64,000 nt of DNA from Bacteroidota bacterium (GCA_018266955.1 JAFDZI010000007.1:1-64000); one strand, 5' to 3'. Numbered from the stretch's first letter, positions 1 to 64,000 are shown. The notes: generated by a model from the sequence alone, not told the origin. Numbers and translations are program-made.

Positions 1-169
1 GTTTTTTTTTAATTAAAAAAATCCCTGCTCTTTCTTTTAAACTTATAGACTTGCTTCCCATTGTTTGGGAGTGAAAAAGTAGAGATTTTTCTTGTCCTGA
101 CAAATTTTTGGGGATTTATTTTCTAAAGTTAATGCTAAGTGATTGGGGCTGTGGAAGATTTTTTTGTTT
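1..169. other. Gene-free left edge
   Basis: I recognise no gene here. The minus strand is open through this stretch, but only as the tail of a frame that starts in the repeat array to the right. A small inverted repeat (CTTCCCA then TTGGGAG, about 54-71) could be a remnant terminator. Whatever gene lies to the left is outside the window. Confidence 0.5.
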
Positions 170-325
170 GGTGAATGGTGAGTGGTGAGTGGTGAATGGT
201 GAGTAGTGAATGGTGAGTAGTGAATGGTGAATGGTGAATGGTTAATGGTGAGTGGTAAATGGTGAACGGTGAGTGGTAAGCAGTGAATGGTGAGTGGTGA
301 GTGGTGAGCGGTGAGTGATGAATGG
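170..325 (+). repeat. Heptamer tandem array, GGTGART, about 22 units
   Basis: About 22 consecutive 7-bp units fit the pattern GGTGAAT or GGTGAGT, with scattered single-base variants (for example AGTGAAT, GGTTAAT, GGTGAAC). The phase stays at 7 bp from 170 to 323. Any reading frame through it gives a low-complexity peptide. Short tandem heptamers of this kind are known from cyanobacteria (STRR sequences) and I recall similar ones in Flavobacteria. No function can be read from the sequence. Confidence 0.9.
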
Positions 326-389
326 ATTATATGGTTTGATCGTATCATTATAATGCAGCCTATTAACAACTATTACTTCTTATCTTCTT

Positions 390-437
390 AACTTCTTAAC
401 TCCTTAACTCCATAACTTCATAACTCAATAACTTCTA
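390..437 (+). repeat. Octamer tandem array, AACTTCWT-like, 6 units
   Basis: Six 8-bp units follow one another: AACTTCTT, AACTCCTT, AACTCCAT, AACTTCAT, AACTCAAT and AACTTCTA. The array lies between the forward heptamer array (170-325) and its inverted counterpart (455-524), so it would sit in the loop if those arrays paired. Confidence 0.8.
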
Positions 438-454
438 AACATCACAAACCCACA

Positions 455-524
455 ACTCACTACTTACTACTTACAACTCACCATTTACCACTCACCACTC
501 ACCATTCACCACTTACTACTCATC
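455..524 (-). repeat. Inverted heptamer array, 10 units
   Basis: Ten 7-bp units such as ACTCACC, ATTCACC, ACTTACT and ATTTACC are the reverse complement of the GGTGART family at 170-325. The two arrays therefore form a long imperfect inverted repeat separated by about 130 bp, able to extrude a cruciform or fold as RNA. Confidence 0.85.
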
Positions 525-539
525 ACAACATAACTTCTT

Positions 540-603
540 AACTTCATCACCTCATAACTTCATCACCTCATAACTTCATCACCTCTTAACTTCATCACTT
601 CAC
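540..603 (+). repeat. 16-bp tandem array, AACTTCATCACCTCAT, 4 units
   Basis: Two identical copies of AACTTCATCACCTCAT are followed by two variant copies ending CTCTT and TTCAC. Each unit looks like a doubled octamer related to the AACTTCWT units at 390-437, which suggests local amplification by slippage. Confidence 0.85.
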
Positions 604-630
604 CACCTCATCTTCTCATCATCTCAATCT

Positions 631-730
631 TAGCCCCGATTGAACGGCGTGTTTGAGCTCTTTTTACTTACCCTGGAAATAGCATGGGCGTAAAAAAGCG
701 AGTAGTGAAAGCGGGAAATAGCTCCTGAAA
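631..730 (+). repeat. Interspersed hairpin element, copy A
   Basis: The stretch opens with TAGCCCCGATTGAACGGCGT and closes with AAAGCGGGAAATAGCTCCTG. Between them is a hairpin whose arms are CTCTTTTTAC (about 658-667) and GTAAAAAAGCGAG. From memory this layout (AGCCCCGAT..., T-rich stem, ...GCGGGAAATAGCTCC) matches an intergenic element found many times in flavobacterial genomes. A second, diverged member lies at 3601-3719. It is more GC-rich than its surroundings. The family assignment is recollection, not a search. Confidence 0.55.
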
Positions 731-732
731 AG

Positions 733-780
733 AATAAAGAATATAGAATAAAGAATAAGAATAAAGAATAAAGAATAAAG
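733..780 (+). repeat. Heptamer tandem array, AATAAAG, 7 units
   Basis: Seven units of AATAAAG run in a row; one variant is AATATAG and one copy is a base short (AATAAG). It is the third short-period array in this gene-free stretch and again has a 7-bp unit, although the sequence is unrelated to GGTGART. Confidence 0.85.
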
Positions 781-854
781 AAAATTTAAAAGCACTTTAT
801 ACATAATGCAAAAAAATACTACTCCAAAATTGAAGTAGCATTATTTTCTATCCA

Positions 855-1616
855 TTATTTGTCCTTCCCTAAATAATAGAGCCCTTTGAGGGTATGTAAT
901 CGATCTGCGATATGGATTTTGTCGGTTAAGGGTTTGTACACATGGGATACTCCGCCTGTTGCTATCACGAAACAATCGTCATTTACTTCGGAATTTATCC
1001 TATCTATAAATCCTTCCACCATTCCTAAATAGCCATAGACCATGCCACTTTGCATGCAAGTTACCGTATCTAACCCTAAAACAGATTGCGGCTTTTTCAG
1101 CTCTATTTCTGGTAATTGAGCTGTTTGGCTAACCAAAGAATTAAGAGATGTGATAATACCTGGAGCTATGATTGCACCAAGGGTTTCGCTATTTTCTGTT
1201 AGGCAGCTTACCGTGAGTGCTGTTCCGAAATCGATGATGATTTTTTTCCTATTTGGATATAAATGATGTGCCGCTACTAGATTGGCATAAATATCGGTTC
1301 CCATTTGTTTGGATTTAGGTATTACCGCGGATGGTGTATTTCTATCGACCAAGATGGGTTTTTTGTTGTGAATTTTTTCTACTGCCCGGGAAATATCATA
1401 GGTGAGCTGAGGAACGACTGAGCCGACAATTACTTTTTCAATTTCATCGATATTGATTTGATAATACTGATATAAAGTAAGAAACTGCACAAATAGTTCG
1501 TCGCTGGTTTTGTAGGGTTTGGTATTGATAATCCAAGAAATTTCGCAATTATCGTTTTTAAACAAACCAAATCGTATATTGGTATTTCCTATATTAATTA
1601 CAATAAAATTCATCAT
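855..1616 (-). CDS. coaX: Type III pantothenate kinase (CoaX)
   Basis: Catalyses ATP-dependent phosphorylation of pantothenate, the first step of coenzyme A synthesis, in the cytoplasm. The 253-residue length fits the family. The N-terminal phosphate-binding loop reads INIGNTNIRFG (residues 7-17); the usual motif is DxGNT, so Asn8 replaces the Asp. The pantothenate motif GxDR reads GTDI (106-109), keeping the Asp but not the Arg. The second ATPase motif DFGTALT (129-135) is intact. It lies 21 bp behind the M1 peptidase gene and is probably cotranscribed with it. Two adjacent ATG codons are possible starts. The family call is firm; whether the two substitutions matter is unknown. Confidence 0.9.
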   Translation of the reverse strand: MMNFIVINIGNTNIRFGLFKNDNCEISWIINTKPYKTSDELFVQFLTLYQYYQINIDEIEKVIVGSVVPQLTYDISRAVEKIHNKKPILVDRNTPSAVIPKSKQMGTDIYANLVAAHHLYPNRKKIIIDFGTALTVSCLTENSETLGAIIAPGIITSLNSLVSQTAQLPEIELKKPQSVLGLDTVTCMQSGMVYGYLGMVEGFIDRINSEVNDDCFVIATGGVSHVYKPLTDKIHIADRLHTLKGLYYLGKDK

Positions 1617-1637
1617 AATCGTTTGATAAATTGTGTA

Positions 1638-3482
1638 TTACTTTACTTCAAAAAAATTATCTTCCATGTTTACATCTGCCAATCGTTGGGAGAAGTCGAT
1701 TCCTAAAGCCATTAATTCGGATTTGGTATAGGGAAGGGTAAAGGTGTATTCTTTTTGGGTCCAAGGCCAATAGTCCAAAGTTTTGAAATCACCATAAACA
1801 TCTTTGTTTTTCCAAACATGAGTTAAGTTGACTGGAATATGGAAATTGAGTACTTTTTTGTCTTTGGTAAGGATAGAAAAATCGATAGGCATAGGAATAT
1901 TTCCTTTATTAATCAGAGTAATTGTGGTCGATTTATCTTCAAACTTCACTTCTTTTATTCCATAATCAATTGTTTTGGTGGTATTGATCCAATAATGATG
2001 AAACCATTTAAGATCCATACCTGACATTTTTTGTGCTATATGCATAAAATCTCTATCGGTAGGATGTTTTAGTTTCCATTGCTGGTAGAATTCTTTAAGA
2101 ATTGCAGAAAGCAAAGGTTCGCCAACGATATAGCCTAACTGCACCAAGAACAACTCTCCTTTAACATACGTTGAGAAAGTGTACGCCTTGCCATCGTCAT
2201 GGTGATCGCCCAACCAAACAGCAGGTTCTTCTTTTCCCGTTTTTACAAATTTTCTGTAATTTTCCAGAGTACCAACAAAGGGATTGGGCAGCGGATTCTG
2301 AGATGGGAATAACTGATTCATGGCAATTGATTCTGCGTAGCTGGTGAACCCCTCGTCCATCCATGGTCTCATTGGCTCGTTAGAGGCTAAGATTTGTTGA
2401 TACCAAGAATGAGAACCTTCATGAAACATGAGTCCACATAGATCTTCTATTTTTTTTGCTTCGCCCAAAATCATGGTACACATTCCGTACTCCATTCCTC
2501 CGTCGCCACCTTGTATAAACGAATAACCAGGATATACATATCGGCCGAACGACGCATTCATCAATTGAAAATATTTTTCAATATATGGTTGTACTTGTCC
2601 CCAAAGAGCTGTCTTATCGGACTTTTGATAAACCAAGTACACTTTAGGTCCATCCAACACAGTAAAAGATTCTACCGAATAATCTTTGTCTGCAGCCCAA
2701 GCAAAATCCAAAATATTTCTGGCTGTCCATTTCCAAACAACTTTATTATTATTGTCAGCAATGATTTTAGCATCGGGTTGGTAGCCTTTAACCTCATCTG
2801 GGTTTACTAAAGTGCCCCCTGCACCGATAACGAAATCTTTATCCATTTTTATTCGCACATCGAAATTGGCGAAAGGCGCATGAAATTCTCTTCCCACATA
2901 GTCGAAAGTTGCCCAACCATCGTAGTCGTACTCTGCGATTTTAGGGAACCACTGGGTCATCGTCATCGCTACACCTTCTTTGTTATTTCGTCCACTTCTA
3001 CGAATTTGCATTGGGATAACGGCATCCCACTGCATGGTAAAAGTAGTTTTTGAATTGGGCTTTAGCGGTTCTGCCAATTCAACTTTCATGATGGTTTCTT
3101 GAATTTCAAAATTCAGATTTTTACCGTTCTGTTGAATGAAATGTATATTTTGTGCACCCTCTTCGTTCTTGGGAATAGATGCCAAACGAGAGACGCCTCC
3201 CTGTTGCAAACGAGAATCGCCATTTTTCCCTTGAGCTGCTACCCTTTGATCCATCATGGAATTGGGTTTAAAGGCATTCCAATATAAATGAAAGTAAACC
3301 ACCTTAAGCACATCGGGGGAATTATTGGTATAGGTAAGTTCTTGTTTTCCTTGGTAAGTATAATTGGTAGCATCTACATCAATTTCCATTTTATAATCTG
3401 CAAATTGCTGATAATAGGGTTTTTGTTGTGCCCACAGTAATACAAAGGACATTGAGAATACAACAAGAAAAATCTTTTTCAT
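1638..3482 (-). CDS. M1-family zinc metallopeptidase, exported
   Basis: An aminopeptidase-like enzyme of the M1 (gluzincin) family, 614 residues. Residues 1-18 form a signal peptide ending LLWAQ, so it acts in the periplasm or at the outer membrane. The zinc site is HEGSH (354-358) with the third ligand Glu377 in DEGFTSYAE, 19 residues after the second His. The substrate motif GxMEN appears as GGMEYG (328-333), with Tyr for Asn. There is no obvious type IX secretion tail. A TAnnTTTG element at 3511-3518 on the minus strand gives a leader of about 25 nt. It heads a likely two-gene unit with coaX. Confidence 0.9.
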   Translation of the reverse strand: MKKIFLVVFSMSFVLLWAQQKPYYQQFADYKMEIDVDATNYTYQGKQELTYTNNSPDVLKVVYFHLYWNAFKPNSMMDQRVAAQGKNGDSRLQQGGVSRLASIPKNEEGAQNIHFIQQNGKNLNFEIQETIMKVELAEPLKPNSKTTFTMQWDAVIPMQIRRSGRNNKEGVAMTMTQWFPKIAEYDYDGWATFDYVGREFHAPFANFDVRIKMDKDFVIGAGGTLVNPDEVKGYQPDAKIIADNNNKVVWKWTARNILDFAWAADKDYSVESFTVLDGPKVYLVYQKSDKTALWGQVQPYIEKYFQLMNASFGRYVYPGYSFIQGGDGGMEYGMCTMILGEAKKIEDLCGLMFHEGSHSWYQQILASNEPMRPWMDEGFTSYAESIAMNQLFPSQNPLPNPFVGTLENYRKFVKTGKEEPAVWLGDHHDDGKAYTFSTYVKGELFLVQLGYIVGEPLLSAILKEFYQQWKLKHPTDRDFMHIAQKMSGMDLKWFHHYWINTTKTIDYGIKEVKFEDKSTTITLINKGNIPMPIDFSILTKDKKVLNFHIPVNLTHVWKNKDVYGDFKTLDYWPWTQKEYTFTLPYTKSELMALGIDFSQRLADVNMEDNFFEVK

Positions 3483-3510
3483 TTTTTATAAGTTTAAATT
3501 GAATGAAATG

Positions 3511-3518
3511 CAAAGATA
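3511..3518 (-). promoter_or_regulatory. -7 element TATCTTTG of the M1 peptidase
   Basis: It fits the Bacteroidota -7 consensus TAnnTTTG and ends 28 nt before the ATG at 3482. I see no convincing TTG -33 element. Confidence 0.6.
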
Positions 3519-3600
3519 AAGAACGAAAATTAAAGTCTTTTGTTTTTTTAAGATTCTCGAAAGGACGACTATTTCTCTACTTGCGAATGAAAAACGAAAT

Positions 3601-3719
3601 CCCGCGTGAGGTGGAGCAGCGGCATCCTTTTGCTAGGCATTGGGAAAAGCATTGGCGCAAAAGATACAGCGAATACACCGACCCGAGCCTAGGGAAAAGC
3701 CTAAGCGAGGGGCACGCCA
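3601..3719 (+). repeat. Interspersed hairpin element, copy B
   Basis: A GC-rich block unlike its AT-rich surroundings. It reads GAGCAGCGGCATCCTTTTGC, then a spacer, then GCAAAAGATACAGCG, then ACCCGAGC and GCGAGGGGCACGCC. The stem ATCCTTTTGC / GCAAAAGAT is nearly perfect with one bulged C. The motifs GCGGCATCC, AAAAGATA(C/T)AGCGAATA and CCCGAGC are ones I remember from intergenic repeats in Chryseobacterium-type genomes. It may be a relative of copy A at 631-730: both have a T-rich/A-rich stem followed by an AGCG or AGTG motif and a G-rich or C-rich tail. An open frame (3503-3736) runs through it but is not a gene. Confidence 0.6.
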
Positions 3720-3750
3720 AAAAAATAACCATCTAAAAACAGATGGTTAT
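3718..3750 (-). terminator. Intrinsic terminator
   Basis: Perfect 10-bp arms ATAACCATCT / AGATGGTTAT with a 6-nt loop (3725-3750). On the minus strand the hairpin is followed by a T tract. It lies 100 bp past the stop of the gene at 3850-5523 and abuts the interspersed element. Confidence 0.8.
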
Positions 3751-3849
3751 ATTGGCTATAATAGCTATTTGGATTTCGATATTTATTTTCAACTTATCTC
3801 TAAAATGTATAAAACCTAATGTAAAAAAAACACATAGGGATTTACCAAA

Positions 3850-5523
3850 TTATTTCTTGGTATAGGTGAAAATCTTTTTCAAAATACCATAGGTAATCAT
3901 ATAAGTTGGTTTGACTCCTGTAAGTCCTAGTCCACCTGAAGACAAGGTACTCCCGGTTTCTAACGGGTTATCGGAAGCGTAATAAGCATACATAAGGAAC
4001 AGGTCTGGCGAAATATGATGTCTTATTTTGGAAGCCACTTGTATGGCTTTTTGGTAGTGGGCACCTTCCATTTCTAGGCCTATGGCTTTCCACGAGGTGT
4101 TCATAAAATAAGTAAGGATATCTTTGTTTTGGAGTGATGTTCCCAAAACGGTAATCATAGCACCTTCAAAAGATTTTATTTCATCATCTTGGAAATCATC
4201 GAGCATCAGAGCATTGTCAAAAGGATAATTATCGGCAGTACCTTCGAAGATATGTGAGGTTGGAATCATGATATCTCCTTTTTCTCCGGTTAAAATACCT
4301 GCTTTTCCCATGATGGAAATGGATTTCACATTGATGGATTTCTTTTCGCCAGAGATAGAGATGGGCCGTAGCAATTCGTCCATAACTTCGAAAGCTTGTT
4401 CGCCAAAGGCATAGTCAAAAACCAGCACTATATCGTCACCTGCATATTGAAACTGTGCGAAGGAAGAGTTTTCTAATTTAATTTTAGAAAGATCGATAAT
4501 TTGAACATCTATATTACTACCACTTTTGTCGTCTAGGTAAATCAGGCCTTGGTTTTCGGCATATTGTAATATTTTGTCTTGAAATTCTTTTTTGTTGGAA
4601 ATCTCTTCGTACAAGGAATAATCTACCTCAGATGTTGCTTTTTTTCCAATGGCTTGATGACCGAACAACATATTTTTCACCGAATGCATGTTAGCAGATA
4701 CAATATGCAGTGGTCTTTGATGCAAGTTATTTTTCACCAAAACATCTTTAACATGATTGGCCCATTTTTCCCCAAAATAATGATGTCCGATTCTTTCTCT
4801 AAGTATGGCTGAGAAATGGATTTCTCTTTCTCGGGTTTCTTGGTGATCATCCATACTCACTCTACCAAGGTGGTAGATAATTTTGAATAAACGATCCGGG
4901 TTTTGATCATCGCCAAAATTATGATAAGCCTCTAGGGTTTCATCAAAAGTTCTCCCCAAGAGCGAAGAAAGATGGATAAGGGCTACTTCTTTTTCTTGTC
5001 GGCTCATTTTCTTTTTGGAGAGCGCAACTTCCTCTATAATCCTCCAAGTTCGTGTTGGTCTGCAGTCATCTTCTTTAATAAATCCTAGATCTCGTATTTT
5101 ATCGGCTTCTATATAAAGAAAGGTAAGATGGGTAAGAATATCATACACTTCGGAGCGACCCAAAAGCACTTCGATGTTCATTTGATGTTGATCGATACGA
5201 TAGCAATTTCTTCTTCTTTTTTTAGGGACAATAAGCTGGAAAGAACCTTTTTCAAATCCTTCATCGGAAGTAAGATGTACGAAAGGGGTTTCTTCTATTC
5301 CTTCCGGCAATCGGTCCAACACATAAAGCAGTCCATTTAGTTCAATTTTATTAGAAACATTCATGGATCCGTAGATTTCTGGGTTGATGGTCATCAGTAA
5401 GGAACGCAAACTACTTCCGGAGACGCCAGCGGGTTTGAAAAAGCCTCGGTAAAATAAATGTCGCATGGAGACATATAATCTTTCTATTGCCTCAGTAGTT
5501 TCTCTTGCTCTAGAATTTGCCAT
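3850..5523 (-). CDS. Conserved protein with nucleoside-phosphorylase-like C-terminus (DUF6909-like)
   Basis: A 557-residue cytoplasmic protein with no signal peptide or membrane segment. I recall close relatives throughout Flavobacteria annotated only as a domain of unknown function (probably DUF6909). The last 130 residues contain AMITVLGTS, then GLEMEGAHYQKAI (about 478-490) and YYASDNPLETG. These resemble the xEMEGA...(S)D signature of the PNP/UDP phosphorylase and AMP nucleosidase superfamily, where the Glu binds ribose and the Asp contacts the base. The N-terminal 350 residues are helical and unrecognised. It appears monocistronic. A role in nucleoside or nucleotide cleavage is inference. 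Confidence 0.65.
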   Translation of the reverse strand: MANSRARETTEAIERLYVSMRHLFYRGFFKPAGVSGSSLRSLLMTINPEIYGSMNVSNKIELNGLLYVLDRLPEGIEETPFVHLTSDEGFEKGSFQLIVPKKRRRNCYRIDQHQMNIEVLLGRSEVYDILTHLTFLYIEADKIRDLGFIKEDDCRPTRTWRIIEEVALSKKKMSRQEKEVALIHLSSLLGRTFDETLEAYHNFGDDQNPDRLFKIIYHLGRVSMDDHQETREREIHFSAILRERIGHHYFGEKWANHVKDVLVKNNLHQRPLHIVSANMHSVKNMLFGHQAIGKKATSEVDYSLYEEISNKKEFQDKILQYAENQGLIYLDDKSGSNIDVQIIDLSKIKLENSSFAQFQYAGDDIVLVFDYAFGEQAFEVMDELLRPISISGEKKSINVKSISIMGKAGILTGEKGDIMIPTSHIFEGTADNYPFDNALMLDDFQDDEIKSFEGAMITVLGTSLQNKDILTYFMNTSWKAIGLEMEGAHYQKAIQVASKIRHHISPDLFLMYAYYASDNPLETGSTLSSGGLGLTGVKPTYMITYGILKKIFTYTKK

Positions 5524-5702
5524 AGTTTAAATTTTAAGAAAAGTGAGCGAAGTTACAATTTATTTTCTAAAGCTCCATCAAGTCACAAGCGTATATGAAC
5601 AATATTTAACATAGATAATACCAAAGTGAATCTTCAACTCAAATTACACAAAAAATATTTTTTTTTACATATACCCCTATTTTTTTTAGGGGTGATTTTA
5701 TT

Positions 5703-5729
5703 TTGTTTTGTTTTTTTTTCATAATTTTG
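5703..5729 (+). promoter_or_regulatory. Promoter of glnN
   Basis: A -7 element TAATTTTG (5722-5729) has TTG at 5703-5705, spaced 16 bp. This fits the Bacteroidota TTG / TAnnTTTG promoter. The predicted leader to the ATG at 5749 is about 15 nt. Confidence 0.65.
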
Positions 5730-5748
5730 CCCAATAAAACCACACAGT

Positions 5749-7947
5749 ATGTCAACATTAAGATTTAAAGCCTTAGAAACACTACCGTTTCAAAACTACA
5801 GAGCGGTAAACAAAGTAGAAGTTCCGGCCAAGCTATCCGAACTTTTTTGTCAGAATGTATTTTCTGAAGAAGCAATGCGATCTTATCTTACAAAAGAAGC
5901 TTTCGAAGCCATCCAAGACGCTATAAAGCGAGGAACTAAAATCCAAAGACATATTGCAGACCAAATTGCAGTTGCCATGAAGGACTGGGCACTATCCAAA
6001 GGAGTTACCCATTATACCCACTGGTTTCAACCATTAACAGGAACAACTGCAGAAAAACACGATAGCTTTTTCACCCCATTTGAAAGCGATAGAGCGATAG
6101 AAAGATTTAATGGTGGCATGCTGATTCAACAAGAACCAGATGCTTCTTCTTTCCCGAATGGAGGAATAAGAAACACCTTCGAAGCAAGAGGATATACCGC
6201 TTGGGACCCAACATCACCCGCATTTATCATGGGAACTACACTTTGTATCCCTTCTATTTTTATTTCGTACACCGGCGAAGCATTAGATTACAAGACGCCA
6301 TTACTAAGGGCCTTACACGCAATAGATGAAGCTGCAACCGATGTTTGCAAATCCTATTTCGATAAAAACGTAACGAAAGTAACCGCCACTTTGGGTTGGG
6401 AACAAGAATATTTCTTGGTTGACACAGCATTGTACCAATCGAGACCCGATCTTGTGATTACTGGGCAAACACTCTTGGGCCACGCTCCTGCAAAAGGGCA
6501 ACAATTGGACGATCATTATTTTGGATCCATCCCAACAAGAGTAATGAACTTCATGAAAGAATTGGAAGTAGAATGTATTAAACTAGGTATTCCTGTTACC
6601 ACAAGACACAACGAGGTAGCCCCTAACCAATTTGAGTTAGCGCCTATGTTTGAAGAAACGAATGTAGCGGTGGATCATAATTCTTTGTTGATGGATGTAA
6701 TGGCCAGAGTTGCCCACAAGCACCATTTCCATATTTTATTCCACGAAAAGCCATTTGCAGGTGTCAACGGAAGCGGCAAACACAACAACTGGTCATTAGC
6801 AACAGATACAGGAGAAAACCTTTTAAGCCCAGGAAAAAATCCTAAAAAGAATTTACAATTCTTAACCTTCTTTGTAAATTCCTTAATGGCAGTACATGAC
6901 TATGCCGACCTATTGAGAGCCAGCATAGCCTCTGCCAACAACGACTATAGATTGGGCGCCAACGAAGCACCTCCGGCAATTATCTCAGCTTTTATTGGCA
7001 CGCAATTATTTGCCGTGCTGGATGAATTAGAAAAAGTAACCGATGGCAAACTTTCACCTGAAGAAAAAACCGAACTCAAACTAAATGTGGTAGGTAAAAT
7101 ACCTGAAATTTTATTGGATAATACCGACAGAAACAGAACTTCTCCTTTTGCTTTTACCGGTAACAAATTCGAATTCCGTGCAGTAGGTTCTTCTGCCAAC
7201 TGTGCAGAACCTATGACGGTGCTCAATACCATTATGGCAAAACAGCTCATCATCTTCAAACAAGAAGTAGATGCATTAATTGAGAAGGGACTTAAAAAAG
7301 ACGAAGCCATTTTTAACATCTTGAGAGAGTATGTAAAAAAATGCAAAAAAATTATCTTCGAAGGAGATGGATACTCAGAAGAATGGGCTAAAGAAGCAAA
7401 GAAAAGAGGCTTGAATAACCACAAAACGACTCCAGAAGCATTAAAACAAATATTAGACAAAAAATACCTAGACTTATACGAAGAAATGGGTATTTATTCT
7501 CACAGAGAATTTGAAGCTCGAGTAGAAATCAAATTAGAGAAATATGCTACCGTGGTAGATATTGAAGCCAGAGTATTGGCAGATATTGCTAGAAACCACA
7601 TTATTCCTGCAGCATTGAATTATCAAAACCGATTAATAGACAATGTTAAAGGTTTGAAAGAAATTTTTGGCGATAAAGAATTCCCTGCTCTTGCCAAAGA
7701 GCAAATGGACCTAATCCGAAGTATTTCTGAAAATGTAGCTCAAATAAAAACAGGAGTAGATGCTTTATTGTCGGAAAAAGAAAAGGCCAACAAAACCGAA
7801 GACGCTCAAAAAAGAGCCGATGCATATTGCAATAAAGTAAGACCATTGTTTGCTACAATCCGAAAAGCATCCGACGCACTAGAAATGATGGTAGATGATG
7901 AACTTTGGCCAATGACCAAATACAGAGAAATGCTTTTTACAAGATAA
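5749..7947 (+). CDS. glnN: Glutamine synthetase type III
   Basis: Makes glutamine from glutamate, ammonia and ATP. At 732 residues it matches the large GSIII class typical of Bacteroidota rather than GSI (about 470). Active-site motifs are visible: EVAPNQFELAP near residue 288 and FHEKPFAGVNGSGKHNNWS near residue 332, the GSIII ATP and substrate loop. The C-terminal part, rich in Lys and Glu, is the GSIII-specific helical extension. It is a single-gene unit with its own promoter and a strong terminator. gdhA at 22490-23848 is the other ammonia-assimilation gene in the window. Confidence 0.96.
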   Translation: MSTLRFKALETLPFQNYRAVNKVEVPAKLSELFCQNVFSEEAMRSYLTKEAFEAIQDAIKRGTKIQRHIADQIAVAMKDWALSKGVTHYTHWFQPLTGTTAEKHDSFFTPFESDRAIERFNGGMLIQQEPDASSFPNGGIRNTFEARGYTAWDPTSPAFIMGTTLCIPSIFISYTGEALDYKTPLLRALHAIDEAATDVCKSYFDKNVTKVTATLGWEQEYFLVDTALYQSRPDLVITGQTLLGHAPAKGQQLDDHYFGSIPTRVMNFMKELEVECIKLGIPVTTRHNEVAPNQFELAPMFEETNVAVDHNSLLMDVMARVAHKHHFHILFHEKPFAGVNGSGKHNNWSLATDTGENLLSPGKNPKKNLQFLTFFVNSLMAVHDYADLLRASIASANNDYRLGANEAPPAIISAFIGTQLFAVLDELEKVTDGKLSPEEKTELKLNVVGKIPEILLDNTDRNRTSPFAFTGNKFEFRAVGSSANCAEPMTVLNTIMAKQLIIFKQEVDALIEKGLKKDEAIFNILREYVKKCKKIIFEGDGYSEEWAKEAKKRGLNNHKTTPEALKQILDKKYLDLYEEMGIYSHREFEARVEIKLEKYATVVDIEARVLADIARNHIIPAALNYQNRLIDNVKGLKEIFGDKEFPALAKEQMDLIRSISENVAQIKTGVDALLSEKEKANKTEDAQKRADAYCNKVRPLFATIRKASDALEMMVDDELWPMTKYREMLFTR

Positions 7948-7974
7948 TAAACAAAAAGAAATTTACAACACCAT

Positions 7975-8003
7975 AGCTGTCCAAATCTGGGCAGCTTTTT
8001 TTT
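7975..8003 (+). terminator. Intrinsic terminator of glnN
   Basis: Stem AGCTGTCC / GGGCAGCT (one G-T pair), loop AAATCT, then eight T. It starts 28 bp after the glnN stop. Confidence 0.85.
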
Positions 8004-8033
8004 GAAAATAAATATCAAAAACGAAGATGGATT

Positions 8034-8064
8034 TTGTGCAACTATTCAAATTTGATTATTTTTG
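8034..8064 (+). promoter_or_regulatory. Promoter of the outer-membrane barrel gene
   Basis: TTG at 8034-8036, a 20-bp spacer, and TATTTTTG at 8057-8064. Its position rules out a start at 8062 and supports the ATG at 8101. Confidence 0.7.
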
Positions 8065-8100
8065 AACAGAAACAACAATCAATTATTAAATAGAAATCCG

Positions 8101-8616
8101 ATGAAAAAAATTATATCCCTATTCGCACTAATGGTTACTTCTCTTAGTTTTGCCCAAGTTTCTGTAGGCAGTACGATAAGCAACTCGGGTTGGACATTTG
8201 GAGGATACGCCGGTTTGGGCACTGGCTCTGGAGGGACTTCGTTATATATAACTCCAAGAGTAGGGTATAAAATAAGTCCAGATTTCGAAATGGGATTGTC
8301 TGGCAATTTAACTTGGTATAATGCTACCTATTATAAATCCACCATGATAGGCGTGGGTCCATTTGCCAACTATTATTTTGGTAGATCTGCTTACTTGAGT
8401 GGAAATTTTCAGGAATATTTCATCAGCCATACCGGAAATGCAACAAATGTAAAAAAGAATGAATCCGTTTTATACTTGGGCGGAGGTTACATGCAAAGAT
8501 TGGGTGATCGTGCTTATATGCAAATAGGTGCGATGTACAATGTATTGTATGATAAAGAAAAATCGGTTTTCGGATCGGGATTTGTACCACAAGTGGGCAT
8601 TGTCTTCGGACTATAA
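8101..8616 (+). CDS. Small outer-membrane beta-barrel protein
   Basis: A 171-residue protein beginning MKKIISLFALMVTSLSFAQ, a clear signal peptide with cleavage after the Ala of SFAQ. The mature part alternates Gly/aromatic-rich strands (GGYAGLG, LYITPRVGYKI, AYMQIGAMYNVLYD) and ends in the hydrophobic strand QVGIVFGL. This is the layout of an eight-stranded OmpX/OmpW-like barrel. I cannot name a substrate. The frame extends upstream to 8062, but that start falls inside the promoter -7 element. It is flanked by its own promoter and a bidirectional terminator, so it is monocistronic. Confidence 0.75.
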   Translation: MKKIISLFALMVTSLSFAQVSVGSTISNSGWTFGGYAGLGTGSGGTSLYITPRVGYKISPDFEMGLSGNLTWYNATYYKSTMIGVGPFANYYFGRSAYLSGNFQEYFISHTGNATNVKKNESVLYLGGGYMQRLGDRAYMQIGAMYNVLYDKEKSVFGSGFVPQVGIVFGL

Positions 8617-8658
8617 AAAAATCCATTTCAGTTTGTTCTGAAATGGATTTTTATTTTA
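8615..8658. terminator. Bidirectional terminator
   Basis: AAAAATCCATTTCAG / CTGAAATGGATTTTT with a 6-nt loop gives a stem of about 15 bp, with T tracts on both strands. It serves the converging barrel gene and the SufT-like gene. Confidence 0.9.
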
Positions 8659-8674
8659 TTTGTAAATGAAGGAA

Positions 8675-9004
8675 TTAGTATAAAATACCCAATTCAAATT
8701 TAGCTTCTTCGCTCATCATGTCTTTATTCCACATGGGTTCGAAGGTTAAATCCAAATCCACATCATTTACACCCTCTACTGTTTTCACTTTGTCTTTCAC
8801 TTCCTGAGGCATGGATTCTGCTACAGGGCAATTTGGCGTAGTAAGTGTCATTACAATTCTGGCGACACCTTCATCTGACACTTGAACATCGTAAATAAGA
8901 CCCAATTCATAAATATCTACTGGAATTTCTGGGTCGTAAACCGTTTTTAAGGCAAGTATTATTTCTTCTCCAATTTTTGCAATTTGTTCTTCTGTATATT
9001 TCAT
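8675..9004 (-). CDS. MIP18/SufT-like Fe-S assembly factor (DUF59)
   Basis: A 109-residue single-domain MIP18 (DUF59) protein of the SufT type, which helps mature iron-sulfur proteins in the cytoplasm. It shows the family core VYDPEIPVDIYELGLIYDV (residues 22-40) and the conserved Cys59 in TTPNCP, then the hydrophobic DLDLTFEPMW motif. In many Bacteroidota this gene sits in the suf operon; here it is apart, downstream of an exonuclease gene by 56 bp. A paralogue of similar length is at 57404-57727 in the putative NO-response operon. Confidence 0.9.
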   Translation of the reverse strand: MKYTEEQIAKIGEEIILALKTVYDPEIPVDIYELGLIYDVQVSDEGVARIVMTLTTPNCPVAESMPQEVKDKVKTVEGVNDVDLDLTFEPMWNKDMMSEEAKFELGILY

Positions 9005-9060
9005 AAATAATTCAAATACCCCATTCTCTGGGCGTTTTGCAGTAATTCAACTAATATTAA

Positions 9061-9759
9061 CTAAGGTTCATATCGTTCCAGCAAATCCTCTTGTCGCATG
9101 CGCCGGAAAATATTGGCCAAAGTTAAGACATCTTTCTCACAATATAGAATTATTCTAAATAAATCTTTTTCTATATGATAAATTGATGAAACCATTGAAC
9201 CGTCTATATCGTCTTTTGGTGTGGGTATCCCGAATACATGAGCCAGTAATTCCAAAGAAACGAAACTTTTATAATCTCCAAACTTCCATAATTCCATCGT
9301 GTCCAAATGTTGTATTTCCCATGGTTTCTTCCCATACAACTGAAACGGAACCGGAGGTTGCATCCCAAGGATAAGAAAGCGTCTGGCAATCCAAGGAAAA
9401 TCAAACTCTTTACCATTATGTGCACAAAGAATCACCTCTCGCATTTTGGGCTTATTGAAAATTTGGCCAAATTCTTCCAATAATTTTCTTTCGTCATCAC
9501 CGGCAAAGCTTTTTATTTTTAGTTTTCCTCCAGACTCCAACATTCCAACAGAAATACAAACAATCTTTCCGAATTCTGCCATTATCCCCGCTCTTTCACC
9601 ATAAAATTCTTCAGCACTAATCTCTTCTTTTCTTTGAAATCGAGTTTTCTTTTCCCAAAGGTACTGCTCGGTTTCATCCATAGAATCCCAATTGGCATAT
9701 TGAGGCACAGTTTCGATATCGAGGAATAAGACTTTTTCAATTGGAATATTTTGTATCAT
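9061..9759 (-). CDS. 3'-5' exonuclease, DnaQ/PolB-like fold
   Basis: A 232-residue stand-alone exonuclease of the predicted PolB-exonuclease type, common in Bacteroidota. The metal-binding motifs are complete: Exo I LFLDIETVP (Asp14, Glu16), Exo II CAHNGKEFDFPW (Asp120) and Exo III YCEKD (206-210). It therefore probably degrades single-stranded DNA or RNA ends; the substrate is unknown. It lies 2 bp behind the HEMVH gene and 56 bp before the SufT-like gene, so all three may form one unit. Because pol I in this window has lost its proofreading motifs, a separate exonuclease is worth noting, although no link is shown. Confidence 0.85.
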   Translation of the reverse strand: MIQNIPIEKVLFLDIETVPQYANWDSMDETEQYLWEKKTRFQRKEEISAEEFYGERAGIMAEFGKIVCISVGMLESGGKLKIKSFAGDDERKLLEEFGQIFNKPKMREVILCAHNGKEFDFPWIARRFLILGMQPPVPFQLYGKKPWEIQHLDTMELWKFGDYKSFVSLELLAHVFGIPTPKDDIDGSMVSSIYHIEKDLFRIILYCEKDVLTLANIFRRMRQEDLLERYEP

Positions 9760-9761
9760 TT

Positions 9762-10289
9762 TTATTCATTTTTATTGTTTTGTACAGTCTGCAATAACGA
9801 TTCAATTTCAGATTTCTGTTTTTCGTACTTTTTTTGAAGATCGCCACCAGCGTCCATTCGGTTATAATAAGCCAGTGCTCTATTACCAAACCAATCTTTA
9901 TGAAAGTCCGACATCTCTGGAACCTGCGGAAAAATCGTATGAAACAACATTTCGTAATGAGCGACAAACTCTCTTTCATTTTTATCAAAAACCAAAGGCT
10001 CTTGAGTTTTCTGTTTTATATGCACCATTTCATGCGCTAGAAGGTTGATCACCAAATTAAAATCAAAATCAAATAAATTTCTAGGAATCATTATGGTTTG
10101 GGCTTCGCCAACTTCTCCTTCGGTGGTAAGAACAATAAGTTCTTTATTTTCATCTTTTCTAAAATCAAAAGCACCCCAATCATCATGGGTTGCCAAACCA
10201 AAAGAACGGACAAGAAAATGAGCCGCATCCAAAGTTTGCTGGTGTAACAGATATGCTTTCAAATGCAATTTTATTTGACTTAATTCCAT
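9762..10289 (-). CDS. Putative cytoplasmic metalloprotease-like protein (HEMVH)
   Basis: I do not recognise the family by name. The 175-residue protein has a zincin motif LLAHEMVHIKQ (HEMVH, residues 86-90) followed by EREFVAHYEML, whose Glu107 or Glu113 could be the third zinc ligand. There is no signal peptide. The C-terminus is charged and coiled-coil-like. I chose the ATG at 10289 because a TAnnTTTG element at 10305-10312 lies upstream of it and downstream of the alternative TTG at 10322. It heads the unit with the exonuclease gene. Peptidase activity is inferred from the motif only. Confidence 0.6.
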   Translation of the reverse strand: MELSQIKLHLKAYLLHQQTLDAAHFLVRSFGLATHDDWGAFDFRKDENKELIVLTTEGEVGEAQTIMIPRNLFDFDFNLVINLLAHEMVHIKQKTQEPLVFDKNEREFVAHYEMLFHTIFPQVPEMSDFHKDWFGNRALAYYNRMDAGGDLQKKYEKQKSEIESLLQTVQNNKNE

Positions 10290-10304
10290 GCACAATGTTT
10301 TAAA

Positions 10305-10312
10305 CAAATGTA
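10305..10312 (-). promoter_or_regulatory. -7 element TACATTTG
   Basis: It matches TAnnTTTG and lies 15 bp before the ATG at 10289, which sets the start of the HEMVH gene. Confidence 0.6.
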
Positions 10313-10377
10313 TTAATTTCAATAAAATAAATTCATTTAAATTGAAATTTTATTAAATTTACTACAAAATCACAAAT

Positions 10378-11913
10378 ATGTTGGTCAAAGTATTTGGCTC
10401 TGCCATTCATGGGGTATCTGCCCAAACAATCACTATAGAAGTAAATATTGACACTGGTGGGGTGGGTTACCACTTGGTGGGATTGCCAGACAACGCCATC
10501 AAAGAAAGTAGTTATCGAATTTCAGCTGCTTTAAAAAATGTAGGCTACAAAATTCCTGGAAAAAAAATAACCATCAACATGGCTCCTGCAGATTTAAGAA
10601 AAGAAGGATCTGCCTATGACCTGAGCATTGCTCTAGGAATTTTAACCGCATCTGAGCAAATTGTAGCCGAGACTATTGGTGACTATATCATCATGGGAGA
10701 GTTGTCCTTGGATGGAGGGTTACAACCCATTAAAGGAATATTACCTATTGCCATCAAAGCGAGAGAAGAAGGTTTTAAAGGTATTATTTTGCCCAAGCAA
10801 AACACACGAGAAGCAGCCATAGTAAATAATTTAGAAGTGTATGGCGTTGAAAACATTAAGGAAGTCATCGATTTTTTTAATGAAGGAAAACCTTTACAAC
10901 CAACAAAAATAGATACCCGAAAAGAATTTGAAGATAAAATACTCGATTTCCCTTTTGATTTTTCTGAGGTAAAAGGTCAAGAAACCGCCAAAAGAGCCAT
11001 GGAAGTAGCGGCTGCTGGTGGCCACAACATCATCTTAATCGGGCCTCCAGGAAGTGGAAAAACCATGTTGGCCAAAAGAATCCCAGGAATCCTTCCGCCG
11101 CTCACTCTAAAAGAAGCTTTGGAAACCACCAAAATCCATTCCGTAGCAGGAAAAATGGGCGCAGAAACTTCACTTATGACTACTAGACCTTTCAGAAGTC
11201 CACATCACACCATTTCCGATGTTGCCTTGGTTGGCGGTGGATCATACCCACAACCAGGAGAAATTTCCTTGGCACACAACGGAGTTTTGTTTCTTGATGA
11301 AATGCCTGAATTTAAACGACAAGTATTGGAAGTGATGCGCCAACCTTTAGAAGACAGAGTTGTTACCATATCGCGGGCGAAGTTTACCGTAAATTATCCT
11401 GCCAGCTTTATGTTGGTTGCCAGCATGAATCCTTCTCCTTCCGGATATTTCCCAGACGATCCCAACAACACCTCATCAGTAATAGAAATGCAACGATACA
11501 TGAACAAGCTCTCTGGACCATTGCTGGACAGAATAGACATTCATATAGAAGTGCAAAAAGTAGAATTTGAACAATTAACCGAAAAACGGAAAGGAGAAAG
11601 TAGCGACTCTATTAGGAAAAGGGTACTTTGTGCCAGACAAAAACAAACCGAAAGATACGCCAACAACATCATCCACTACAATGCACAAATGGGACCTAAA
11701 GAAATTGAACAATATTGTGCTTTGGACGAGGTATCTCAAAACTTAATAAAAATAGCGATGGAAAAACTCAATCTTTCCGCCAGAGCTTATGATAGAATAT
11801 TGAAAGTTTCTAGAACCATTGCCGATTTGGAAGGAGCTGAAAACATCACCTCAACACATATATCAGAAGCGATACAATACAGAAGTTTGGATAGAGAATT
11901 TTGGAATGTTTAA
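10378..11913 (+). CDS. comM: YifB/ComM family Mg-chelatase-like AAA+ ATPase
   Basis: A 511-residue AAA+ protein. Residues 1-165 form the Lon-like S5/ChlI domain (AIHGVSAQTITIEV, VGLPDNAIKESS). Then come the Mg-chelatase ATPase core with Walker A GPPGSGKT (about 222-229) and Walker B GVLFLDEMPEF, and a C-terminal domain with LSARAYDRILKVSRTIADL. ComM homologues form hexameric helicases that promote branch migration during natural transformation in Vibrio and relatives. dprA, another transformation gene, is at 24026-25135. Whether this species is competent is not shown. The next gene, hflX, begins 100 bp downstream. Confidence 0.92.
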   Translation: MLVKVFGSAIHGVSAQTITIEVNIDTGGVGYHLVGLPDNAIKESSYRISAALKNVGYKIPGKKITINMAPADLRKEGSAYDLSIALGILTASEQIVAETIGDYIIMGELSLDGGLQPIKGILPIAIKAREEGFKGIILPKQNTREAAIVNNLEVYGVENIKEVIDFFNEGKPLQPTKIDTRKEFEDKILDFPFDFSEVKGQETAKRAMEVAAAGGHNIILIGPPGSGKTMLAKRIPGILPPLTLKEALETTKIHSVAGKMGAETSLMTTRPFRSPHHTISDVALVGGGSYPQPGEISLAHNGVLFLDEMPEFKRQVLEVMRQPLEDRVVTISRAKFTVNYPASFMLVASMNPSPSGYFPDDPNNTSSVIEMQRYMNKLSGPLLDRIDIHIEVQKVEFEQLTEKRKGESSDSIRKRVLCARQKQTERYANNIIHYNAQMGPKEIEQYCALDEVSQNLIKIAMEKLNLSARAYDRILKVSRTIADLEGAENITSTHISEAIQYRSLDREFWNV

Positions 11914-12013
11914 ACTTGTGAGATCCTTGGCTTATGATTTAAAAATCTAAAATTTGCCCAATATTTTCTCTACATTTGCAAACGAAAACGAATTACTTTC
12001 GGAATATTACTCT

Positions 12014-13231
12014 ATGTTAGAAAAAAAGGAACACCTTTACGAAAAAGCCGTATTAGTCGGCGTTATTACCCAATATCAAGACGAAGACAAACTCCATGAA
12101 TACATGGATGAATTAGAATTTTTGGCCTATACAGCTGGGGCAACAGTGGAAAAAAGATTTACCCAGAAACTTACCATGCCCGATTCTAAAACATTTGTAG
12201 GAAAAGGAAAAGCCGAAGAAATTAAAAATTTTGTGAAAGAAAACGAAATAGGTACCGTTATCTTCGATGATGAACTTTCTCCTTCCCAACTCAAAAATTT
12301 AGAAAGAGATATGGAAGTGAAAATTTTGGATAGAACCAATCTTATATTGGACATCTTCGCACAAAGAGCACAAACTTCTTACGCCAGAACGCAAGTAGAA
12401 CTAGCCCAATATCAATACCTTTTACCTAGACTTACCCGACTGTGGACTCACCTAGAAAGACAAAAAGGAGGAATTGGGATGAGAGGCCCTGGAGAAACCG
12501 AAATAGAAACCGACAGAAGGATTATCCGTGACCGTATTACCTTACTGAAAGAAAAACTAAAAACCATAGACAAGCAAATGGCAACCCAAAGAAACAACCG
12601 AGGAAAGGTTGTTCGGGCCGCCTTGGTTGGTTATACCAATGTAGGAAAATCTACCCTAATGAACACTTTGTCCAAGTCGGATGTCTTTGCAGAAAATAAA
12701 CTCTTTGCCACCTTAGACACTACGGTACGCAAGGTAGTCATCGGAAATCTTCCGTTCCTACTAACGGACACGGTAGGTTTTATCCGAAAACTTCCTACTC
12801 AACTGGTAGAGTCTTTCAAATCCACTTTGGACGAAGTAAGAGAAGCGGATTTACTGATACATGTCGTCGATATTTCGCACGAAAGCTTTGAAGACCACAT
12901 CGATTCTGTCAATCAAATTTTGATGGAAATAGAAGCCCATCAAAAACCAATGATCATGGTCTTTAACAAAATTGACGCCTTTGCCTACGAGCAAAAAGAG
13001 GAGGACGACCTTACACCAGCGACCAAAAAGAACATCTCTCTGGACGAATGGAGAAAAACATGGATGAACAATTCCAAATATCCAACCGTTTTTATTTCGG
13101 CACTAACCAAGGAAAATTTTCCGGAAATGAAAAAAATGATCTACGACGAGGTACACAAAATTCATATTTCCAGATTTCCGTACAATGATTTTCTTTTTGA
13201 ATATTTTGATGATGAAGAAATAGAAAAATAA
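12014..13231 (+). CDS. hflX: GTPase HflX
   Basis: A ribosome-associated GTPase that splits or rescues stalled 70S ribosomes. The 405-residue form from ATG 12014 has the HflX N-domain (AVLVGVITQYQ ... TFVGKGKAEEI), the glycine-rich linker GGIGMRGPGETEIETDRR, and the G domain with G1 GYTNVGKST (about 206-214), DTVGF and NKID. A TTG start at 11954 would add 20 residues that do not match the family; I prefer 12014. It overlaps the following alkD-like gene by one base (TAATG), so the two are translationally coupled. Confidence 0.93.
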   Translation: MLEKKEHLYEKAVLVGVITQYQDEDKLHEYMDELEFLAYTAGATVEKRFTQKLTMPDSKTFVGKGKAEEIKNFVKENEIGTVIFDDELSPSQLKNLERDMEVKILDRTNLILDIFAQRAQTSYARTQVELAQYQYLLPRLTRLWTHLERQKGGIGMRGPGETEIETDRRIIRDRITLLKEKLKTIDKQMATQRNNRGKVVRAALVGYTNVGKSTLMNTLSKSDVFAENKLFATLDTTVRKVVIGNLPFLLTDTVGFIRKLPTQLVESFKSTLDEVREADLLIHVVDISHESFEDHIDSVNQILMEIEAHQKPMIMVFNKIDAFAYEQKEEDDLTPATKKNISLDEWRKTWMNNSKYPTVFISALTKENFPEMKKMIYDEVHKIHISRFPYNDFLFEYFDDEEIEK

Positions 13232-13950
13232 TGTCTTTAGCTCAAGAAATATTTAATGCTTTGGCATTCCTAGCCCGACAGGAAAAGGCCGATTTTTATC
13301 CTAAATTCTTTAAAACAGGAAAAGGAGAATACGGTGAAGGCGACAAATTCTTGGGTGTCGTAAACCCCGATTGCAGGGCAATTGTAAAAGAATACTGGCA
13401 GAAAGCAAGTACCGAAGACATCCTTGAAATACTCCATTCCGAATACCACGAAATGCGTTTGGTAGCTCTTTTGATTATGGTGCAGAAATTTGAAAAAACC
13501 AAAGCATTAGACGAAAAAGATTTTTGGGCGCAAATGTATCTGGATCAAACTCCATACATCAACAATTGGGATTTAGTGGACTTGTCTTGTTATAAAATCT
13601 TGGGAAGATATTGTTTTGATAACCAAAAAGACGACATTCTTAGGCAACTTTCTCGTTCAAAAAACTTATGGGAAAAAAGAATTGCCGTTGTTGCCACCAT
13701 GCATTACATTAAAAAAGGAAATTCATACGCATTAACCCAGGAACTTGTACTGAACAACCTGCATCATCCGCATGATTTAATGCACAAAGCCAATGGTTGG
13801 CTACTGAGAGAAATAGGCAATAAAGAGGAAGGTATTTTAACTAATTTTCTTAATGAACATTACAAAACCATGCCAAGAACCTGCCTGCGTTACGCCATAG
13901 AAAAACTAAACGAACCTCTTAGGCAAGATTACTTGAAAGGAAGGATATAA
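13231..13950 (+). CDS. DNA alkylation repair protein (AlkD-like HEAT repeat)
   Basis: A 239-residue all-helical protein of the AlkD/AlkC-like HEAT-repeat glycosylase family, which removes bulky or cationic N-alkylated bases without flipping them. Typical features are DKFLGVVNPDCRAIVKEYW near the N-terminus, YHEMRLVALLIM, DQTPYINNWDLVDLSCYKILG (the D-W-D segment of AlkD) and LWEKRIAVVATMHYI. It starts on the last base of hflX and ends at a strong hairpin, so it is the last gene of the hflX unit. Confidence 0.87.
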   Translation: MSLAQEIFNALAFLARQEKADFYPKFFKTGKGEYGEGDKFLGVVNPDCRAIVKEYWQKASTEDILEILHSEYHEMRLVALLIMVQKFEKTKALDEKDFWAQMYLDQTPYINNWDLVDLSCYKILGRYCFDNQKDDILRQLSRSKNLWEKRIAVVATMHYIKKGNSYALTQELVLNNLHHPHDLMHKANGWLLREIGNKEEGILTNFLNEHYKTMPRTCLRYAIEKLNEPLRQDYLKGRI

Positions 13951-13951
13951 A

Positions 13952-13978
13952 TAAAAGGCGAATTACTTCGCCTTATTT
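13952..13978. terminator. Bidirectional terminator
   Basis: Stem AAGGCGAA / TTCGCCTT with loop TTAC, flanked by A- and T-rich runs. It lies between the converging alkD-like and SOD genes. Confidence 0.75.
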
Positions 13979-13995
13979 GTTGTATTTGAGTTATT

Positions 13996-14496
13996 TTATT
14001 TTATTTCCACGCAGCCTACTCTTCCTCCGGCGTTGCCCGTTGGTTGGCTATGGAAATCATCTTCTTTGGCGTGGATGATGATGGTTTTCCCAATGATGTT
14101 TTTAGTTTCATCAGAACAGCCCAAACACCATTTGTCGGTTTTAAATTCCAATCTGGCAACGCCATCTTTATCGGCTTTTAAGTTGCCTATATCGCCCATA
14201 TGAAATTCTCCATGTTCCCATTTACCATGCTTATGCTGGGTAGGGTTCCAATGTCCTCCGGCCGACATAGCATCTGGAGAAGAACAATCTCCTTTTTCAT
14301 GAATGTGTACTGCGTGCAAACCAGGACTTAGTTTATATGCATTCAAATCCATGGTTACTGTCTTTCCTTTTTGGGTAAATACAGCTGTACCTTGCGTTTC
14401 TGTATTGCTTTTGGCTAAGATTTTATAGGTTTTTGTTGTACCACATGAGATAAGGCTCAACGAAAACAAACCTGCCATCCATAATGTGTTTTTCAT
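13996..14496 (-). CDS. sodC: Cu/Zn superoxide dismutase, lipoprotein
   Basis: Dismutates superoxide outside the cytoplasm. The 166-residue precursor starts with a lipoprotein signal; the lipobox LISC puts the lipidated Cys at about residue 18. Metal ligands are recognisable: the copper HxH in HAVHIHEKGDC, the zinc loop GGHWNPTQHKHG with HGEFHMGD, and the distal His in IIIHAKEDDF. The disulfide pair is the Cys in KGDCSS and the one in GRVGCVEI. An extra CLGC pair (KWCLGCSDE) lies in the loop before the last ligand. It is a single-gene unit upstream of nothing coregulated that I can see. Confidence 0.92.
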   Translation of the reverse strand: MKNTLWMAGLFSLSLISCGTTKTYKILAKSNTETQGTAVFTQKGKTVTMDLNAYKLSPGLHAVHIHEKGDCSSPDAMSAGGHWNPTQHKHGKWEHGEFHMGDIGNLKADKDGVARLEFKTDKWCLGCSDETKNIIGKTIIIHAKEDDFHSQPTGNAGGRVGCVEIK

Positions 14497-14520
14497 TTGT
14501 CGTATATTTAAAGTTAATTA

Positions 14521-17349
14521 TTAATGTGCTTCTAACCAATTGTTGCCAATCCCGACTTCCACAAAGAGTGGCACTTGTGTTTGTATGGCATGTTCCATTT
14601 CTTTTTTAATGATGGGGATTACGATGTCCACTTCCTCTTCCGGAGCTTCAAAAATTAATTCATCATGCACTTGTAAAAGCATTTTAGTTTTCAGTTGCCG
14701 TTGCGTTAATTGAAGATCAATGGCTATCATCGCTATTTTTATAATATCTGCTGCGCTACCTTGTATTGGGGCATTTACGGCATTTCTTTCGGCGTGACCT
14801 TTAACTACAAAATTATTGGAGTTAATGTCTTTCAAATGTCTTCTTCTTCCTAAAAGTGTTTCTACGAAGCCATTTTCTCTGGCTTTTTGTACCTGCTGAG
14901 CCATATAAGATTTAAGCTGCGGATAATTCTCAAAATAAGCTTCAATCATTTCCTTAGCTTCGGTTCTGCTCATTCCGGTTTGTTCAGCCAAACCAAAGGC
15001 ACCTTGGCCATAAATAATTCCAAAGTTTACTGATTTTGCTTTGGATCTTTGGTCTTTACTTACCTCTTGCAATGGTATTTTGAACAACTTAGCGGCGGTT
15101 GAAGCGTGGATATCTTCACCATTTTGAAAAGCTGAAATTAAATTTTGTTCTTGAGAAATTTCGGCAATAATTCTTAATTCTATTTGGGAGTAATCCGCTG
15201 CGATTAATTTACTTCCAGGCGCAGCAACAAAAGCACCACGCACCTGTCTTCCTCTTGCCAAACGAATTGGGATATTTTGCAAATTAGGGTTCAAAGAAGC
15301 CAATCTACCGGTAGCCGCTGTGGTTTGCGAAAAAGAAGTATGCACCCGCTGGTCTTTCTCGGAAATCTGAAGTGGAAGCGCATCTACATAAGTCGATTTT
15401 AATTTTTGATAGGATCTGTATTCCAAAATAAGCGGAATAATTTCATGTTTGGCACTTAGTTTTTGAAGCACATCTTCGGAGGTTGCATATTGCCCTGTTT
15501 TGGTTTTTTTGGCTTTGCCATCCAATTGTAATTGTTCAAACAAAACTTCACCTAATTGTTTCGGTGAGTTCATATTAAACTCCATCCCGGCCAAAGCAAA
15601 TATTTTTTGTTCAAGATTTTTAAGATCCTTATCCAGATCTACACTTTCTTGCGCCAACCATTGCGTGTCTAATGCAATACCTGCCAACTCCATTTTTGCC
15701 AAGACCTTCATCAGTGGCATTTCTATCTGATAGAAAAGATTTTCTAAATTTTCTTTTTTTAATTGAGGTTGAAACAAATGATATAAAGCCAAGGATAAAG
15801 CTACATTTTCAGCTGCTATATTGGTTTTATCTTGCAGTTGAACCTCTTGAAGATTCAATTGGTTTTTTCCCTTTTTTCCAATAATGTTTTCTAAGACAAT
15901 TGGTTGGTAATGCAAGTAAATTTCCGAAAGATAATCCAATCCGTGACGACCATCTGGATTTAAAAGATAGTGCGCAATCATGGTGTCGAATAAATTACCT
16001 TTCAGGTTCATCCCTAAATCCAGAAGAATTTTGAAATCATATTTTAGTTGATGTCCTACTTTTAAAATAGCTTCTTTATCAAAAAAAGGTTTAAAGATAT
16101 TGAGCGTCGTCAAAATTTCTTCTCTGGAATTTGAAAACGGAACAAAATAGGCCAGACCTTCCTTATAGCAAAATGCCATTCCCAATATATTTTCACCATC
16201 ATCTGTGAACAAGTGAAAAGCAACAACGGTTTGTTGTAAAAGATTTTCCACAAGAAAATATTGGGCCTTAGCTGTTTCGATGTATTGATATACAACTTGG
16301 GATTGTTCTAATGTTTTTTTGGTAGAAGTATGCTGCTCCAGCTCTTCAAAAGTAGCAAACAAGTCTCCTACTACTGGCTGTGCATTGTTTTTGTTTTCTT
16401 TACTAGAAGTTATATTCGCTTCTTTAGTTTCTGTTTCTTTTTTATCAGATTCTGCTTCTACCGAAAAAGCCCGGTAAAGATTTTCATACAGTCTTCTGAA
16501 CTCTAATTCATCAAATACTTCTCGTACTTTTTCAAAATCTGGAGTATCTAAATCGTATTGCTGTTGCTCGAAATCTATTGGGACATCGCAAATAATGGTT
16601 GCCAGTTTTTTGGAAAGCATCCCACGATCGGCTGAATTTTCTATTTTCTCTTTAATTTTCCCTTTTAATGTATGGGTATTGGCCAAAAGATTTTCTATTG
16701 AACCAAATTCTTTCAGGAATTTAAGCGCTGTTTTCTCTCCTACGCCTTCCAATCCCGGGATATTATCCACCGCATCGCCCATCATTGCCAAGAAATCAAT
16801 GACTTGTTTGGGATCATTAATTTCGTATTTTGCTTTTACCTCATCTACTCCTATTATTTCTATATCGCCACCTTTAGATGCGGGTTTATAGATTTTAATT
16901 TTATCCGTAACCAATTGGGCAAAATCTTTATCAGGCGTTACCATAAATACGATATAGCCTTCTTTTTCTGCCTTTCCTGCAATGGTGCCAATCACATCAT
17001 CTGCTTCATAGCCTTCTACTCCCAAAATAGGAATATGCATGGCTTGCAAAATAGTGTGTATATAAGGAACTGCAATTTTTATGGCTTCGGGAGTTTCGCT
17101 ACGGTTGGCTTTGTATTCTGCAAAATCATCCGTCCTAACGCTGGCTTTACCCACATCAAAAACCACAGCCAAATGACTGGGTTTTTCTCTTTTGATGAGC
17201 TCGATTAATGAATTGGTAAATCCAAAAATTGCCGAAGTATCTAGTCCTGTACTGGTTAGTCTGGGATTTCTAATTAAAGCATAGTAACCACGAAAAATCA
17301 TGGCATAGGCATCTATAAGGAATAATCTTTTATCGTTTGGAGTAGTCAT
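14521..17349 (-). CDS. polA: DNA polymerase I, proofreading motifs degenerate
   Basis: Family A repair and Okazaki-fragment polymerase, 942 residues. Residues 1-290 form the 5' nuclease (FLIDAYAMIFRGYYAL, YEADDVIGT, TPDKDFAQLV). A low-complexity linker occupies about 300-350, then the exonuclease-fold domain, then the polymerase with motif A AADYSQIELRI, motif B RSKAKSVNFGIIYG and motif C QVHDELIFE. In the middle domain the Exo I DxE is replaced by HLF (His379, Phe381) and the Exo III Asp is missing (AAENVALSLALY), so 3'-5' proofreading is probably lost. A -7 element ends only 4 nt before the ATG. Confidence 0.96.
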   Translation of the reverse strand: MTTPNDKRLFLIDAYAMIFRGYYALIRNPRLTSTGLDTSAIFGFTNSLIELIKREKPSHLAVVFDVGKASVRTDDFAEYKANRSETPEAIKIAVPYIHTILQAMHIPILGVEGYEADDVIGTIAGKAEKEGYIVFMVTPDKDFAQLVTDKIKIYKPASKGGDIEIIGVDEVKAKYEINDPKQVIDFLAMMGDAVDNIPGLEGVGEKTALKFLKEFGSIENLLANTHTLKGKIKEKIENSADRGMLSKKLATIICDVPIDFEQQQYDLDTPDFEKVREVFDELEFRRLYENLYRAFSVEAESDKKETETKEANITSSKENKNNAQPVVGDLFATFEELEQHTSTKKTLEQSQVVYQYIETAKAQYFLVENLLQQTVVAFHLFTDDGENILGMAFCYKEGLAYFVPFSNSREEILTTLNIFKPFFDKEAILKVGHQLKYDFKILLDLGMNLKGNLFDTMIAHYLLNPDGRHGLDYLSEIYLHYQPIVLENIIGKKGKNQLNLQEVQLQDKTNIAAENVALSLALYHLFQPQLKKENLENLFYQIEMPLMKVLAKMELAGIALDTQWLAQESVDLDKDLKNLEQKIFALAGMEFNMNSPKQLGEVLFEQLQLDGKAKKTKTGQYATSEDVLQKLSAKHEIIPLILEYRSYQKLKSTYVDALPLQISEKDQRVHTSFSQTTAATGRLASLNPNLQNIPIRLARGRQVRGAFVAAPGSKLIAADYSQIELRIIAEISQEQNLISAFQNGEDIHASTAAKLFKIPLQEVSKDQRSKAKSVNFGIIYGQGAFGLAEQTGMSRTEAKEMIEAYFENYPQLKSYMAQQVQKARENGFVETLLGRRRHLKDINSNNFVVKGHAERNAVNAPIQGSAADIIKIAMIAIDLQLTQRQLKTKMLLQVHDELIFEAPEEEVDIVIPIIKKEMEHAIQTQVPLFVEVGIGNNWLEAH

Positions 17350-17353
17350 GAAA

Positions 17354-17361
17354 CAAAGATA
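17354..17361 (-). promoter_or_regulatory. -7 element of polA, near-leaderless
   Basis: TATCTTTG lies 4 nt before the ATG at 17349. If transcription starts at the usual distance, the mRNA begins at or next to the start codon. Confidence 0.55.
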
Positions 17362-17397
17362 TAAAAAACTTCATCGGCATAATATTGATTTGGTTTA

Positions 17398-18396
17398 TTA
17401 TTCTTTTTCCCCTATTGATATTAAACATTTTTCTACTGTGTGAACAATACGCTCTACCTGTATTTCATTTAAACAAGCCCAATCGCCACGGTAGCACTTT
17501 TTATCTCCAAAGACAGAACAAGGCCTGCAGGTAAGATCTTTTATCTGAACGACATGCTCCAAAGACTGACCATAGCCTAAAAATCCGGCGTAAGGATGTG
17601 TCGCTCCCCAAACAGAAACACAACGAGTCCCCACCAAACTTGCCAAATGCATATTGGCAGAATCCATAGAAATCATCAGTTGCAAACCAGCAATATGGCT
17701 TAGCTCTTCCTTTAAACTTAATTTTCCGGCCAGAGATTGGGTATTGGGAATTTCCTTCTCCCACTGATTCAAAATATCAACCTCTAATTTACCTCCTCCG
17801 AAAAAATATACCGTATATTTTTCTGCTAGCTTTTTAGCCAGATCAAAAGATTTTTCCAAAGGCAACATCTTTCCTTGGTGTTGCGCAAAAGGTGCGAATC
17901 CAATACCTGATTTTTCGGATTTTAAACTTCGGTATTGATGGGATAGCTCAACAGAAAACCCCATAGCACGAAAGACATCGGCATATCTTTCCACGGTAAG
18001 TTTCAGTTGCTTTTTTTCTAAATTCCAGACATCGGTCAATTGTTTTTTTTCTTCTTTACCCTTGTTTATTTTAAAAACTTTTAATCCTTTTCTTTTAAAA
18101 AAACGATTGAGCATTTTAGACCGAATTACATCATGCAAATCTGCCACCCAATCCGGTTGGTAACGATGGTGCAATTCCTTACATAATTTTTTCAGTCCCC
18201 AATATCCATTGTACTCATCCACATTTATCCCATGAAACCGACATCTAGGAAGGTCAAAAAATAAATCCTTGAAATTGTTTCTGGAGACAAAAATGATTTC
18301 CACTTCGGTGTTTTGTTCTAGAAATTCCCGAATTACGGGAACCGCCATGGCTACATCGCCGAAAGCAGAAAAACGATAGGCTAGAATTTTGGTCAT
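17398..18396 (-). CDS. Glycosyltransferase family 9 (heptosyltransferase-like)
   Basis: A 332-residue GT-B enzyme of the ADP-heptose:LPS heptosyltransferase family, acting on the inner core of lipopolysaccharide at the cytoplasmic face. It shows the N-terminal LAYRFSAFGDVAMAVPVIREF (the GDxxxxxP loop), then GIGFAPFAQHQGKMLP in the second domain, and the GT9 donor site LQLMISMDSANMHLASLVGT with WGATHPYAGF. It overlaps sufE by 4 bp and is likely translated from the same mRNA, an unusual pairing of LPS and Fe-S genes but common for small flavobacterial operons. Confidence 0.88.
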   Translation of the reverse strand: MTKILAYRFSAFGDVAMAVPVIREFLEQNTEVEIIFVSRNNFKDLFFDLPRCRFHGINVDEYNGYWGLKKLCKELHHRYQPDWVADLHDVIRSKMLNRFFKRKGLKVFKINKGKEEKKQLTDVWNLEKKQLKLTVERYADVFRAMGFSVELSHQYRSLKSEKSGIGFAPFAQHQGKMLPLEKSFDLAKKLAEKYTVYFFGGGKLEVDILNQWEKEIPNTQSLAGKLSLKEELSHIAGLQLMISMDSANMHLASLVGTRCVSVWGATHPYAGFLGYGQSLEHVVQIKDLTCRPCSVFGDKKCYRGDWACLNEIQVERIVHTVEKCLISIGEKE

Positions 18397-18812
18397 GATT
18401 TTAACTGAAAAGCTACGGCATAGAATTTAATTTGCTGGGTCATCGCCATCAAACCATTGGCTCGGGTTGGAGATAGAAACTCCTGAAGCCCAATTTCTTC
18501 TATGAATTTGAAATCTGAATTCAAAATTTCTTGCACGGTGTGTCCACTATAAATAGACACTAAAAGAGCCACGATACCTTTGGGCAAAATCCCATCGGAA
18601 TCGGCATGAAAAAAAAGTTTGCCTTCTTTAAATTCCGGATCCAACCACACTCTGGACTGGCAACCTTTGATGAGATAATCATCTTTTTTTTTCTCTTCGG
18701 GCAAAGCTGGCAAGGACTTTCCCAAGTCGATGATGTACTCATATTTTTGTTCCCAATCGTCTAAAAATTCAAATTCGCTAACAATTTCTTTTTGTTTTTC
18801 TTGTATGGTCAT
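18393..18812 (-). CDS. sufE: SufE family sulfur acceptor
   Basis: Accepts persulfide sulfur from the SufS cysteine desulfurase and passes it to the SufBCD scaffold. The 139-residue length and the motif YLIKGCQSRVWLD with the active Cys51 are diagnostic; the C-terminal SPTRANGLMAM is also conserved in the family. It is separated from the iscA-sufBCD operon (46.4-50.4 kb) by almost 30 kb, and sufS is not in this window. Its promoter (-7 at 18830-18837) is overlapped by an inverted repeat, so it may be separately regulated. Confidence 0.93.
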   Translation of the reverse strand: MTIQEKQKEIVSEFEFLDDWEQKYEYIIDLGKSLPALPEEKKKDDYLIKGCQSRVWLDPEFKEGKLFFHADSDGILPKGIVALLVSIYSGHTVQEILNSDFKFIEEIGLQEFLSPTRANGLMAMTQQIKFYAVAFQLKS

Positions 18813-18829
18813 GGTCTAAAAATAAAAAG

Positions 18830-18891
18830 CAAAGATAAGGCATTCCTAGAGACAATAATATGATTTGCGATAAGATTATTGTGGCGAATGC
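18830..18891 (-). promoter_or_regulatory. sufE promoter with overlapping inverted repeat
   Basis: The -7 element TATCTTTG is at 18830-18837. Directly upstream is a two-part dyad: outer arms GCATTC (18840-18845) and GAATGC (18886-18891), inner arms ACAATAAT (18852-18859) and ATTATTGT (18875-18882). A possible -33 TTG falls inside an inner arm (18853-18855, spacer 15). Because it lies upstream of the -7 element it would act as DNA, for example as an operator. Confidence 0.55.
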
Positions 18892-18920
18892 TTCTATACA
18901 AATCACATGAAATATTTAAA

Positions 18921-18938
18921 ATTGTACAACCGTACAAT
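18921..18938. repeat. 18-bp inverted repeat
   Basis: ATTGTAC-AACC-GTACAAT: perfect 7-bp arms with a 4-nt loop, 14 bp past the stop of the GT4 gene. No T tract follows on the minus strand, so a standard intrinsic terminator is not certain. It could be an operator or a weak terminator. Confidence 0.5.
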
Positions 18939-18952
18939 ATAATGAAGCTCCC

Positions 18953-20068
18953 TTATTGCGTTTTAAAATTTTCATCCACGATTTGTTGATAAAGACCAAG
19001 CAACGGGTTTTCTTCATTTTCCCAACATAAGATTTCAGCGGCTTGCTTTAATTTTTCCGCGTAATGAATCTTCCCATTCTGCAATACGGTTCTGATTTTT
19101 TTTTGCAATTCTTCTTCGCTATGATTTTCTATGATTTCGCCCACTTCAAAATGCTTCACTACTTTAATCATTTCAGGGAAATTGGAACAAACCACCGGCA
19201 CTCCAGATTGGATATAATCCGAGATTTTGTTGGGCAAAGAATAATAATAACTCAAACCATTATTTTCTTCTATACTCAGTCCCACATCTGCTTTAACGGT
19301 TATTTCTCTTAAATCATTAGGAGATAATTGACCTAAGAACTTCACCTTATCTTGAAGTTTTAGATGATTTGTTAATAAAATATACTCTTCTCTTCTTGGT
19401 CCATTACCCGCAATCCAAAGCTCGGCATTTTCTATATTTTTCATTGCCGGAATTACCTTATCCAATCCTCTGGACGGATTAATGGCTCCTTGATACAGAA
19501 TAATTTTCTTTGACCCTGAAGTTGAGACCCATTTGTTTACATCTTGTTTTTGGGGTAAATTTCTTACCACGATGGGGAGAGGAATTTGATACCGTTGGGC
19601 ATACCATTGGGCGTAACTCTCATTGGCCGTCATTCTGTATTTTATTTTTGGAATGGCATAGGCTTCAATTTTCTGCCATATTTTTTGAGTCCATCTCCCT
19701 TGCACCGAAGGCATTTCTGTAAATATTTCGTGGCTATCATATAACAAAGGGATGCCCATTTTTTGAGAAACCAAGAAATTGGGAAGAATGGTATCCAAAT
19801 CATTGGCTACCAAAATGGTATTTGGATTGGCTTTTTCTTTGAGAAGTGAATATAATTTAAGATTAAATTCAGCATAAGCCAGCTTCAGGGTTTTGGACTT
19901 CAACTCAATTCTGGTGAAAGGATATGGTCTTTGCATTTCTGGCATACCACCCCAAGAACAGCCTATAAGTTGCACATGATATCCTCTTTGAAATAAGGAG
20001 TTGCAAATTTTTTCAATTCTTTGATCCGTAAGTAAGTTATTGAATACAGAAACCAATACATTTATCAT
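18953..20068 (-). CDS. Glycosyltransferase family 4
   Basis: A 371-residue GT-B transferase that probably adds a sugar to a cell-surface glycan. The C-terminal domain carries the GT4 signature: ILYQGAINPSRGLDKVIPAM, ELWIAGNGPRRE, and LSIEENNGLSYYYSLPNKISDYIQSG, where the Glu-containing E-x7-E segment binds the nucleotide sugar. The N-terminal MINVLVSVFNNLLTDQRIEKIC is the acceptor-side Rossmann fold. Its start overlaps the stop of the DUF885 gene by one base, so the two are coupled. Donor and acceptor cannot be told from the sequence. Confidence 0.85.
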   Translation of the reverse strand: MINVLVSVFNNLLTDQRIEKICNSLFQRGYHVQLIGCSWGGMPEMQRPYPFTRIELKSKTLKLAYAEFNLKLYSLLKEKANPNTILVANDLDTILPNFLVSQKMGIPLLYDSHEIFTEMPSVQGRWTQKIWQKIEAYAIPKIKYRMTANESYAQWYAQRYQIPLPIVVRNLPQKQDVNKWVSTSGSKKIILYQGAINPSRGLDKVIPAMKNIENAELWIAGNGPRREEYILLTNHLKLQDKVKFLGQLSPNDLREITVKADVGLSIEENNGLSYYYSLPNKISDYIQSGVPVVCSNFPEMIKVVKHFEVGEIIENHSEEELQKKIRTVLQNGKIHYAEKLKQAAEILCWENEENPLLGLYQQIVDENFKTQ

Positions 20069-21852
20069 TATTTTTGTTTTTTAGCCCAAAGTTGCATTTT
20101 TCTGTCCAACACATCCAAAGGCAAACAACCTTGGCTGAGAACCTCATCATGAAAAGAAGCGATATTAAATTTAGGCCCTAATTCTTTGGTATATTTATCT
20201 CTTAGTTCAATTATTTTTAACGAGCCTATTTTATACGCCAATGCTTGTCCTGGGATTGCCATATATCGTTCTATAGCCGCGGTTGCATTCTCTTTTGTAT
20301 CGGCAATATTTTGCAAGTAATACCCGATGGCTACTTCTCTATCCATCATTCCGGTATGTAATCCGGTATCCACCACCAAACGAACGGCACGAAGCATTTG
20401 GTCATTCAAATAACCCATTTTCTGATAAGGATCTTTGTACAGCCCCAGCTCTGCGCCTAAGGTTTCGCAATAGTGCGCCCAACCTTCACCGTAAGCTCCT
20501 ATCCAACCAAAGCGCATAAACTTGGGTAGTTTTGTGTTTTCCTGTTGTAAGGAAACTTGGTAATGATGTCCAGGAATAGCCTCATGTAAGAAAAGAGATT
20601 CCATGCCCGAAGTTACATTAAACTTTTTGGGATCCGGAATGGGAATATAAAAAATTCCGGGTCGTTTACCATCGGGGGTTCCTTGTATATATTCGGCACT
20701 AGCAGTCGTTTCTCTAAATGCTTCGGTGGCTCGAATCTCGAAAGGTGTGGTTGGTATTACATTAAAATAGGTTTTCAGTTTAGGCTTAATTTGATTGTAA
20801 ATCTTTTGGAAAGCTGCTAAAATTTCTTCTTTACTATGATAAGGTTTTGCTTTTGGATCATCCGCCGATTGTTTGATAAAATCTACCAAATACCCATCGT
20901 AGCCCAATTCCTCTTTTACTTTAAGCATTTCTGCACGAATGACCTCCACTTGAATTTTCCCTATTTGGAAAATATCTTCAGGCGTCTTTTGGGTTGTCGT
21001 CCAACTTTTTGCTAAATACTTATAAAGCTTTTCTCCTTCTGGTAATGCATTTATACCATCTGTGGATCTTGCATTTTTTAAATATTCATTTTCCAAAAAT
21101 TTTCCCATTTTTTGATAGGCAGGAATAATACTGTTGTGAACAACCTTTGTGTATTTTTGGGTTAAATTTTGTTGTTCGGATTCAGTAAAATGTGGAGGGA
21201 ATTTTCTTATTGGACCGAAAAAAATATTCTTTTCCAGTTTGGGACTAATAATTTCATCGGCTTTCATCTGCTGTATCATTTTCAGAACCAAAACTTTAGG
21301 CAAAACCATTTTGTTTTGAATGCCACTTTTAAAATTCAATTCGGCTTGCTCCATCCATTGTGGGAATTTTTCCATTCTCTTTGCCCAATCCTCATACTGT
21401 TGTACTGTTTGAAAAGGCTGGCTACCCTGTCCGTTTCCCATCAAAGGAAACTCCAATGGCAAACCATCAAACTGCGTAAAGGGTATTTGTTCTAAATGGA
21501 AATTGGCTCCTTCTAAATAATCTTTAATTTTAAACTGAAGGACATCGTACACCACTTTATCCTCATCGGATAATGAGGAATAATGGATTGCCTGTAAGCG
21601 ATTTTGTATTTCCGTATAGCGTTGTTTTTCTTTGGCTAAAAAATCAGGAGCAATATTGATAGGTAAATCGGAATTGTAGCGGAGATCGCCCTGAGCGGTG
21701 GCTTCCAAAGGATGAAATTTCAAATATTCTTCATAGTACGATGAGGCAATCGCATCTAATTTTTTAGATTTTGCTGGAGTATTCTTTTGGTTTTCAGCAC
21801 AAGAACCCAAAATTAACAAGACTCCTATTCCTATCAAAAATATTTTTTTCAT
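20068..21852 (-). CDS. DUF885 family lipoprotein, predicted metallopeptidase
   Basis: A 594-residue member of the DUF885 family, which resembles M32/M2-type gluzincins. The precursor has a lipoprotein signal with lipobox LGSC (Cys17). The zinc motif is HEAIPGHHYQ (an HExxxGHH variant typical of the family) in SLFLHEAIPGHHYQVSLQQ, followed by GWAHYCETLGAELG providing the Glu. It is probably an envelope peptidase; the natural substrate is unknown. It is the first gene of a two-gene unit with the GT4 gene. Confidence 0.85.
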   Translation of the reverse strand: MKKIFLIGIGVLLILGSCAENQKNTPAKSKKLDAIASSYYEEYLKFHPLEATAQGDLRYNSDLPINIAPDFLAKEKQRYTEIQNRLQAIHYSSLSDEDKVVYDVLQFKIKDYLEGANFHLEQIPFTQFDGLPLEFPLMGNGQGSQPFQTVQQYEDWAKRMEKFPQWMEQAELNFKSGIQNKMVLPKVLVLKMIQQMKADEIISPKLEKNIFFGPIRKFPPHFTESEQQNLTQKYTKVVHNSIIPAYQKMGKFLENEYLKNARSTDGINALPEGEKLYKYLAKSWTTTQKTPEDIFQIGKIQVEVIRAEMLKVKEELGYDGYLVDFIKQSADDPKAKPYHSKEEILAAFQKIYNQIKPKLKTYFNVIPTTPFEIRATEAFRETTASAEYIQGTPDGKRPGIFYIPIPDPKKFNVTSGMESLFLHEAIPGHHYQVSLQQENTKLPKFMRFGWIGAYGEGWAHYCETLGAELGLYKDPYQKMGYLNDQMLRAVRLVVDTGLHTGMMDREVAIGYYLQNIADTKENATAAIERYMAIPGQALAYKIGSLKIIELRDKYTKELGPKFNIASFHDEVLSQGCLPLDVLDRKMQLWAKKQK

Positions 21853-22037
21853 TTGATTATTTTTTAATTCAATTTAAAGCAAATTGTCATTACATTACAC
21901 CCATTGGTGATGGTTTGTAACAGATTATTGAGAAACTACCCATTTTTAATAATACCTTTAAAATGCTAAGATAAAAATAATTTATGGTTATTCTTATACC
22001 ACACAGAAGTCCAGCAATAGAGTTGAAATAGTTTCTG

Positions 22038-22045
22038 TAATTTTG
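22038..22045 (+). promoter_or_regulatory. -7 element of the truncated haemoglobin gene
   Basis: TAATTTTG ends 4 nt before the ATG at 22050, again suggesting a leaderless or nearly leaderless mRNA. Confidence 0.55.
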
Positions 22046-22049
22046 CAAC

Positions 22050-22430
22050 ATGAAACAGTTAGAAAACAGAAAGGATATAGAATTTTTAGTTAATTCATTT
22101 TATAAAAAAGTGGAACAATCGGGTATTGGTTTTTTCTTTAATGATGTAGCCAAAATTGACTGGAGTCATCATTTACCCAAAATGTACGACTTCTGGACTA
22201 CCCTTTTGTTTGGTGAAGTTGCTTATAAAGGAAATCCTATGGCGGCGCATTTCCCCATCAATGAAATGGTAGCCATGGAAAAAAAGCATTTCGAAATTTG
22301 GATTTCCATTTGGACGGAAACCGTAATGGAGCATTTTGAAGGAGAAGTTGCTGAACTGGCAATTTATAAAGCGCATAATATTGCTAATCTCATGGCTCAT
22401 AAAATGGACATTGCTCGAAGGCTTTCCTAA
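22050..22430 (+). CDS. Group III truncated haemoglobin
   Basis: A 126-residue 2-on-2 globin of group III. The proximal haem ligand is His80 in KKHFEIWISIW, and the aromatic-rich distal region is FYKKVEQSG ... FFFNDVAKIDW ... MYDFWTTLLFG. The group III family is small; its members bind O2 and NO and have been linked to nitrosative and peroxide handling. That suits the RIC/DUF2249 locus at 53.7-58.2 kb, although the two are not adjacent. It is monocistronic between divergent and convergent neighbours. Confidence 0.9.
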   Translation: MKQLENRKDIEFLVNSFYKKVEQSGIGFFFNDVAKIDWSHHLPKMYDFWTTLLFGEVAYKGNPMAAHFPINEMVAMEKKHFEIWISIWTETVMEHFEGEVAELAIYKAHNIANLMAHKMDIARRLS

Positions 22431-22448
22431 GGATCAAATTATAAAAAA

Positions 22449-22482
22449 TAAAGCGAGCTTCAATATTCCGAAACTCGCTTTA
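22449..22482. terminator. Bidirectional terminator
   Basis: Arms TAAAGCGAG / CTCGCTTTA with a 16-nt loop, lying between the converging globin and gdhA genes. Confidence 0.75.
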
Positions 22483-22489
22483 CTGTTGC

Positions 22490-23848
22490 TTATACTACAC
22501 CTTGAGCCAACATGGCTTCGGCAACTTTTACAAAACCAGCAATATTAGCTCCTTTCACATAGTTAATATAGCCATCTTCTTCTTTACCGTATTCCATACA
22601 AGCATTGTGAATTCCTACCATGATCTCGTGCAATCTTTGGTCAACTTCTTCTGAACTCCAATTGAGTCGGATAGAATTTTGTGTCATTTCCAATCCCGAA
22701 GTAGCTACACCACCAGCATTGGATGCCTTTCCTGGGCTAAACAATACTTTTTGGGAAATAAAATGATTAATCGCCTCTAGCGTACAAGGCATATTGGCGG
22801 CTTCAGTTAAACAAATACTACCATTGGCAACTAATTTTTGGGCGTCTTCCAAATTCAATTCATTTTGCGTTGCTGAAGGGATGGCGATGTCGCAAGGCAC
22901 TTCCCAAGGTCTTTTTCCTGCATGAAATTCCGCCTCAGGATATTTTTTCACATAATCTTCTGCTTTATTATTTCCAGAATCCCTTAACTCCAAAAGGAAG
23001 TCAATTTTTTCGCCACTGATTCCATCTTTATCATATACATAGCCATCGGGGCCAGAAATAGTAAGCACTTTACCACCCAATGCATTTATTTTTTTGATGA
23101 CTCCCCAAGCGACATTTCCAAATCCTGAAACCGTCACTGTTTTTCCTTCTATTTTTTCGCCTTTGGTTGCCAGCATTTGTTCGCAGAAATAGACCACCCC
23201 ATAGCCGGTAGCTTCTGGACGAATAAGAGAACCACCATAAGCCAATCCTTTTCCTGTAAGTACTCCGGTAAATTCATTTCTAATTTTTTTGTACTGTCCA
23301 AACAAATAACCAATCTCCCTAGCACCTACCCCAATATCTCCGGCAGGCACATCGGTTTCTGGGCCAATATGTTTGCACATTTCCGTCATAAACGCTTGGC
23401 AAAAACGCATGATTTCCATATCGGATTTACCTTGCGGGTCAAAATCAGAACCTCCTTTTCCTCCGCCCATAGGTAGTGTTGTTAAAGAGTTTTTGAATAC
23501 TTGTTCGAATGCTAAAAATTTAAGCACCGAAAGATTTACACTAGGATGAAATCTCAATCCTCCTTTATAGGGACCAATTGCGGAATTCATTTGAATTCTA
23601 AACCCTCTATTGACTCTTATTTCTCCTTGATCATCCACCCATGGAACTCTGAAAATTATGGATCTTTCCGGTTCCGTCATCCTTTCGAGTAGTTTTTTGC
23701 CACTGTATTTTTCATGGCTTGCAATAAATGGGATAACGGTATGGGCAAATTCTTTTACCGCTTGTAAAAATTCTGGCTCATTAGGATTTCTTGCTTCAAT
23801 TCGTGCAATAAAATCTTCGATTTTCTTTTCGATATTCTGTAACATCAT
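22490..23848 (-). CDS. gdhA: NADP-dependent glutamate dehydrogenase
   Basis: Reductively aminates 2-oxoglutarate to glutamate. The 452-residue size and the motifs are those of the hexameric NADP-type enzyme: GPYKGGLRFHPSV, LPMGGGKGGSDFDPQGKS (catalytic Lys) and the dinucleotide fold TVSGFGNVAWGVI. The end (GYINYVKGANIAGFVKVAEAM) is intact. With glnN at 5.7-7.9 kb it makes up the two ammonia-assimilation routes. Promoter -7 element TACATTTG is at 23871-23878. Confidence 0.96.
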   Translation of the reverse strand: MMLQNIEKKIEDFIARIEARNPNEPEFLQAVKEFAHTVIPFIASHEKYSGKKLLERMTEPERSIIFRVPWVDDQGEIRVNRGFRIQMNSAIGPYKGGLRFHPSVNLSVLKFLAFEQVFKNSLTTLPMGGGKGGSDFDPQGKSDMEIMRFCQAFMTEMCKHIGPETDVPAGDIGVGAREIGYLFGQYKKIRNEFTGVLTGKGLAYGGSLIRPEATGYGVVYFCEQMLATKGEKIEGKTVTVSGFGNVAWGVIKKINALGGKVLTISGPDGYVYDKDGISGEKIDFLLELRDSGNNKAEDYVKKYPEAEFHAGKRPWEVPCDIAIPSATQNELNLEDAQKLVANGSICLTEAANMPCTLEAINHFISQKVLFSPGKASNAGGVATSGLEMTQNSIRLNWSSEEVDQRLHEIMVGIHNACMEYGKEEDGYINYVKGANIAGFVKVAEAMLAQGVV

Positions 23849-23870
23849 TCTTTTGTATAAATTTATAGAA

Positions 23871-23878
23871 CAAATGTA
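23871..23878 (-). promoter_or_regulatory. -7 element of gdhA
   Basis: TACATTTG matches TAnnTTTG, 22 nt before the ATG at 23848. Confidence 0.55.
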
Positions 23879-24025
23879 AATTTCTTCTCATTTTCCCACA
23901 AGGAAAATTTGCATTTATCATAAATTAATTTTTAAATACCAAAAGATGAAGTTTTTACCCCATTTCACCTAAAGTCAAAAATAAAACATAAAATAGATGG
24001 CGATTATTGAATTTAATTCAAATCA

Positions 24026-25135
24026 TTAATTTACCAAATGATAGGTTCGAGCTGATGTTGTTTTAATGATGTTTAAAAGTTCCATTTGCAACAAATCTCC
24101 CAAAAGATTAAAGGCTGGCACAGACAAAACATCGCTTAGATCATCCAATGAAATATCCGGATTTTTTTGAATGTGATGATAAATAATTTCTTGCTGCTTA
24201 TTCATGAATTCTATTTTGGGTAACTCTTGAAACAGATTCCCCGTTTGTGGCTGACGATGGATGCCTAATTGTTGCATCAAATCTTTGATTGTAGAGATTA
24301 CAGAGGCTTTATTTTGCATAATAAGATGGTTGCACCCTTGGCTATAGGGATCCGAAATCCTCCCTGGCAAAGCGTACACATCTCGATTGTAATTATTCGC
24401 AAAAGTAGCAGTACTCATTGATCCTCCTCCAAAAGCTGTTTCCACAACAATGGTCGCTTCACAGAGTCCAGCTACAATTCTATTTCTTTGGATAAAATTT
24501 TCTCTTTCTGGCTTCTGAAAAGACATAAACTCCGTAATTAGAGCGCCTCCACTTTCGATAATTCTCTCGGCTAATTTTCGGTTTTTGGAAGGATACATGG
24601 TCTGAAATCCATGTGCTAAAACAGCGATTGTAGGTATTTGGTTTCGTAAGGATTGTTCATGCACAACGGTATCTGCACCTAACGCCAATCCACTAACTGT
24701 TGTCATAGGACTAGGTCTAGTGGCAGCAAGAAAGTCCTCAATAAACTTTTTACCATAGTCAGTTGCCTCTCTTGTTCCTACCATGGCAATGGGTTTTCCT
24801 GGTATTTCGAATTTTCCTTTATGATAAATAATTGCAGGTGCATCTTCGCACTCACCCAGTAATCCTGGAAATTGGCGAAGGTGTCTGATGCTAATATTGA
24901 TGTTGTTTTTCAAACAAAATTTGAGTTCATTTTCAGCCAAATTCAAATGGTTCATTTTACCTATTTCCGAAACCACTTTTTTGCCAATTCCATCTATCTT
25001 CATCAACGAAGTATGTGAGGATTCCCAAACTTTTTGTGCCGTTCCCAAATGGCTCACCAACCTATGAAAAAGGGTATCTCCAACAAAAGAGCAATTTCGT
25101 AATGCAATGGAATAGAGGCAATCTGAATGAAACAT
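24026..25135 (-). CDS. dprA: DNA-processing protein DprA
   Basis: Binds incoming single-stranded DNA and loads RecA during natural transformation. The 369-residue protein has an N-terminal HhH/SAM-like region (LMKIDGIGKKVVSEIGKM), the Rossmann core with VGTREATDYGKKF, TVSGLALGADTVVHEQSL and LITEFMSFQKPERENFIQRNRI, and the C-terminal winged-helix (DISLDDLSDVLSVPAFNLLGDL). Together with the comM homologue at 10.4 kb it hints at competence, but dprA is also kept in non-competent species. A -7 element TACATTTG is at 25152-25159. Confidence 0.94.
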   Translation of the reverse strand: MFHSDCLYSIALRNCSFVGDTLFHRLVSHLGTAQKVWESSHTSLMKIDGIGKKVVSEIGKMNHLNLAENELKFCLKNNINISIRHLRQFPGLLGECEDAPAIIYHKGKFEIPGKPIAMVGTREATDYGKKFIEDFLAATRPSPMTTVSGLALGADTVVHEQSLRNQIPTIAVLAHGFQTMYPSKNRKLAERIIESGGALITEFMSFQKPERENFIQRNRIVAGLCEATIVVETAFGGGSMSTATFANNYNRDVYALPGRISDPYSQGCNHLIMQNKASVISTIKDLMQQLGIHRQPQTGNLFQELPKIEFMNKQQEIIYHHIQKNPDISLDDLSDVLSVPAFNLLGDLLQMELLNIIKTTSARTYHLVN

Positions 25136-25151
25136 CGTTTGTATTTTTATT

Positions 25152-25159
25152 CAAATGTA
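25152..25159 (-). promoter_or_regulatory. -7 element of dprA
   Basis: TACATTTG, 16 nt before the ATG at 25135. Confidence 0.55.
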
Positions 25160-25180
25160 ATAAAAATAACCATAGCTCAT

Positions 25181-25954
25181 TTATTCATTTTTTCTTCTCA
25201 ACTCATCTAGTCTATCCCATATATCTTCTTCCTTTTTGTAAGGTAATTCTTGAAAATCTTCCGGATGATTCTCTTTGTATTCTTGCCAAAGTTTATCGTC
25301 TTTTTCGCTGTAATAATTAGGATATTCCCAAACAAATTTTTTCTTTTTATCACCAATATTTTTATACATAAATGCTAAGACTGTTCCAATAATTGCTCCA
25401 GACAAATGAGCTTGCCAAGATATCTTACTAGGTTCTTGCAGGTTGGAGAAAAATTCTTCTGGAAATACTCCCCACACCAAACCACCATAATATAAAACCA
25501 CTAGGAGCGAAATGGTGAGCAACTTCATGTTCCAACGAAAAACTCCACTAAAAAAAAGAAAAAAAGCCAATACATAAACCAGCCCACTTGCGCCAATCAC
25601 ACAAATATAGCGGTAGTCACCCGTCATAATATCAATTGGAGGCAAAAGCCAAACCAACATTCCAACGGCCAGCCAACCCGAAAGAAAAACCGTATGGGCT
25701 ATTTTCGGATAAAACTGATACAACAAAAACATCAGCACCACCATGGGCAATGAATTTCCGAGAATATGATCTAAACTACCATGAAGTAAAGGGGAAAAAA
25801 TAATTCCTTTCAACCCGTCTGGATTAAGCGGAATGATAGCACCACTACAGTTTTCAAACAAACCTTGAAGTTGCAGAAAGTAAAAAAACCACATGGCCAA
25901 AAGCATGACCAAAGGGTAAATTATCGCTTGTTTGGAAATAGAATTTTTCAACAT
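25181..25954 (-). CDS. Rhomboid intramembrane serine protease
   Basis: A 257-residue polytopic membrane protein that cleaves other membrane proteins within the bilayer. The oxyanion segment HILGNSLP (Asn67), the catalytic serine in GASG (Ser123) and the partner histidine in QAHLSGAIIG (His183) are all present, with about six hydrophobic segments. The C-terminal 70 residues are charged and cytoplasmic (FVWEYPNYYSEKDDKLWQEY). I use the ATG at 25954; a longer frame to 25987 would add 11 residues. Substrate unknown. Confidence 0.9.
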   Translation of the reverse strand: MLKNSISKQAIIYPLVMLLAMWFFYFLQLQGLFENCSGAIIPLNPDGLKGIIFSPLLHGSLDHILGNSLPMVVLMFLLYQFYPKIAHTVFLSGWLAVGMLVWLLPPIDIMTGDYRYICVIGASGLVYVLAFFLFFSGVFRWNMKLLTISLLVVLYYGGLVWGVFPEEFFSNLQEPSKISWQAHLSGAIIGTVLAFMYKNIGDKKKKFVWEYPNYYSEKDDKLWQEYKENHPEDFQELPYKKEEDIWDRLDELRRKNE

Positions 25955-26078
25955 AAGAGCATTGTTACAAAATAAAAGCCACAACAAAATACAGGAAATT
26001 TTGTCTAATTATTATTTTTTTATTCAAATTTCAGGACAAAATGTATTTTAAACCTTCTATTATTTACTTATGATGTCT

Positions 26079-26086
26079 TATTTTTG
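26079..26086 (+). promoter_or_regulatory. -7 element of the DUF3078 pair
   Basis: TATTTTTG, 39 nt before the ATG at 26126. Confidence 0.5.
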
Positions 26087-26125
26087 TGACTTAATAAAAA
26101 ATCAACTTTCACTAGCACGAACTCA

Positions 26126-27238
26126 ATGAAAAGTTTTTTTCCTGTATTCATCTTATTTATATCAAACTTATTTGCTGCTCAAATCAAAGAGCATGAAAAA
26201 ATCATTGATTCTATTTCAAATAAAAAATGGTCTGAAAATAATTTGAATTTGGACAGCCTTGCCCATCCAACTTTCACTAGTATTAAAACAAAATTAGCAG
26301 ACACCATTTATATTCCTAAAAAATCAATTGCCCCCAATGGTCCTTCGGAAATGCCACTTACTCCCTTTGGCTTAGTAAAATACAAAGACCCACAAAGGTG
26401 GTATTTTATGGGGCAGAATAATTTGGTTTTTAACCAAGCATCCTTTTCCAATTGGAATGCCGGAGGAAACAATAACATAGGAGTAATTGCAAAAATAAAC
26501 TATAATATTAGCTATAAAAAAGACAAACATTTTTTAGAGAATATTTTCCAATTTGGATTTGGATTTGTGACCACCAATGGGCAACCAACCAAAAAAACCG
26601 ACGACTACATCAACATTACCTCCAACTATGGATATGACATTGGTAAAAATTATTACTTGTCTTCTGGGATACAGTTTGTAACTCAATTTGGACCTGGATA
26701 CAACTACAATACTACTCTAGATCCTGTGTTTGATGATAGAATTTCGAAATTTATGGCTCCTGGTTACCTGAATATTGGTTTAGGTCTTTCTTATAACCCT
26801 AATGAAAACTTACAAATTATCTTTAGACCCATCAACGGAAGATTCACTTTTGTAACCGATCCTCTGTTGCAAAAAGCTGGTAAATATGGATTGTTGAATG
26901 ATGGCCAAAACCTAAGAACTGAACTCGGAGCTCGACTTAACTTCATCTACAGACTCAATATTCATAAGGGAATATATCTAGACAACCAACTGAACTTATT
27001 TTCCAATTATTTAGAACATATTGAGCGAGTAAATATGTCTTATAACGCTGCATTAAACATAAAATTCAACAAATACATTACTACTGTTGTTAACTTGGAT
27101 CTTTTGTATGATCATTATCAAATTCAGAAACTACAAACCAAACAAACCCTAGGCATTGGATTTATTTACAATCTAGGAGCACAAAATATTGAAAAAGACA
27201 ATAGAAAAAAGGTAATTAAACCGATTATAACTAAATAA
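26126..27238 (+). CDS. DUF3078 family exported protein, first of a tandem pair
   Basis: A 370-residue protein with a signal peptide (FILFISNLFAAQ) and an additional linker of about 80 residues before the DUF3078 domain. The domain begins with the family hallmark GQNNLVFNQASFSNWNAGG and continues as alternating amphipathic strands ending in LGIGFIYNLGA, consistent with an outer-membrane barrel. It is paralogous to the next gene: the segments FSNYLEHIERV and NLDLLYDHYQIQKLQTKQTLG have direct counterparts there. The gene is 13 bp from its partner, so they are cotranscribed. Function of the family is unknown. Confidence 0.82.
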   Translation: MKSFFPVFILFISNLFAAQIKEHEKIIDSISNKKWSENNLNLDSLAHPTFTSIKTKLADTIYIPKKSIAPNGPSEMPLTPFGLVKYKDPQRWYFMGQNNLVFNQASFSNWNAGGNNNIGVIAKINYNISYKKDKHFLENIFQFGFGFVTTNGQPTKKTDDYINITSNYGYDIGKNYYLSSGIQFVTQFGPGYNYNTTLDPVFDDRISKFMAPGYLNIGLGLSYNPNENLQIIFRPINGRFTFVTDPLLQKAGKYGLLNDGQNLRTELGARLNFIYRLNIHKGIYLDNQLNLFSNYLEHIERVNMSYNAALNIKFNKYITTVVNLDLLYDHYQIQKLQTKQTLGIGFIYNLGAQNIEKDNRKKVIKPIITK

Positions 27239-27251
27239 AAAAATACGAAAA

Positions 27252-28175
27252 ATGAGAAAATTTATTCTTTGTGTCTGCGCAATTACTGGATCGTGGACAA
27301 TGGCTCAAGATAAAGCTGTACAAGATTCAACCCAAACAAAAAATTGGTCTATTGTAGGACAAAATACATTAATGCTGAACCAAGCAGCCTTCTCTAATTG
27401 GGTAGGAGGTGGTGCCAACAATATTGGTTGGTTGGCAGGTGTAAATTACAATATGACTTATGAAAAAGGCAAAGATCTTTGGGAAAACATTGTAATTTTA
27501 GGGTATGGACAAAACAACACGCAAGGTTTAGGCAACAGAAAAACGCAAGATGTTATTAACCTTTCCACCAATTACGGAAGAGAAATCTACAAACATTGGT
27601 ATGCATCTGTTGGTGCTGGATTACTTACCCAATTTGCTCCAGGATATGCAGATGGCAATAATCCTGCTGCTGCTAAGCTCTCCAACTTTATGGCTCCCGG
27701 CTATGTAAATTTAGGCGCCGGTTTCACTTACAAACCAAACGATAACCTTACTGTAACCCTAAGACCTGCCAATGCCAAATGGACTTTTGTACTAGATAAA
27801 GACCTACAATACGCCGGAAATTATGGGCTAAAAAATAATGGGGACTCATCGCTATTTCAATTCGGTTTTTTAGGAACAGCATCCTATAAATTACAACTAA
27901 TGGAGAACATTAGCTTGATGAATACCGCCTCTGTTTTCTCTAATTACCTAGACCATCCGGATCGTTTGGTGTTGGGTTATAGTGGCGCACTGAATATGAA
28001 AATAAACAAATACATTTCCTCCAACATTACCTTGGATTTATTGTACGACCACAATCAAATTCAAAAAACGCAGCTGAAGCAAACCTTAGGCGTAGGCTTG
28101 GCTTACACCATAGACAATGGCATGAAAAGATCGGAAAACAAAAACAACCAATCGTGGAAAGTCGATAAAAAATAA
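27252..28175 (+). CDS. DUF3078 family exported protein, second of a tandem pair
   Basis: A 307-residue paralogue of the preceding protein, lacking its N-terminal linker. The signal peptide ends GSWTMAQ. The DUF3078 core starts GQNTLMLNQAAFSNWVGGG, passes through PGYVNLGAGFTYKPNDNL and ends near QTLGVGLAYTI. The strong similarity over the barrel part points to a tandem duplication that later diverged in the N-terminal region. The last residues (MKRSENKNNQSW) are polar and probably disordered. A terminator follows. Confidence 0.82.
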   Translation: MRKFILCVCAITGSWTMAQDKAVQDSTQTKNWSIVGQNTLMLNQAAFSNWVGGGANNIGWLAGVNYNMTYEKGKDLWENIVILGYGQNNTQGLGNRKTQDVINLSTNYGREIYKHWYASVGAGLLTQFAPGYADGNNPAAAKLSNFMAPGYVNLGAGFTYKPNDNLTVTLRPANAKWTFVLDKDLQYAGNYGLKNNGDSSLFQFGFLGTASYKLQLMENISLMNTASVFSNYLDHPDRLVLGYSGALNMKINKYISSNITLDLLYDHNQIQKTQLKQTLGVGLAYTIDNGMKRSENKNNQSWKVDKK

Positions 28176-28199
28176 TTTCAAAAAAAAATACACGACAAC

Positions 28200-28236
28200 A
28201 AAAACCGTTTCATCGTATATGCTGGAATGGTTTTTT
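28200..28236 (+). terminator. Intrinsic terminator of the DUF3078 pair
   Basis: Arms AAAACCGTTTCA / TGGAATGGTTTT (two G-T pairs), followed by T. It starts 25 bp after the stop codon. Confidence 0.75.
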
Positions 28237-28327
28237 ACTTTAATATTATCCTTAAAACTAAAAATGCATCTTAGATAAAGTATATGATTTTACAAGGCTC
28301 AATTCAATTTTTAAGATGAATAAATTG

Positions 28328-28335
28328 TAAATTTG
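28328..28335 (+). promoter_or_regulatory. -7 element of mnmA
   Basis: TAAATTTG, 41 nt before the ATG at 28377. Confidence 0.5.
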
Positions 28336-28376
28336 CAGATTGAAATTTTTATACTCAATCTCTTATCATTATCATC

Positions 28377-29564
28377 ATGAAAATAGTTGTTGGACTTTCC
28401 GGAGGTGTAGATTCTAGTGTTGCTGCCTATTTACTAAAACAGCAAGGCCACGAAGTTATTGGACTTTTTATGAGAAACTGGAACGACGCTTCGGTTACTT
28501 TGGAGGACGAATGTCCATGGATAGAAGACAGCAATGATGCGCTGATGGTCGCTCAGAAATTGGGTATTCCTTTTCAGGTAATCGACATGAGCGACCTGTA
28601 CAAGGAAAGAATTGTGGATTATATGTTTGATGAGTACCAAAAAGGCAGAACGCCCAATCCCGATGTATTGTGTAACCGTGAAGTAAAATTTGATGTTTTT
28701 CTCCAAACTGCTTTAGCATTGGGTGCCGACAAAGTAGCCACTGGGCATTATGCACGATTGGGTTCTTTTCAAAACGAAGATGGAGAGGAGGTTTATCAAT
28801 TATTAGCAGGTAAAGACAACAACAAAGATCAGAGTTATTTTCTTTGCCAACTCAACCAACAGCAACTCTCCAAAGCATTGTTCCCTATTGGCGAACTCAC
28901 CAAACCTGAGGTTAGAGAAATAGCCAAAGAAATAGGATTGGTAACAGCTGATAAAAAAGACTCACAAGGATTATGTTTTATCGGAAAAGTACGACTTCCT
29001 GATTTTTTAAAACAACAACTGCAACCCAAAGAAGGTGAGATTGTCGAAATTTTTGACAACTACAAAGGTTTTCACATTGATGTTCCCACATTTAATTCAA
29101 AAGAAGAAGAATTAATTTATTTATCTTCCAAAATGCAATACCACAAAGAAGATGGGAAAGTGATAGGCAAACATCAAGGGGCGCAATATTTTACTATAGG
29201 ACAAAGCAAAGGCTTGGGAATCGGCGGGCACAAAGAAAGTTGCTTTATTATCTCTAGAGATATGACCAATAACATCATTTTTGTAGGAGAAGGCAGAAAT
29301 TTCCCTGGTCTATTCAGAAAAGCATTAATGATAAACAATAGCGAAGTACATTGGGTAAGGCAAGATCTTAAACTGAAAACAGGAGCATCCATGGAGGTTA
29401 TGGCCAGAATCAGATATCGTCAAAGCTTAGAAAAAGCAACCATTTATCAATTTGATAATGCTTTTTACATGGAATTTGAAAACCCACAATCCGCCATTGC
29501 TGAAGGCCAATTTGCTGCTTGGTACTTGGATGAAGAACTGATAGGCTCAGGAGTAATCTCTTAA
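28377..29564 (+). CDS. mnmA: tRNA-specific 2-thiouridylase MnmA
   Basis: Installs the 2-thio group on uridine 34 of Lys, Glu and Gln tRNAs. The 395-residue enzyme has the PP-loop [10 protein letters not shown] (6-15), the catalytic Cys99 in [12 protein letters not shown] and Cys200 in SQGLCFIGK, matching the two-cysteine persulfide mechanism of the E. coli enzyme. The C-terminal beta-barrel domain is present ([25 protein letters not shown]). It needs a sulfur donor from a cysteine desulfurase, which is not encoded in this window. Confidence 0.96.
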
Positions 29565-29593
29565 TTATACAACGGGTTTGCTTTTCTAAAGCC

Positions 29594-29648
29594 TTGGGTA
29601 GTGTTACACCTCATCATTGTTGAACATGTAGTTTATTCTACTACCCAA
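29594..29648. repeat. 9-bp inverted repeat between converging genes
   Basis: TTGGGTAGT (29594-29602) and ACTACCCAA (29640-29648), 37 bp apart; the right arm overlaps the last codons of the dehydrogenase gene. It could be a weak terminator for mnmA, but there is no T tract. Confidence 0.35.
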
Positions 29649-30570
29649 ATTGGGCTATAATTTTGTCCACAATGATTTGTGCTAGTTTTTCTTTGCTTTG
29701 AATGGTCCATCCGCCAATATGAGGAGTAAGGATGACACGGTTGGATTGAAGAAGAAATTCTAAATCATCACTTTTATGATCAAGGCTTTCGAAGGAAGAC
29801 TTTTCGTATTCCAAAACATCCAAACAAGCGCCTTTAACTTTACCTTTTTTTAAAGCCAAGACTAAATCACTGGTTTTTACATTTTTACCTCGTGCAGTAT
29901 TGACCAAATAAAAATCTTTCTTCATTTTCGAAATAAAATCCTCATCAATCAGGTAGTGTGTGGTTTCAGTTAAAGGAATATGCAAGCTGAGAATATCTGC
30001 TTGTTGTTGCAATTCTTCTAAACTTACTTGTTGTGCAAAAGCATCACCTATTTCCTCCAGAATATCATAAAAAATAACTTTACAACCAAAACCAGACAAA
30101 CGCTTCGCAGTTGCTTTGCCCATATTTCCGTAACCAATAAGGCCAACGGTTTTCCCCAATAATTCATCACCTCTATTTTCTTCTCTAAGCCAAATACCGT
30201 TTTTTACTTCTGTAGATGAAGAGTACAATTTATGCATGAGCATCAACAACATACCCAAAACATGTTCCGCCACCGAATCTCGATTTCCTTCCGGAGAATT
30301 AATGAGCGTTATCCCCAATTCTTCTGCCACTTGCACTTGAATATTTTCCATACCTGCACCTACGCGAGCTATGAATTTTAAATGAGAGGCTTTTCTTAAA
30401 AATGGTTCATCCAAAGGTATTCTACTCCGGATGATAACCCCTTCATATTGATGGATTTTATCCAATATTTCTTTGTAGGACGACTGGTGATCTTCATCCA
30501 CCACAAAGCCTTTATCCGCCAATTGTTGGGCAATTAGAGGATGGTTTTTATCAATTTGTAAAACGCGCAT
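29641..30570 (-). CDS. D-2-hydroxyacid dehydrogenase, 3-phosphoglycerate dehydrogenase-like
   Basis: A 309-residue NAD-dependent D-2-hydroxyacid dehydrogenase. The Rossmann motif is GKTVGLIGYGNMGKATAKRL; the catalytic Arg lies in the VNTARG segment and the His in LTPHIGGWT. It lacks the C-terminal ACT regulatory domain of long PGDH forms, so it belongs to the short class. In Flavobacteria this type is usually annotated as phosphoglycerate dehydrogenase (serine synthesis), but the substrate is not proven by sequence, and glyoxylate or hydroxypyruvate reductase remains possible. It is the third gene of a minus-strand unit, 20 bp after the thioesterase. Confidence 0.82.
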   Translation of the reverse strand: MRVLQIDKNHPLIAQQLADKGFVVDEDHQSSYKEILDKIHQYEGVIIRSRIPLDEPFLRKASHLKFIARVGAGMENIQVQVAEELGITLINSPEGNRDSVAEHVLGMLLMLMHKLYSSSTEVKNGIWLREENRGDELLGKTVGLIGYGNMGKATAKRLSGFGCKVIFYDILEEIGDAFAQQVSLEELQQQADILSLHIPLTETTHYLIDEDFISKMKKDFYLVNTARGKNVKTSDLVLALKKGKVKGACLDVLEYEKSSFESLDHKSDDLEFLLQSNRVILTPHIGGWTIQSKEKLAQIIVDKIIAQFG

Positions 30571-30590
30571 GAGCGGAAATTTTAGGAAAA

Positions 30591-31106
30591 TTATTTTTCT
30601 GAGAATAGTTTTTTCAATTCTACAGATTCTTCAGGCTTCATTCTTCCGGAAAGAATAAGCGATAATTCTTTTCTTCTTAAAGCGGCCAAATGTCTTTCTT
30701 TTTCTATGATGGTTACTGGCACCATTTCTGGTATTTTCACAGGCACATTGTTCTCATCCACAGCTACAAAAGTGTAAATGCCTTCGTTGGTATGAATTTT
30801 CTTTTTTAAAATAGGATCATCCAACCAAACATCTACATAGATCTCCATAGAAGTGGAAAAAGCGCGGGAAACTTTAGATTCCAAAACCACTACACCTCCT
30901 TCTGGTATGGGATGTTTAAAAGAAACATGATTAACAGATGCCGTTACCACACGGGTTTCGCTATGTCTGGATGCAGATATAGCAGCACATCTATCCATTT
31001 TTGCTAGTAATTCGCCCCCAAATAAATTTTTTAGAGAGTTGGTTTCGTTAGGTAACACGATATTGGTCATGATGGTTAATGACTCGGATGCTTGTTTACT
31101 TTCCAT
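30591..31106 (-). CDS. Acyl-CoA thioesterase, hotdog fold
   Basis: A 171-residue hotdog-fold thioesterase of the YciA/cytosolic acyl-CoA hydrolase type. The N-terminal strand-turn NETNSLKNLFGGELLAKMDRCAAISASRH carries the catalytic Asn/Asp region (shown here only as the family segment around residues 20-48), then VVTASVNHVSF and VFVAV-type strands (IYTFVAVDENN). It overlaps the HU-CCDC81 gene by 11 bp, indicating coupling. It probably hydrolyses medium or long acyl-CoAs in the cytoplasm. Confidence 0.87.
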   Translation of the reverse strand: MESKQASESLTIMTNIVLPNETNSLKNLFGGELLAKMDRCAAISASRHSETRVVTASVNHVSFKHPIPEGGVVVLESKVSRAFSTSMEIYVDVWLDDPILKKKIHTNEGIYTFVAVDENNVPVKIPEMVPVTIIEKERHLAALRRKELSLILSGRMKPEESVELKKLFSEK

Positions 31107-31812
31107 AAAGTTTATTTTTGGATGGAGATTTTGGAGTTAATGTATCTACCTTTACCGAATCGGTTTGGAGTGTATTTACAACAGGGGGTTTGGCGTCCTT
31201 TTTTTCTATTCTATGGGTTGAATTTTTTACCGAAACATCAGCGAATGACTTCTTCCCAAAGAGTAAATCTTGTTGTGTATAAGCCAAAACACACAAGCCA
31301 ACAATTGGAACAGCCACCAAAAAGGTCCATAAAAGAAAGGAATTGAACGATCCGGATGCTGATTTTTTTAAATATTTATTTCGGTAAGTACTCGGTTTTT
31401 GTACATCGGCAAGTTTAATTTCTTCTAAACCAAAAAAATCAGAGTTTTCGGACTCTATTCTTTCTCCATGTAAACAAAGTTGAGTTTCATTCAAATAAAA
31501 ATCTCCTAAACCTTCCTTGTGAATTGATGGGGCATTTTGTAATTGACTCTTCAAGGATTCGATTTCAGATTTCAATTGCGTTTCCACCTGTTCTGGGGTC
31601 AAATTATTTCGTTTAGCCACAAACTGAACAAAACCTTCATCGTTTTGTACGAGGATATCGGTAAAAATAATTTGTTGTGAGGGAGGCAAAATTGTTTTGC
31701 TTTCCTGATGATAGGAAGCACTGGTTTTTTCTACGATAAAACTCCCTAATCCAGGAACAGATGCTTTCCCAAATAGTTTTAAAAACGCTACGATGTCTGC
31801 TGAAATATTCAT
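31096..31812 (-). CDS. HU-CCDC81-type membrane protein, no SPOR domain
   Basis: A 238-residue protein with two HU-like CCDC81 modules (about 1-55 and 60-125: VPGLGSFIVEKTSASYH, GLGDFYLNETQLCLHG), a single membrane helix (about 158-178, FLLWTFLVAVPIVGLCVLAY), and a 60-residue polar tail rich in Lys and Thr. Relatives in Bacteroidota often continue into a peptidoglycan-binding SPOR domain; this one stops before it, so either the gene is shortened or the SPOR part was never there. No frameshifted remnant is obvious. It heads the unit with the thioesterase and dehydrogenase genes. Confidence 0.75.
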   Translation of the reverse strand: MNISADIVAFLKLFGKASVPGLGSFIVEKTSASYHQESKTILPPSQQIIFTDILVQNDEGFVQFVAKRNNLTPEQVETQLKSEIESLKSQLQNAPSIHKEGLGDFYLNETQLCLHGERIESENSDFFGLEEIKLADVQKPSTYRNKYLKKSASGSFNSFLLWTFLVAVPIVGLCVLAYTQQDLLFGKKSFADVSVKNSTHRIEKKDAKPPVVNTLQTDSVKVDTLTPKSPSKNKLYGK

Positions 31813-31819
31813 TTGCCTG

Positions 31820-31827
31820 CAAATTTA
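31820..31827 (-). promoter_or_regulatory. -7 element of the HU-CCDC81 operon
   Basis: TAAATTTG, 7 nt before the ATG at 31812: a very short leader. Confidence 0.55.
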
Positions 31828-31953
31828 GATATTTTTATCGAAAAGATAGAGCATTGATTTTAATGCATTATGTTCTGATTTAAAAAATTACGGAAAACCA
31901 CAATGGCTTTCCGTAATTTAATTGAGAAACTTATGAAACTTTGTAGCTCCAAT

Positions 31954-34071
31954 TTATTTGAATTTTAAATTGAGTCCCACCATAAAATTAGCCTTGGCTT
32001 GAGCGTAATAATACGGCACACCATAGTCAGCTCCGTAATTGGTGTATCGTGTATTAAAGATATTATTCACCAAAAGATTCAGCGCAATATCTGTTGTTCC
32101 CCATTGGGTTTTGTAAGACGCCATGAAATCTGATAACTGATAGGACTTGAGAGCAAATTCTTCAGTTTCTGTATTGTTGATGTATTGTTTGCCCACCCAT
32201 TTATTCATTAAAGTAAAAGACAAAAAGCGATTCGGTTGGTAAGTTAAAGCCAAATTCCCTATATAATTAGGCGAGAAAGCAATTGTGGTATCTCCTAGGG
32301 ATTGCAGTCCACCCGAAGTCTCTATAGTATAATTTTTATTTTTGTTTTGGCTAATGGTTGTATTTCCTTGTATGGTCCATTGATGGTTAATTTTATAGGA
32401 AGCCTCAACTTCTAAACCTCTACGATAACTTTCTCCCACATTTTCGTGTAAAGGAGCACCCACATCGTTCAACGCGCCGGTCAATACCAACTGGTCTTTG
32501 TACAACATATAATACAGATTGGCTGATAGTTTCAGTCCTTTCCACTGGGTTTGGTAGCCCAATTCAAAATCATGTAGCTTTTCTGGCCTCACATTAGGGT
32601 TAGCAATCAAGTCGCTTCGTACAGGTTCGCGGTGTGCATTGGCATAAGAAGTGTAGAGTACACCAGAAGCCGTGCGGAAATTAACTCCTATTTTGGGATT
32701 GACAAAGGAATAATTTTTATCGAAATCTGGAGCTTCTTCTGGGCTGGTTTTGTCCGACATAACTTGGTAAGCAATGTTTCTCACCTGTAAATCTCCGAAT
32801 ATTTCAAACTGATTGATTTGATATAATGCTTTGGCATAAGATGAAATTTCATTTTTTACACTATGGTTTCTATAATACTCAATAGGCAAATTGAATTGTT
32901 GAAGATAAGAGCCACTCATAATTTTTCCAAAGTGCTCACCATAATACTGATTGGCTATTACCCCAAAACTTAAATCCCATTGTTGCAATTGACCATTCAA
33001 CTCGGAAACAAAACCATAAAATTTATTGTCTAGCCATTTTTGTCGAATTAAATCAATCCGGCTAATGGTACTTCCGCCAACCACGATATTTTCTAAACCA
33101 TATTTAGATAACTTTTGGTTGGACTTATAGTTGTCATAATAGCCCGCTCCTTTAGTAAAATGCACTGTTGTATTGAGTTTCCATCGGTTGGAAAATTTTT
33201 GCTCCCACAACAAATGATAGTGTTGTTGTTTGTAATTATCGGTTTCATTTTCATAAAACCCAATAATATCGCCATTTGCATTATATATTTCTCCCGCAGA
33301 ATTGTAGGTAGGATTGTTTTCGTATTGCTCTTTAGAAATTCCATTCCATGCCTGATAGGTTCTTTCTTTTCCGCCAAAAGTTAAAAATCGTAACTTGGTA
33401 TTTCCGCTTTTGTACAAAGCAGCAAAGTTGTACGATTGCAAATCGGAAAACGACCTATCAATATACCCATCGGATTTGATAAGGGAATACCGTCCCATCA
33501 TGGTTAATTTTCCGTTCATTAAACTTCCTGTCGCCGCTTCAAAACTATGTTTGTGCGTATTGAAAGATCCATAGGAATTTTGGGTTGAAAAATATGCTTT
33601 TTCAGCAGGATCCTGACTGATAATGTTGATACTTCCTCCAAAAGAAGCAACCCCATTGGTAGATGTACCCACCCCTCTTTGAATGACGATTGCTGATGCA
33701 GAAGAGGTTATATCGGGAACATTAACAAAAAAAGTTCCTTGTGACTCGCTATCGTTGTACGGAACACCATTCAGCATAACATTTATCCTTGTACCATCAA
33801 CGCCTCTAATTTTTAATCCCGTATAGCCTACGCCATTTCCTGCATCGGAAGTTGCCTCTAAGGAAGGTTGATTTTTGAGTAATATGGGTAAGTCCTGCCC
33901 CATATTTTTGGATTCCAAATCTCGCTTTACATAAACAATGTCTTTGGTAACTGGAAGTTTTTTCAGGATAGAAACCTCATTGATATCCTGAATTTTTAGT
34001 GAATCTTGCACAGCTTGTTGTGCAAAGAAGAATGGACCTACGCATAGGCCACAAAAAATAAATCCTTTCAT
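31954..34071 (-). CDS. TonB-dependent receptor under TPP riboswitch control (thiamine uptake)
   Basis: A 705-residue outer-membrane TonB-dependent transporter. A signal peptide (CGLCVGPFFFAQQ) is followed by the plug domain (SILKKLPVTKDIVYVKRD, GLKIRGVDGTRINVMLNGVP, IVIQRGVGTSTNGVASFGG) and a 22-strand-type barrel ending in FMVGLNLKFK. There is no carboxypeptidase-like N-terminal extension and no SusD partner. A TPP riboswitch with its own promoter lies directly upstream, so the substrate is probably thiamine, a phosphate ester or a precursor. Riboswitch-controlled outer-membrane receptors of this kind are established in Bacteroides. Confidence 0.92.
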   Translation of the reverse strand: MKGFIFCGLCVGPFFFAQQAVQDSLKIQDINEVSILKKLPVTKDIVYVKRDLESKNMGQDLPILLKNQPSLEATSDAGNGVGYTGLKIRGVDGTRINVMLNGVPYNDSESQGTFFVNVPDITSSASAIVIQRGVGTSTNGVASFGGSINIISQDPAEKAYFSTQNSYGSFNTHKHSFEAATGSLMNGKLTMMGRYSLIKSDGYIDRSFSDLQSYNFAALYKSGNTKLRFLTFGGKERTYQAWNGISKEQYENNPTYNSAGEIYNANGDIIGFYENETDNYKQQHYHLLWEQKFSNRWKLNTTVHFTKGAGYYDNYKSNQKLSKYGLENIVVGGSTISRIDLIRQKWLDNKFYGFVSELNGQLQQWDLSFGVIANQYYGEHFGKIMSGSYLQQFNLPIEYYRNHSVKNEISSYAKALYQINQFEIFGDLQVRNIAYQVMSDKTSPEEAPDFDKNYSFVNPKIGVNFRTASGVLYTSYANAHREPVRSDLIANPNVRPEKLHDFELGYQTQWKGLKLSANLYYMLYKDQLVLTGALNDVGAPLHENVGESYRRGLEVEASYKINHQWTIQGNTTISQNKNKNYTIETSGGLQSLGDTTIAFSPNYIGNLALTYQPNRFLSFTLMNKWVGKQYINNTETEEFALKSYQLSDFMASYKTQWGTTDIALNLLVNNIFNTRYTNYGADYGVPYYYAQAKANFMVGLNLKFK

Positions 34072-34129
34072 TCTTTTAAATTTAATAGTTAAAATTTATT
34101 GGAATAAAAGGGGCGATAAAAGAACCAAA

Positions 34130-34161
34130 TACTGAAATTTTTGAATAAAAAACATTCAGTA
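34130..34161 (-). promoter_or_regulatory. Hairpin in the TPP leader (candidate expression platform)
   Basis: Perfect 7-bp arms TACTGAA / TTCAGTA on the minus strand, with a T/A-rich loop, lie just after the aptamer and 59 nt before the receptor ATG. It could be a terminator or a sequestering stem controlled by ligand binding. Confidence 0.5.
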
Positions 34162-34167
34162 CTTTAC

Positions 34168-34240
34168 AATTTTCCCTAAACAGCATTACCTGTTCTAGGT
34201 TCCATGGGTATCATCTCAGCCTTTATGGGGCACCCCTTAA
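34168..34240 (-). ncRNA. TPP riboswitch (THI element)
   Basis: On the minus strand the conserved blocks appear in order: GGGGTGCC, GGCTGAGA, TACCC, GAACCT, then ACAGGTAATGCTG and TAGGGAA. These are the aptamer core that binds the pyrimidine and pyrophosphate of thiamine pyrophosphate. The short variable arm (CATAAA between GGGGTGCCC and GGCTGAGA) is within the usual range. It starts about 3 nt after the predicted transcription start. Confidence 0.95.
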
Positions 34241-34249
34241 ATTTCTGGG

Positions 34250-34278
34250 CAAAAGTAGAATTATTTTTATTAATTCAA
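34250..34278 (-). promoter_or_regulatory. Promoter of the TPP-riboswitch leader
   Basis: -7 element TACTTTTG (34250-34257) and -33 TTG (34276-34278) with an 18-bp spacer on the minus strand. Predicted start near 34243-34246, immediately before the aptamer. Confidence 0.7.
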
Positions 34279-34326
34279 AAAAAGAATTTAATAAAACAAG
34301 GCTTTATCGTACAATTTGTAGCTAAA

Positions 34327-34758
34327 CTATTGAGTATGATCCGAAATAATTTTCCATTCTTGGTTTATTTTTTGAAAAACAAGAGAAAAAATCCCTCCTG
34401 GAGCATCCTCTTTTCGGATAAGTTTCCATTTCCCATAGACCAAAGCATTTTTTTTGCCCAATAGTGTGATACGAAGATCTGAAAACTCCAACACGCCCAT
34501 TTTTTCGGTAGTAGGATAAGATTTTTTATAATTCTCCAAGGTTTTTTTCCACCCATAAGTAAGACCTCTAGAACCCACAAATACCAAAGAGTCGCTTTTC
34601 CAATAGCCTTGCATATACCCCAGTATATCGCCTTTGTTCCAAGCATTTTTTTGGTTTGCAAGTACTTGTTTTATCTCTTTTTGTTGGGCTTTTACAATAG
34701 GAAAGCCAAAGAACGAAATGGTTAGAATTAATTTAAACCAAAGAGTTTTTATCCGCAT
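34327..34758 (-). CDS. NTF2-like (DUF4440/SnoaL-type) exported protein
   Basis: A 143-residue protein with a signal peptide (LILTISFFGFPIVKAQQ) and one NTF2-like domain: LANQKNAWNKGDILGYMQGYW, DSLVFVGSRGLTYGW, ALVYGKWKLIRK, GIFSLVFQKINQEWKIISDH. Such domains are small cone-shaped folds that bind or isomerise small ligands; no catalytic residues can be assigned. It overlaps the end of rodA by 26 bp and is the last gene of the mre operon, so it may have an envelope role. Confidence 0.8.
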   Translation of the reverse strand: MRIKTLWFKLILTISFFGFPIVKAQQKEIKQVLANQKNAWNKGDILGYMQGYWKSDSLVFVGSRGLTYGWKKTLENYKKSYPTTEKMGVLEFSDLRITLLGKKNALVYGKWKLIRKEDAPGGIFSLVFQKINQEWKIISDHTQ

Positions 34759-35962
34759 AATTCAATTTAAAAAATATAAAATTCATGATGGAAAAGGTAA
34801 CCAAAGAAGTACCTCCGGAACTAAAAAATGGTAAAGGAATCCCTACGGTAGGGAAAAGCCCCATAACCATTCCGATATTGATAGAAAAATGCATTAGCAA
34901 AATAGAGGCAAAACTATAACCAAATACTCTATTGAAGATGCTTTTTTGTCTTTCGGAAAGATAATAAATCCTCCCGATGTATAAGGCATAGAGAAGGATG
35001 AGTCCAGAGCTACCAAGGAAGCCCCACTCCTCGCCTACGGTACAAAAAATATAATCGGTGCTTTGTTCTGGAACGAATTTTCCTTGGGTAACAGAGCCTT
35101 CTCTAAATCCTTTTCCGGTAAGCCCTCCAGAACCTATTGCCGTTTTGGAGTATAATAAATTGTACCCAGAAGTATCCCGAAACATTTTTTCGCCTTTGTA
35201 CAAAACCTCAATTCTTTCTCTTTGGTGTTTCGGCATTTTCTCCAATATCAAAGGAGCTGCATAGGATAAACCACAGAGTAACCCAACTATTCCTACCAAA
35301 CTAGAAATGGAAATAATATTCCAAGAAATTCTATTTTGATTGATGAAAATATAAATCAATGCTATTGCAATAATACCCAGCACTTCATATAACGGGTTAA
35401 TTCCCAAGCCAATGAGAAAAACCAAGCCTAAAATAAAAATAACTCCGAAAAACCACCCATTAAGACCTTCACGGTAAAGAGCGATCATAAATGCCATGAA
35501 AACCAATAAAGATCCCACATCCGGAATAGCCAATACTACAAATGCTGGCACACCTATGAGTACCAAAGCAGTTCTCAGGGATTTACTATTTTTAATATTA
35601 AAATCAGGTCCCGCCACATAATTGGCAAGCATGAGTGCAGTCCCTAATTTGGCAAACTCTACAGGCTGAAAACTAAAACCTCCGAAACGATACCAGTTTT
35701 TTTGTCCTAGAACCTCTGTTCCAAAAGGAAATAAACCCAACAACAACAGTACAGAACCGATGTAAAACATACCGGCCATGTTTTCAAAAAACTTAGCTCT
35801 TGTAAAAAAAATCACCAATCCTATGCCCAAAGAAATTCCAAAGAAAGTAAATTGTTTTATCCCTGCCGATGGCTCTACACTGTATATATTGGCCACTGCA
35901 AAAAGGCAGAGAACTATATAAAGACCGAGTCCTAATTTATCTATTCCTTCCGTCCAGTTCAT
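34733..35962 (-). CDS. rodA: Peptidoglycan polymerase RodA (SEDS)
   Basis: The SEDS-family glycosyltransferase that polymerises lipid II during elongation together with PBP2. At 409 residues it has about ten membrane segments; recognised motifs include GQKNWYRFGGFSFQPVEFAKLG and the essential loop GIPLPFFSSGGTSLVTF near the C-terminus, plus FVPEQSTDYIFCTVGEEWGF before it. It starts within the last four bases of mrdA. The insertion between 220 and 290 (KMPKHQRERIEVLYKG) matches flavobacterial relatives. Confidence 0.95.
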   Translation of the reverse strand: MNWTEGIDKLGLGLYIVLCLFAVANIYSVEPSAGIKQFTFFGISLGIGLVIFFTRAKFFENMAGMFYIGSVLLLLGLFPFGTEVLGQKNWYRFGGFSFQPVEFAKLGTALMLANYVAGPDFNIKNSKSLRTALVLIGVPAFVVLAIPDVGSLLVFMAFMIALYREGLNGWFFGVIFILGLVFLIGLGINPLYEVLGIIAIALIYIFINQNRISWNIISISSLVGIVGLLCGLSYAAPLILEKMPKHQRERIEVLYKGEKMFRDTSGYNLLYSKTAIGSGGLTGKGFREGSVTQGKFVPEQSTDYIFCTVGEEWGFLGSSGLILLYALYIGRIYYLSERQKSIFNRVFGYSFASILLMHFSINIGMVMGLFPTVGIPLPFFSSGGTSLVTFSIMNFIFFKLNYADKNSLV

Positions 35963-37968
35963 GGTTGTGTCGTTTTTATGGCTTTGGATTTCTTATGTGT
36001 CGTACTGTCATTTTTCTTCGTTTGCTTCAACTCGTTCTTTAGTTGCAAAGCAAGCTTAATACTGTCTTTCATCCGTTTCAAAGTAGCGGAATCGGGTGCT
36101 GGTTTGCCATGTTTTTTATACCATTGCCTTTTATATTCTCCCATAAAGCTGGCATTGGTAAGTTTTTTATACAAATGTTCTCTTTTCAGGCTACCCGTAA
36201 TGTATTTTTCTGCAATGGTTGTACAAGCGGGACCTGCCCATGTAGCCCCAAAACCAGCGTGCTCCATAACGGCTGCTACTACAATTTTGGGTTTGTCGGC
36301 GGGTGCAATTAGTGTGAAAATTGAATTATCTTTCCCTTGTGGCACTTGTGCTGTTCCTGTTTTTGCCATTTGGGTAAACTCTGTACTTCTTAGGCTAGCT
36401 CCTGTACCTCGTAACATTACGGCTTCCATCCCTTGTTTCACCAAATCGTAGTATTTTTTATTTTGAACCTTGGTATAATGTTTATTCTTAAATCGTGGGT
36501 CTGGATTGGGTTTACCATCGATGTATTTCACGATATGTGGGGTGTAATACCATCCATTATTTGCAATCGCTGCGGTAAAATTGGCAATTTGCAAAGGAGT
36601 AAGCAATACATCTCCTTGTCCCATTCCGTTGAAGATAGAGCCATTCATGGTATAATCCGAAGACCAATTCTTTTTCCCACGACTCCTTTTTTCATAAAAT
36701 TCACCACTGGGTATTCTGCCTTTTGCGCCTGTTGCTAAGTCATTGTTTAAGTAATTATTCAATCCAAAAGACTCCATTATTTCCTTCCATTCATCAACAC
36801 CTTTCGTTGGATTTCCTGGATATTTATTCATAATATTAATGAAGGCATGAGAAAAATAGCAATTACTCGAAATCTGTATGGACGGAACCAAAGGATCGGC
36901 ACCCCCATGCCCTTTTATGGACAAACCTCTGTAAAAAAAACCTCTACCACATGGGAAAATTGTTTTTTCATCTATTACTCCCATTTGTAAAGCTGCCAAT
37001 GCAGTAAGCAGTTTGAAGGTAGAACCGGGAGGGTATGCAGCCTGTACTGATCTATCGAAAGTAGGTTGGTTTTCGTAAAGAGTATCTTTTGCTAGTCGAT
37101 ATAAGTTTCTTGATTTTTGTGGCCCGGTAAAAAGATTAGGGTCTATATCTGGTCCTGTTGCCATTACCAGAATTTCTCCAGTATTGGGATCCAAGGCGAC
37201 TATGGCTCCATGTTTGTTAACCAACATTTCTTCAGCCATTTTTTGTAGGTCATAATCAATGGTTAAAGTAAGGTCTTTTCCTGTGACCACATCTTTATCT
37301 AGCCTGCCTTCCTTGTAAGGTCCAACATTTCTTAATTTAATATCTTTTTGAATATAATGCACCCCTTTTATCCCACGAAGCTCTTTTTCATAAGACTTTT
37401 CGACACCTGACTTACCAATATTATCGCCAGGCAAATAGTACAATGAATCTTTCTTCAAATCTCTTTCATTTACTTCATTGGTATAACCCAATAAATTTCC
37501 GGATGTGCTAACATTATATTGTCTTTGTGGTCTAGAAACGATGGTAAAAGCGGGATATTTAAAAATAATCTCCTGTATTCTTGCTACCTCATCATTTCCT
37601 ATATTTTTCATGAAAGTCATGGGGGTAAGCTTGGAATAATATTTTTCTTTTCGAATCGCTTCAAGTGTGGCAATAAATTCTTTGGGAGTCATTCGAACCA
37701 AATTACAAAAACCCAGAGTATCAAAATCTGGTTTTAGCAATGCATCAGTAAAAGAAATTTCATACGAAGGTTGGTTGCCCACCAAAATCTTTCCATTTCT
37801 GTCAAAAATAACGCCTCGTTGTGGGATGATATATTCTGTTTTTATGGATGTATTGGCCGCATTTAATGCATATCGATCGGTAAACAATTGCAAATAGGAT
37901 AATCTCGCAATAAAAATTAATGCAAGAATGATTAGGGCTATTGAGATTTTAAGATACTGAGGTTTCAC
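35959..37968 (-). CDS. mrdA: Penicillin-binding protein 2 (elongasome transpeptidase)
   Basis: Class B PBP, 669 residues, one N-terminal membrane anchor (about 8-25). The pedestal domain includes IPQRGVIFDRNGKILVGNQP. Transpeptidase motifs are present: SxxK in YPPGSTFKLLTAL, SxN in QISSNCYFSHAF, and KTG in MAKTGTAQVPQGK. A charged Lys/Thr-rich tail of about 50 residues follows the domain. It overlaps mreD and rodA by 4 bp each, so stoichiometric coupled synthesis of the elongation complex is likely. Confidence 0.96.
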   Translation of the reverse strand: MKPQYLKISIALIILALIFIARLSYLQLFTDRYALNAANTSIKTEYIIPQRGVIFDRNGKILVGNQPSYEISFTDALLKPDFDTLGFCNLVRMTPKEFIATLEAIRKEKYYSKLTPMTFMKNIGNDEVARIQEIIFKYPAFTIVSRPQRQYNVSTSGNLLGYTNEVNERDLKKDSLYYLPGDNIGKSGVEKSYEKELRGIKGVHYIQKDIKLRNVGPYKEGRLDKDVVTGKDLTLTIDYDLQKMAEEMLVNKHGAIVALDPNTGEILVMATGPDIDPNLFTGPQKSRNLYRLAKDTLYENQPTFDRSVQAAYPPGSTFKLLTALAALQMGVIDEKTIFPCGRGFFYRGLSIKGHGGADPLVPSIQISSNCYFSHAFINIMNKYPGNPTKGVDEWKEIMESFGLNNYLNNDLATGAKGRIPSGEFYEKRSRGKKNWSSDYTMNGSIFNGMGQGDVLLTPLQIANFTAAIANNGWYYTPHIVKYIDGKPNPDPRFKNKHYTKVQNKKYYDLVKQGMEAVMLRGTGASLRSTEFTQMAKTGTAQVPQGKDNSIFTLIAPADKPKIVVAAVMEHAGFGATWAGPACTTIAEKYITGSLKREHLYKKLTNASFMGEYKRQWYKKHGKPAPDSATLKRMKDSIKLALQLKNELKQTKKNDSTTHKKSKAIKTTQP

Positions 37969-38474
37969 ACTTTTTGTTTAATTCTGAACATGAGGGCATA
38001 CAACAATATAAATATAAAAGAAATAATTGCTGTAATACTAATGTTGAGTAAAATTTCTAAAATTTTGAAGTTAAATTTAAAAAATTCTAGGTATTGAACA
38101 AAAAATTGATGAATCCAAATACTGGTGAAAATATACCCGATAAACTGAGACCACATAAGGGAGTTAAAGGAAAAAAAATCGGTGGAAGTTTCTGTGGACG
38201 ATCTAAAAATCATGGTTCTGAAATAGGCTATCGTAGCGGTAGCAAACGCGTTGATTCCCCATGTTCCCAAAAAAGCATCGATCCCTAAACCAAGTAAAAA
38301 ACTGATGGCTAAAAACTGAAATCTATTTCTAAAAAAAGGATAAAACATAACGAAAATAGGATAGACTACCGGCGTATATTTGCCCAAAATAACAATTCTA
38401 TTCAGTACAAAAATTTGCAAAGCAATGAGCAAAGCAATTAATACAACATCGGTGAATAGACTTTTGGTTATCAT
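37965..38474 (-). CDS. mreD: Rod shape-determining protein MreD
   Basis: A 169-residue membrane protein with about five hydrophobic segments (VVLIALLIALQIFVLNRI, FPFFRNRFQFLAISFLLG-like, ISITAIISFIFILLYAL). Sequence conservation in this family is low; the call rests on position between mreC and mrdA, the size and the membrane pattern (GLGIDAFLGTWGINAFA is typical of Bacteroidota MreD). It overlaps both neighbours by 4 bp. Confidence 0.85.
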   Translation of the reverse strand: MITKSLFTDVVLIALLIALQIFVLNRIVILGKYTPVVYPIFVMFYPFFRNRFQFLAISFLLGLGIDAFLGTWGINAFATATIAYFRTMIFRSSTETSTDFFSFNSLMWSQFIGYIFTSIWIHQFFVQYLEFFKFNFKILEILLNISITAIISFIFILLYALMFRIKQKV

Positions 38475-39331
38475 GGTAATTCTTTATCTTTTTTTATCTG
38501 AGCATTCAGTGTGTCACTAATTTTTTGAACCTCTGCTTTTCTCAAGTTTTTAACCACAAACACTTTGGATAACTGCCCCATTTTCTCGCTAAGTTCCACA
38601 CTTATATCCCAAAATCCGGTTTTGCTATCCACCTGGTAGCCAGCAATTTTACCCACAGGAACACCCATAGGGAAAATCGCAGATTTCCCTGCTGTTACGA
38701 TGGTATCGCCCACTCTTAAAGGTACATACTTCGGGATGTCGGCCAGACGCATTATTCTAGAATCCTCACCATCCCATGATAGAGTTCCAAAATAACCTGA
38801 ATTTTTAAGAGCTGCTGAAATTTTTATTTTATGTACACTCAGCACCGATTGTACTAAAGCATAATGGTCTGTTGTATTGACAACAATTCCAGCAATACCA
38901 TTGGGAGCAATAACGCCCATTTTAGGAAAAACTCCTTGTTTGTGTCCTCGATTGATGGTGAAATAATTATCCCTTCTATTAATACTATTGAAAATTACAT
39001 CTCCATCCACAAAAGTATATATTTGTCCACCACCTAGGGTATCATGTACTTTTCTAAAGTTGGGTTTTTCTCCGGATTGTTTGCCATACAATTCCATCAT
39101 CAGTTTTTTATTCTGCGCCACAAGCTCTTCATTTACCTGTTTTAATTTCAGGTAAGAAGTTCCTTGATCGATATAACCAGAAATCCAAGAATTGAATGCG
39201 GCAGTTTGTGCCGCAAGCCAAGACTGTTGCATATTGTTTCGACTAAAGATGAGTACAATAGCAACCAACTGTAAACACAGAAAGAACATGAAGAAACTGT
39301 TCTTGGAAAACACCCTCAACAAAAATCCCAC
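38471..39331 (-). CDS. mreC: Rod shape-determining protein MreC
   Basis: A 286-residue bitopic protein: one membrane helix (about 12-32), a coiled-coil (LKLKQVNEELVAQNKKLMME) and the beta-rich periplasmic MreC domain with the motifs GDVIFNSINRRDNYFTINRG, GVIAPNGIAGIVV and VGDTIVTAGKSAIFPMGVPVG. It organises the elongation complex in the periplasm. It follows mreB by 28 bp. Confidence 0.93.
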   Translation of the reverse strand: MGFLLRVFSKNSFFMFFLCLQLVAIVLIFSRNNMQQSWLAAQTAAFNSWISGYIDQGTSYLKLKQVNEELVAQNKKLMMELYGKQSGEKPNFRKVHDTLGGGQIYTFVDGDVIFNSINRRDNYFTINRGHKQGVFPKMGVIAPNGIAGIVVNTTDHYALVQSVLSVHKIKISAALKNSGYFGTLSWDGEDSRIMRLADIPKYVPLRVGDTIVTAGKSAIFPMGVPVGKIAGYQVDSKTGFWDISVELSEKMGQLSKVFVVKNLRKAEVQKISDTLNAQIKKDKELP

Positions 39332-39359
39332 AATATCACTTCTTTTATTTTATGATGAA

Positions 39360-40385
39360 TTATTTAATCAAGAAATTGAATTTATCCATATTTTTCAAAG
39401 CAATTCCTGTCCCTCTCACCACAGCTCTTAGTGGATCTTCGGCTACAAAAACAGGCAATCCGGTTTTGCGATGGATTCTATCCGCCAACCCTCTGAGTAA
39501 CGCACCACCTCCAGCAAGGTAAATTCCGGTTTTGTAGATATCCGCAGCCAATTCCGGTGGCGTAAGGGAAAGCGTTTCCATCACTGCATCTTCAATTCTG
39601 ATGATCGATTTATCCAAGGCTTTGGCCACCTCTCTATAATTTACCATGATTTCTTTAGGCTTTCCAGTAATCAAGTCCCTACCTTGCACTGGTATATCAT
39701 CAATTGGCACATCCAGCTCCTCTACCGCAGACCCAATTTCAATTTTAATTCTTTCTGCGGTTCTTTCACCGATGTATAAATTATGATGCGTTCTTAAATA
39801 ATATGCAATATCTCCTGTGAATACATCTCCGGCAATTTTCACCGATTTGTCACATACAATCCCTCCTAAGGCAATTACTGCAATTTCGGTAGTACCACCA
39901 CCTATGTCAATAATCATGTTACCTTCGGGTTTTTGTACATCAATTCCAACACCAATTGCTGCTGCCATTGGTTCGTAAATCAAACGAACTTCTTTGGCAT
40001 TTACTTTTTGTGCAGAGTCTCTTACCGCTCTTTTTTCCACTTCTGTAATTCCGGAAGGAATACAAATAACAATTCTAAGCGCAGGCTGAATTAACTTACC
40101 TTTGATTCCAGGAATTTTTTTAATAAACTCCTTTATCATGTGCTCGGAAGCTTGGAAATCGGCAATAACACCATCCTTCAAAGGACGAATTGTACGAATA
40201 TCTTCGTGTGTTTTACCTTGCATGTGTTTTGCTTGCTCCCCTACTGCAATCGGCTTTCCCGACATTCTTTCGATGGCTACAATAGAAGGTTGATCGACAA
40301 CAATTTTGTTGTTATGTATAATTAATGTATTGGCAGTTCCTAAGTCAATCGCAATTTCTTGCGTGAACATATCAAATAGACCCAT
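39360..40385 (-). CDS. mreB: Rod shape-determining actin-like protein MreB
   Basis: Actin-like filament protein that positions the elongation complex under the inner membrane, 341 residues. Phosphate loops are DLGTANTLI (16-24 region) and MIIDIGGGTTEIAVIALGG; the adenosine motif is YLAGGGALLRGLADRI. It is the first gene of mreBCD-mrdA-rodA-NTF2. The promoter region holds a perfect 17-bp palindrome just upstream of the -7 element, suggesting control of the whole cell-wall elongation operon. Confidence 0.97.
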   Translation of the reverse strand: MGLFDMFTQEIAIDLGTANTLIIHNNKIVVDQPSIVAIERMSGKPIAVGEQAKHMQGKTHEDIRTIRPLKDGVIADFQASEHMIKEFIKKIPGIKGKLIQPALRIVICIPSGITEVEKRAVRDSAQKVNAKEVRLIYEPMAAAIGVGIDVQKPEGNMIIDIGGGTTEIAVIALGGIVCDKSVKIAGDVFTGDIAYYLRTHHNLYIGERTAERIKIEIGSAVEELDVPIDDIPVQGRDLITGKPKEIMVNYREVAKALDKSIIRIEDAVMETLSLTPPELAADIYKTGIYLAGGGALLRGLADRIHRKTGLPVFVAEDPLRAVVRGTGIALKNMDKFNFLIK

Positions 40386-40408
40386 ATTTTCTTACTGTTT
40401 TAAGTGTA

Positions 40409-40437
40409 CAAAGATATAAATTTAGAATCATTCTAAA
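40409..40437 (-). promoter_or_regulatory. mreB promoter with 17-bp palindrome
   Basis: The -7 element TATCTTTG is at 40409-40416 on the minus strand. TTTAGAAT-C-ATTCTAAA (40421-40437; 8-bp arms, 1-bp centre) lies 4 bp upstream of it, in the spacer where -33/-7 contacts occur. Its symmetry resembles the 7-1-7 boxes of Fur/PerR-type repressors. A near-identical site lies at 50425-50441 by the iscA-suf promoter. Confidence 0.55.
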
Positions 40438-40593
40438 AATTTGAAAAACAAAATTTTGGTTAAATTTTTATTAAATTTTCATGTTTTTTTTCAACAATTA
40501 TCTAAATTTAACATAAAATAACGCCAGTTTTTCACGATTATTTTATCTGATTTGCATCAGCCTCATTGTTAGGGCATATTCATTTTATTATTG

Positions 40594-40601
40594 TAAATTT
40601 G
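40594..40601 (+). promoter_or_regulatory. -7 element of hemA
   Basis: TAAATTTG, 9 nt before the ATG at 40611. It excludes the upstream TTG at 40566 as the start. Confidence 0.6.
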
Positions 40602-40610
40602 CAACCGTTT

Positions 40611-41885
40611 ATGCCACAAGAAAATTTCATACATCAGACTTCAAAATTTGCCGTACTTTCCATCAGCTATGAGAAAGCCGATGCTGCAATTCGTGGTAAA
40701 TTTGCGTTTTTTGATGAGAATGTAAAGCATTTTGTACAAAGCATACACGACAAATCTCTAGGTGATGCATTTGTGGTATCCACCTGCAACCGAACCGAGA
40801 TTTATACAACCACCAACAATTATTTATTGATTGCGGAAGAGTATTGCCAAACCATTGGCGTACCTTTGTCAGAGTTCATTCAATATGTAAATATTTACCA
40901 AAGAGAAGATGCACTCAAGCATTTATTTCGTGTTTCGGCTGGTTTAGAAAGTCAAATCCTTGGCGATTTTGAGATTATTGGCCAAATAAAGAAAGCCTAC
41001 GCTAGATTTAAAAAGGAGAGAAAAAATCCCAATCCTTATATGGAAAGAGTGATTAATTCCGCCATACAAATTTCTAAAAAAGTAAAAACCGAAACCTCTA
41101 TCTCCAATGGTGCTGCTTCGGTTTCCTATGCTGCAGTACACTTTATACTGAACTCCAACAAGCAGCTTTCGGATAAAAACATTTTACTTCTAGGCGTAGG
41201 TGAAATTGGTCAGAATACGGTAGAAAATTTGGTGAAACACATTCACAAACCCAAGGTGAAAGTTATGAACCGAACTTTGGAATTTGCTGAGAAAATCGCA
41301 GAGAAATTCAGTATTCCTCATGTCCCTTATGAATCTTTTAAAGAAGAACTTAGCACGACCGATATTTTAATCGTTGCCACTGGTGCCAACAAACCTATTG
41401 TTACCCATGATCACATTCCTGAGGACAAAGAAATGTTGGTAATAGACCTTTCCATTCCGAATAATGTGGATAAAATAATTGGTGAAAAAGAGAAAATAGA
41501 ATTGGTGGATGTGGATATGCTTTCGCAAAAAATAAACGACACCATCCTACAAAGGCAAAAAGAAATCCCTAAAGCTGAAGCCATTATTAAAGTCATGACA
41601 AAAGACTTTTCGGATTGGGAGAAGAAAAGGAAAATGGCTCCAAAAATCAATCATTTCAAAACGGTGTTAAAAAAAATGGAGGAGCATGAAATGCACAATA
41701 TCCATAAAAAACATCGATATATTGAGGTTGAAGATATGGCTCTTTCGGATAAAATGATTCAGAAAATCACCAATCGTTTTGCCAAATACATTATCGACAA
41801 TCCATTAAAAGCTGATGAAGTAAGTAAGTTGATGCATGAAATGTTCGTGGAACAACCAACACAAGAGTTCAACGAAAAACATTAG
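40611..41885 (+). CDS. hemA: Glutamyl-tRNA reductase
   Basis: Reduces glutamyl-tRNA to glutamate-1-semialdehyde, the first committed step of haem synthesis by the C5 route. The 424-residue enzyme has the catalytic cysteine in VVSTCNRTEIY, the substrate-recognition GLESQILGDFEIIGQIKKAY, the NADPH fold NILLLGVGEIGQNTVENL and a C-terminal dimerisation helix. The start at 40611 is fixed by the -7 element 9 nt upstream. The 3' end overlaps the stop region of the convergent XrtF-partner gene by 4 bp. It is divergent from mreB. Confidence 0.96.
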   Translation: MPQENFIHQTSKFAVLSISYEKADAAIRGKFAFFDENVKHFVQSIHDKSLGDAFVVSTCNRTEIYTTTNNYLLIAEEYCQTIGVPLSEFIQYVNIYQREDALKHLFRVSAGLESQILGDFEIIGQIKKAYARFKKERKNPNPYMERVINSAIQISKKVKTETSISNGAASVSYAAVHFILNSNKQLSDKNILLLGVGEIGQNTVENLVKHIHKPKVKVMNRTLEFAEKIAEKFSIPHVPYESFKEELSTTDILIVATGANKPIVTHDHIPEDKEMLVIDLSIPNNVDKIIGEKEKIELVDVDMLSQKINDTILQRQKEIPKAEAIIKVMTKDFSDWEKKRKMAPKINHFKTVLKKMEEHEMHNIHKKHRYIEVEDMALSDKMIQKITNRFAKYIIDNPLKADEVSKLMHEMFVEQPTQEFNEKH

Positions 41886-42313
41886 CCCATTTGCTTTTGT
41901 CTTCTATAATAAAACATTGGAACTATAAGCAAGACGATTAAAGGCTGAATGACCAATCTTCGAACATAAAAAGAAAACAAATAGCCTATTTCGAATTGGT
42001 GATATACACAAACTAAATAGACCGGTAAAGTAATGACAAAAACCAATACAATCATTATTAATGCTTGTAAAGTCCATTGAATATTACGGAACAACGACTG
42101 CACAATTACGAGTGAGAAAAGGAGGTTCAATACAAACCGACCCAAATGACTTAGTATCAATTGAAACCAAGAAAACGCAGGAAATTCTGTATTGGCATTG
42201 GATTCGTGAAAATAATTCAGAAAAGGGTCATAAAAAATCCTATCTTCTACTACCCTTATCCCAATGAGTCCCAAGACTCCTATTACCACGCCTAAAATAC
42301 TAAGAATTTTCAT
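41882..42313 (-). CDS. Exosortase F system-associated membrane protein
   Basis: A 143-residue protein with about four hydrophobic segments and few conserved motifs. It is identified mainly by its overlap (14 bp) with the xrtF gene and by resemblance to the partner found beside XrtF in Flavobacteria (for example the segment FYDPFLNYFHESNAN near residue 28 and the tail FYYRRQKQMG). Its job in the exosortase system is not known. Confidence 0.75.
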   Translation of the reverse strand: MKILSILGVVIGVLGLIGIRVVEDRIFYDPFLNYFHESNANTEFPAFSWFQLILSHLGRFVLNLLFSLVIVQSLFRNIQWTLQALIMIVLVFVITLPVYLVCVYHQFEIGYLFSFYVRRLVIQPLIVLLIVPMFYYRRQKQMG

Positions 42314-42830
42314 TTTTTAGTGCAAAAAATTTAATCCAAATCAACCATAAAAGAACAACCAACCCGTAAATAATCGCTGGAAAAACATAATCGTGGCCAA
42401 TTTTAATATACTGTGGCCAATCTTTATATATAATATTAAGTCCAGCAATACGAAATACATTAACAGCAAGAATCATCAAAACGCTGATGAGCAAAAAAAC
42501 AAATGTTTTTTTCCCTTGATAAAATGCCAAAACAAAAGCAATAAAAAGAATAATTACAGACACTGCATTACAACCTTCCACTATGCGGGTGGTGGATTGC
42601 CCATCCAACAAAAACAGAATTGAATGCCAACCTGGCAAATCATGCAGCACCGACTGATAACCCAAAATTTTCTGAAACTCATCCACCGCCCAAGCTGTGG
42701 CATAAGTAATGGGATCCACCAATTGGTTTTCGTAAAAATTGAGGTATAGTTGATATAAAAAAATCATCGCTAAATAAATGGCGAGAAAACGAACTAATAT
42801 ACTCAATACCGGTTTGAAATCTTTAAACAT
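42300..42830 (-). CDS. xrtF: Exosortase family protein XrtF
   Basis: A 176-residue integral-membrane transpeptidase-like protein of the exosortase/archaeosortase superfamily, F type, restricted to Flavobacteria. The catalytic triad is visible: Cys87 in IVEGCNAVSV, Arg127 in NVFRIAGL and His146 in IGHDYVFP. Exosortases process proteins with a C-terminal sorting tail, probably attaching them to surface polymer. No PEP-CTERM-like target with such a tail was seen in this window. A -7 element TATATTTG is at 42838-42845. Confidence 0.9.
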   Translation of the reverse strand: MFKDFKPVLSILVRFLAIYLAMIFLYQLYLNFYENQLVDPITYATAWAVDEFQKILGYQSVLHDLPGWHSILFLLDGQSTTRIVEGCNAVSVIILFIAFVLAFYQGKKTFVFLLISVLMILAVNVFRIAGLNIIYKDWPQYIKIGHDYVFPAIIYGLVVLLWLIWIKFFALKNENS

Positions 42831-42837
42831 CGTAGTG

Positions 42838-42845
42838 CAAATATA
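42838..42845 (-). promoter_or_regulatory. -7 element of xrtF, short leader
   Basis: TATATTTG, 7 nt before the ATG at 42830. Confidence 0.5.
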
Positions 42846-42929
42846 ACAATTTTGAGTCTTGAATAATATTTTAGTATTTTAGCCCTATAAAAATAGACCA
42901 TTCTCTATTCTTTAGTTCAGTACCTCCTT

Positions 42930-43940
42930 ATGCAAAAAAAAGATATTATCCGTTTTTCTGAGCAAAATCTTGCTACACCCATCACCCAATGTATTGAATT
43001 GGCTGCAAGTGGATCTGCCAGAAAAAATTATATCCTGCAAAGCAACTCAGAAAAATACATTGTTACAGTCAACGAAAATAGTAGAGAAAATGAATCGTTC
43101 TTTTATTTTTCTACCATTTTTCAAGAGCTGTCGCTCAACACTCCAGCAATAATTGCCATTTCCGAAAATAGAAAAACCTATATTCAAACCTATTTGGGGG
43201 ACAAAACTTTATCGGAAATTATTGGTGAAGAAGGGACAAGCCTTCGAGTGAAGGGATTGGTAACACAGGTATTGGACAAATTATACCATTTGCAGTCACA
43301 AACAAAAGAAAAGATCGATTATTCCAAAACTTTTGAGTATAGCGCCTATGACCGATTGCCCATCATCCATGATTTGAATTATTTTAAATTCATGTTTGTG
43401 GATGTTCTCGAAATCCCTTATCATAAAACTTCCTTACTCTTAGAATTTGAATCCATCGCTCAAAAGATTGAAACAGTAGAGCCCAAAGGACTAATGATTC
43501 GAGATTTTCAGTCGAGAAACATTATGGTTAATGCGGATGACCAAGTGGGTTTCATAGACTATCAAAGTGCTATGCATGGACCATTAATGTATGATGTGGT
43601 GTCCTTTTTATTTCAAGCGAAAGCCAATTTCAGTAGCGAATTTAAACTTGAAATGTTGGAATATTACATTCAAAAATTTAATCCTGAAGACCAAGCGCAA
43701 CTCCGTTTATCCTTACCTTATATCCAACTCATTCGATACATGCAAGTACTGGGTGCCTACGGATTTAGAGGTTTGATACAAAGGAAAAAACATTTTTTAG
43801 AGAGCATTCCAAAAGGAATAAAAAACCTTTGTGATTTTGCCAAAGAATGGCCAGAAATACAAAAATATTCAGAACTTTTACAAATTATTCAAAAATTAGA
43901 TCCTATTGCTTTAGATAAAATCAATACAACAAATTATTAA
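42930..43940 (+). CDS. AmgK-like sugar kinase (APH fold)
   Basis: A 336-residue aminoglycoside-phosphotransferase-fold kinase. The catalytic loop reads LMIRDFQSRNIMV (about 187-199), with Arg where the usual HxD has His, and the metal motif is GFIDYQSAMHGPLMYDVVSF. Downstream are a RapZ-type C-domain gene and a MurU-like nucleotidyltransferase gene. AmgK with MurU converts MurNAc or GlcNAc to UDP-sugars in the cell-wall recycling pathway of Pseudomonas and of some Bacteroidota, so that role is likely here. A different sugar substrate is possible. A 4-bp gap separates it from the next gene. Confidence 0.75.
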   Translation: MQKKDIIRFSEQNLATPITQCIELAASGSARKNYILQSNSEKYIVTVNENSRENESFFYFSTIFQELSLNTPAIIAISENRKTYIQTYLGDKTLSEIIGEEGTSLRVKGLVTQVLDKLYHLQSQTKEKIDYSKTFEYSAYDRLPIIHDLNYFKFMFVDVLEIPYHKTSLLLEFESIAQKIETVEPKGLMIRDFQSRNIMVNADDQVGFIDYQSAMHGPLMYDVVSFLFQAKANFSSEFKLEMLEYYIQKFNPEDQAQLRLSLPYIQLIRYMQVLGAYGFRGLIQRKKHFLESIPKGIKNLCDFAKEWPEIQKYSELLQIIQKLDPIALDKINTTNY

Positions 43941-43944
43941 TCAA

Positions 43945-44376
43945 TTGACAAAAATGAATTCTATTTTACATATCGATATCCACAGTTTTTCTTACAAAAA
44001 GAAAGGCTACCCACAAGACAATTCAGGAAATGGTGGTGGCTTTTGCTTTGATTGCAGAGGCATACTAAATCCGGGCAGAATAGAAGAGTATAAATCACAA
44101 ACCGGAAAAGACCAAGGGGTGATAGACTATTTGGAACAACAAACAGAAATGCCTAAGTTCATTCAGCTTGTTGAGCAATTGGTCAGTATTTCCATTGATG
44201 ATTACCTCGCACGGAAATTTGAAAATCTACAAATAAATTTCGGTTGTACTGGGGGGCAACACCGTTCTGTATATTCTGCAGAAAAAATTGCTCAATTCAT
44301 TCAACAAAAATACCCGAGTGTATCCGTACAAATCATGCATGACGAACAACCACAACTGAATACTGCTACCGTATGA
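43945..44376 (+). CDS. Stand-alone RapZ C-terminal-domain protein
   Basis: A 143-residue protein equal to the C-terminal half of RapZ, without the N-terminal P-loop ATPase. The signatures are FCFDCRGILNPGR (about residues 31-43) and INFGCTGGQHRSVYSAEKIA (the GCTGGxHRSV loop). In E. coli that domain binds glucosamine-6-phosphate and the regulatory RNA GlmZ. Being sandwiched between AmgK-like and MurU-like genes (4-bp gap and 4-bp overlap), it may sense or bind an amino-sugar phosphate; that is inference. Confidence 0.8.
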   Translation: MTKMNSILHIDIHSFSYKKKGYPQDNSGNGGGFCFDCRGILNPGRIEEYKSQTGKDQGVIDYLEQQTEMPKFIQLVEQLVSISIDDYLARKFENLQINFGCTGGQHRSVYSAEKIAQFIQQKYPSVSVQIMHDEQPQLNTATV

Positions 44377-45083
44377 AAGCCATGATATTTGCTGCAGGAA
44401 AAGGCACTAGGTTACGACCATTTACAGACGCACATCCTAAAGCTTTGGCTTTGGTAAATGGCGTTAGCCTATTGGAGCGGAACATTCGTTATTTACAATC
44501 CTATGGCATACAGGATTTCGTGATTAATGTTCACCATTTTGGAGAACAAATCATTGATTTTTTAAAAATTAATAAAAATTTTGGTGCTAAAATCGAAATT
44601 TCCATTGAAAAAGATTTGTTAGAAACTGGTGGTGGTTTGGTATTTGCTCGTCAATTTTTAGATCATGAAGAAGATTTTCTTATCATTAATGCCGACATAT
44701 TAACCGATTTGAACTTAAATAATTTGGTTCGATATCACAAACAAAAACAAGATTATGCAACCTTGGCGGTTTCGGATCGTTTGAGTTCTAGGAAATTACT
44801 ATTTAATGACGAAATGATTTTAAGAGGTTGGTTAAATGTAGAAACTGGCGAGCAAAGGTTGGCAGAACACAACAAAGGATTCAGGGCATTGGCCTTTAGC
44901 GGCGTTCATTGTGTACATCCAGAAATTTTTAAAAAAATTAAAAGGACTGGGAAATTCTCAATAATGGAGGAATATCTAGATCTAATGCTTACCGAGCACA
45001 TCCACGGATACTACCATGAAGCCCATTTAATAGATGTGGGAAAACCCGAAGCCATAGAAATGGCTGAAAAACACTTTAAATAA
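44373..45083 (+). CDS. MurU-like sugar-1-phosphate nucleotidyltransferase
   Basis: A 236-residue nucleotidyltransferase of the glucose-1-phosphate thymidylyl/uridylyltransferase fold. The N-terminal motif is MIFAAGKGTRLRPFTDAHPK and the sugar-binding part has DLLETGGGLVFARQFL and FLIINADILTDL. Size and synteny match MurU (MurNAc-1-phosphate uridylyltransferase). Overlap of 4 bp with the RapZ-C gene supports one operon. It could also serve another hexose-1-phosphate. Confidence 0.82.
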   Translation: MKAMIFAAGKGTRLRPFTDAHPKALALVNGVSLLERNIRYLQSYGIQDFVINVHHFGEQIIDFLKINKNFGAKIEISIEKDLLETGGGLVFARQFLDHEEDFLIINADILTDLNLNNLVRYHKQKQDYATLAVSDRLSSRKLLFNDEMILRGWLNVETGEQRLAEHNKGFRALAFSGVHCVHPEIFKKIKRTGKFSIMEEYLDLMLTEHIHGYYHEAHLIDVGKPEAIEMAEKHFK

Positions 45084-45090
45084 AAGAAAT

Positions 45091-45837
45091 ATGGCTAAAA
45101 TACGAAATACCAAAAAACAATCATCACAACATATTGAGATTGACGAAAAACTTCAAAATAGTTTTAGACAAAAAACTTGGGACGAAACCATCACCAAAGA
45201 TTCTTGGATGATTTTTAAAGTAATGGCAGAATTTGTTGATGCCTACGAAAAATTGGCTAAAATAGGCCCGTGTGTGTCCATCTTTGGTTCTGCACGACTC
45301 AAGGAAGAAGATCCATACTACCAAATGGCAGTAGATATTGCAGAAAAAATAACGCAATTGGGCTTTGGCGTAATTACTGGTGGAGGACCAGGCATCATGG
45401 AAGCAGGAAACAAAGGCGCCAAAAAAGGACAAGGAAAATCCATTGGTCTTAATATAGAACTACCTTTTGAACAACATTTCAACCCCTACATAGACAAGGC
45501 CTACTCTATGGACTTCGATTATTTTTTTGTTCGCAAGGTAATGTTTGTAAAGTATTCTCAAGGTTTTATTGTGATGCCAGGAGGTTTTGGAACATTGGAT
45601 GAACTTTCTGAGGCATTAACTTTAATTCAAACCAAGAAGATTGGCCGCTTTCCTATCATCCTTGTAGGAACTGCATTTTGGTCTGGGCTAATGGATTGGT
45701 TTAAAAATTCTTTGTTAGAAAACAAACTAATCTGCGAAGAAGATCTCAATCTTTTCAGAATAGTGGATACTGCCGACGAAGCCGTTGCCCATATCCAAGC
45801 ATTCTACGATAAATACGCTATTAATGTTAATTTCTAA
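45091..45837 (+). CDS. LOG family protein (nucleoside monophosphate phosphoribohydrolase)
   Basis: A 248-residue Rossmann-fold protein of the TIGR00730/LOG family, related to cytokinin-activating enzymes and to PpnN-type nucleotide hydrolases. Motifs: CVSIFGSARL, VITGGGPGIMEAGNKGAKKG and MPGGFGTLDELSEALTL (PGGxGTxxE). It cleaves the N-glycosidic bond of nucleoside 5'-monophosphates. It lies 7 bp behind the MurU-like gene, so probably in the same transcript, without an obvious metabolic link. Confidence 0.87.
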   Translation: MAKIRNTKKQSSQHIEIDEKLQNSFRQKTWDETITKDSWMIFKVMAEFVDAYEKLAKIGPCVSIFGSARLKEEDPYYQMAVDIAEKITQLGFGVITGGGPGIMEAGNKGAKKGQGKSIGLNIELPFEQHFNPYIDKAYSMDFDYFFVRKVMFVKYSQGFIVMPGGFGTLDELSEALTLIQTKKIGRFPIILVGTAFWSGLMDWFKNSLLENKLICEEDLNLFRIVDTADEAVAHIQAFYDKYAINVNF

Positions 45838-45869
45838 TTTGGCATTAAATTTGACCATAATAATACAAA

Positions 45870-46349
45870 ATGAATAAAATGAAAAAATTTACTTATGTAG
45901 GAGTCTTAATGGTGTTGATGTTCGTATTAAGTTTTACTGCGTTGGACTTCTTTTCATCAATGACCAAAGTAGATTATGTTGAAGGAAGTAAAACCCTGAG
46001 GTTTACAACCAAAATGAATACTTCTCACATTGCGGAGACCGTTAAAATTAATCCTAATACCGCAGGATTTGAAGCAGAAGTGAAAAAATATGTCAACAAC
46101 AACTTTGCTGTAGCTGTGAATGGAACACATAAAACTTTAACCTTTACTGGGAGCCAAGTCAATGGCGAGTCTGTTTGGGTTTATTTTGAAGCCCAAGGGG
46201 TTAGTGACATTGCAACATTAAAAATCAAAAACTCTATTTTACTCAATGCTTATCCTAAACAGATAAACATAGTGAATATAGCGTACAAAGGCAATCAAAA
46301 AACGCTCACTTTCCAAAGAGGAAAAGAAACGAATGAAGTTGGTTTTTAA
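45870..46349 (+). CDS. Exported DUF6702-like protein
   Basis: A 159-residue protein with a signal peptide or membrane anchor (KKFTYVGVLMVLMFVLSFTALDFF) and a beta-rich mature part; the segments KVDYVEGSKTLRFTTKMNTS, GTHKTLTFTGSQVNGE and KNSILLNAYPKQINIVNI match the DUF6702 family of Bacteroidota as I remember it. The function is unknown. A start at 45879 would be 3 codons shorter. It lies 32 bp behind the LOG gene and before a bidirectional terminator. Confidence 0.7.
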   Translation: MNKMKKFTYVGVLMVLMFVLSFTALDFFSSMTKVDYVEGSKTLRFTTKMNTSHIAETVKINPNTAGFEAEVKKYVNNNFAVAVNGTHKTLTFTGSQVNGESVWVYFEAQGVSDIATLKIKNSILLNAYPKQINIVNIAYKGNQKTLTFQRGKETNEVGF

Positions 46350-46363
46350 TAAGACCAAAAATT

Positions 46364-46394
46364 AAAAAACTCCGAAATTTTCGGAGTTTTTTTT
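46364..46394. terminator. Bidirectional terminator
   Basis: AAAAAACTCCGAAA / TTTCGGAGTTTTTT with a 1-2 nt loop and T tracts in both directions, between the DUF6702-like gene and sufD. Confidence 0.9.
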
Positions 46395-46412
46395 ATGGGT
46401 AACATTTGAAAA

Positions 46413-47690
46413 TTAGAAACTTAAGTCCACTTCCAGTTTTTCCGCCAATAAGGTAGATATTTTGGTTTTCAATTGCTCTATATCTATATTCTGCATGGTA
46501 TCATTAGCAAAAGCATACAGCAATAACGCTTGAGCTTCTTTTTTGGAGATACCTCTTGCTCTCAGGTAGAACATAGCATCTTCATTCAACTGTCCAACGG
46601 TACAACCATGGGAACACTTAACATCATCAGCAAAGATTTCTAATTGAGGCTTGGTATCAATGGTAGCACCTTCATTCAACAAGATGTTGTTGTTTTGCTG
46701 GTAGGCATTGGTTTTTTGGGCTATTTTATCAACAAAAACTTTCCCATTAAAAACCCCTTTTGCTTTGTCTTTAAAAATTCCTTTATAGTTTTGGTAAGAC
46801 TCACAATGGGGCTGGTTGTGGTGTACCGCCGTATGATGATCTACCAATTGCTCATCACCAATAATGGTAATACCGTTCATAAAGGAATTGATATTTTCTC
46901 CTTGGTGTATGAAATCCAAATTGTTTCTCACCAATTTCCCACCAAAGCTAAAGGTATTAACAGTAGCAAGAGAGTCTCTTTCCTGCTGTGCAAAGGTATG
47001 GTCTATTAAATAGGATGTATTGCTGTCATTTTGCAATTTATGCCAATCGGCTTTGGCATTTTTTCCAACATAAATTTCGGTAACAGAATTGGTGAAAACG
47101 AAGGAATCGTCGAAGTTATGGTGACTTTCAATAATTTCTACACTTGCACCATCTTCCACAACCAATAAGTTATGCGGATTGTAAAATACATTTTCGCTTT
47201 GGTTTTGCGAAAGATAAAAAACATGAATAGGCTTTTCTATTTTCATATTTTTGGGTACATGCAAGACAAAACCATTATCAGCAAAAGTTCTATTCAACTG
47301 ACAAAGAGCATTGTCTTTTGGAGTAAGCCCATGTAAATATTGTTGTAAAAAAGGCGAATAATCTTCGTTATTCAATACATTTTTTAAAGTAAATACTTTG
47401 GCACTTTCTATGGAAAGATGGGATAACTCTGGATGTACAATTCCATTGATAAAAACGATTGAGTCAAAATCATCTTCTCCCAAATGCAATAGATCCAATT
47501 GTTTTTTAGAAATATGATGGTTTTCCGTTGCTTGGAAGGCATAAGACTTTTCCGTAATTTCTTTGAGATGAGTATATTTATATTCTTCGTCTTTTTTGGT
47601 TGGGAAACCTTGAGCCAGAAATGCATCCAAAGCATTCTTTTGTTCGTTGGAAAGAGAAGAATGTTGTTCTTTTATTTGTTCAAATAACAT
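46413..47690 (-). CDS. sufD: Fe-S assembly scaffold subunit SufD
   Basis: A 425-residue member of the SufBD beta-helix family; with SufB and SufC it forms the SufBC2D scaffold that assembles Fe-S clusters. It shows the C-terminal signature of the family: KCSHGCTVGQLNEDAMFYLRARGISKKEAQALL (given here as positions about 358-390). The His that binds iron with the SufB Cys lies in that region (DDVKCSHGCTVGQ). It is the last gene of the operon; the usual sufS neighbour of Bacteroidota is missing downstream, where a terminator begins. Confidence 0.95.
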   Translation of the reverse strand: MLFEQIKEQHSSLSNEQKNALDAFLAQGFPTKKDEEYKYTHLKEITEKSYAFQATENHHISKKQLDLLHLGEDDFDSIVFINGIVHPELSHLSIESAKVFTLKNVLNNEDYSPFLQQYLHGLTPKDNALCQLNRTFADNGFVLHVPKNMKIEKPIHVFYLSQNQSENVFYNPHNLLVVEDGASVEIIESHHNFDDSFVFTNSVTEIYVGKNAKADWHKLQNDSNTSYLIDHTFAQQERDSLATVNTFSFGGKLVRNNLDFIHQGENINSFMNGITIIGDEQLVDHHTAVHHNQPHCESYQNYKGIFKDKAKGVFNGKVFVDKIAQKTNAYQQNNNILLNEGATIDTKPQLEIFADDVKCSHGCTVGQLNEDAMFYLRARGISKKEAQALLLYAFANDTMQNIDIEQLKTKISTLLAEKLEVDLSF

Positions 47691-47744
47691 AAAATTTTGT
47701 AATTTGAGATTAATATTAAGGTTAAAACACGATTACTTAAAGGA

Positions 47745-48485
47745 TTAAAGCAACCAGTCGTATCCTTTTTCTTCTAGTTCCAATGCTAAGGTTTTATCAC
47801 CTGTTTTAATGATTTTTCCATCCGCCAAAACATGTACAAAATCCGGTTGAATATAGTCTAATAATCTTTGGTAATGAGTGATGAGCAGTACTGCGTTTCC
47901 TTCGTTTTTAAAAGAATTCACGCCATCTGCAACAATTCTTAGCGCATCGATATCCAATCCAGAGTCGGTTTCGTCCAAAATAGCCAATTTAGGATCCAAC
48001 ATCAACATTTGGAAAATTTCATTTCTTTTTTTCTCACCTCCGGAGAAACCTTCATTAAGGGATCTTCCCAAGAAGTCTTTTTTAATTCCTAATTTTTCTG
48101 AATGCTTTCTCACCAAAGCCAGCATATCTTTGGCAGGCAATTCAGTTTCGCCTTTGGCTTTACGGGTTTCGTTTATTGCTGCTTTGATAAAGTTGGTCAC
48201 CGTAACCCCTGGTATTTCTACAGGATATTGGAAAGAAAGGAAAATACCTTTGTGTGCTCTTTCTTCAGGTGCGTCTTCCACAATATCTCCATCTTCAAAA
48301 AGGATTTCTCCATCGGTTACTTCATAATCTTCCTTTCCTGCTATTACGGAAGAAAGGGTAGATTTCCCGGCACCATTGGGACCCATAATGGCGTGTACTT
48401 CACCAGGTTTTATTTCTAGGTTAATTCCTTTTAATATTTCTGCGCCATCTGCAATTTTGGCATGTAAATTATTTATCTTTAACAT
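47745..48485 (-). CDS. sufC: Fe-S assembly ATPase SufC
   Basis: A 246-residue ABC-type ATPase without a membrane partner. Walker A is GPNGAGKST (35-43), the signature loop is GFSGGEKKRNE and Walker B is PKLAILDETDSGLD. SufC dimerises on SufB and SufD and opens the scaffold to receive iron and sulfur. Spacing is 54 bp to sufD and 59 bp from sufB. Confidence 0.97.
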   Translation of the reverse strand: MLKINNLHAKIADGAEILKGINLEIKPGEVHAIMGPNGAGKSTLSSVIAGKEDYEVTDGEILFEDGDIVEDAPEERAHKGIFLSFQYPVEIPGVTVTNFIKAAINETRKAKGETELPAKDMLALVRKHSEKLGIKKDFLGRSLNEGFSGGEKKRNEIFQMLMLDPKLAILDETDSGLDIDALRIVADGVNSFKNEGNAVLLITHYQRLLDYIQPDFVHVLADGKIIKTGDKTLALELEEKGYDWLL

Positions 48486-48544
48486 ATTGACTTTTCTGTT
48501 TGAATTATAATTGAATGATGATTTCTCTATACAAAATGCATGGC

Positions 48545-49993
48545 TTAACCAACACTTCCTTCCAGAGAAATTTCTAAAAGTTTTTGCGCTTCTATGGCAA
48601 ACTCCATAGGGAGCTTGTTCAGAACCTCTTTACCAAAGCCGTTTACAATAAGTGCAATGGCTTTCTCTGTGTTGATTCCTCTTTGGTTGCAATAGAAAAT
48701 CTGATCTTCACCAATCTTAGAAGTAGTTGCTTCGTGTTCTAATTGTGCGGTTGGATCTTTTATTTCGATGTACGGAAAAGTATGCGCGCCGCAGTCATTC
48801 CCCATCAAGAGAGAATCGCACTGCGAGAAGTTTCTTGCACCTTTAGCCGAAGGCATTACCTTAACCAAACCACGGTATGAATTGTTGGATTTACCCGCAG
48901 AAATTCCTTTGGAAATAATGGTAGAACGGGTGTTTTTTCCGATATGAATCATTTTAGTTCCTGTATCGGCATATTGGTGGTTATTGGTGACTGCTATGGA
49001 ATAAAATTCGCCAATCGCATTATCCCCTTTTAGGATACACGAAGGATATTTCCATGTAACAGCTGAGCCAGTTTCTACCTGAGTCCAAGAGATTTTGGCA
49101 TTTTTCTCTGCTAATCCTCTTTTGGTTACAAAATTGAAAACTCCACCTTTACCTTCTGCGTCGCCAGGATACCAGTTTTGCACGGTAGAATATTTTATTT
49201 CGGCACCGTCCATGGCAATAAGTTCAACAACGGCAGCGTGCAATTGGTTTTCGTCTCGGGAAGGAGCGGTACAACCTTCCAGATAAGAGACATAAGAACC
49301 TTCATCGGCTACCAAAAGGGTTCTTTCAAACTGACCGGTTCCTTCTTTATTAATTCTAAAATATGTTGAAAGTTCCATGGGACACTTCACTCCTTTAGGA
49401 ATGTAACAGAAACTACCATCCGAAAACACCGCCGAATTGAGTGCTGCGTAAAAATTATCCCCTCTTGGGACAACTTTACCGATGTATTTTTTCACCAAGT
49501 CTGGGTATTCTTTAATTGCTTCGGACATGGAGCAAAAGATAATTCCTTTTTCTTTTAGTGTTTCTTGAAAAGTGGTTTTCACGGAAACCGAGTCAATAAC
49601 CAAATCAACGGCTACATTGGTCAGTCGCTTTTGTTCTTCGATATTAATACCAAGTTTTTCAAAAGTTTTTAACAATTCGGGATCCACCTCGTCCAAACTA
49701 TTGAGTTGAGGTTTCTTTTTAGGAGCCGCATAATATTTTATTGCCTGAAAATCTGGTTTTTCATACTTCACATTGGCCCAGTTTGGTTCTGTCATTTTCT
49801 CCCATATTCTGAAAGATTCCAGCCTCCACTCGGTCATCCATTCCGGTTCTTCCTTTTTTTGAGAAATCATGCGTACGATGTCTTCATTAAGTCCAGTTGG
49901 GAAATCTTCGTACTCGATATCGGTATAGAAGCCTGCTTCGTATTGTTTATTTTCCAGATCGACCCTTAAGTCGTCTTCTGTGTATTTAGCCAT
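48545..49993 (-). CDS. sufB: Fe-S assembly scaffold subunit SufB
   Basis: A 482-residue SufB, the larger scaffold subunit. Recognisable parts are [37 protein letters not shown] and the C-terminal [21 protein letters not shown] with the family Cys and His. It carries the N-terminal helical extension of about 80 residues typical of Bacteroidota. The gene starts 90 bp downstream of the iscA-like gene stop. Confidence 0.97.
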
Positions 49994-50083
49994 AAATTAA
50001 TAATGAAATTAAAATTTAATTGGTGTAAAAATGAAATTTGCAATTTTATTTCATATAAAAGGGTGTTAAGACCCAAGTATTTT

Positions 50084-50413
50084 TTATAAAGAAAAACTTT
50101 CGCCACAACCACAAGTTCTTGAAGCATTGGGGTTTTGGAAAATAAAACCTTTCCCGTTAAGTCCTCCGGAGAATTCCAAAATAGTCCCAGCGAGATAGAG
50201 TATAGATTTTTTATCAACCAAAATTTTTACTCCATTGTCTTCAAACAATTGGTCGGCATCGGTTTTTTCTTTGTCGAATTTCAGTACATATTCCAATCCG
50301 CTGCAACCTCCACTCTTTACACCCACACGGATATAATCTTGTTGAGGGTCAAATCCATCTTCGGTCATTAGTTGTACCGCTTTTATTTTTGCAGTATCAG
50401 AAACTTTTATCAT
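50084..50413 (-). CDS. A-type Fe-S carrier (SufA/IscA/ErpA family)
   Basis: A 109-residue HesB/IscA-type carrier that receives clusters from SufBCD and delivers them to apoproteins. The three conserved cysteines are Cys37 (SGGCSGLEYVL), Cys101 and Cys103 (RTCGCGESFSL). It is the first gene of the operon iscA-like, sufB, sufC, sufD. A -7 element TATTTTTG is at 50445-50452 and a 17-bp palindrome lies near the predicted start. Confidence 0.94.
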   Translation of the reverse strand: MIKVSDTAKIKAVQLMTEDGFDPQQDYIRVGVKSGGCSGLEYVLKFDKEKTDADQLFEDNGVKILVDKKSILYLAGTILEFSGGLNGKGFIFQNPNASRTCGCGESFSL

Positions 50414-50424
50414 TTCAATTTTTA

Positions 50425-50452
50425 TTTAGAATGATTTTAGATTGCAAAAATA
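50425..50452 (-). promoter_or_regulatory. iscA-suf promoter with palindrome
   Basis: TATTTTTG at 50445-50452 (minus strand) and, around the predicted start, TTTAGAAT-G-ATTTTAGA (50425-50441). That 17-bp site matches the perfect palindrome in the mreB promoter at 15 of 17 positions (as its reverse complement). Position and symmetry suit a Fur/PerR-type repressor; the regulator is not in the window. Confidence 0.55.
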
Positions 50453-50506
50453 CAAACAATATAACAGACAAAAAAATTTGTGCTTTTCTTTTAACTATTA
50501 TTATGA

Positions 50507-50536
50507 TTGATGGTTTTTAACTTTAGAGTAAATTTG
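50507..50536 (+). promoter_or_regulatory. Promoter of the GLPGLI gene
   Basis: TTG at 50507-50509, a 19-bp spacer, TAAATTTG at 50529-50536. Leader to the ATG at 50647 would be about 105 nt, unusually long here. Confidence 0.55.
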
Positions 50537-50646
50537 CCATCAAAACATTGATATTTTGAAATCACCATTCACAAAATGCTTTGAAAATAAGCACCAATAA
50601 TGATGGGCGATTACACATCAACATTGAATATAATAACACCCAAAAT

Positions 50647-51477
50647 ATGAAACAATTATTTGCCATTTTCTCTTTCTGTTTGTGCATCGTGACCAATGCC
50701 CAGAATTCTAGATTTATCTATGAAGTGAGCATGAGAAAAGATTCCACCAACAAAAATGACATTAAAACGGAATTAGCCTATTTGGACACCCAAGGAAATC
50801 AATCTATTTTTTATGCTGAAAAAAGAATAAAAAGAGATTCCGTGATGCAAGTTGCCTTTCAGAGTAGCGGAACCATTAGACCGGATAGAAACACCATGGA
50901 AAATCTAAGATCCGACATTAATTATTCTATCGAGAAAGATTTAACCAATCAAAAAGTGAATTTTAAAGATCGTATTGCTCGAGATATCTACACTTACACC
51001 GAAGACAGGCCAATGAATTGGAAAATACTGAACGAAACGGCAAAAATTGGGGATTACAAAACACAAAAGGCTACATTGGATTTTGCAGGAAGACAATGGA
51101 CCGCTTGGTTTACGCAAGATATCCCCGTAATGGATGGCCCTTATAAATTTTATGGATTGCCTGGTCTCATCATAAAAATTGAAGACAGCAAAGGTGACTA
51201 TGCCTTCCTTTTGAAAGAAACCAAAAAAATTGGTGATCTCCCAGTTTTAAGAAATATGGGTAATATCATTAAAGTAAAGAGAGTGGATTATCTAAAGCAA
51301 TTGGAAAAATACAAGAAAGATCCCGCTTCTTTCTTTGACCAGGGCAGAACGAGAATGATGACTGTTCATGGTTCTGGAAGCGTTAGTGGTGCCAATACCA
51401 CCGATATGAGGAAAAGAATGGAGGAAAGAATAAAAGAAGAACTTAAAAATAATAACAATCCAATAGAGTTACAATAA
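50647..51477 (+). CDS. GLPGLI family exported protein
   Basis: A 276-residue member of the GLPGLI family (TIGR01200), known only in Bacteroidota and of unknown function. The signal peptide is IFSFCLCIVTNAQ. The name-giving motif is present as FYGLPGLIIKIEDSKGDYAF, preceded by PVMDGPYKF and DRPMNWKILNETAKIGDYKTQ. The mature protein is probably periplasmic. An in-frame TTG at 50581 would add 22 residues before the signal peptide; I chose the ATG at 50647. It has its own promoter and terminator. Confidence 0.85.
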   Translation: MKQLFAIFSFCLCIVTNAQNSRFIYEVSMRKDSTNKNDIKTELAYLDTQGNQSIFYAEKRIKRDSVMQVAFQSSGTIRPDRNTMENLRSDINYSIEKDLTNQKVNFKDRIARDIYTYTEDRPMNWKILNETAKIGDYKTQKATLDFAGRQWTAWFTQDIPVMDGPYKFYGLPGLIIKIEDSKGDYAFLLKETKKIGDLPVLRNMGNIIKVKRVDYLKQLEKYKKDPASFFDQGRTRMMTVHGSGSVSGANTTDMRKRMEERIKEELKNNNNPIELQ

Positions 51478-51483
51478 AAATAC

Positions 51484-51510
51484 AAAACCAAGGCAATTCC
51501 CTTGGTTTTT
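51484..51510. terminator. Bidirectional terminator
   Basis: AAAACCAAGG / CCTTGGTTTT, 10-bp arms with loop CAATTC, between the converging GLPGLI and ElaA-like genes. Confidence 0.88.
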
Positions 51511-51513
51511 ATA

Positions 51514-51957
51514 TTATACGGTTCTCAGCATCTCGCTATGAGGAATATTATCTTCTAAATAATGATGCCCAGTGGTTTCAAATCCGAATGATTGATAGAA
51601 TGCCAACAAATAGTCTTGTGCAGAAATTCTAATATTTGCACCTTCATATCGCTTTTGAATTACATCAATCGCTTGGGCAAGCAATTTTTTTCCAAATCCT
51701 TGCTTTCTATAACCATGAGTAGTGAGTACTCTTCCAATAGAAGCTTCATTATATTTTATCTCAGGAGGAAACACCCTACAATACGCTATAATACCATAAT
51801 TATCCTCTGCAAAAATATGCATTGTTTGGTTATCCCATCCATCCAAATCCGGATATGGGCAGTTTTGCTCTACGACAAAAACATCGACTCTTGCTTTTAG
51901 AATGGCATACAATTCAAAAATTGACAATTCTGAAAAAGATTTAACAACCCAATCCAT
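51514..51957 (-). CDS. GNAT acetyltransferase, ElaA-like
   Basis: A 147-residue acetyltransferase of the ElaA type. It shows LKARVDVFVVEQNCPYPDLDGWD near the N-terminus (the ElaA hallmark), the acetyl-CoA loop GRVLTTHGYRKQGFGKKLL with R/QxxGxG, and FYQSFGFETTGHHYLEDNIPH. The acceptor molecule is unknown for this family. It lies 11 bp behind engB, so it may be in the same transcript. Confidence 0.85.
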   Translation of the reverse strand: MDWVVKSFSELSIFELYAILKARVDVFVVEQNCPYPDLDGWDNQTMHIFAEDNYGIIAYCRVFPPEIKYNEASIGRVLTTHGYRKQGFGKKLLAQAIDVIQKRYEGANIRISAQDYLLAFYQSFGFETTGHHYLEDNIPHSEMLRTV

Positions 51958-51968
51958 TGCGGTTTAAT

Positions 51969-52589
51969 TTAGTCGAACTTCACTTTATTTTTCACCAAAT
52001 CCATATTGGTCTGCACGATCATTTCCAGAATCTGATCGCCACCTACCTTTTTCTCTGCCGAGGTAATAAAGCACGGAGGCAGTTCTTCCCAAGATTTCAA
52101 CAATTCGTTTTGATAGGCTTCTACATTTTTTGTGATTGCACCAGGTTTCAGTTTATCGGATTTGGTAAAAACGATGGAAAAAGGCACCCCGCTTTCGCCA
52201 CACCATTCCATAAATTCCAAATCAATTTTCTGAGGACTATGTCGGCTATCCACCAATACAAATAGGTTGACCAAATTTTTTCTATTCAGGATATAATTGG
52301 TAATCAGTTTTTCAAAATCTTTTCTTTGAGATTTAGAAACTTTGGCGTAGCCATAACCTGGCAAATCGGTTAAGAACCATTCATCATTCACGATAAAATG
52401 ATTGATTAACTGTGTTTTTCCAGGAGTTTGTGATGTTTTGGCTAAATCTTTTCGGTTCATCATCGCATTGATGAGCGAAGATTTACCCACATTGGATCGG
52501 CCAATAAAGGCATATTCGGGTCGATTAGGTTCCGGACAACTTTGCCATTTCTCTGAACTTTTCACAAATTCTACCGTTTTTATCACCAT
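51969..52589 (-). CDS. engB: Ribosome biogenesis GTPase EngB (YsxC/YihA)
   Basis: A 206-residue essential-type GTPase for large-subunit ribosome assembly. Motifs: G1 [11 protein letters not shown]2 [12 protein letters not shown]3 [10 protein letters not shown]4 FTKSDKLK, G5 ITSAEK. Length fits the family. It precedes the ElaA-like gene on the minus strand. Confidence 0.95.
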
Positions 52590-52601
52590 AATACTAAGTT
52601 T

Positions 52602-52631
52602 TTAAAAAAAAATACCTCCATAGAGGTATTT
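52602..52631 (-). terminator. Terminator of the alpha/beta hydrolase gene
   Basis: Arms AAATACCTC / GAGGTATTT with loop CATA; on the minus strand a run of nine T follows. It separates the hydrolase gene from engB. Confidence 0.88.
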
Positions 52632-52638
52632 ACTATTT

Positions 52639-53394
52639 TTATTTTTGAACAAATTGAAAAAGTAGTTCATTAAATTCTTGTGGTTTTTCCATCATGGCAG
52701 CATGGCCACACTCGTCTATCCAATGCAATTCGGAGTTTGGGATGAGCCGATCCATTTCTATGGCCACTTCCGGAGGGGTAACATTATCTTGTTTGCCCCA
52801 TATTATACAGGTAGGAACTGCTATTTTATGCAAATCTTTTTCCATATTATGTTTGATGGCACTTCTTGCCAACATAACGGTTTTTATTCCTTTTCCTCTG
52901 TCGTTAACTACAGAAAACACCTCATCTACCAATTCTTCGGTGGCCACTTTAGGATTATAGAAAACTTCTTGGGCTTTTTTTCGGATATATTCTCTATCGT
53001 TTTTTCTAGGGAAACTATCCCCAAAACTCCTTTCATAAAGCCCCGAACTTCCTGTTAAGACCAATTTACTTACTAATTCTGGTCGAGACAATGTGAGAAT
53101 TAACCCAATATGTCCGCCCATAGAGTTTCCTACAATTATTGCAGGTTCTTTCACTTCGTCTTCCAAAAAACTCGCAACATGCTTGGCTAAACTAGATAGA
53201 TTTGTATTGAGAATAGGCAAATCATATATTGGGAGTTCCGGAAAATATACTTTATAACCACGAGTAGAGAAATAGTCTATGAGATGAGTGAAATTACTTA
53301 ACCCACCCATTAAGCCCTGAAGCAAGACAATGGGAGTTCCTTCGCCTTCTTCTATAAACTTATATGCTTTTCTTTTTTTTGATTTAAATAACAT
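52639..53394 (-). CDS. Alpha/beta hydrolase
   Basis: A 251-residue hydrolase of the alpha/beta fold. The nucleophile elbow is VGNSMGGHIG, the oxyanion strand is PIVLLQGLMGGLSN (in place of HG), the acid lies in CIIWGKQDNVTP and the catalytic His in IDECGHAAMMEKP. Substrate unknown; candidates include esterase or lysophospholipase activity. The ATG at 53394 is preferred over a TTG at 53418, because that TTG lies inside the -7 element TACTTTTG (53416-53423). Confidence 0.82.
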   Translation of the reverse strand: MLFKSKKRKAYKFIEEGEGTPIVLLQGLMGGLSNFTHLIDYFSTRGYKVYFPELPIYDLPILNTNLSSLAKHVASFLEDEVKEPAIIVGNSMGGHIGLILTLSRPELVSKLVLTGSSGLYERSFGDSFPRKNDREYIRKKAQEVFYNPKVATEELVDEVFSVVNDRGKGIKTVMLARSAIKHNMEKDLHKIAVPTCIIWGKQDNVTPPEVAIEMDRLIPNSELHWIDECGHAAMMEKPQEFNELLFQFVQK

Positions 53395-53712
53395 GAACCA
53401 ATTCTGTCGTACCTGCAAAAGTACAAATAAGTATGCAATTAGATAGATAAAATTAATAAATAATCTATTACAAGCATTTTATTTTTACACCTTTTATCCA
53501 TAATACATTAAAATTTAACTAAAAAAATTCATCATAAGCATCGTTTGAACATCCTTAAGCTCCTCATTAACAATTAACTTAATCAATGTCTTTCAAAAAA
53601 AATCAAAAAATATTAAGTAAAAAAGTACTTCAATACTTTTATATAGAAATTTTGTTTATCTTTGCAAAGTAAAAATGAATCAGCAATCGTTTAACTCAAA
53701 AAAAATCATCTT
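53395..53712. promoter_or_regulatory. Divergent control region, hydrolase (minus) and ric (plus)
   Basis: A 318-bp gene-free stretch, AT-rich. Minus side: -7 element TACTTTTG at 53416-53423 for the hydrolase. Plus side: -7 element TATCTTTG at 53657-53664 for the ric gene, and a 20-bp inverted repeat AAAAGTA-CTTCAA-TACTTTT (53621-53640) that overlaps the expected -33 region, so a candidate operator. The middle (about 53440-53600) shows no clear structure. Confidence 0.6.
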
Positions 53713-55185
53713 ATGCAAACAACAGACGAAATCATCATTCATGTTCAAGAAATAGAACCTAGACTAAGACATCAAACCATATTTGAAACTTTTAACAATC
53801 TACAAGATGGCGAAAGTTTAATTATCCATAACAACCACGACCCAAAACCTGTTTACTACCAAATGTTGGATATGTGGGGAGAAATTTTCACATGGGAATA
53901 CCTTCAACAAGGTCCTGAATGGTGGGACATTCGTGTAACAAAAAATCTAAACAATCTGGCTAGTTCTGAATTGGAAGCAGTACTAATTAATGTTCCTGCC
54001 ATAGAACCTAGCTTAAAACATGCAACTATTTTCCAGGTATTTGATGAACTCCAACCGGGGGAATCACTAATTATTCATAACGACCACGACCCTAAACCGG
54101 TGTACTTTCAATTATTGGGCGAGAGAGGAGACATCTTTACCTGGGAATATTTAGAACAAGGTCCAGAAAACTGGGATGTATTGGTTACAAAAAATAAAGT
54201 TATGAAAAATGATAAACCATTGGTTTCCGCAAAAGTAAAAGAAGGTGAAAAAATAGTGAATGTACCTTCTTTAGAGCCAAGACTAAAACATCCTACTATT
54301 TTCAACACTTTTGATGAATTAAAACCTGGGGAGTCTTTCATTATACATAACGACCATGATCCAAAACCGGTCTATTACCAATTGCTGGGCGAAAGAGGAG
54401 ACATCTTCACTTGGGAATATCTGGAGCAAGGACCTCAATTCTGGGATATTCGAGTGACTCTTAGAGGTGAGGAACAACAAGAAACCATAGGACAAATTGC
54501 AGCAAAAGACCTCAGAAAAGCAGAGGTATTCAAAAAATATGGCATCGACTTTTGTTGTGGTGGTAAAAAAACCGTTCGAGAAGTTTGTGCCGAAAAAGGA
54601 ATTGATGCAGAAATGGTAGAAAGAGAATTAAATCAGCCCATTGCTAATGTTACCAATTCTAATATGAACTTTACGGAGTGGAATATCGATTTCTTGGCCG
54701 ACTATGTAGTGAATACCCATCATAATTTTGTGAGAAAATATTTACCAGAAATCACTGCCTATGCGAAAAAGGTAGCACAAGTACATGGTGGACAGCATCC
54801 TGAACTATACGACATAAACACCTTGGTTGAGAATGTAAATGCAGAACTTACAGAACACATGGTGGACGAAGAGAACATCCTTTTCCCAAGAGTAAAAGAA
54901 ATTGTTAATGCGCAAAAAAACAAACTCCCATACCCAATGGAAGGTAGAGAAGCACTGGAAACACTAATCGACGAAACCGAAAAAGAACACGACAGTGTAG
55001 GCAGAGCAATGGAAGAAATAAGAAGACTAAGCAACAATTATGCAATCCCTAGCGATGCTTGTGCTAGTTACACCTTATTGTTCAAAATGTTAGAAGAATT
55101 TGAAAGCGATTTGTTTATTCACATCCATTTGGAAAATAACATTATGTTTCCTAAAGCAATAGAACTAGAAAAAACATTATTCTAA
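53713..55185 (+). CDS. Triple-DUF2249 / RIC (ScdA) iron-sulfur repair fusion
   Basis: A 490-residue cytoplasmic fusion. Three tandem DUF2249 domains (about 7-77, 91-160, 181-250) share the core HNxHDPKPVY and FTWEYL(E/Q)QGP; repeats 2 and 3 are nearest each other. Then comes a ScdA_N/DUF542 domain (258-308; KYGIDFCCGGKKTV, Cys281-Cys282) and a hemerythrin-like di-iron domain (about 325-482; His336/337, HMVDEENILFP, EKEHDS, HIHLENNIMFP). RIC/YtfE proteins repair Fe-S clusters damaged by nitric oxide or peroxide. DUF2249 belongs to a TusA-like fold group whose role is unsettled. Own promoter with candidate operator; a terminator follows. Confidence 0.9.
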   Translation: MQTTDEIIIHVQEIEPRLRHQTIFETFNNLQDGESLIIHNNHDPKPVYYQMLDMWGEIFTWEYLQQGPEWWDIRVTKNLNNLASSELEAVLINVPAIEPSLKHATIFQVFDELQPGESLIIHNDHDPKPVYFQLLGERGDIFTWEYLEQGPENWDVLVTKNKVMKNDKPLVSAKVKEGEKIVNVPSLEPRLKHPTIFNTFDELKPGESFIIHNDHDPKPVYYQLLGERGDIFTWEYLEQGPQFWDIRVTLRGEEQQETIGQIAAKDLRKAEVFKKYGIDFCCGGKKTVREVCAEKGIDAEMVERELNQPIANVTNSNMNFTEWNIDFLADYVVNTHHNFVRKYLPEITAYAKKVAQVHGGQHPELYDINTLVENVNAELTEHMVDEENILFPRVKEIVNAQKNKLPYPMEGREALETLIDETEKEHDSVGRAMEEIRRLSNNYAIPSDACASYTLLFKMLEEFESDLFIHIHLENNIMFPKAIELEKTLF

Positions 55186-55200
55186 ATTTTATTTACTTTT

Positions 55201-55232
55201 CATCCTGCATTTTTTTGTGCAGGATGATTTTT
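55201..55232 (+). terminator. Terminator after the ric fusion gene
   Basis: CATCCTGCA / TGCAGGATG, 9-bp arms, T-rich loop, then ATTTTT. It separates ric from the next operon or partly attenuates into it. Confidence 0.85.
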
Positions 55233-55296
55233 CTAATCATTTTTGTACCATCAGATCCATTCACATTATTTGAATCACTATTTAAAGTATAGGACA

Positions 55297-56124
55297 ATGC
55301 TCATCAACGAACAAACCAAAATAGCCGCATTACTTAAGCATCATCCAGATGCTCTAGAAACCATTATTACCATTAGTCCAGATTTTAAAAAACTAAGAAA
55401 TCCTATTTTAAGAAAATTAATGGCCGGAAGAACCAGTATTGCTATGGCTTCTAAAATTGGGGGTTGCCAACCTGAAGATTTTTTTAAAGCATTGGCTCCT
55501 TTAGGTTTTGAAGTAGATGTAGATAGAACCATAGAACCCGAAGAAAATACAGACCGAAAACCATTACCCGATATATTGAAAAATATTTCCAAAGAAAAAA
55601 TTGTAGTGTTTGATGTTCGGGACATGCTTGCAAGCGGTAGTGACCCATTAAAATTAATTCAACAAAAAATAAAAGAACTTCAAAAAGACGAAATTTTGCA
55701 AATCATCAATACCTTCGAGCCTGTACCTTTAATTAAATTATTGGAGAAACAAGGTTTTCAATCTTTTGTTGATGTTGTATCGGACAATCAAATCGATACT
55801 TATTTTTACTCTTCTGGAAAAGAAATTAACACGGCTTTTTCAAATTCTGACACCAATGAAGAAAGCAGTGACTGGGGAATTCTGTTGAATAAATACAAAA
55901 ATAATACAGTGGAAATTGATGTACGACATCTAGAAATGCCGATGCCCATGATGACCATTTTGGAAAATCTAGAAACACTACCCGTGGGGAAGGCTTTATT
56001 TGTACACCACAAAAGAATACCGGTTTTCTTATTAACCGAGTTAAAAGAACGAAACTTCGACTACCGAATTAAAGAAATTCAGGAAGGAGAAGTCTATTTA
56101 CTGATTTTTCATCAAAACGACTAA
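55297..56124 (+). CDS. DUF1858-DUF2249-DUF2249 protein
   Basis: A 275-residue protein. The N-terminal DUF1858 domain (about 5-65: IAALLKHHPDALETIITISP, ASKIGGCQPEDFF) is a small helical domain often joined to ScdA or hemerythrin proteins. Two DUF2249 domains follow: 103-170 (VVFDVRDMLASGSDP, EILQIINTFEPVPLIKLLE) and 206-272 (EIDVRHLEMPMPMMTILENL, GKALFVHHKRIPVFLLTEL). These are more like classic DUF2249 than the ones in the RIC fusion. The ATG at 55297 follows AGGAC; a frame open to 55243 is longer but less likely. The next gene starts 2 bp after its stop. Confidence 0.8.
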   Translation: MLINEQTKIAALLKHHPDALETIITISPDFKKLRNPILRKLMAGRTSIAMASKIGGCQPEDFFKALAPLGFEVDVDRTIEPEENTDRKPLPDILKNISKEKIVVFDVRDMLASGSDPLKLIQQKIKELQKDEILQIINTFEPVPLIKLLEKQGFQSFVDVVSDNQIDTYFYSSGKEINTAFSNSDTNEESSDWGILLNKYKNNTVEIDVRHLEMPMPMMTILENLETLPVGKALFVHHKRIPVFLLTELKERNFDYRIKEIQEGEVYLLIFHQND

Positions 56125-56126
56125 AT

Positions 56127-57407
56127 ATGTTTCCGGGAAGCACCACTGGACTACAACAGACTACTTCTTACAAAGTAGTGATTCCTTTTTATCTATATGC
56201 AGCCTTCACATTTTTGTTGGCCACCCTTTTTCTATTCCTACATTCGGATTTGGGATTAGAACATTATTTTACACCCAACACATTATCCTTAACACACATG
56301 ATGGCATTAGGTTGGGGCACTATGATTATTTTAGGAGCCTCGCACCAACTGCTACCCGTACTTATAGAAGGAAAATTATTTAGTACCAAACTGGCTTATG
56401 GAAGCTTTGCAGGCACAGCTATTGGAATTCCATTATTAATTTATAGTTTTTACGAATTTAACTTCGGGTGGCTGGCTCAAATAGGGGCAATTGCCATAAA
56501 CATAGGTTTATTTCTTTTCCTTTTCAATGTATTATTTAGTGTTTTACAAAACAAGAAAGCCAATATCCACGCATGGTTTATGTCCACAGCTACCCTTTGG
56601 CTGCTAAGCACTACGGTATTTGGAATGCTCTTGGTTTTTAATTTTCACTATCCCATTTTCCCATCAGAATCCGTTCAGTACTTGTCCATTCACGCACATA
56701 TGGGCATTGTTGGTTGGTTTCTAATGATGGTTTTAGGCGTTGGAAGCCGACTTATCCCCATGTTTTTAATTTCAAAATACCAAAGCAAACAGACATTGTG
56801 GTGGGTATATATTTTAACAAATTTATGCTTGATATCTTTTATCCTGATAAAACTCTATTTCGGTGCAACGGCGTTATTCATCCCAATTGTTTTCGTATTA
56901 ATAGCCATCTTCTTATTTGGTCGGTATTGCTATAAGGCACATCAAGTTCGCATCAGAAAAAATGTAGATTTGCAAATGAAAACTTCATTAATTTCCGTTG
57001 TGCAAATGTTTGTTCCCATTCTTATTATTCTATTTTTAATCATGTTATCCTCCACTAAGCATCAAGCTAAATTAGGGGTCCTTTACGGATTTTGCATTTT
57101 CTTCGGTTGGATTACCGCTATAATTATGGGGATGACTTTCAAAACACTGCCTTTTATTATTTGGAATAAAGCCTACCATAAAAAAGCCCATGAAGGGAAA
57201 ACCCCTCCACCCAAAGATTTATTTAGTGATTCTTTATATTACACCTCTTTGGTTTCTTATATCACAGGATTCATCACTTATGCTTTAGGAATTATATTCA
57301 GTAATGATCTTGCAACAAAGGGAGGAGCCGCACTATTGGTGCTGTCGGCAACCTTCTATACAATAAATGTAATGATTGTATTTTTACATAAACCACAAAA
57401 AAAATGA
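56127..57407 (+). CDS. Multi-pass membrane protein, haem-copper oxidase subunit I-like
   Basis: A 426-residue protein with about 12 membrane segments. It holds two similar histidine motifs: LTHMMALGWGTMIILGASHQ (His57, His73) and SIHAHMGIVGWFLMM (His189, His191), each ending in a Gly-rich turn and Leu-(Leu/Ile)-Pro. The internal similarity points to an old duplication. The pattern recalls haem-copper oxidase/NorB subunit I and NnrS, but the canonical HPEVY and HH copper motifs are absent. A role in NO or haem-related redox chemistry fits the locus; it is inference. Gene starts 2 bp after the DUF2249 gene and overlaps the next by 4 bp. Confidence 0.6.
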   Translation: MFPGSTTGLQQTTSYKVVIPFYLYAAFTFLLATLFLFLHSDLGLEHYFTPNTLSLTHMMALGWGTMIILGASHQLLPVLIEGKLFSTKLAYGSFAGTAIGIPLLIYSFYEFNFGWLAQIGAIAINIGLFLFLFNVLFSVLQNKKANIHAWFMSTATLWLLSTTVFGMLLVFNFHYPIFPSESVQYLSIHAHMGIVGWFLMMVLGVGSRLIPMFLISKYQSKQTLWWVYILTNLCLISFILIKLYFGATALFIPIVFVLIAIFLFGRYCYKAHQVRIRKNVDLQMKTSLISVVQMFVPILIILFLIMLSSTKHQAKLGVLYGFCIFFGWITAIIMGMTFKTLPFIIWNKAYHKKAHEGKTPPPKDLFSDSLYYTSLVSYITGFITYALGIIFSNDLATKGGAALLVLSATFYTINVMIVFLHKPQKK

Positions 57408-57727
57408 CAGTAGAAACAAACGACGCAAGCAAATGCGAATTAGCACTCAAAGGATTATATTTTGTTGACGATCCCGAAATTGGACTTAATGTGGTCGATT
57501 TAGGACTGATCTATCAAATAGAATTTATTGAAGAAGAAAAAAAATTGAATACCCTGATGACACTTACCTCACAATTTTGCCCCATGGGCGATAGCATTGT
57601 AAGTAATGTTACCGACTCTTTACAATCGGCGTTCCCAGAGTGGAGTATTCAAGTAGATTTAACTTTCGAGCCTGCTTGGGATTCTTCAAAAATATCCCCA
57701 GAAGGTCAAGAATTTTTAGGATATTAA
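57404..57727 (+). CDS. Second MIP18/SufT-like Fe-S assembly factor (DUF59)
   Basis: A 107-residue DUF59 protein paralogous to the one at 8675-9004. It has the core FVDDPEIGLNVVDLGLIYQI (about 20-39), Cys59 in LTSQFCPMGD and DLTFEPAWDSS near the end. Its position between the membrane protein and the Rrf2 gene (4-bp overlap, 1-bp gap) makes it a pathway-specific maturation factor in my reading. It may serve the RIC/DUF2249 system under stress while the other serves housekeeping. Confidence 0.88.
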   Translation: MTVETNDASKCELALKGLYFVDDPEIGLNVVDLGLIYQIEFIEEEKKLNTLMTLTSQFCPMGDSIVSNVTDSLQSAFPEWSIQVDLTFEPAWDSSKISPEGQEFLGY

Positions 57728-57728
57728 C

Positions 57729-58160
57729 ATGTTGAGTTTAACTTGCAAAACAGCCATAAAAGCGGTAATCTATCTTTCTGGAAAAAGTGCAGAAGGCGAA
57801 AAAACTGGCATTAAAGAAGTGGCTGAACAAATAAATGCCTCAGAACATACCGTTGGGAAAACTTTACAAAACCTGGTGAAACATAAAATCATCAACAGTG
57901 TAAAAGGTCCCAGTGGCGGTTTTTTCCTAACCGAAGCACAAAGAGAACAACCCATATACAATGTGGTTGAAACGATAGAAGGCAAAACCATTTTCAAAGA
58001 ATGCGGACTTGGTCTAAGCAAATGTTCAGAAACCCATCCTTGCCCCATTCACAACGACTATAAAGTAGCAAGAGCATTGGTGGAAAAAATATTTAAAGAA
58101 AAAAGAATTCTAGATCTTTGCGATCCCGTTACTCATGGCTTGGCATTTCTAATGGATTAG
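57729..58160 (+). CDS. Rrf2 family regulator, NsrR/IscR type
   Basis: A 143-residue winged-helix regulator. The recognition region is IKEVAEQINASEHTVGKTLQ with the wing GPSGGFFL. Three cysteines in the family's cluster-binding position, Cys92, Cys99 and Cys105 (KECGLGLSKCSETHPC), make an Fe-S-sensing function likely: NsrR proteins sense nitric oxide, IscR proteins cluster status. Spacing here is C-x6-C-x5-C. It is the fourth gene of the DUF2249 operon, so it probably autoregulates and controls the ric promoter. The direct target sites are not established. Confidence 0.88.
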   Translation: MLSLTCKTAIKAVIYLSGKSAEGEKTGIKEVAEQINASEHTVGKTLQNLVKHKIINSVKGPSGGFFLTEAQREQPIYNVVETIEGKTIFKECGLGLSKCSETHPCPIHNDYKVARALVEKIFKEKRILDLCDPVTHGLAFLMD

Positions 58161-58205
58161 CTTTTGAAATTTTTCGTACCTTTATATTCACTAAATCTAT
58201 AAAAT

Positions 58206-58517
58206 ATGGAAACCAACTACGGAACATTATCAGAAACCATCAATGCACTTCGAAAAGAAGGCTACACCTTGGATTTTAACCTAAAAGAAGATTGTATGGT
58301 TTGTCATAAAAATGAACATCAACTATTGGCAGATGAGTTCGAAATTGATGCCGTTTTTCGTTTTGATGGGAATACAGATCCAGATGACGAAGCCATTGTG
58401 TATGCAATTTCTTCTACCAAGCATCAAGCCAAAGGTATTTTGGTGAACGGATATGGTGTGTATAATGATGATTTTTCATCTGCATTAATTGAGAAACTCA
58501 GAAATCACGGACTTTAA
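58206..58517 (+). CDS. Small conserved protein with CxxC (Bacteroidota)
   Basis: A 103-residue protein I recall from Bacteroidota under the label phosphoribosylpyrophosphate synthetase, but it shows none of the PRPP-synthetase motifs and is far too short. The sequence opens YGTLSETINALRKEGYTLDF, has Cys30 and Cys33 in KEDCMVCHKNE, then acidic-rich DEFEIDAVFRFDGNTDPDDE. It may bind a metal. It lies 45 bp after the Rrf2 gene and 10 bp before the cupin gene. Confidence 0.7.
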   Translation: METNYGTLSETINALRKEGYTLDFNLKEDCMVCHKNEHQLLADEFEIDAVFRFDGNTDPDDEAIVYAISSTKHQAKGILVNGYGVYNDDFSSALIEKLRNHGL

Positions 58518-58527
58518 AAAAGAAAAT

Positions 58528-58923
58528 ATGGAAACAAAATCCAATGATGCAACTCCTTTAAGACCTGATGGACATCGGATATTGAATGACCATTTGGTGG
58601 AGATGAATTTACCCCAATTCATCGCACAAATAAAATCCGAAAAAACTTGGCAAGAAGGAGAAAAAAATTCAATTACTATTTTCAAATCAGATTTAATGAA
58701 AATAGTCTTAATAGGATTGCATAAAAATGCTGAACTAAAAAAGCATACCGCACAAGCTCAAATTAGCGTACAAGTATTGGAGGGCGAAGTTCAATTTTCA
58801 ATCGAGGAAAAGCAACTTTTACTAACCAAAGGGCAAATGATAAGTTTGCAGCCCAACATCCCACATGCACTATATGCGGAAAAGGAGAGTTTTGTCTTGC
58901 TTACCTTAGCTTCCATTCAATAA
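58528..58923 (+). CDS. Cupin domain protein
   Basis: A 131-residue single-domain cupin. The barrel motifs are LKKHTAQAQISVQVLEGEVQF (with His at the first ligand position) and LLLTKGQMISLQPNIPHALYA (with the second His). These could bind a metal ion and a small ligand; substrates vary widely. I chose the ATG at 58528; the frame is open further upstream but overlaps the preceding gene. It is the last gene of the plus-strand run, before a terminator-like hairpin. Confidence 0.78.
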   Translation: METKSNDATPLRPDGHRILNDHLVEMNLPQFIAQIKSEKTWQEGEKNSITIFKSDLMKIVLIGLHKNAELKKHTAQAQISVQVLEGEVQFSIEEKQLLLTKGQMISLQPNIPHALYAEKESFVLLTLASIQ

Positions 58924-58945
58924 CAAAATACCGATTTCATACCAT

Positions 58946-58976
58946 AAAAAAGGGTTGCCTTTGAGGGCAACCTTTT
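58946..58976. terminator. Terminator between cupin gene and rho
   Basis: GGTTGCC / GGCAACC core, 7 bp, flanked by A and T runs (58946-58976). It serves the converging cupin and rho genes. Confidence 0.75.
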
Positions 58977-58994
58977 CATGTTTATGGGAATCGT

Positions 58995-60773
58995 TTATCG
59001 ATTCATGCTCATCAAAAACTCTTCATTATTAAGCGATGTTTTTATGTTTTTCTCCACAAATTCCATCGCTTCTAACGGGTTCATGTCGGCTAAATATTTT
59101 CTTAGAATCCACATTCTGTGCTGTGTGGAATCTTCGTGTAGCAAGTCATCTCTTCGTGTACTAGAAGCTACTAGGTCTATCGCCGGATAAATTCTCTTAT
59201 TGGCAATTTTCCTATCCAATTGCAATTCCATATTTCCGGTTCCTTTAAATTCTTCGAAGATCACTTCATCCATTTTAGACCCAGTATCAATAAGCGCAGT
59301 GGCTATGATGGTTAAAGAACCTCCACCTTCAATTTTTCTAGCCGCACCAAAAAATCTTTTAGGCTTATGCAATGCATTGGCATCTACCCCACCCGAAAGA
59401 ATTTTCCCGGACGCTGGAGTTACCGTATTATAAGCTCTCGCCAAACGGGTGATGGAGTCCAACAAAATCACAACATCATGGCCACATTCCACCATTCTTT
59501 GTGCTTTTGCTAAAACCAAATTAGCTACTTTCACATGCTTTTCCGCTGCTTCGTCAAAAGTTGAGGCAATGACCTCCGCGTTCACACTTCGCTCCATATC
59601 CGTAACCTCTTCCGGTCTTTCATCAATTAATAAAACCATCATATAGGCTTCTGGATGATTGGCAGATATGGCATTGGCTATATCCTTTAGCAACATTGTT
59701 TTACCGGTTTTGGGCTGAGCCACAATCATTGCTCTTTGTCCTTTACCAATAGGCGCAAACAAATCGACTATTCTTGTGGATACCGTGGATCCTTTTGCTG
59801 CTAAATTGAATTTTTCTTGTGGAAAAAGAGGGGTAAGATGTTCAAAGGATACTCTATCTTTAATGAATAATAAATCTCTACCATTCACTTCAGTAGCCCT
59901 TAACAAGGAGAAATATTTCTCGCCTTCTTTAGGCAAGCGGACAATTCCTTTTACAGTATCTCCTGTTTTTAAACCATAACTTCGAATCTGGTTGGTGGAT
60001 ACATATACATCGTCTGGTGAAGAAATATAAGAAAAATCCGGTGAGCGAAGAAAGCCATAATTGTCTGGCAATATTTCCAAAACTCCTTCTATGGTCACCA
60101 TTCCATCAAAGTTAAATTCTTTTTTAGGTTCAGCTTCTACTATTTTCTGTTCAGAAGAATTCTGATTTGGATTGGAATTTTTGTTATTGTTTTGTTGAGA
60201 AGAATTGCGTTGATTCTTTTTTTGTTGCGTATGCTTTGGAAGTGGCGTTGGAAGACTTGTTTCCGTAGTGGAATCCTCTTTGGAGGGCAGGATGTTTTCC
60301 GTGTTTGTAACAGTATTTTCTGTAGCAGTTGCTACATTTTGTTCTGCAGTTTCTTTAGGTGGAGAAAGCCTTTGTCTTTTCTTTTTTAGTGTATTTTTGG
60401 TTTCAGGTTTCTCAGATGTTTGTTCTCCATTCTGGCTACTCTCTGCCATCACTACAACTTCAGTTGGTTTTTCTTCCATTGGCAATGGGGCTATTTCTTC
60501 GTTAGCCTCTTCCGAAATTTTCGTTTTTGGAGCTGCCGTTTTCGTTCTTTTTACCCTTGGTTTGGCTTCTGGTTTCGGTTTTTCTTCAACCATTGGCGTT
60601 TCATGGGCATTGTAGTAGTCTTTAACCACTTTAGGATTAGAAGCTTGGTAATCAAGAATTGCAAAAACTTTATCGTTATCGTCTGCATTTCTGGCCACTT
60701 TCAAACCCAAACCCTTTAGAATAGAGGTCACTTCCGAATCGGTTTTGGACCTTAAGGTTTCAATGTTATACAT
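58995..60773 (-). CDS. rho: Transcription termination factor Rho, with long insertion
   Basis: RNA-dependent hexameric helicase that ends transcription. Of 592 residues (E. coli: 419), about 58-222 are an extra low-complexity segment between the N-terminal SAP-like domain ([10 protein letters not shown]...) and the RNA-binding OSB domain ([20 protein letters not shown]). The insert is rich in Lys, Glu, Thr and, near 183-210, Asn and Gln ([18 protein letters not shown]). Walker A is [10 protein letters not shown] (about 352-361); the rest of the motor is normal. Insertions of this kind are known in Bacteroidota, and one in B. thetaiotaomicron Rho has been linked to phase separation. Confidence 0.95.
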
Positions 60774-60929
60774 AAATTTTTAGTGTGCGTATCGTACTTT
60801 TTTAGAATGATTAAGATTATGATAGTCAGGCGACTTCAATCTTTCCAATGAAATAATTATGATGCAAATCTACATTAATTTTTGAAAAACACAAAATTTT
60901 ATTATTTTTGCTGGGATTTTAAAAGAAAA

Positions 60930-61319
60930 ATGTTACAAAGAATTCAAACCATCTGGATGTTGCTTGCCGTACTTTGTGCTGTCGCACTTTTTATCACCTC
61001 AGATGATGTGGTAATCACCGAAGGTTTCCCAATGGTCAAAAGCCTTGCTATTGTACTTATCCTGTTGGGTTCTTTTAGTATTTTTAATTATAAAACTCGT
61101 AAAAGACAAGTATTACTGAACACTTTCAGTATCGCTATAAACGCTTTGTTGATAGGACTATTGTCGTATTGGATGCTCAATTTATCCGGAGGAATTTCTT
61201 TTCCTGAGAAGGGTATTGAGCTTGTTTTCCCCATCTTGGCAATCTTGGGATTGTTTATTGCGAATTTTTATATTCGTAGGGACGAGAAGCTCGTAAAATC
61301 TGTGGACAGACTACGATAG
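60930..61319 (+). CDS. DUF4293 family membrane protein
   Basis: A 129-residue protein with four membrane helices starting MLQRIQTIWMLLAVLCAVALF, the classic opening of DUF4293 in Bacteroidota. The function is unknown; the gene commonly lies next to rho in this phylum, as here (divergent). I use the ATG at 60930; an upstream ATG at 60882 would add 16 residues and lies before the TATTTTTG-like sequence. Confidence 0.82.
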   Translation: MLQRIQTIWMLLAVLCAVALFITSDDVVITEGFPMVKSLAIVLILLGSFSIFNYKTRKRQVLLNTFSIAINALLIGLLSYWMLNLSGGISFPEKGIELVFPILAILGLFIANFYIRRDEKLVKSVDRLR

Positions 61320-61346
61320 ACCAACAACGATTTTTTTTTTGAGTGT

Positions 61347-61377
61347 AAGCAGTTTTTCTTTTGAGAAACTGCTTTTT
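61347..61377 (+). terminator. Terminator after DUF4293
   Basis: AAGCAGTTTTTC / GAGAAACTGCTT stem followed by T, about 27 bp after the stop codon. Confidence 0.85.
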
Positions 61378-61432
61378 ACATTTAATTTAGTCCGATTCAT
61401 CTTCAAAAACGAAATACTACAAGAAAAAACTT

Positions 61433-61440
61433 TATTTTTG
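61433..61440 (+). promoter_or_regulatory. -7 element of the ABC exporter gene
   Basis: TATTTTTG, 17 nt before the ATG at 61458. Confidence 0.55.
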
Positions 61441-61457
61441 TCCATTAATAAAAATCC

Positions 61458-63296
61458 ATGAAGCCCACGCAACGAATCTTATATTTTGCTAAACCCCATC
61501 AAAAATTCCTTTGGAGTAGCATGTTTTTCAATTTGCTTTATTCCTTACTTAATATCTTCTCTGTAGGAACAATGCTCCCAATTTTAGGATTGATGTTCGG
61601 AACGGTTGAAAAAATTGACACTTCCATAACCCCAGAATGGAACGGAAAATGGGGCGATTATTTCCACTACATCAAGGATTTAGGATATTATAAAATTCAA
61701 ATCAATATAGAACAATATGGTGCCGTAAGTGTCCTTGCTGTATTATGTACAGTAACTGCGGTTGCTTTTTTACTTCGAAATATTTTCAGATACCTTGGTG
61801 CTTATCTTTTGGTGAATTATAGAGTGGGAATTACCAAAGATTTAAGAACGGCGATGTACGATAAGTTTCTAAAACTACCGGTTTCCTTTTTTACAGAACA
61901 AAGAAAAGGCGATATGATGTCCAGAATTTCCAATGACATTGGCGCTGTAGAAGCAGGAATTATGGGTAGCTTGGTGGACATCATCAATGCGCCATTTATG
62001 ATTATTACTTCCCTAGTTGCATTGTTTTTACTCTCTCCCAATCTTACTCTTTTCTCGTTATTGGTTTTTCCTGTCATGGGCGTTATCATTTCCTGGGTGG
62101 GCAAATCTTTGAAAAAGCAAGCTCATTACGCTCAAGCAGAATTAAGTAATTTATTTTCATTGGTGGACGAAACGCTAAAATCGTCTAAAGTGATCAAGAT
62201 TTTTTCTGCTGATAAAATTCTGAAAAACCGCTTCAATACAACGACAGACAATTGGCAAGAATTTGCCATTGGCATGAGCCGTAGAAGAGAATTGGCATCA
62301 CCTTCCAGCGAATTTTTGGGTTCTGTTACCATTTTGATGATTACTTGGTTTGCAGGAAAACAAATCTTACAAGAACACACGATGGAACCCGAAACCTTCT
62401 TAGTATTTATCGGTATGTTTTTCCAAATTTTGGATCCTGCTAAAAAATTATCTTCCGCCGTATCCGCCATACAAGGAGGAATGGCAAGTTTGGAAAGGGT
62501 TTCCGAAGTTTTGGACTACGATCTAAAAGTGGAAGAAATTGAAAATCCGGTGGCAATTTCTACTTTAAATCATCAAATTGAATTTAAAAATATCGGTTTT
62601 TATTACGATAGAGACAATGTTATTCTCAAGAATTTTTCACTGACCATTCCTAAAGGGAAAACTGTTGCCTTGGTCGGACAATCCGGCTCCGGAAAAACAA
62701 CCATTGCCAATCTAATGGCTCGATTTTACGATGTCTCCGAGGGCGAAATATTCATTGATGGTATGAACATCAAAAATTTAAAACTCAAAGACTATCATCA
62801 CCTTTTAGGAATGGTAACCCAAGAATCTGTATTATTTAACGACACCGTTTTTCATAATATATTAATGGGCAAGCCAGAAGCTTCTTTGGAAGAAGTGCAA
62901 GAAGCCGCAAAAATTGCCAATGCCGATCAATTCATCACCCAACTACCACAAGGCTACCAAACCAATATTGGCGATGATGGTGGTAAACTTTCTGGTGGAC
63001 AAAAACAGAGAGTTTCCATCGCTAGGGCTGTTTTAAAAAACCCACCAATCATGATATTGGATGAAGCAACCTCTGCCCTAGATACCGAAAGTGAAAGAGC
63101 CGTTCAGGAAGCTTTAGAAAAAATGATGGAAAACAGAACCTCATTGGTTATAGCACACCGTCTTTCCACCATACAAAAAGCAGATTTAATTGTCGTTATG
63201 GAAAGAGGACAAATTGTAGAACAAGGCACCCACAACGAACTTATGGAACACAGTGGCGTGTACAGAAAATTAGTAGAACTCCAAAATTTTGATTAA
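61458..63296 (+). CDS. ABC exporter, MsbA-like (fused membrane and ATPase domains)
   Basis: A 612-residue half-transporter working as a homodimer. Residues 1-330 hold six membrane helices; the ATPase has Walker A GQSGSGKTT (about 407-415), signature LSGGQKQRVSIARA and Walker B IMILDEATSALD followed by the H-loop IAHRLST. MsbA-like relatives flip lipid A across the inner membrane in Gram-negatives, and that is the likeliest role, but multidrug export cannot be excluded. It has its own promoter and terminator. Confidence 0.88.
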   Translation: MKPTQRILYFAKPHQKFLWSSMFFNLLYSLLNIFSVGTMLPILGLMFGTVEKIDTSITPEWNGKWGDYFHYIKDLGYYKIQINIEQYGAVSVLAVLCTVTAVAFLLRNIFRYLGAYLLVNYRVGITKDLRTAMYDKFLKLPVSFFTEQRKGDMMSRISNDIGAVEAGIMGSLVDIINAPFMIITSLVALFLLSPNLTLFSLLVFPVMGVIISWVGKSLKKQAHYAQAELSNLFSLVDETLKSSKVIKIFSADKILKNRFNTTTDNWQEFAIGMSRRRELASPSSEFLGSVTILMITWFAGKQILQEHTMEPETFLVFIGMFFQILDPAKKLSSAVSAIQGGMASLERVSEVLDYDLKVEEIENPVAISTLNHQIEFKNIGFYYDRDNVILKNFSLTIPKGKTVALVGQSGSGKTTIANLMARFYDVSEGEIFIDGMNIKNLKLKDYHHLLGMVTQESVLFNDTVFHNILMGKPEASLEEVQEAAKIANADQFITQLPQGYQTNIGDDGGKLSGGQKQRVSIARAVLKNPPIMILDEATSALDTESERAVQEALEKMMENRTSLVIAHRLSTIQKADLIVVMERGQIVEQGTHNELMEHSGVYRKLVELQNFD

Positions 63297-63304
63297 TAAA
63301 TTCT

Positions 63305-63336
63305 AAAAACAACATTCTATAGATGTTGTTTTTTTA
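63305..63336 (+). terminator. Terminator after the ABC exporter
   Basis: AAAAACAACAT / ATGTTGTTTTT, 11-bp arms, loop TCTATAG, then T tract. Confidence 0.9.
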
Positions 63337-63367
63337 ATATATTTGAATTGATTCTTAAACCTAAATT

Positions 63368-64000
63368 ATGCCCAACACACAAGATTTTATTAAAGGAACA
63401 GTGATTAAACAAATATTTTTATTGGCTGTAATTCTGTTTTTATCCATACTCATCCTTTGGCATTTAGCCTTGTTTTTACCATCTCTTTTGGGCGCACTTA
63501 CCCTGTACATTCTTTGTAGAAAGCTCAACTTTTATCTTATAGAAAATAGGAAATGGAAAAGCTGGCTGGCTGCATCGTTTATATTTCTAGTTTCAGGAAT
63601 CATACTCATTTTACCCGCCTACTTCCTTATTGAAACGATAATAGATAAAGTAGAAAATGTTCAACTCTACATTGATAATTTCACCATTTTTTTAGAAAAA
63701 ATTCAAGAATATTTACTTAAAGAATTTAACATCGATTTACTCAACAAAGATACCATGTCCCAACTTCAAAGTTGGATTACCAAGCAGTCCACTTCCTTGG
63801 TAAGTGGCACACTCAACACCCTTACAGTGGTCTTTTCCATGTATTTCATCTTGTACTTTATGCTCACCAACGCTAGGAAGTTCGAAAGTACTTTAATTTT
63901 AATAGCTCCGCTAAAAAAAACCAATGTAAAGTTAATTGGAAACAAAATCAACAGTATGGTTACCGCCAATGCGGTTGGGATCCCCGTAGTTGCGTTGGGG
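63368..64000 (+). CDS. AI-2E family transporter, 3' end outside window
   Basis: Partial: 211 codons are visible with no stop before the window edge. The N-terminus (MPNTQDFIKGTVIKQIFLLA) and the paired membrane segments fit the AI-2E transporter/PerM family: LFLPSLLGALTLYILCRKL, SGIILILPAYFLIETII and VVFSMYFILYFMLTNARKFE. Family members export or permeate small molecules, with quorum signal AI-2 only in some cases. The visible part ends at AVGIPVVALG; a full copy would need about 150 more residues. Confidence 0.8.
   Translation, partial: MPNTQDFIKGTVIKQIFLLAVILFLSILILWHLALFLPSLLGALTLYILCRKLNFYLIENRKWKSWLAASFIFLVSGIILILPAYFLIETIIDKVENVQLYIDNFTIFLEKIQEYLLKEFNIDLLNKDTMSQLQSWITKQSTSLVSGTLNTLTVVFSMYFILYFMLTNARKFESTLILIAPLKKTNVKLIGNKINSMVTANAVGIPVVALG

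Follow-up and report, generated by a model that had tools for sequence, protein, structure and literature searches.

The window, i.e. the whole stretch of 64,000 nucleotides analysed here, carries seven genes and four regulatory features in the region of interest, listed below with positions counted from the first letter of the stretch. We use HCOL as a label for the oxidase-like membrane protein encoded at 56127-57407.

53618-53643, + strand: predicted Rrf2 operator TAAAAAAGTACTTCAATACTTTTATA, a 26-bp palindrome about 70 bp 5' of ric
53657-53664, + strand: putative Bacteroidota-type -7 element TATCTTTG, read from the sequence
53713-55185, + strand: ric, a RIC fusion of three DUF2249 domains, ScdA_N and a hemerythrin-like di-iron domain
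55200-55227, + strand: intrinsic terminator or attenuator hairpin in the ric-drpB gap (-18.2 kcal/mol, z -7.2)
55297-56124, + strand: drpB-like gene, DUF1858 plus two degenerate DUF2249 domains (TusA-like fold), the architecture of Thermus DrpB
56127-57407, + strand: HCOL gene, a 12-TM haem-copper-oxidase homologue with invariant His57 and His189, without conserved CuB/FeB ligands
57404-57727, + strand: DUF59 gene of SufT/MIP18 type, Cys59 100% conserved
57729-58160, + strand: rrf2, an Rrf2-family regulator with C92-x6-C99-x5-C105-x2-H108
58206-58517, + strand: gene for a 103-aa protein, function unassigned, likely on the same transcript as rrf2
58528-58923, + strand: gene for a 131-aa cupin, likely the last on the transcript
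58949-58976, + strand: intrinsic terminator 3' of the cupin gene

Gene content and protein features of the locus

The ORF calls place the drpB, HCOL, DUF59 and rrf2 genes end to end, with gaps of 2, -4 and 1 bp, as an earlier reading made from the sequence alone had described, and Pfam identifies in them DUF1858 with two DUF2249 domains, a weak COX1, FeS_assembly_P (DUF59) and Rrf2, respectively. The sequence-only reading had also counted five DUF2249 domains in the locus and noted an adjoining RIC fusion; a domain search locates three of these domains in RIC and two in DrpB, and the product of 53713-55185 passes the RIC model TIGR03652 (234.8 bits, cut-off 204.7). The ric gene is set apart from the four-gene block by the strong hairpin terminator at 55200-55227, which persists in two congeners, with base changes that preserve the stem; in one of these congeners the operator recurs 5' of drpB. 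A lipoprotein-like family of about 160 aa often occurs between ric and drpB (L009:4725-5201 and 14 further loci). Downstream, the transcript probably extends past rrf2 through the 103-aa and cupin genes to the terminator at 58949-58976; profile matches to the 103-aa protein lie near 26 of the 111 loci surveyed below. Genes reading as SUF Fe-S assembly (sufC, sufB and sufA) are present on the opposite strand at 47745-50413, about 3.3 kb before ric.

Proteins of the RIC family (TIGR03652) repair Fe-S centres. The window protein resembles RIC/YtfE/ScdA in its ScdA_N and hemerythrin di-iron domains, matches YtfE structures (E 4e-31) and retains His/Glu columns conserved at 94-98%, but differs in the fusion of three DUF2249 domains at its N-terminus. 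The DrpB-like protein (275 aa) contains DUF1858 followed by two DUF2249 domains, as does Thermus DrpB (273 aa), which is its best match among plasmid records (34% identity over 98%) and is encoded in a nitrate-respiration cluster. The DUF1858 part matches 2fi0 with a modest E-value, and the DUF2249 parts match TusA/SirA structures, likewise with modest E-values; their TusA-like fold aligns to the SirA-like 3hz7 with a TM-score of 0.76 (by target) and rmsd of 1.8 Å over 69 columns (Foldseek E 0.014); the rhizobial partner proteins pass the TusA cut-off. In the DUF2249 domains of DrpB, Cys stays below 50% in every column, so that the catalytic TusA cysteine is absent and sulfur transfer by DrpB itself is unlikely. 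The DUF59 protein belongs to the SufT/MIP18 family (FeS_assembly_P, 30.4 bits, cut-off 23.5), and its Cys59 is found in 100% of 101 sequences.

The structure model of HCOL (pLDDT 91.7) has the 12-TM fold of the catalytic subunits of haem-copper oxidases and NO reductases (NORs), and aligns over nearly its full length to cbb3 (9g6b_A; VIA-align Z 35.3, rmsd 2.9 Å, 395 residues) and to cNOR (Z 34.0). The earlier description of a haem-copper-like membrane protein is therefore upheld for the fold, but not for the conserved catalytic ligands: in the alignment, HCOL does not have the six ligand histidines of a catalytic subunit, and neither the CuB/FeB triad nor the high-spin haem ligand is seen. 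His57 (TM2) and His189 (TM6) are the only histidines invariant across Bacteroidota, Thermus, Aliarcobacter and rhizobia (19-25% identity), alongside R275 and K339, whereas His191 is conserved in Bacteroidota and not in the other phyla. TM7-TM8 and TM10 contain no further His column above 30%, except position 351 (55%). The catalytic site seems to have been lost, and HCOL, having no visible CuB/FeB ligands, is probably not an NO reductase.

Searches of PDB sequences with the HCOL profile gave no match, and the NnrS models did not match HCOL, for which only COX1 and one stray match were returned. The oxidase fold and two conserved histidines place HCOL among the haem-copper oxidase homology (HCOH) proteins, the definition of which we take to be an oxidase fold, two conserved histidines and a single haem. 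Two histidines in oxidase homologues were reportedly taken by Pei et al. in 2014 to suggest one haem; HCOL is probably an oxidase-fold scaffold carrying one haem, as predicted from the two conserved histidines only. It shares with HCOH proteins, including NnrS, the 12 TM helices, the fold, the two histidines and a link to DUF2249 and denitrification, but differs in its fixed partnership with DrpB and DUF59, and in the Rrf2 operator.

Distribution in Bacteroidota and in other phyla

We surveyed the HCOL gene in 40 relatives, 395 Bacteroidota genomes and named genome contigs. Across the resulting 111 Bacteroidota loci, of which the 80 named ones are the closest matches and therefore a biased set, a DrpB gene (DUF1858-DUF2249x2) lies immediately 5' of HCOL in 110, a DUF59 gene within 500 bp 3' of it in 101, and RIC/DUF2249 and Rrf2 genes within 6 kb in 99 and 97, respectively. 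The check across Bacteroidota suggested in the sequence-only reading thus finds the genes co-conserved, ric included, and the preservation of gene order across the 111 loci leads us to reject a chance neighbourhood. Among the loci are those of Chitinophaga oryziterrae JCM 16595 and Ferruginibacter paludis. The 395 sampled genomes include 26 carriers of the module, which were not selected by closeness. Pairwise protein distances co-vary, most strongly for HCOL with DrpB (r 0.93; HCOL with DUF59, 0.85; with Rrf2, 0.91), which likewise speaks against chance, and their co-variation across the five proteins fits a unit that is inherited or transferred jointly.

We additionally noted several diverged or partial copies. 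The whole unit occurs a second time, in diverged form (56-73% identity) and with an operator of its own, on a short contig of the same metagenome-assembled genome (MAG; L009, G000:C36:1-7174); the contig's GC content of 40%, against 34-37% elsewhere, suggests a contaminant contig rather than a paralogue. Stand-alone proteins with three DUF2249 domains occur outside the operon at L011:6452-7219 and L010:2284-3057 (contigs C1 and C25 of G000), and the GC content of C25 is also high (41%). In one Bacteroidota group (L059, L061, L065 and L067-L070), a 151-aa protein matching the HCOL profile is encoded just 3' of the DUF59 gene, and looks like a single four-helix oxidase repeat, similar to Thermus L159:9798-10232. 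A copy with 45% identity (L144) lies in a bin named Candidatus Competibacteraceae (Gammaproteobacteria), reflecting either transfer or a mis-binned contig.

Outside Bacteroidota, where the comparison was made on plasmid records, we identified related arrangements in several lineages. Thermus plasmids have, like the window, an HCOL homologue and a DUF59 gene after drpB, in the order nar, DUF2249 (DrpA), DrpB, a 144-aa protein, protoglobin, HCOL and DUF59, with the 144-aa protein between DrpB and protoglobin matching one oxidase repeat. In Rhizobium etli and Ensifer the order is nor, hemN, DUF2249, HCOL, DUF2249, DUF59, NnrS and nirK, and the R. etli DUF2249 protein between HCOL and DUF59 has two domains. 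Mesorhizobium carries HCOL, DUF2249 and DUF1858 genes close to NnrS, NosR and nosZ, and Aliarcobacter a group of a DUF2249-like gene, HCOL and DUF59. Neither Rrf2 nor RIC lies beside the rhizobial copies or in the Thermus stretch read, indicating that the core is able to work without them. In T. thermophilus HB8 the module has decayed to an HCOL fragment and a DUF59 gene, TTHB138, the structure of which has been solved (PDB 2cu6, 3cq1-3). The window DUF59 protein shares its family and conserved cysteine with SufT/MIP18 and TTHB138, but is unlike TTHB138 in belonging to an intact, Rrf2-linked operon, outside a suf operon. A weak haloarchaeal match (L167) has an oxidase-type subunit I and a multicopper oxidase nearby, but no DUF59 or DUF2249 neighbours at that locus.

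Rrf2 regulator and predicted operator

The window regulator matches the Rrf2 domain (PF02082, 77.2 bits). Its C92, C99, C105 and H108 are 98-100% conserved, with the C-x6-C-x5-C-x2-H spacing found in 95 of 97 Rrf2 sequences. A Cys/His ligand set of this kind is known from IscR, and the retention of this C-C-C-H set, typical of Fe-S sensors, agrees with the sequence-only reading of an Fe-S-type regulator. The subfamily models give scores far below their cut-offs for IscR (40.7 of 207.6 bits), NsrR (32.8 of 182) and all other NCBIfam subfamilies, and a PDB match of the window protein did not usefully cover the cysteines.

In the operon upstream regions, a 26-bp palindrome, AATAAAAGTATTTAAATACTTTTATT, emerged without prior expectation upstream of ric. 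Of 106 upstream regions, 62 contain it with no more than one mismatch over its 14 fixed positions, against 0.05 expected from shuffles. A matrix built on these 62 sites scores the window site at 29.0 bits, with nothing else in the 64 kb exceeding 14 bits. Applied to 1.76 Mb of loci, it yields 83 strong sites; 75 of these lie at ric, and several of the remainder at an alternative first gene of the operon. Of 84 loci with an in-operon Rrf2 gene, 66 carry the operator, but only 1 of the 22 loci without one does so (p 1e-10, for related loci that are not independent), and there a Crp/Fnr gene is often nearby instead. The operator thus tracks the in-operon rrf2 gene, tying the predicted site to the Rrf2 protein, and Rrf2 very probably controls its own gene block via this one conserved DNA site. 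The Bacteroidota -7 consensus is TAnnTTTG, and the predicted operator lies just before the TATCTTTG element, a placement that would be fit for repression.

Within the host genome, the regulon appears almost single-target. Matches with one mismatch are as frequent as in the control (41 and 42, respectively), so that only the ric site is secure; exact core matches on contigs C14 and C21 adjoin no recognised denitrification gene, and a matrix scan of the stretches with nirK, nosZ and the NOR-like genes of contig C12 returned no operator site. Upstream of norC, the host has a one-mismatch core (G000:C51:41370-41387) scoring below 14 bits on the matrix, and one congener a 20-bit operator-like site (L200:910-935), while no site was found upstream of norC in another congener or in a more distant genome. 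These sites are suggestive only of norC as a possible second target.

The system resembles NsrR/IscR-controlled NO and Fe-S operons in combining an Rrf2 protein with an Fe-S ligand set, a palindromic operator and a dnrN/ytfE (RIC) target (PMC1274295), but differs in its nearly single-target regulon and in subfamily scores far below the NsrR and IscR cut-offs. The operator also differs from the gATGyAT-N5-ATrCATc of NsrR (PMC1274295), although by visual similarity to that motif it may be NsrR-like.

Link to denitrification and possible functions

Denitrification genes in the host MAG cover NirK, a norCBQDE cluster, another NOR-like pair, and NosZ within a nos cluster; of these, we recognised the nor and accessory nos genes by reading ORFs rather than by family search. 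Among the 395 Bacteroidota genomes, NosZ is found in 24 of 26 module carriers versus 104 of 369 non-carriers (odds ratio 31, p 6e-11, an optimistic value given that the sampled genomes are mutually related). All 26 carriers have NosZ or NirK, and NirK alone is not enriched in them (6 of 26, p 0.4). The 104 genomes with NosZ and without the module indicate that it is not required for N2O reduction.

Several pieces of the module were known separately. The family COG4309, which we take to be DUF2249, was linked to NO reductase in 2005 (Rodionov 2005, PMC1274295), DUF2249 is linked to the haem-copper superfamily in passages of PMC11218638 and was induced in haloarchaeal denitrification (2024), and NnrR controls a DUF1858 gene in Bradyrhizobium. 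A limited search of open-licence papers found no description of the full unit or of its operator. The earlier statement that no such system had been described thus holds, within that search, for the whole with its operator, but not for DrpB, DUF2249 with NOR, or DUF2249 with haem-copper proteins; what is new is the 26-bp operator ahead of ric. For 20 years, DUF2249, DUF1858 and membrane proteins resembling oxidases have turned up near denitrification genes while their function stayed unsettled; now that they are seen to form a strictly conserved unit together with an Fe-S factor, joined in Bacteroidota by a dedicated regulator and operator, this function becomes directly testable. Bacteroidota contribute importantly to N2O reduction, and little is known about how they cope with NO.

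We favour, at a probability of roughly 0.55, reading the block as a self-regulating module for NO/Fe-S protection in denitrifying Bacteroidota, one that probably shields the cell from its own NO. Without NO, Rrf2 with its Fe-S cluster would occupy the 26-bp palindrome and block the ric promoter; NO made by NirK would damage the cluster and release the repressor, and RIC would then give iron back to damaged Fe-S centres. HCOL would hold one bis-histidine haem in the membrane and, rather than reducing NO, might serve as an NO- or redox-sensing or electron-passing anchor on which DrpB docks, and the DUF59 protein would supply Fe-S clusters, keeping respiratory Fe-S enzymes matured and functional under NO. 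Points against this reading are the rhizobial and Thermus copies with neither Rrf2 nor RIC alongside, the terminator that parts ric from drpB in the window, the unassigned Rrf2 subfamily and the 104 NosZ genomes without the module. The sequence-only reading of an NO/oxidative Fe-S damage response gains from the denitrification tie, the Fe-S-type Rrf2 and the shared operator, whereas nothing specific was found for its oxidative half. As a tentative extension, DrpB, HCOL and DUF59 might form an undescribed membrane complex, in which the haem of a site-less oxidase fold senses NO or delivers electrons, thereby controlling the supply of Fe-S or sulfur to respiratory enzymes; if true, a catalytically dead oxidase would be a cofactor-repair station for denitrifiers of several phyla.

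A signalling role, in which DrpB and HCOL detect nitrate or a different N-oxide at the membrane and adjust the transcription of denitrification genes, with DUF59 and RIC accessory, appears rather unlikely. In the passages searched of a 2018 study, Thermus DrpA/DrpB are treated as a bicistron and nitrate sensor, with no mention of the oxidase-like and DUF59 genes; DrpB, with which the window protein shares its domain order, is reported there as cytoplasmic and capable of membrane binding, and loss of both proteins renders nar expression nitrate-independent (PMC6282519). That loss of nitrate control keeps the sensor explanation alive, as does the sensor-like HCOL, with one possible haem site and no catalytic site. 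However, DrpB has no DNA-binding or phosphotransfer part, and a strict partnership with a DUF59 Fe-S factor would be odd for a pure sensor. In the same passages, the drpAB mutants also make nitrate reductase in normal amount but poorly active (PMC6282519), in effect a maturation defect, which fits maturation or repair.

A dedicated factor that matures a single metalloenzyme of denitrification, be it NosZ, NOR or Nar, for instance by delivering sulfur, an Fe-S cluster or haem, seems about equally doubtful. The frequency of NosZ in carriers (24 of 26), the position of the module beside nos-like genes in L054, L057, L060, L063, L066 and L069, the proposed importance of COG4309 for NO reductase (PMC1274295) and the TusA-like sulfur-carrier fold of DUF2249 are consistent with it, but 104 NosZ genomes do without the module, the DUF2249 domains of DrpB lack a conserved Cys, and the adjoining enzyme varies between nar (Thermus), nor/nirK (rhizobia) and nos (others). 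A role of HCOL itself as an NO reductase or oxidase is very improbable, in spite of its haem-copper fold and close alignment to cbb3 and cNOR: among its histidines invariance is limited to His57 and His189, so that it lacks the three CuB/FeB histidines as well as the high-spin haem ligand, and the host already has real NORs.

The second NorC/NorB-like pair of the host is located at L165:5839-7743 (G000:C12), and similar genes (cluster c24, whose only match, a weak one, is ccoN) are found again near the unit in L078, L119, L124, L126, L145 and L147.
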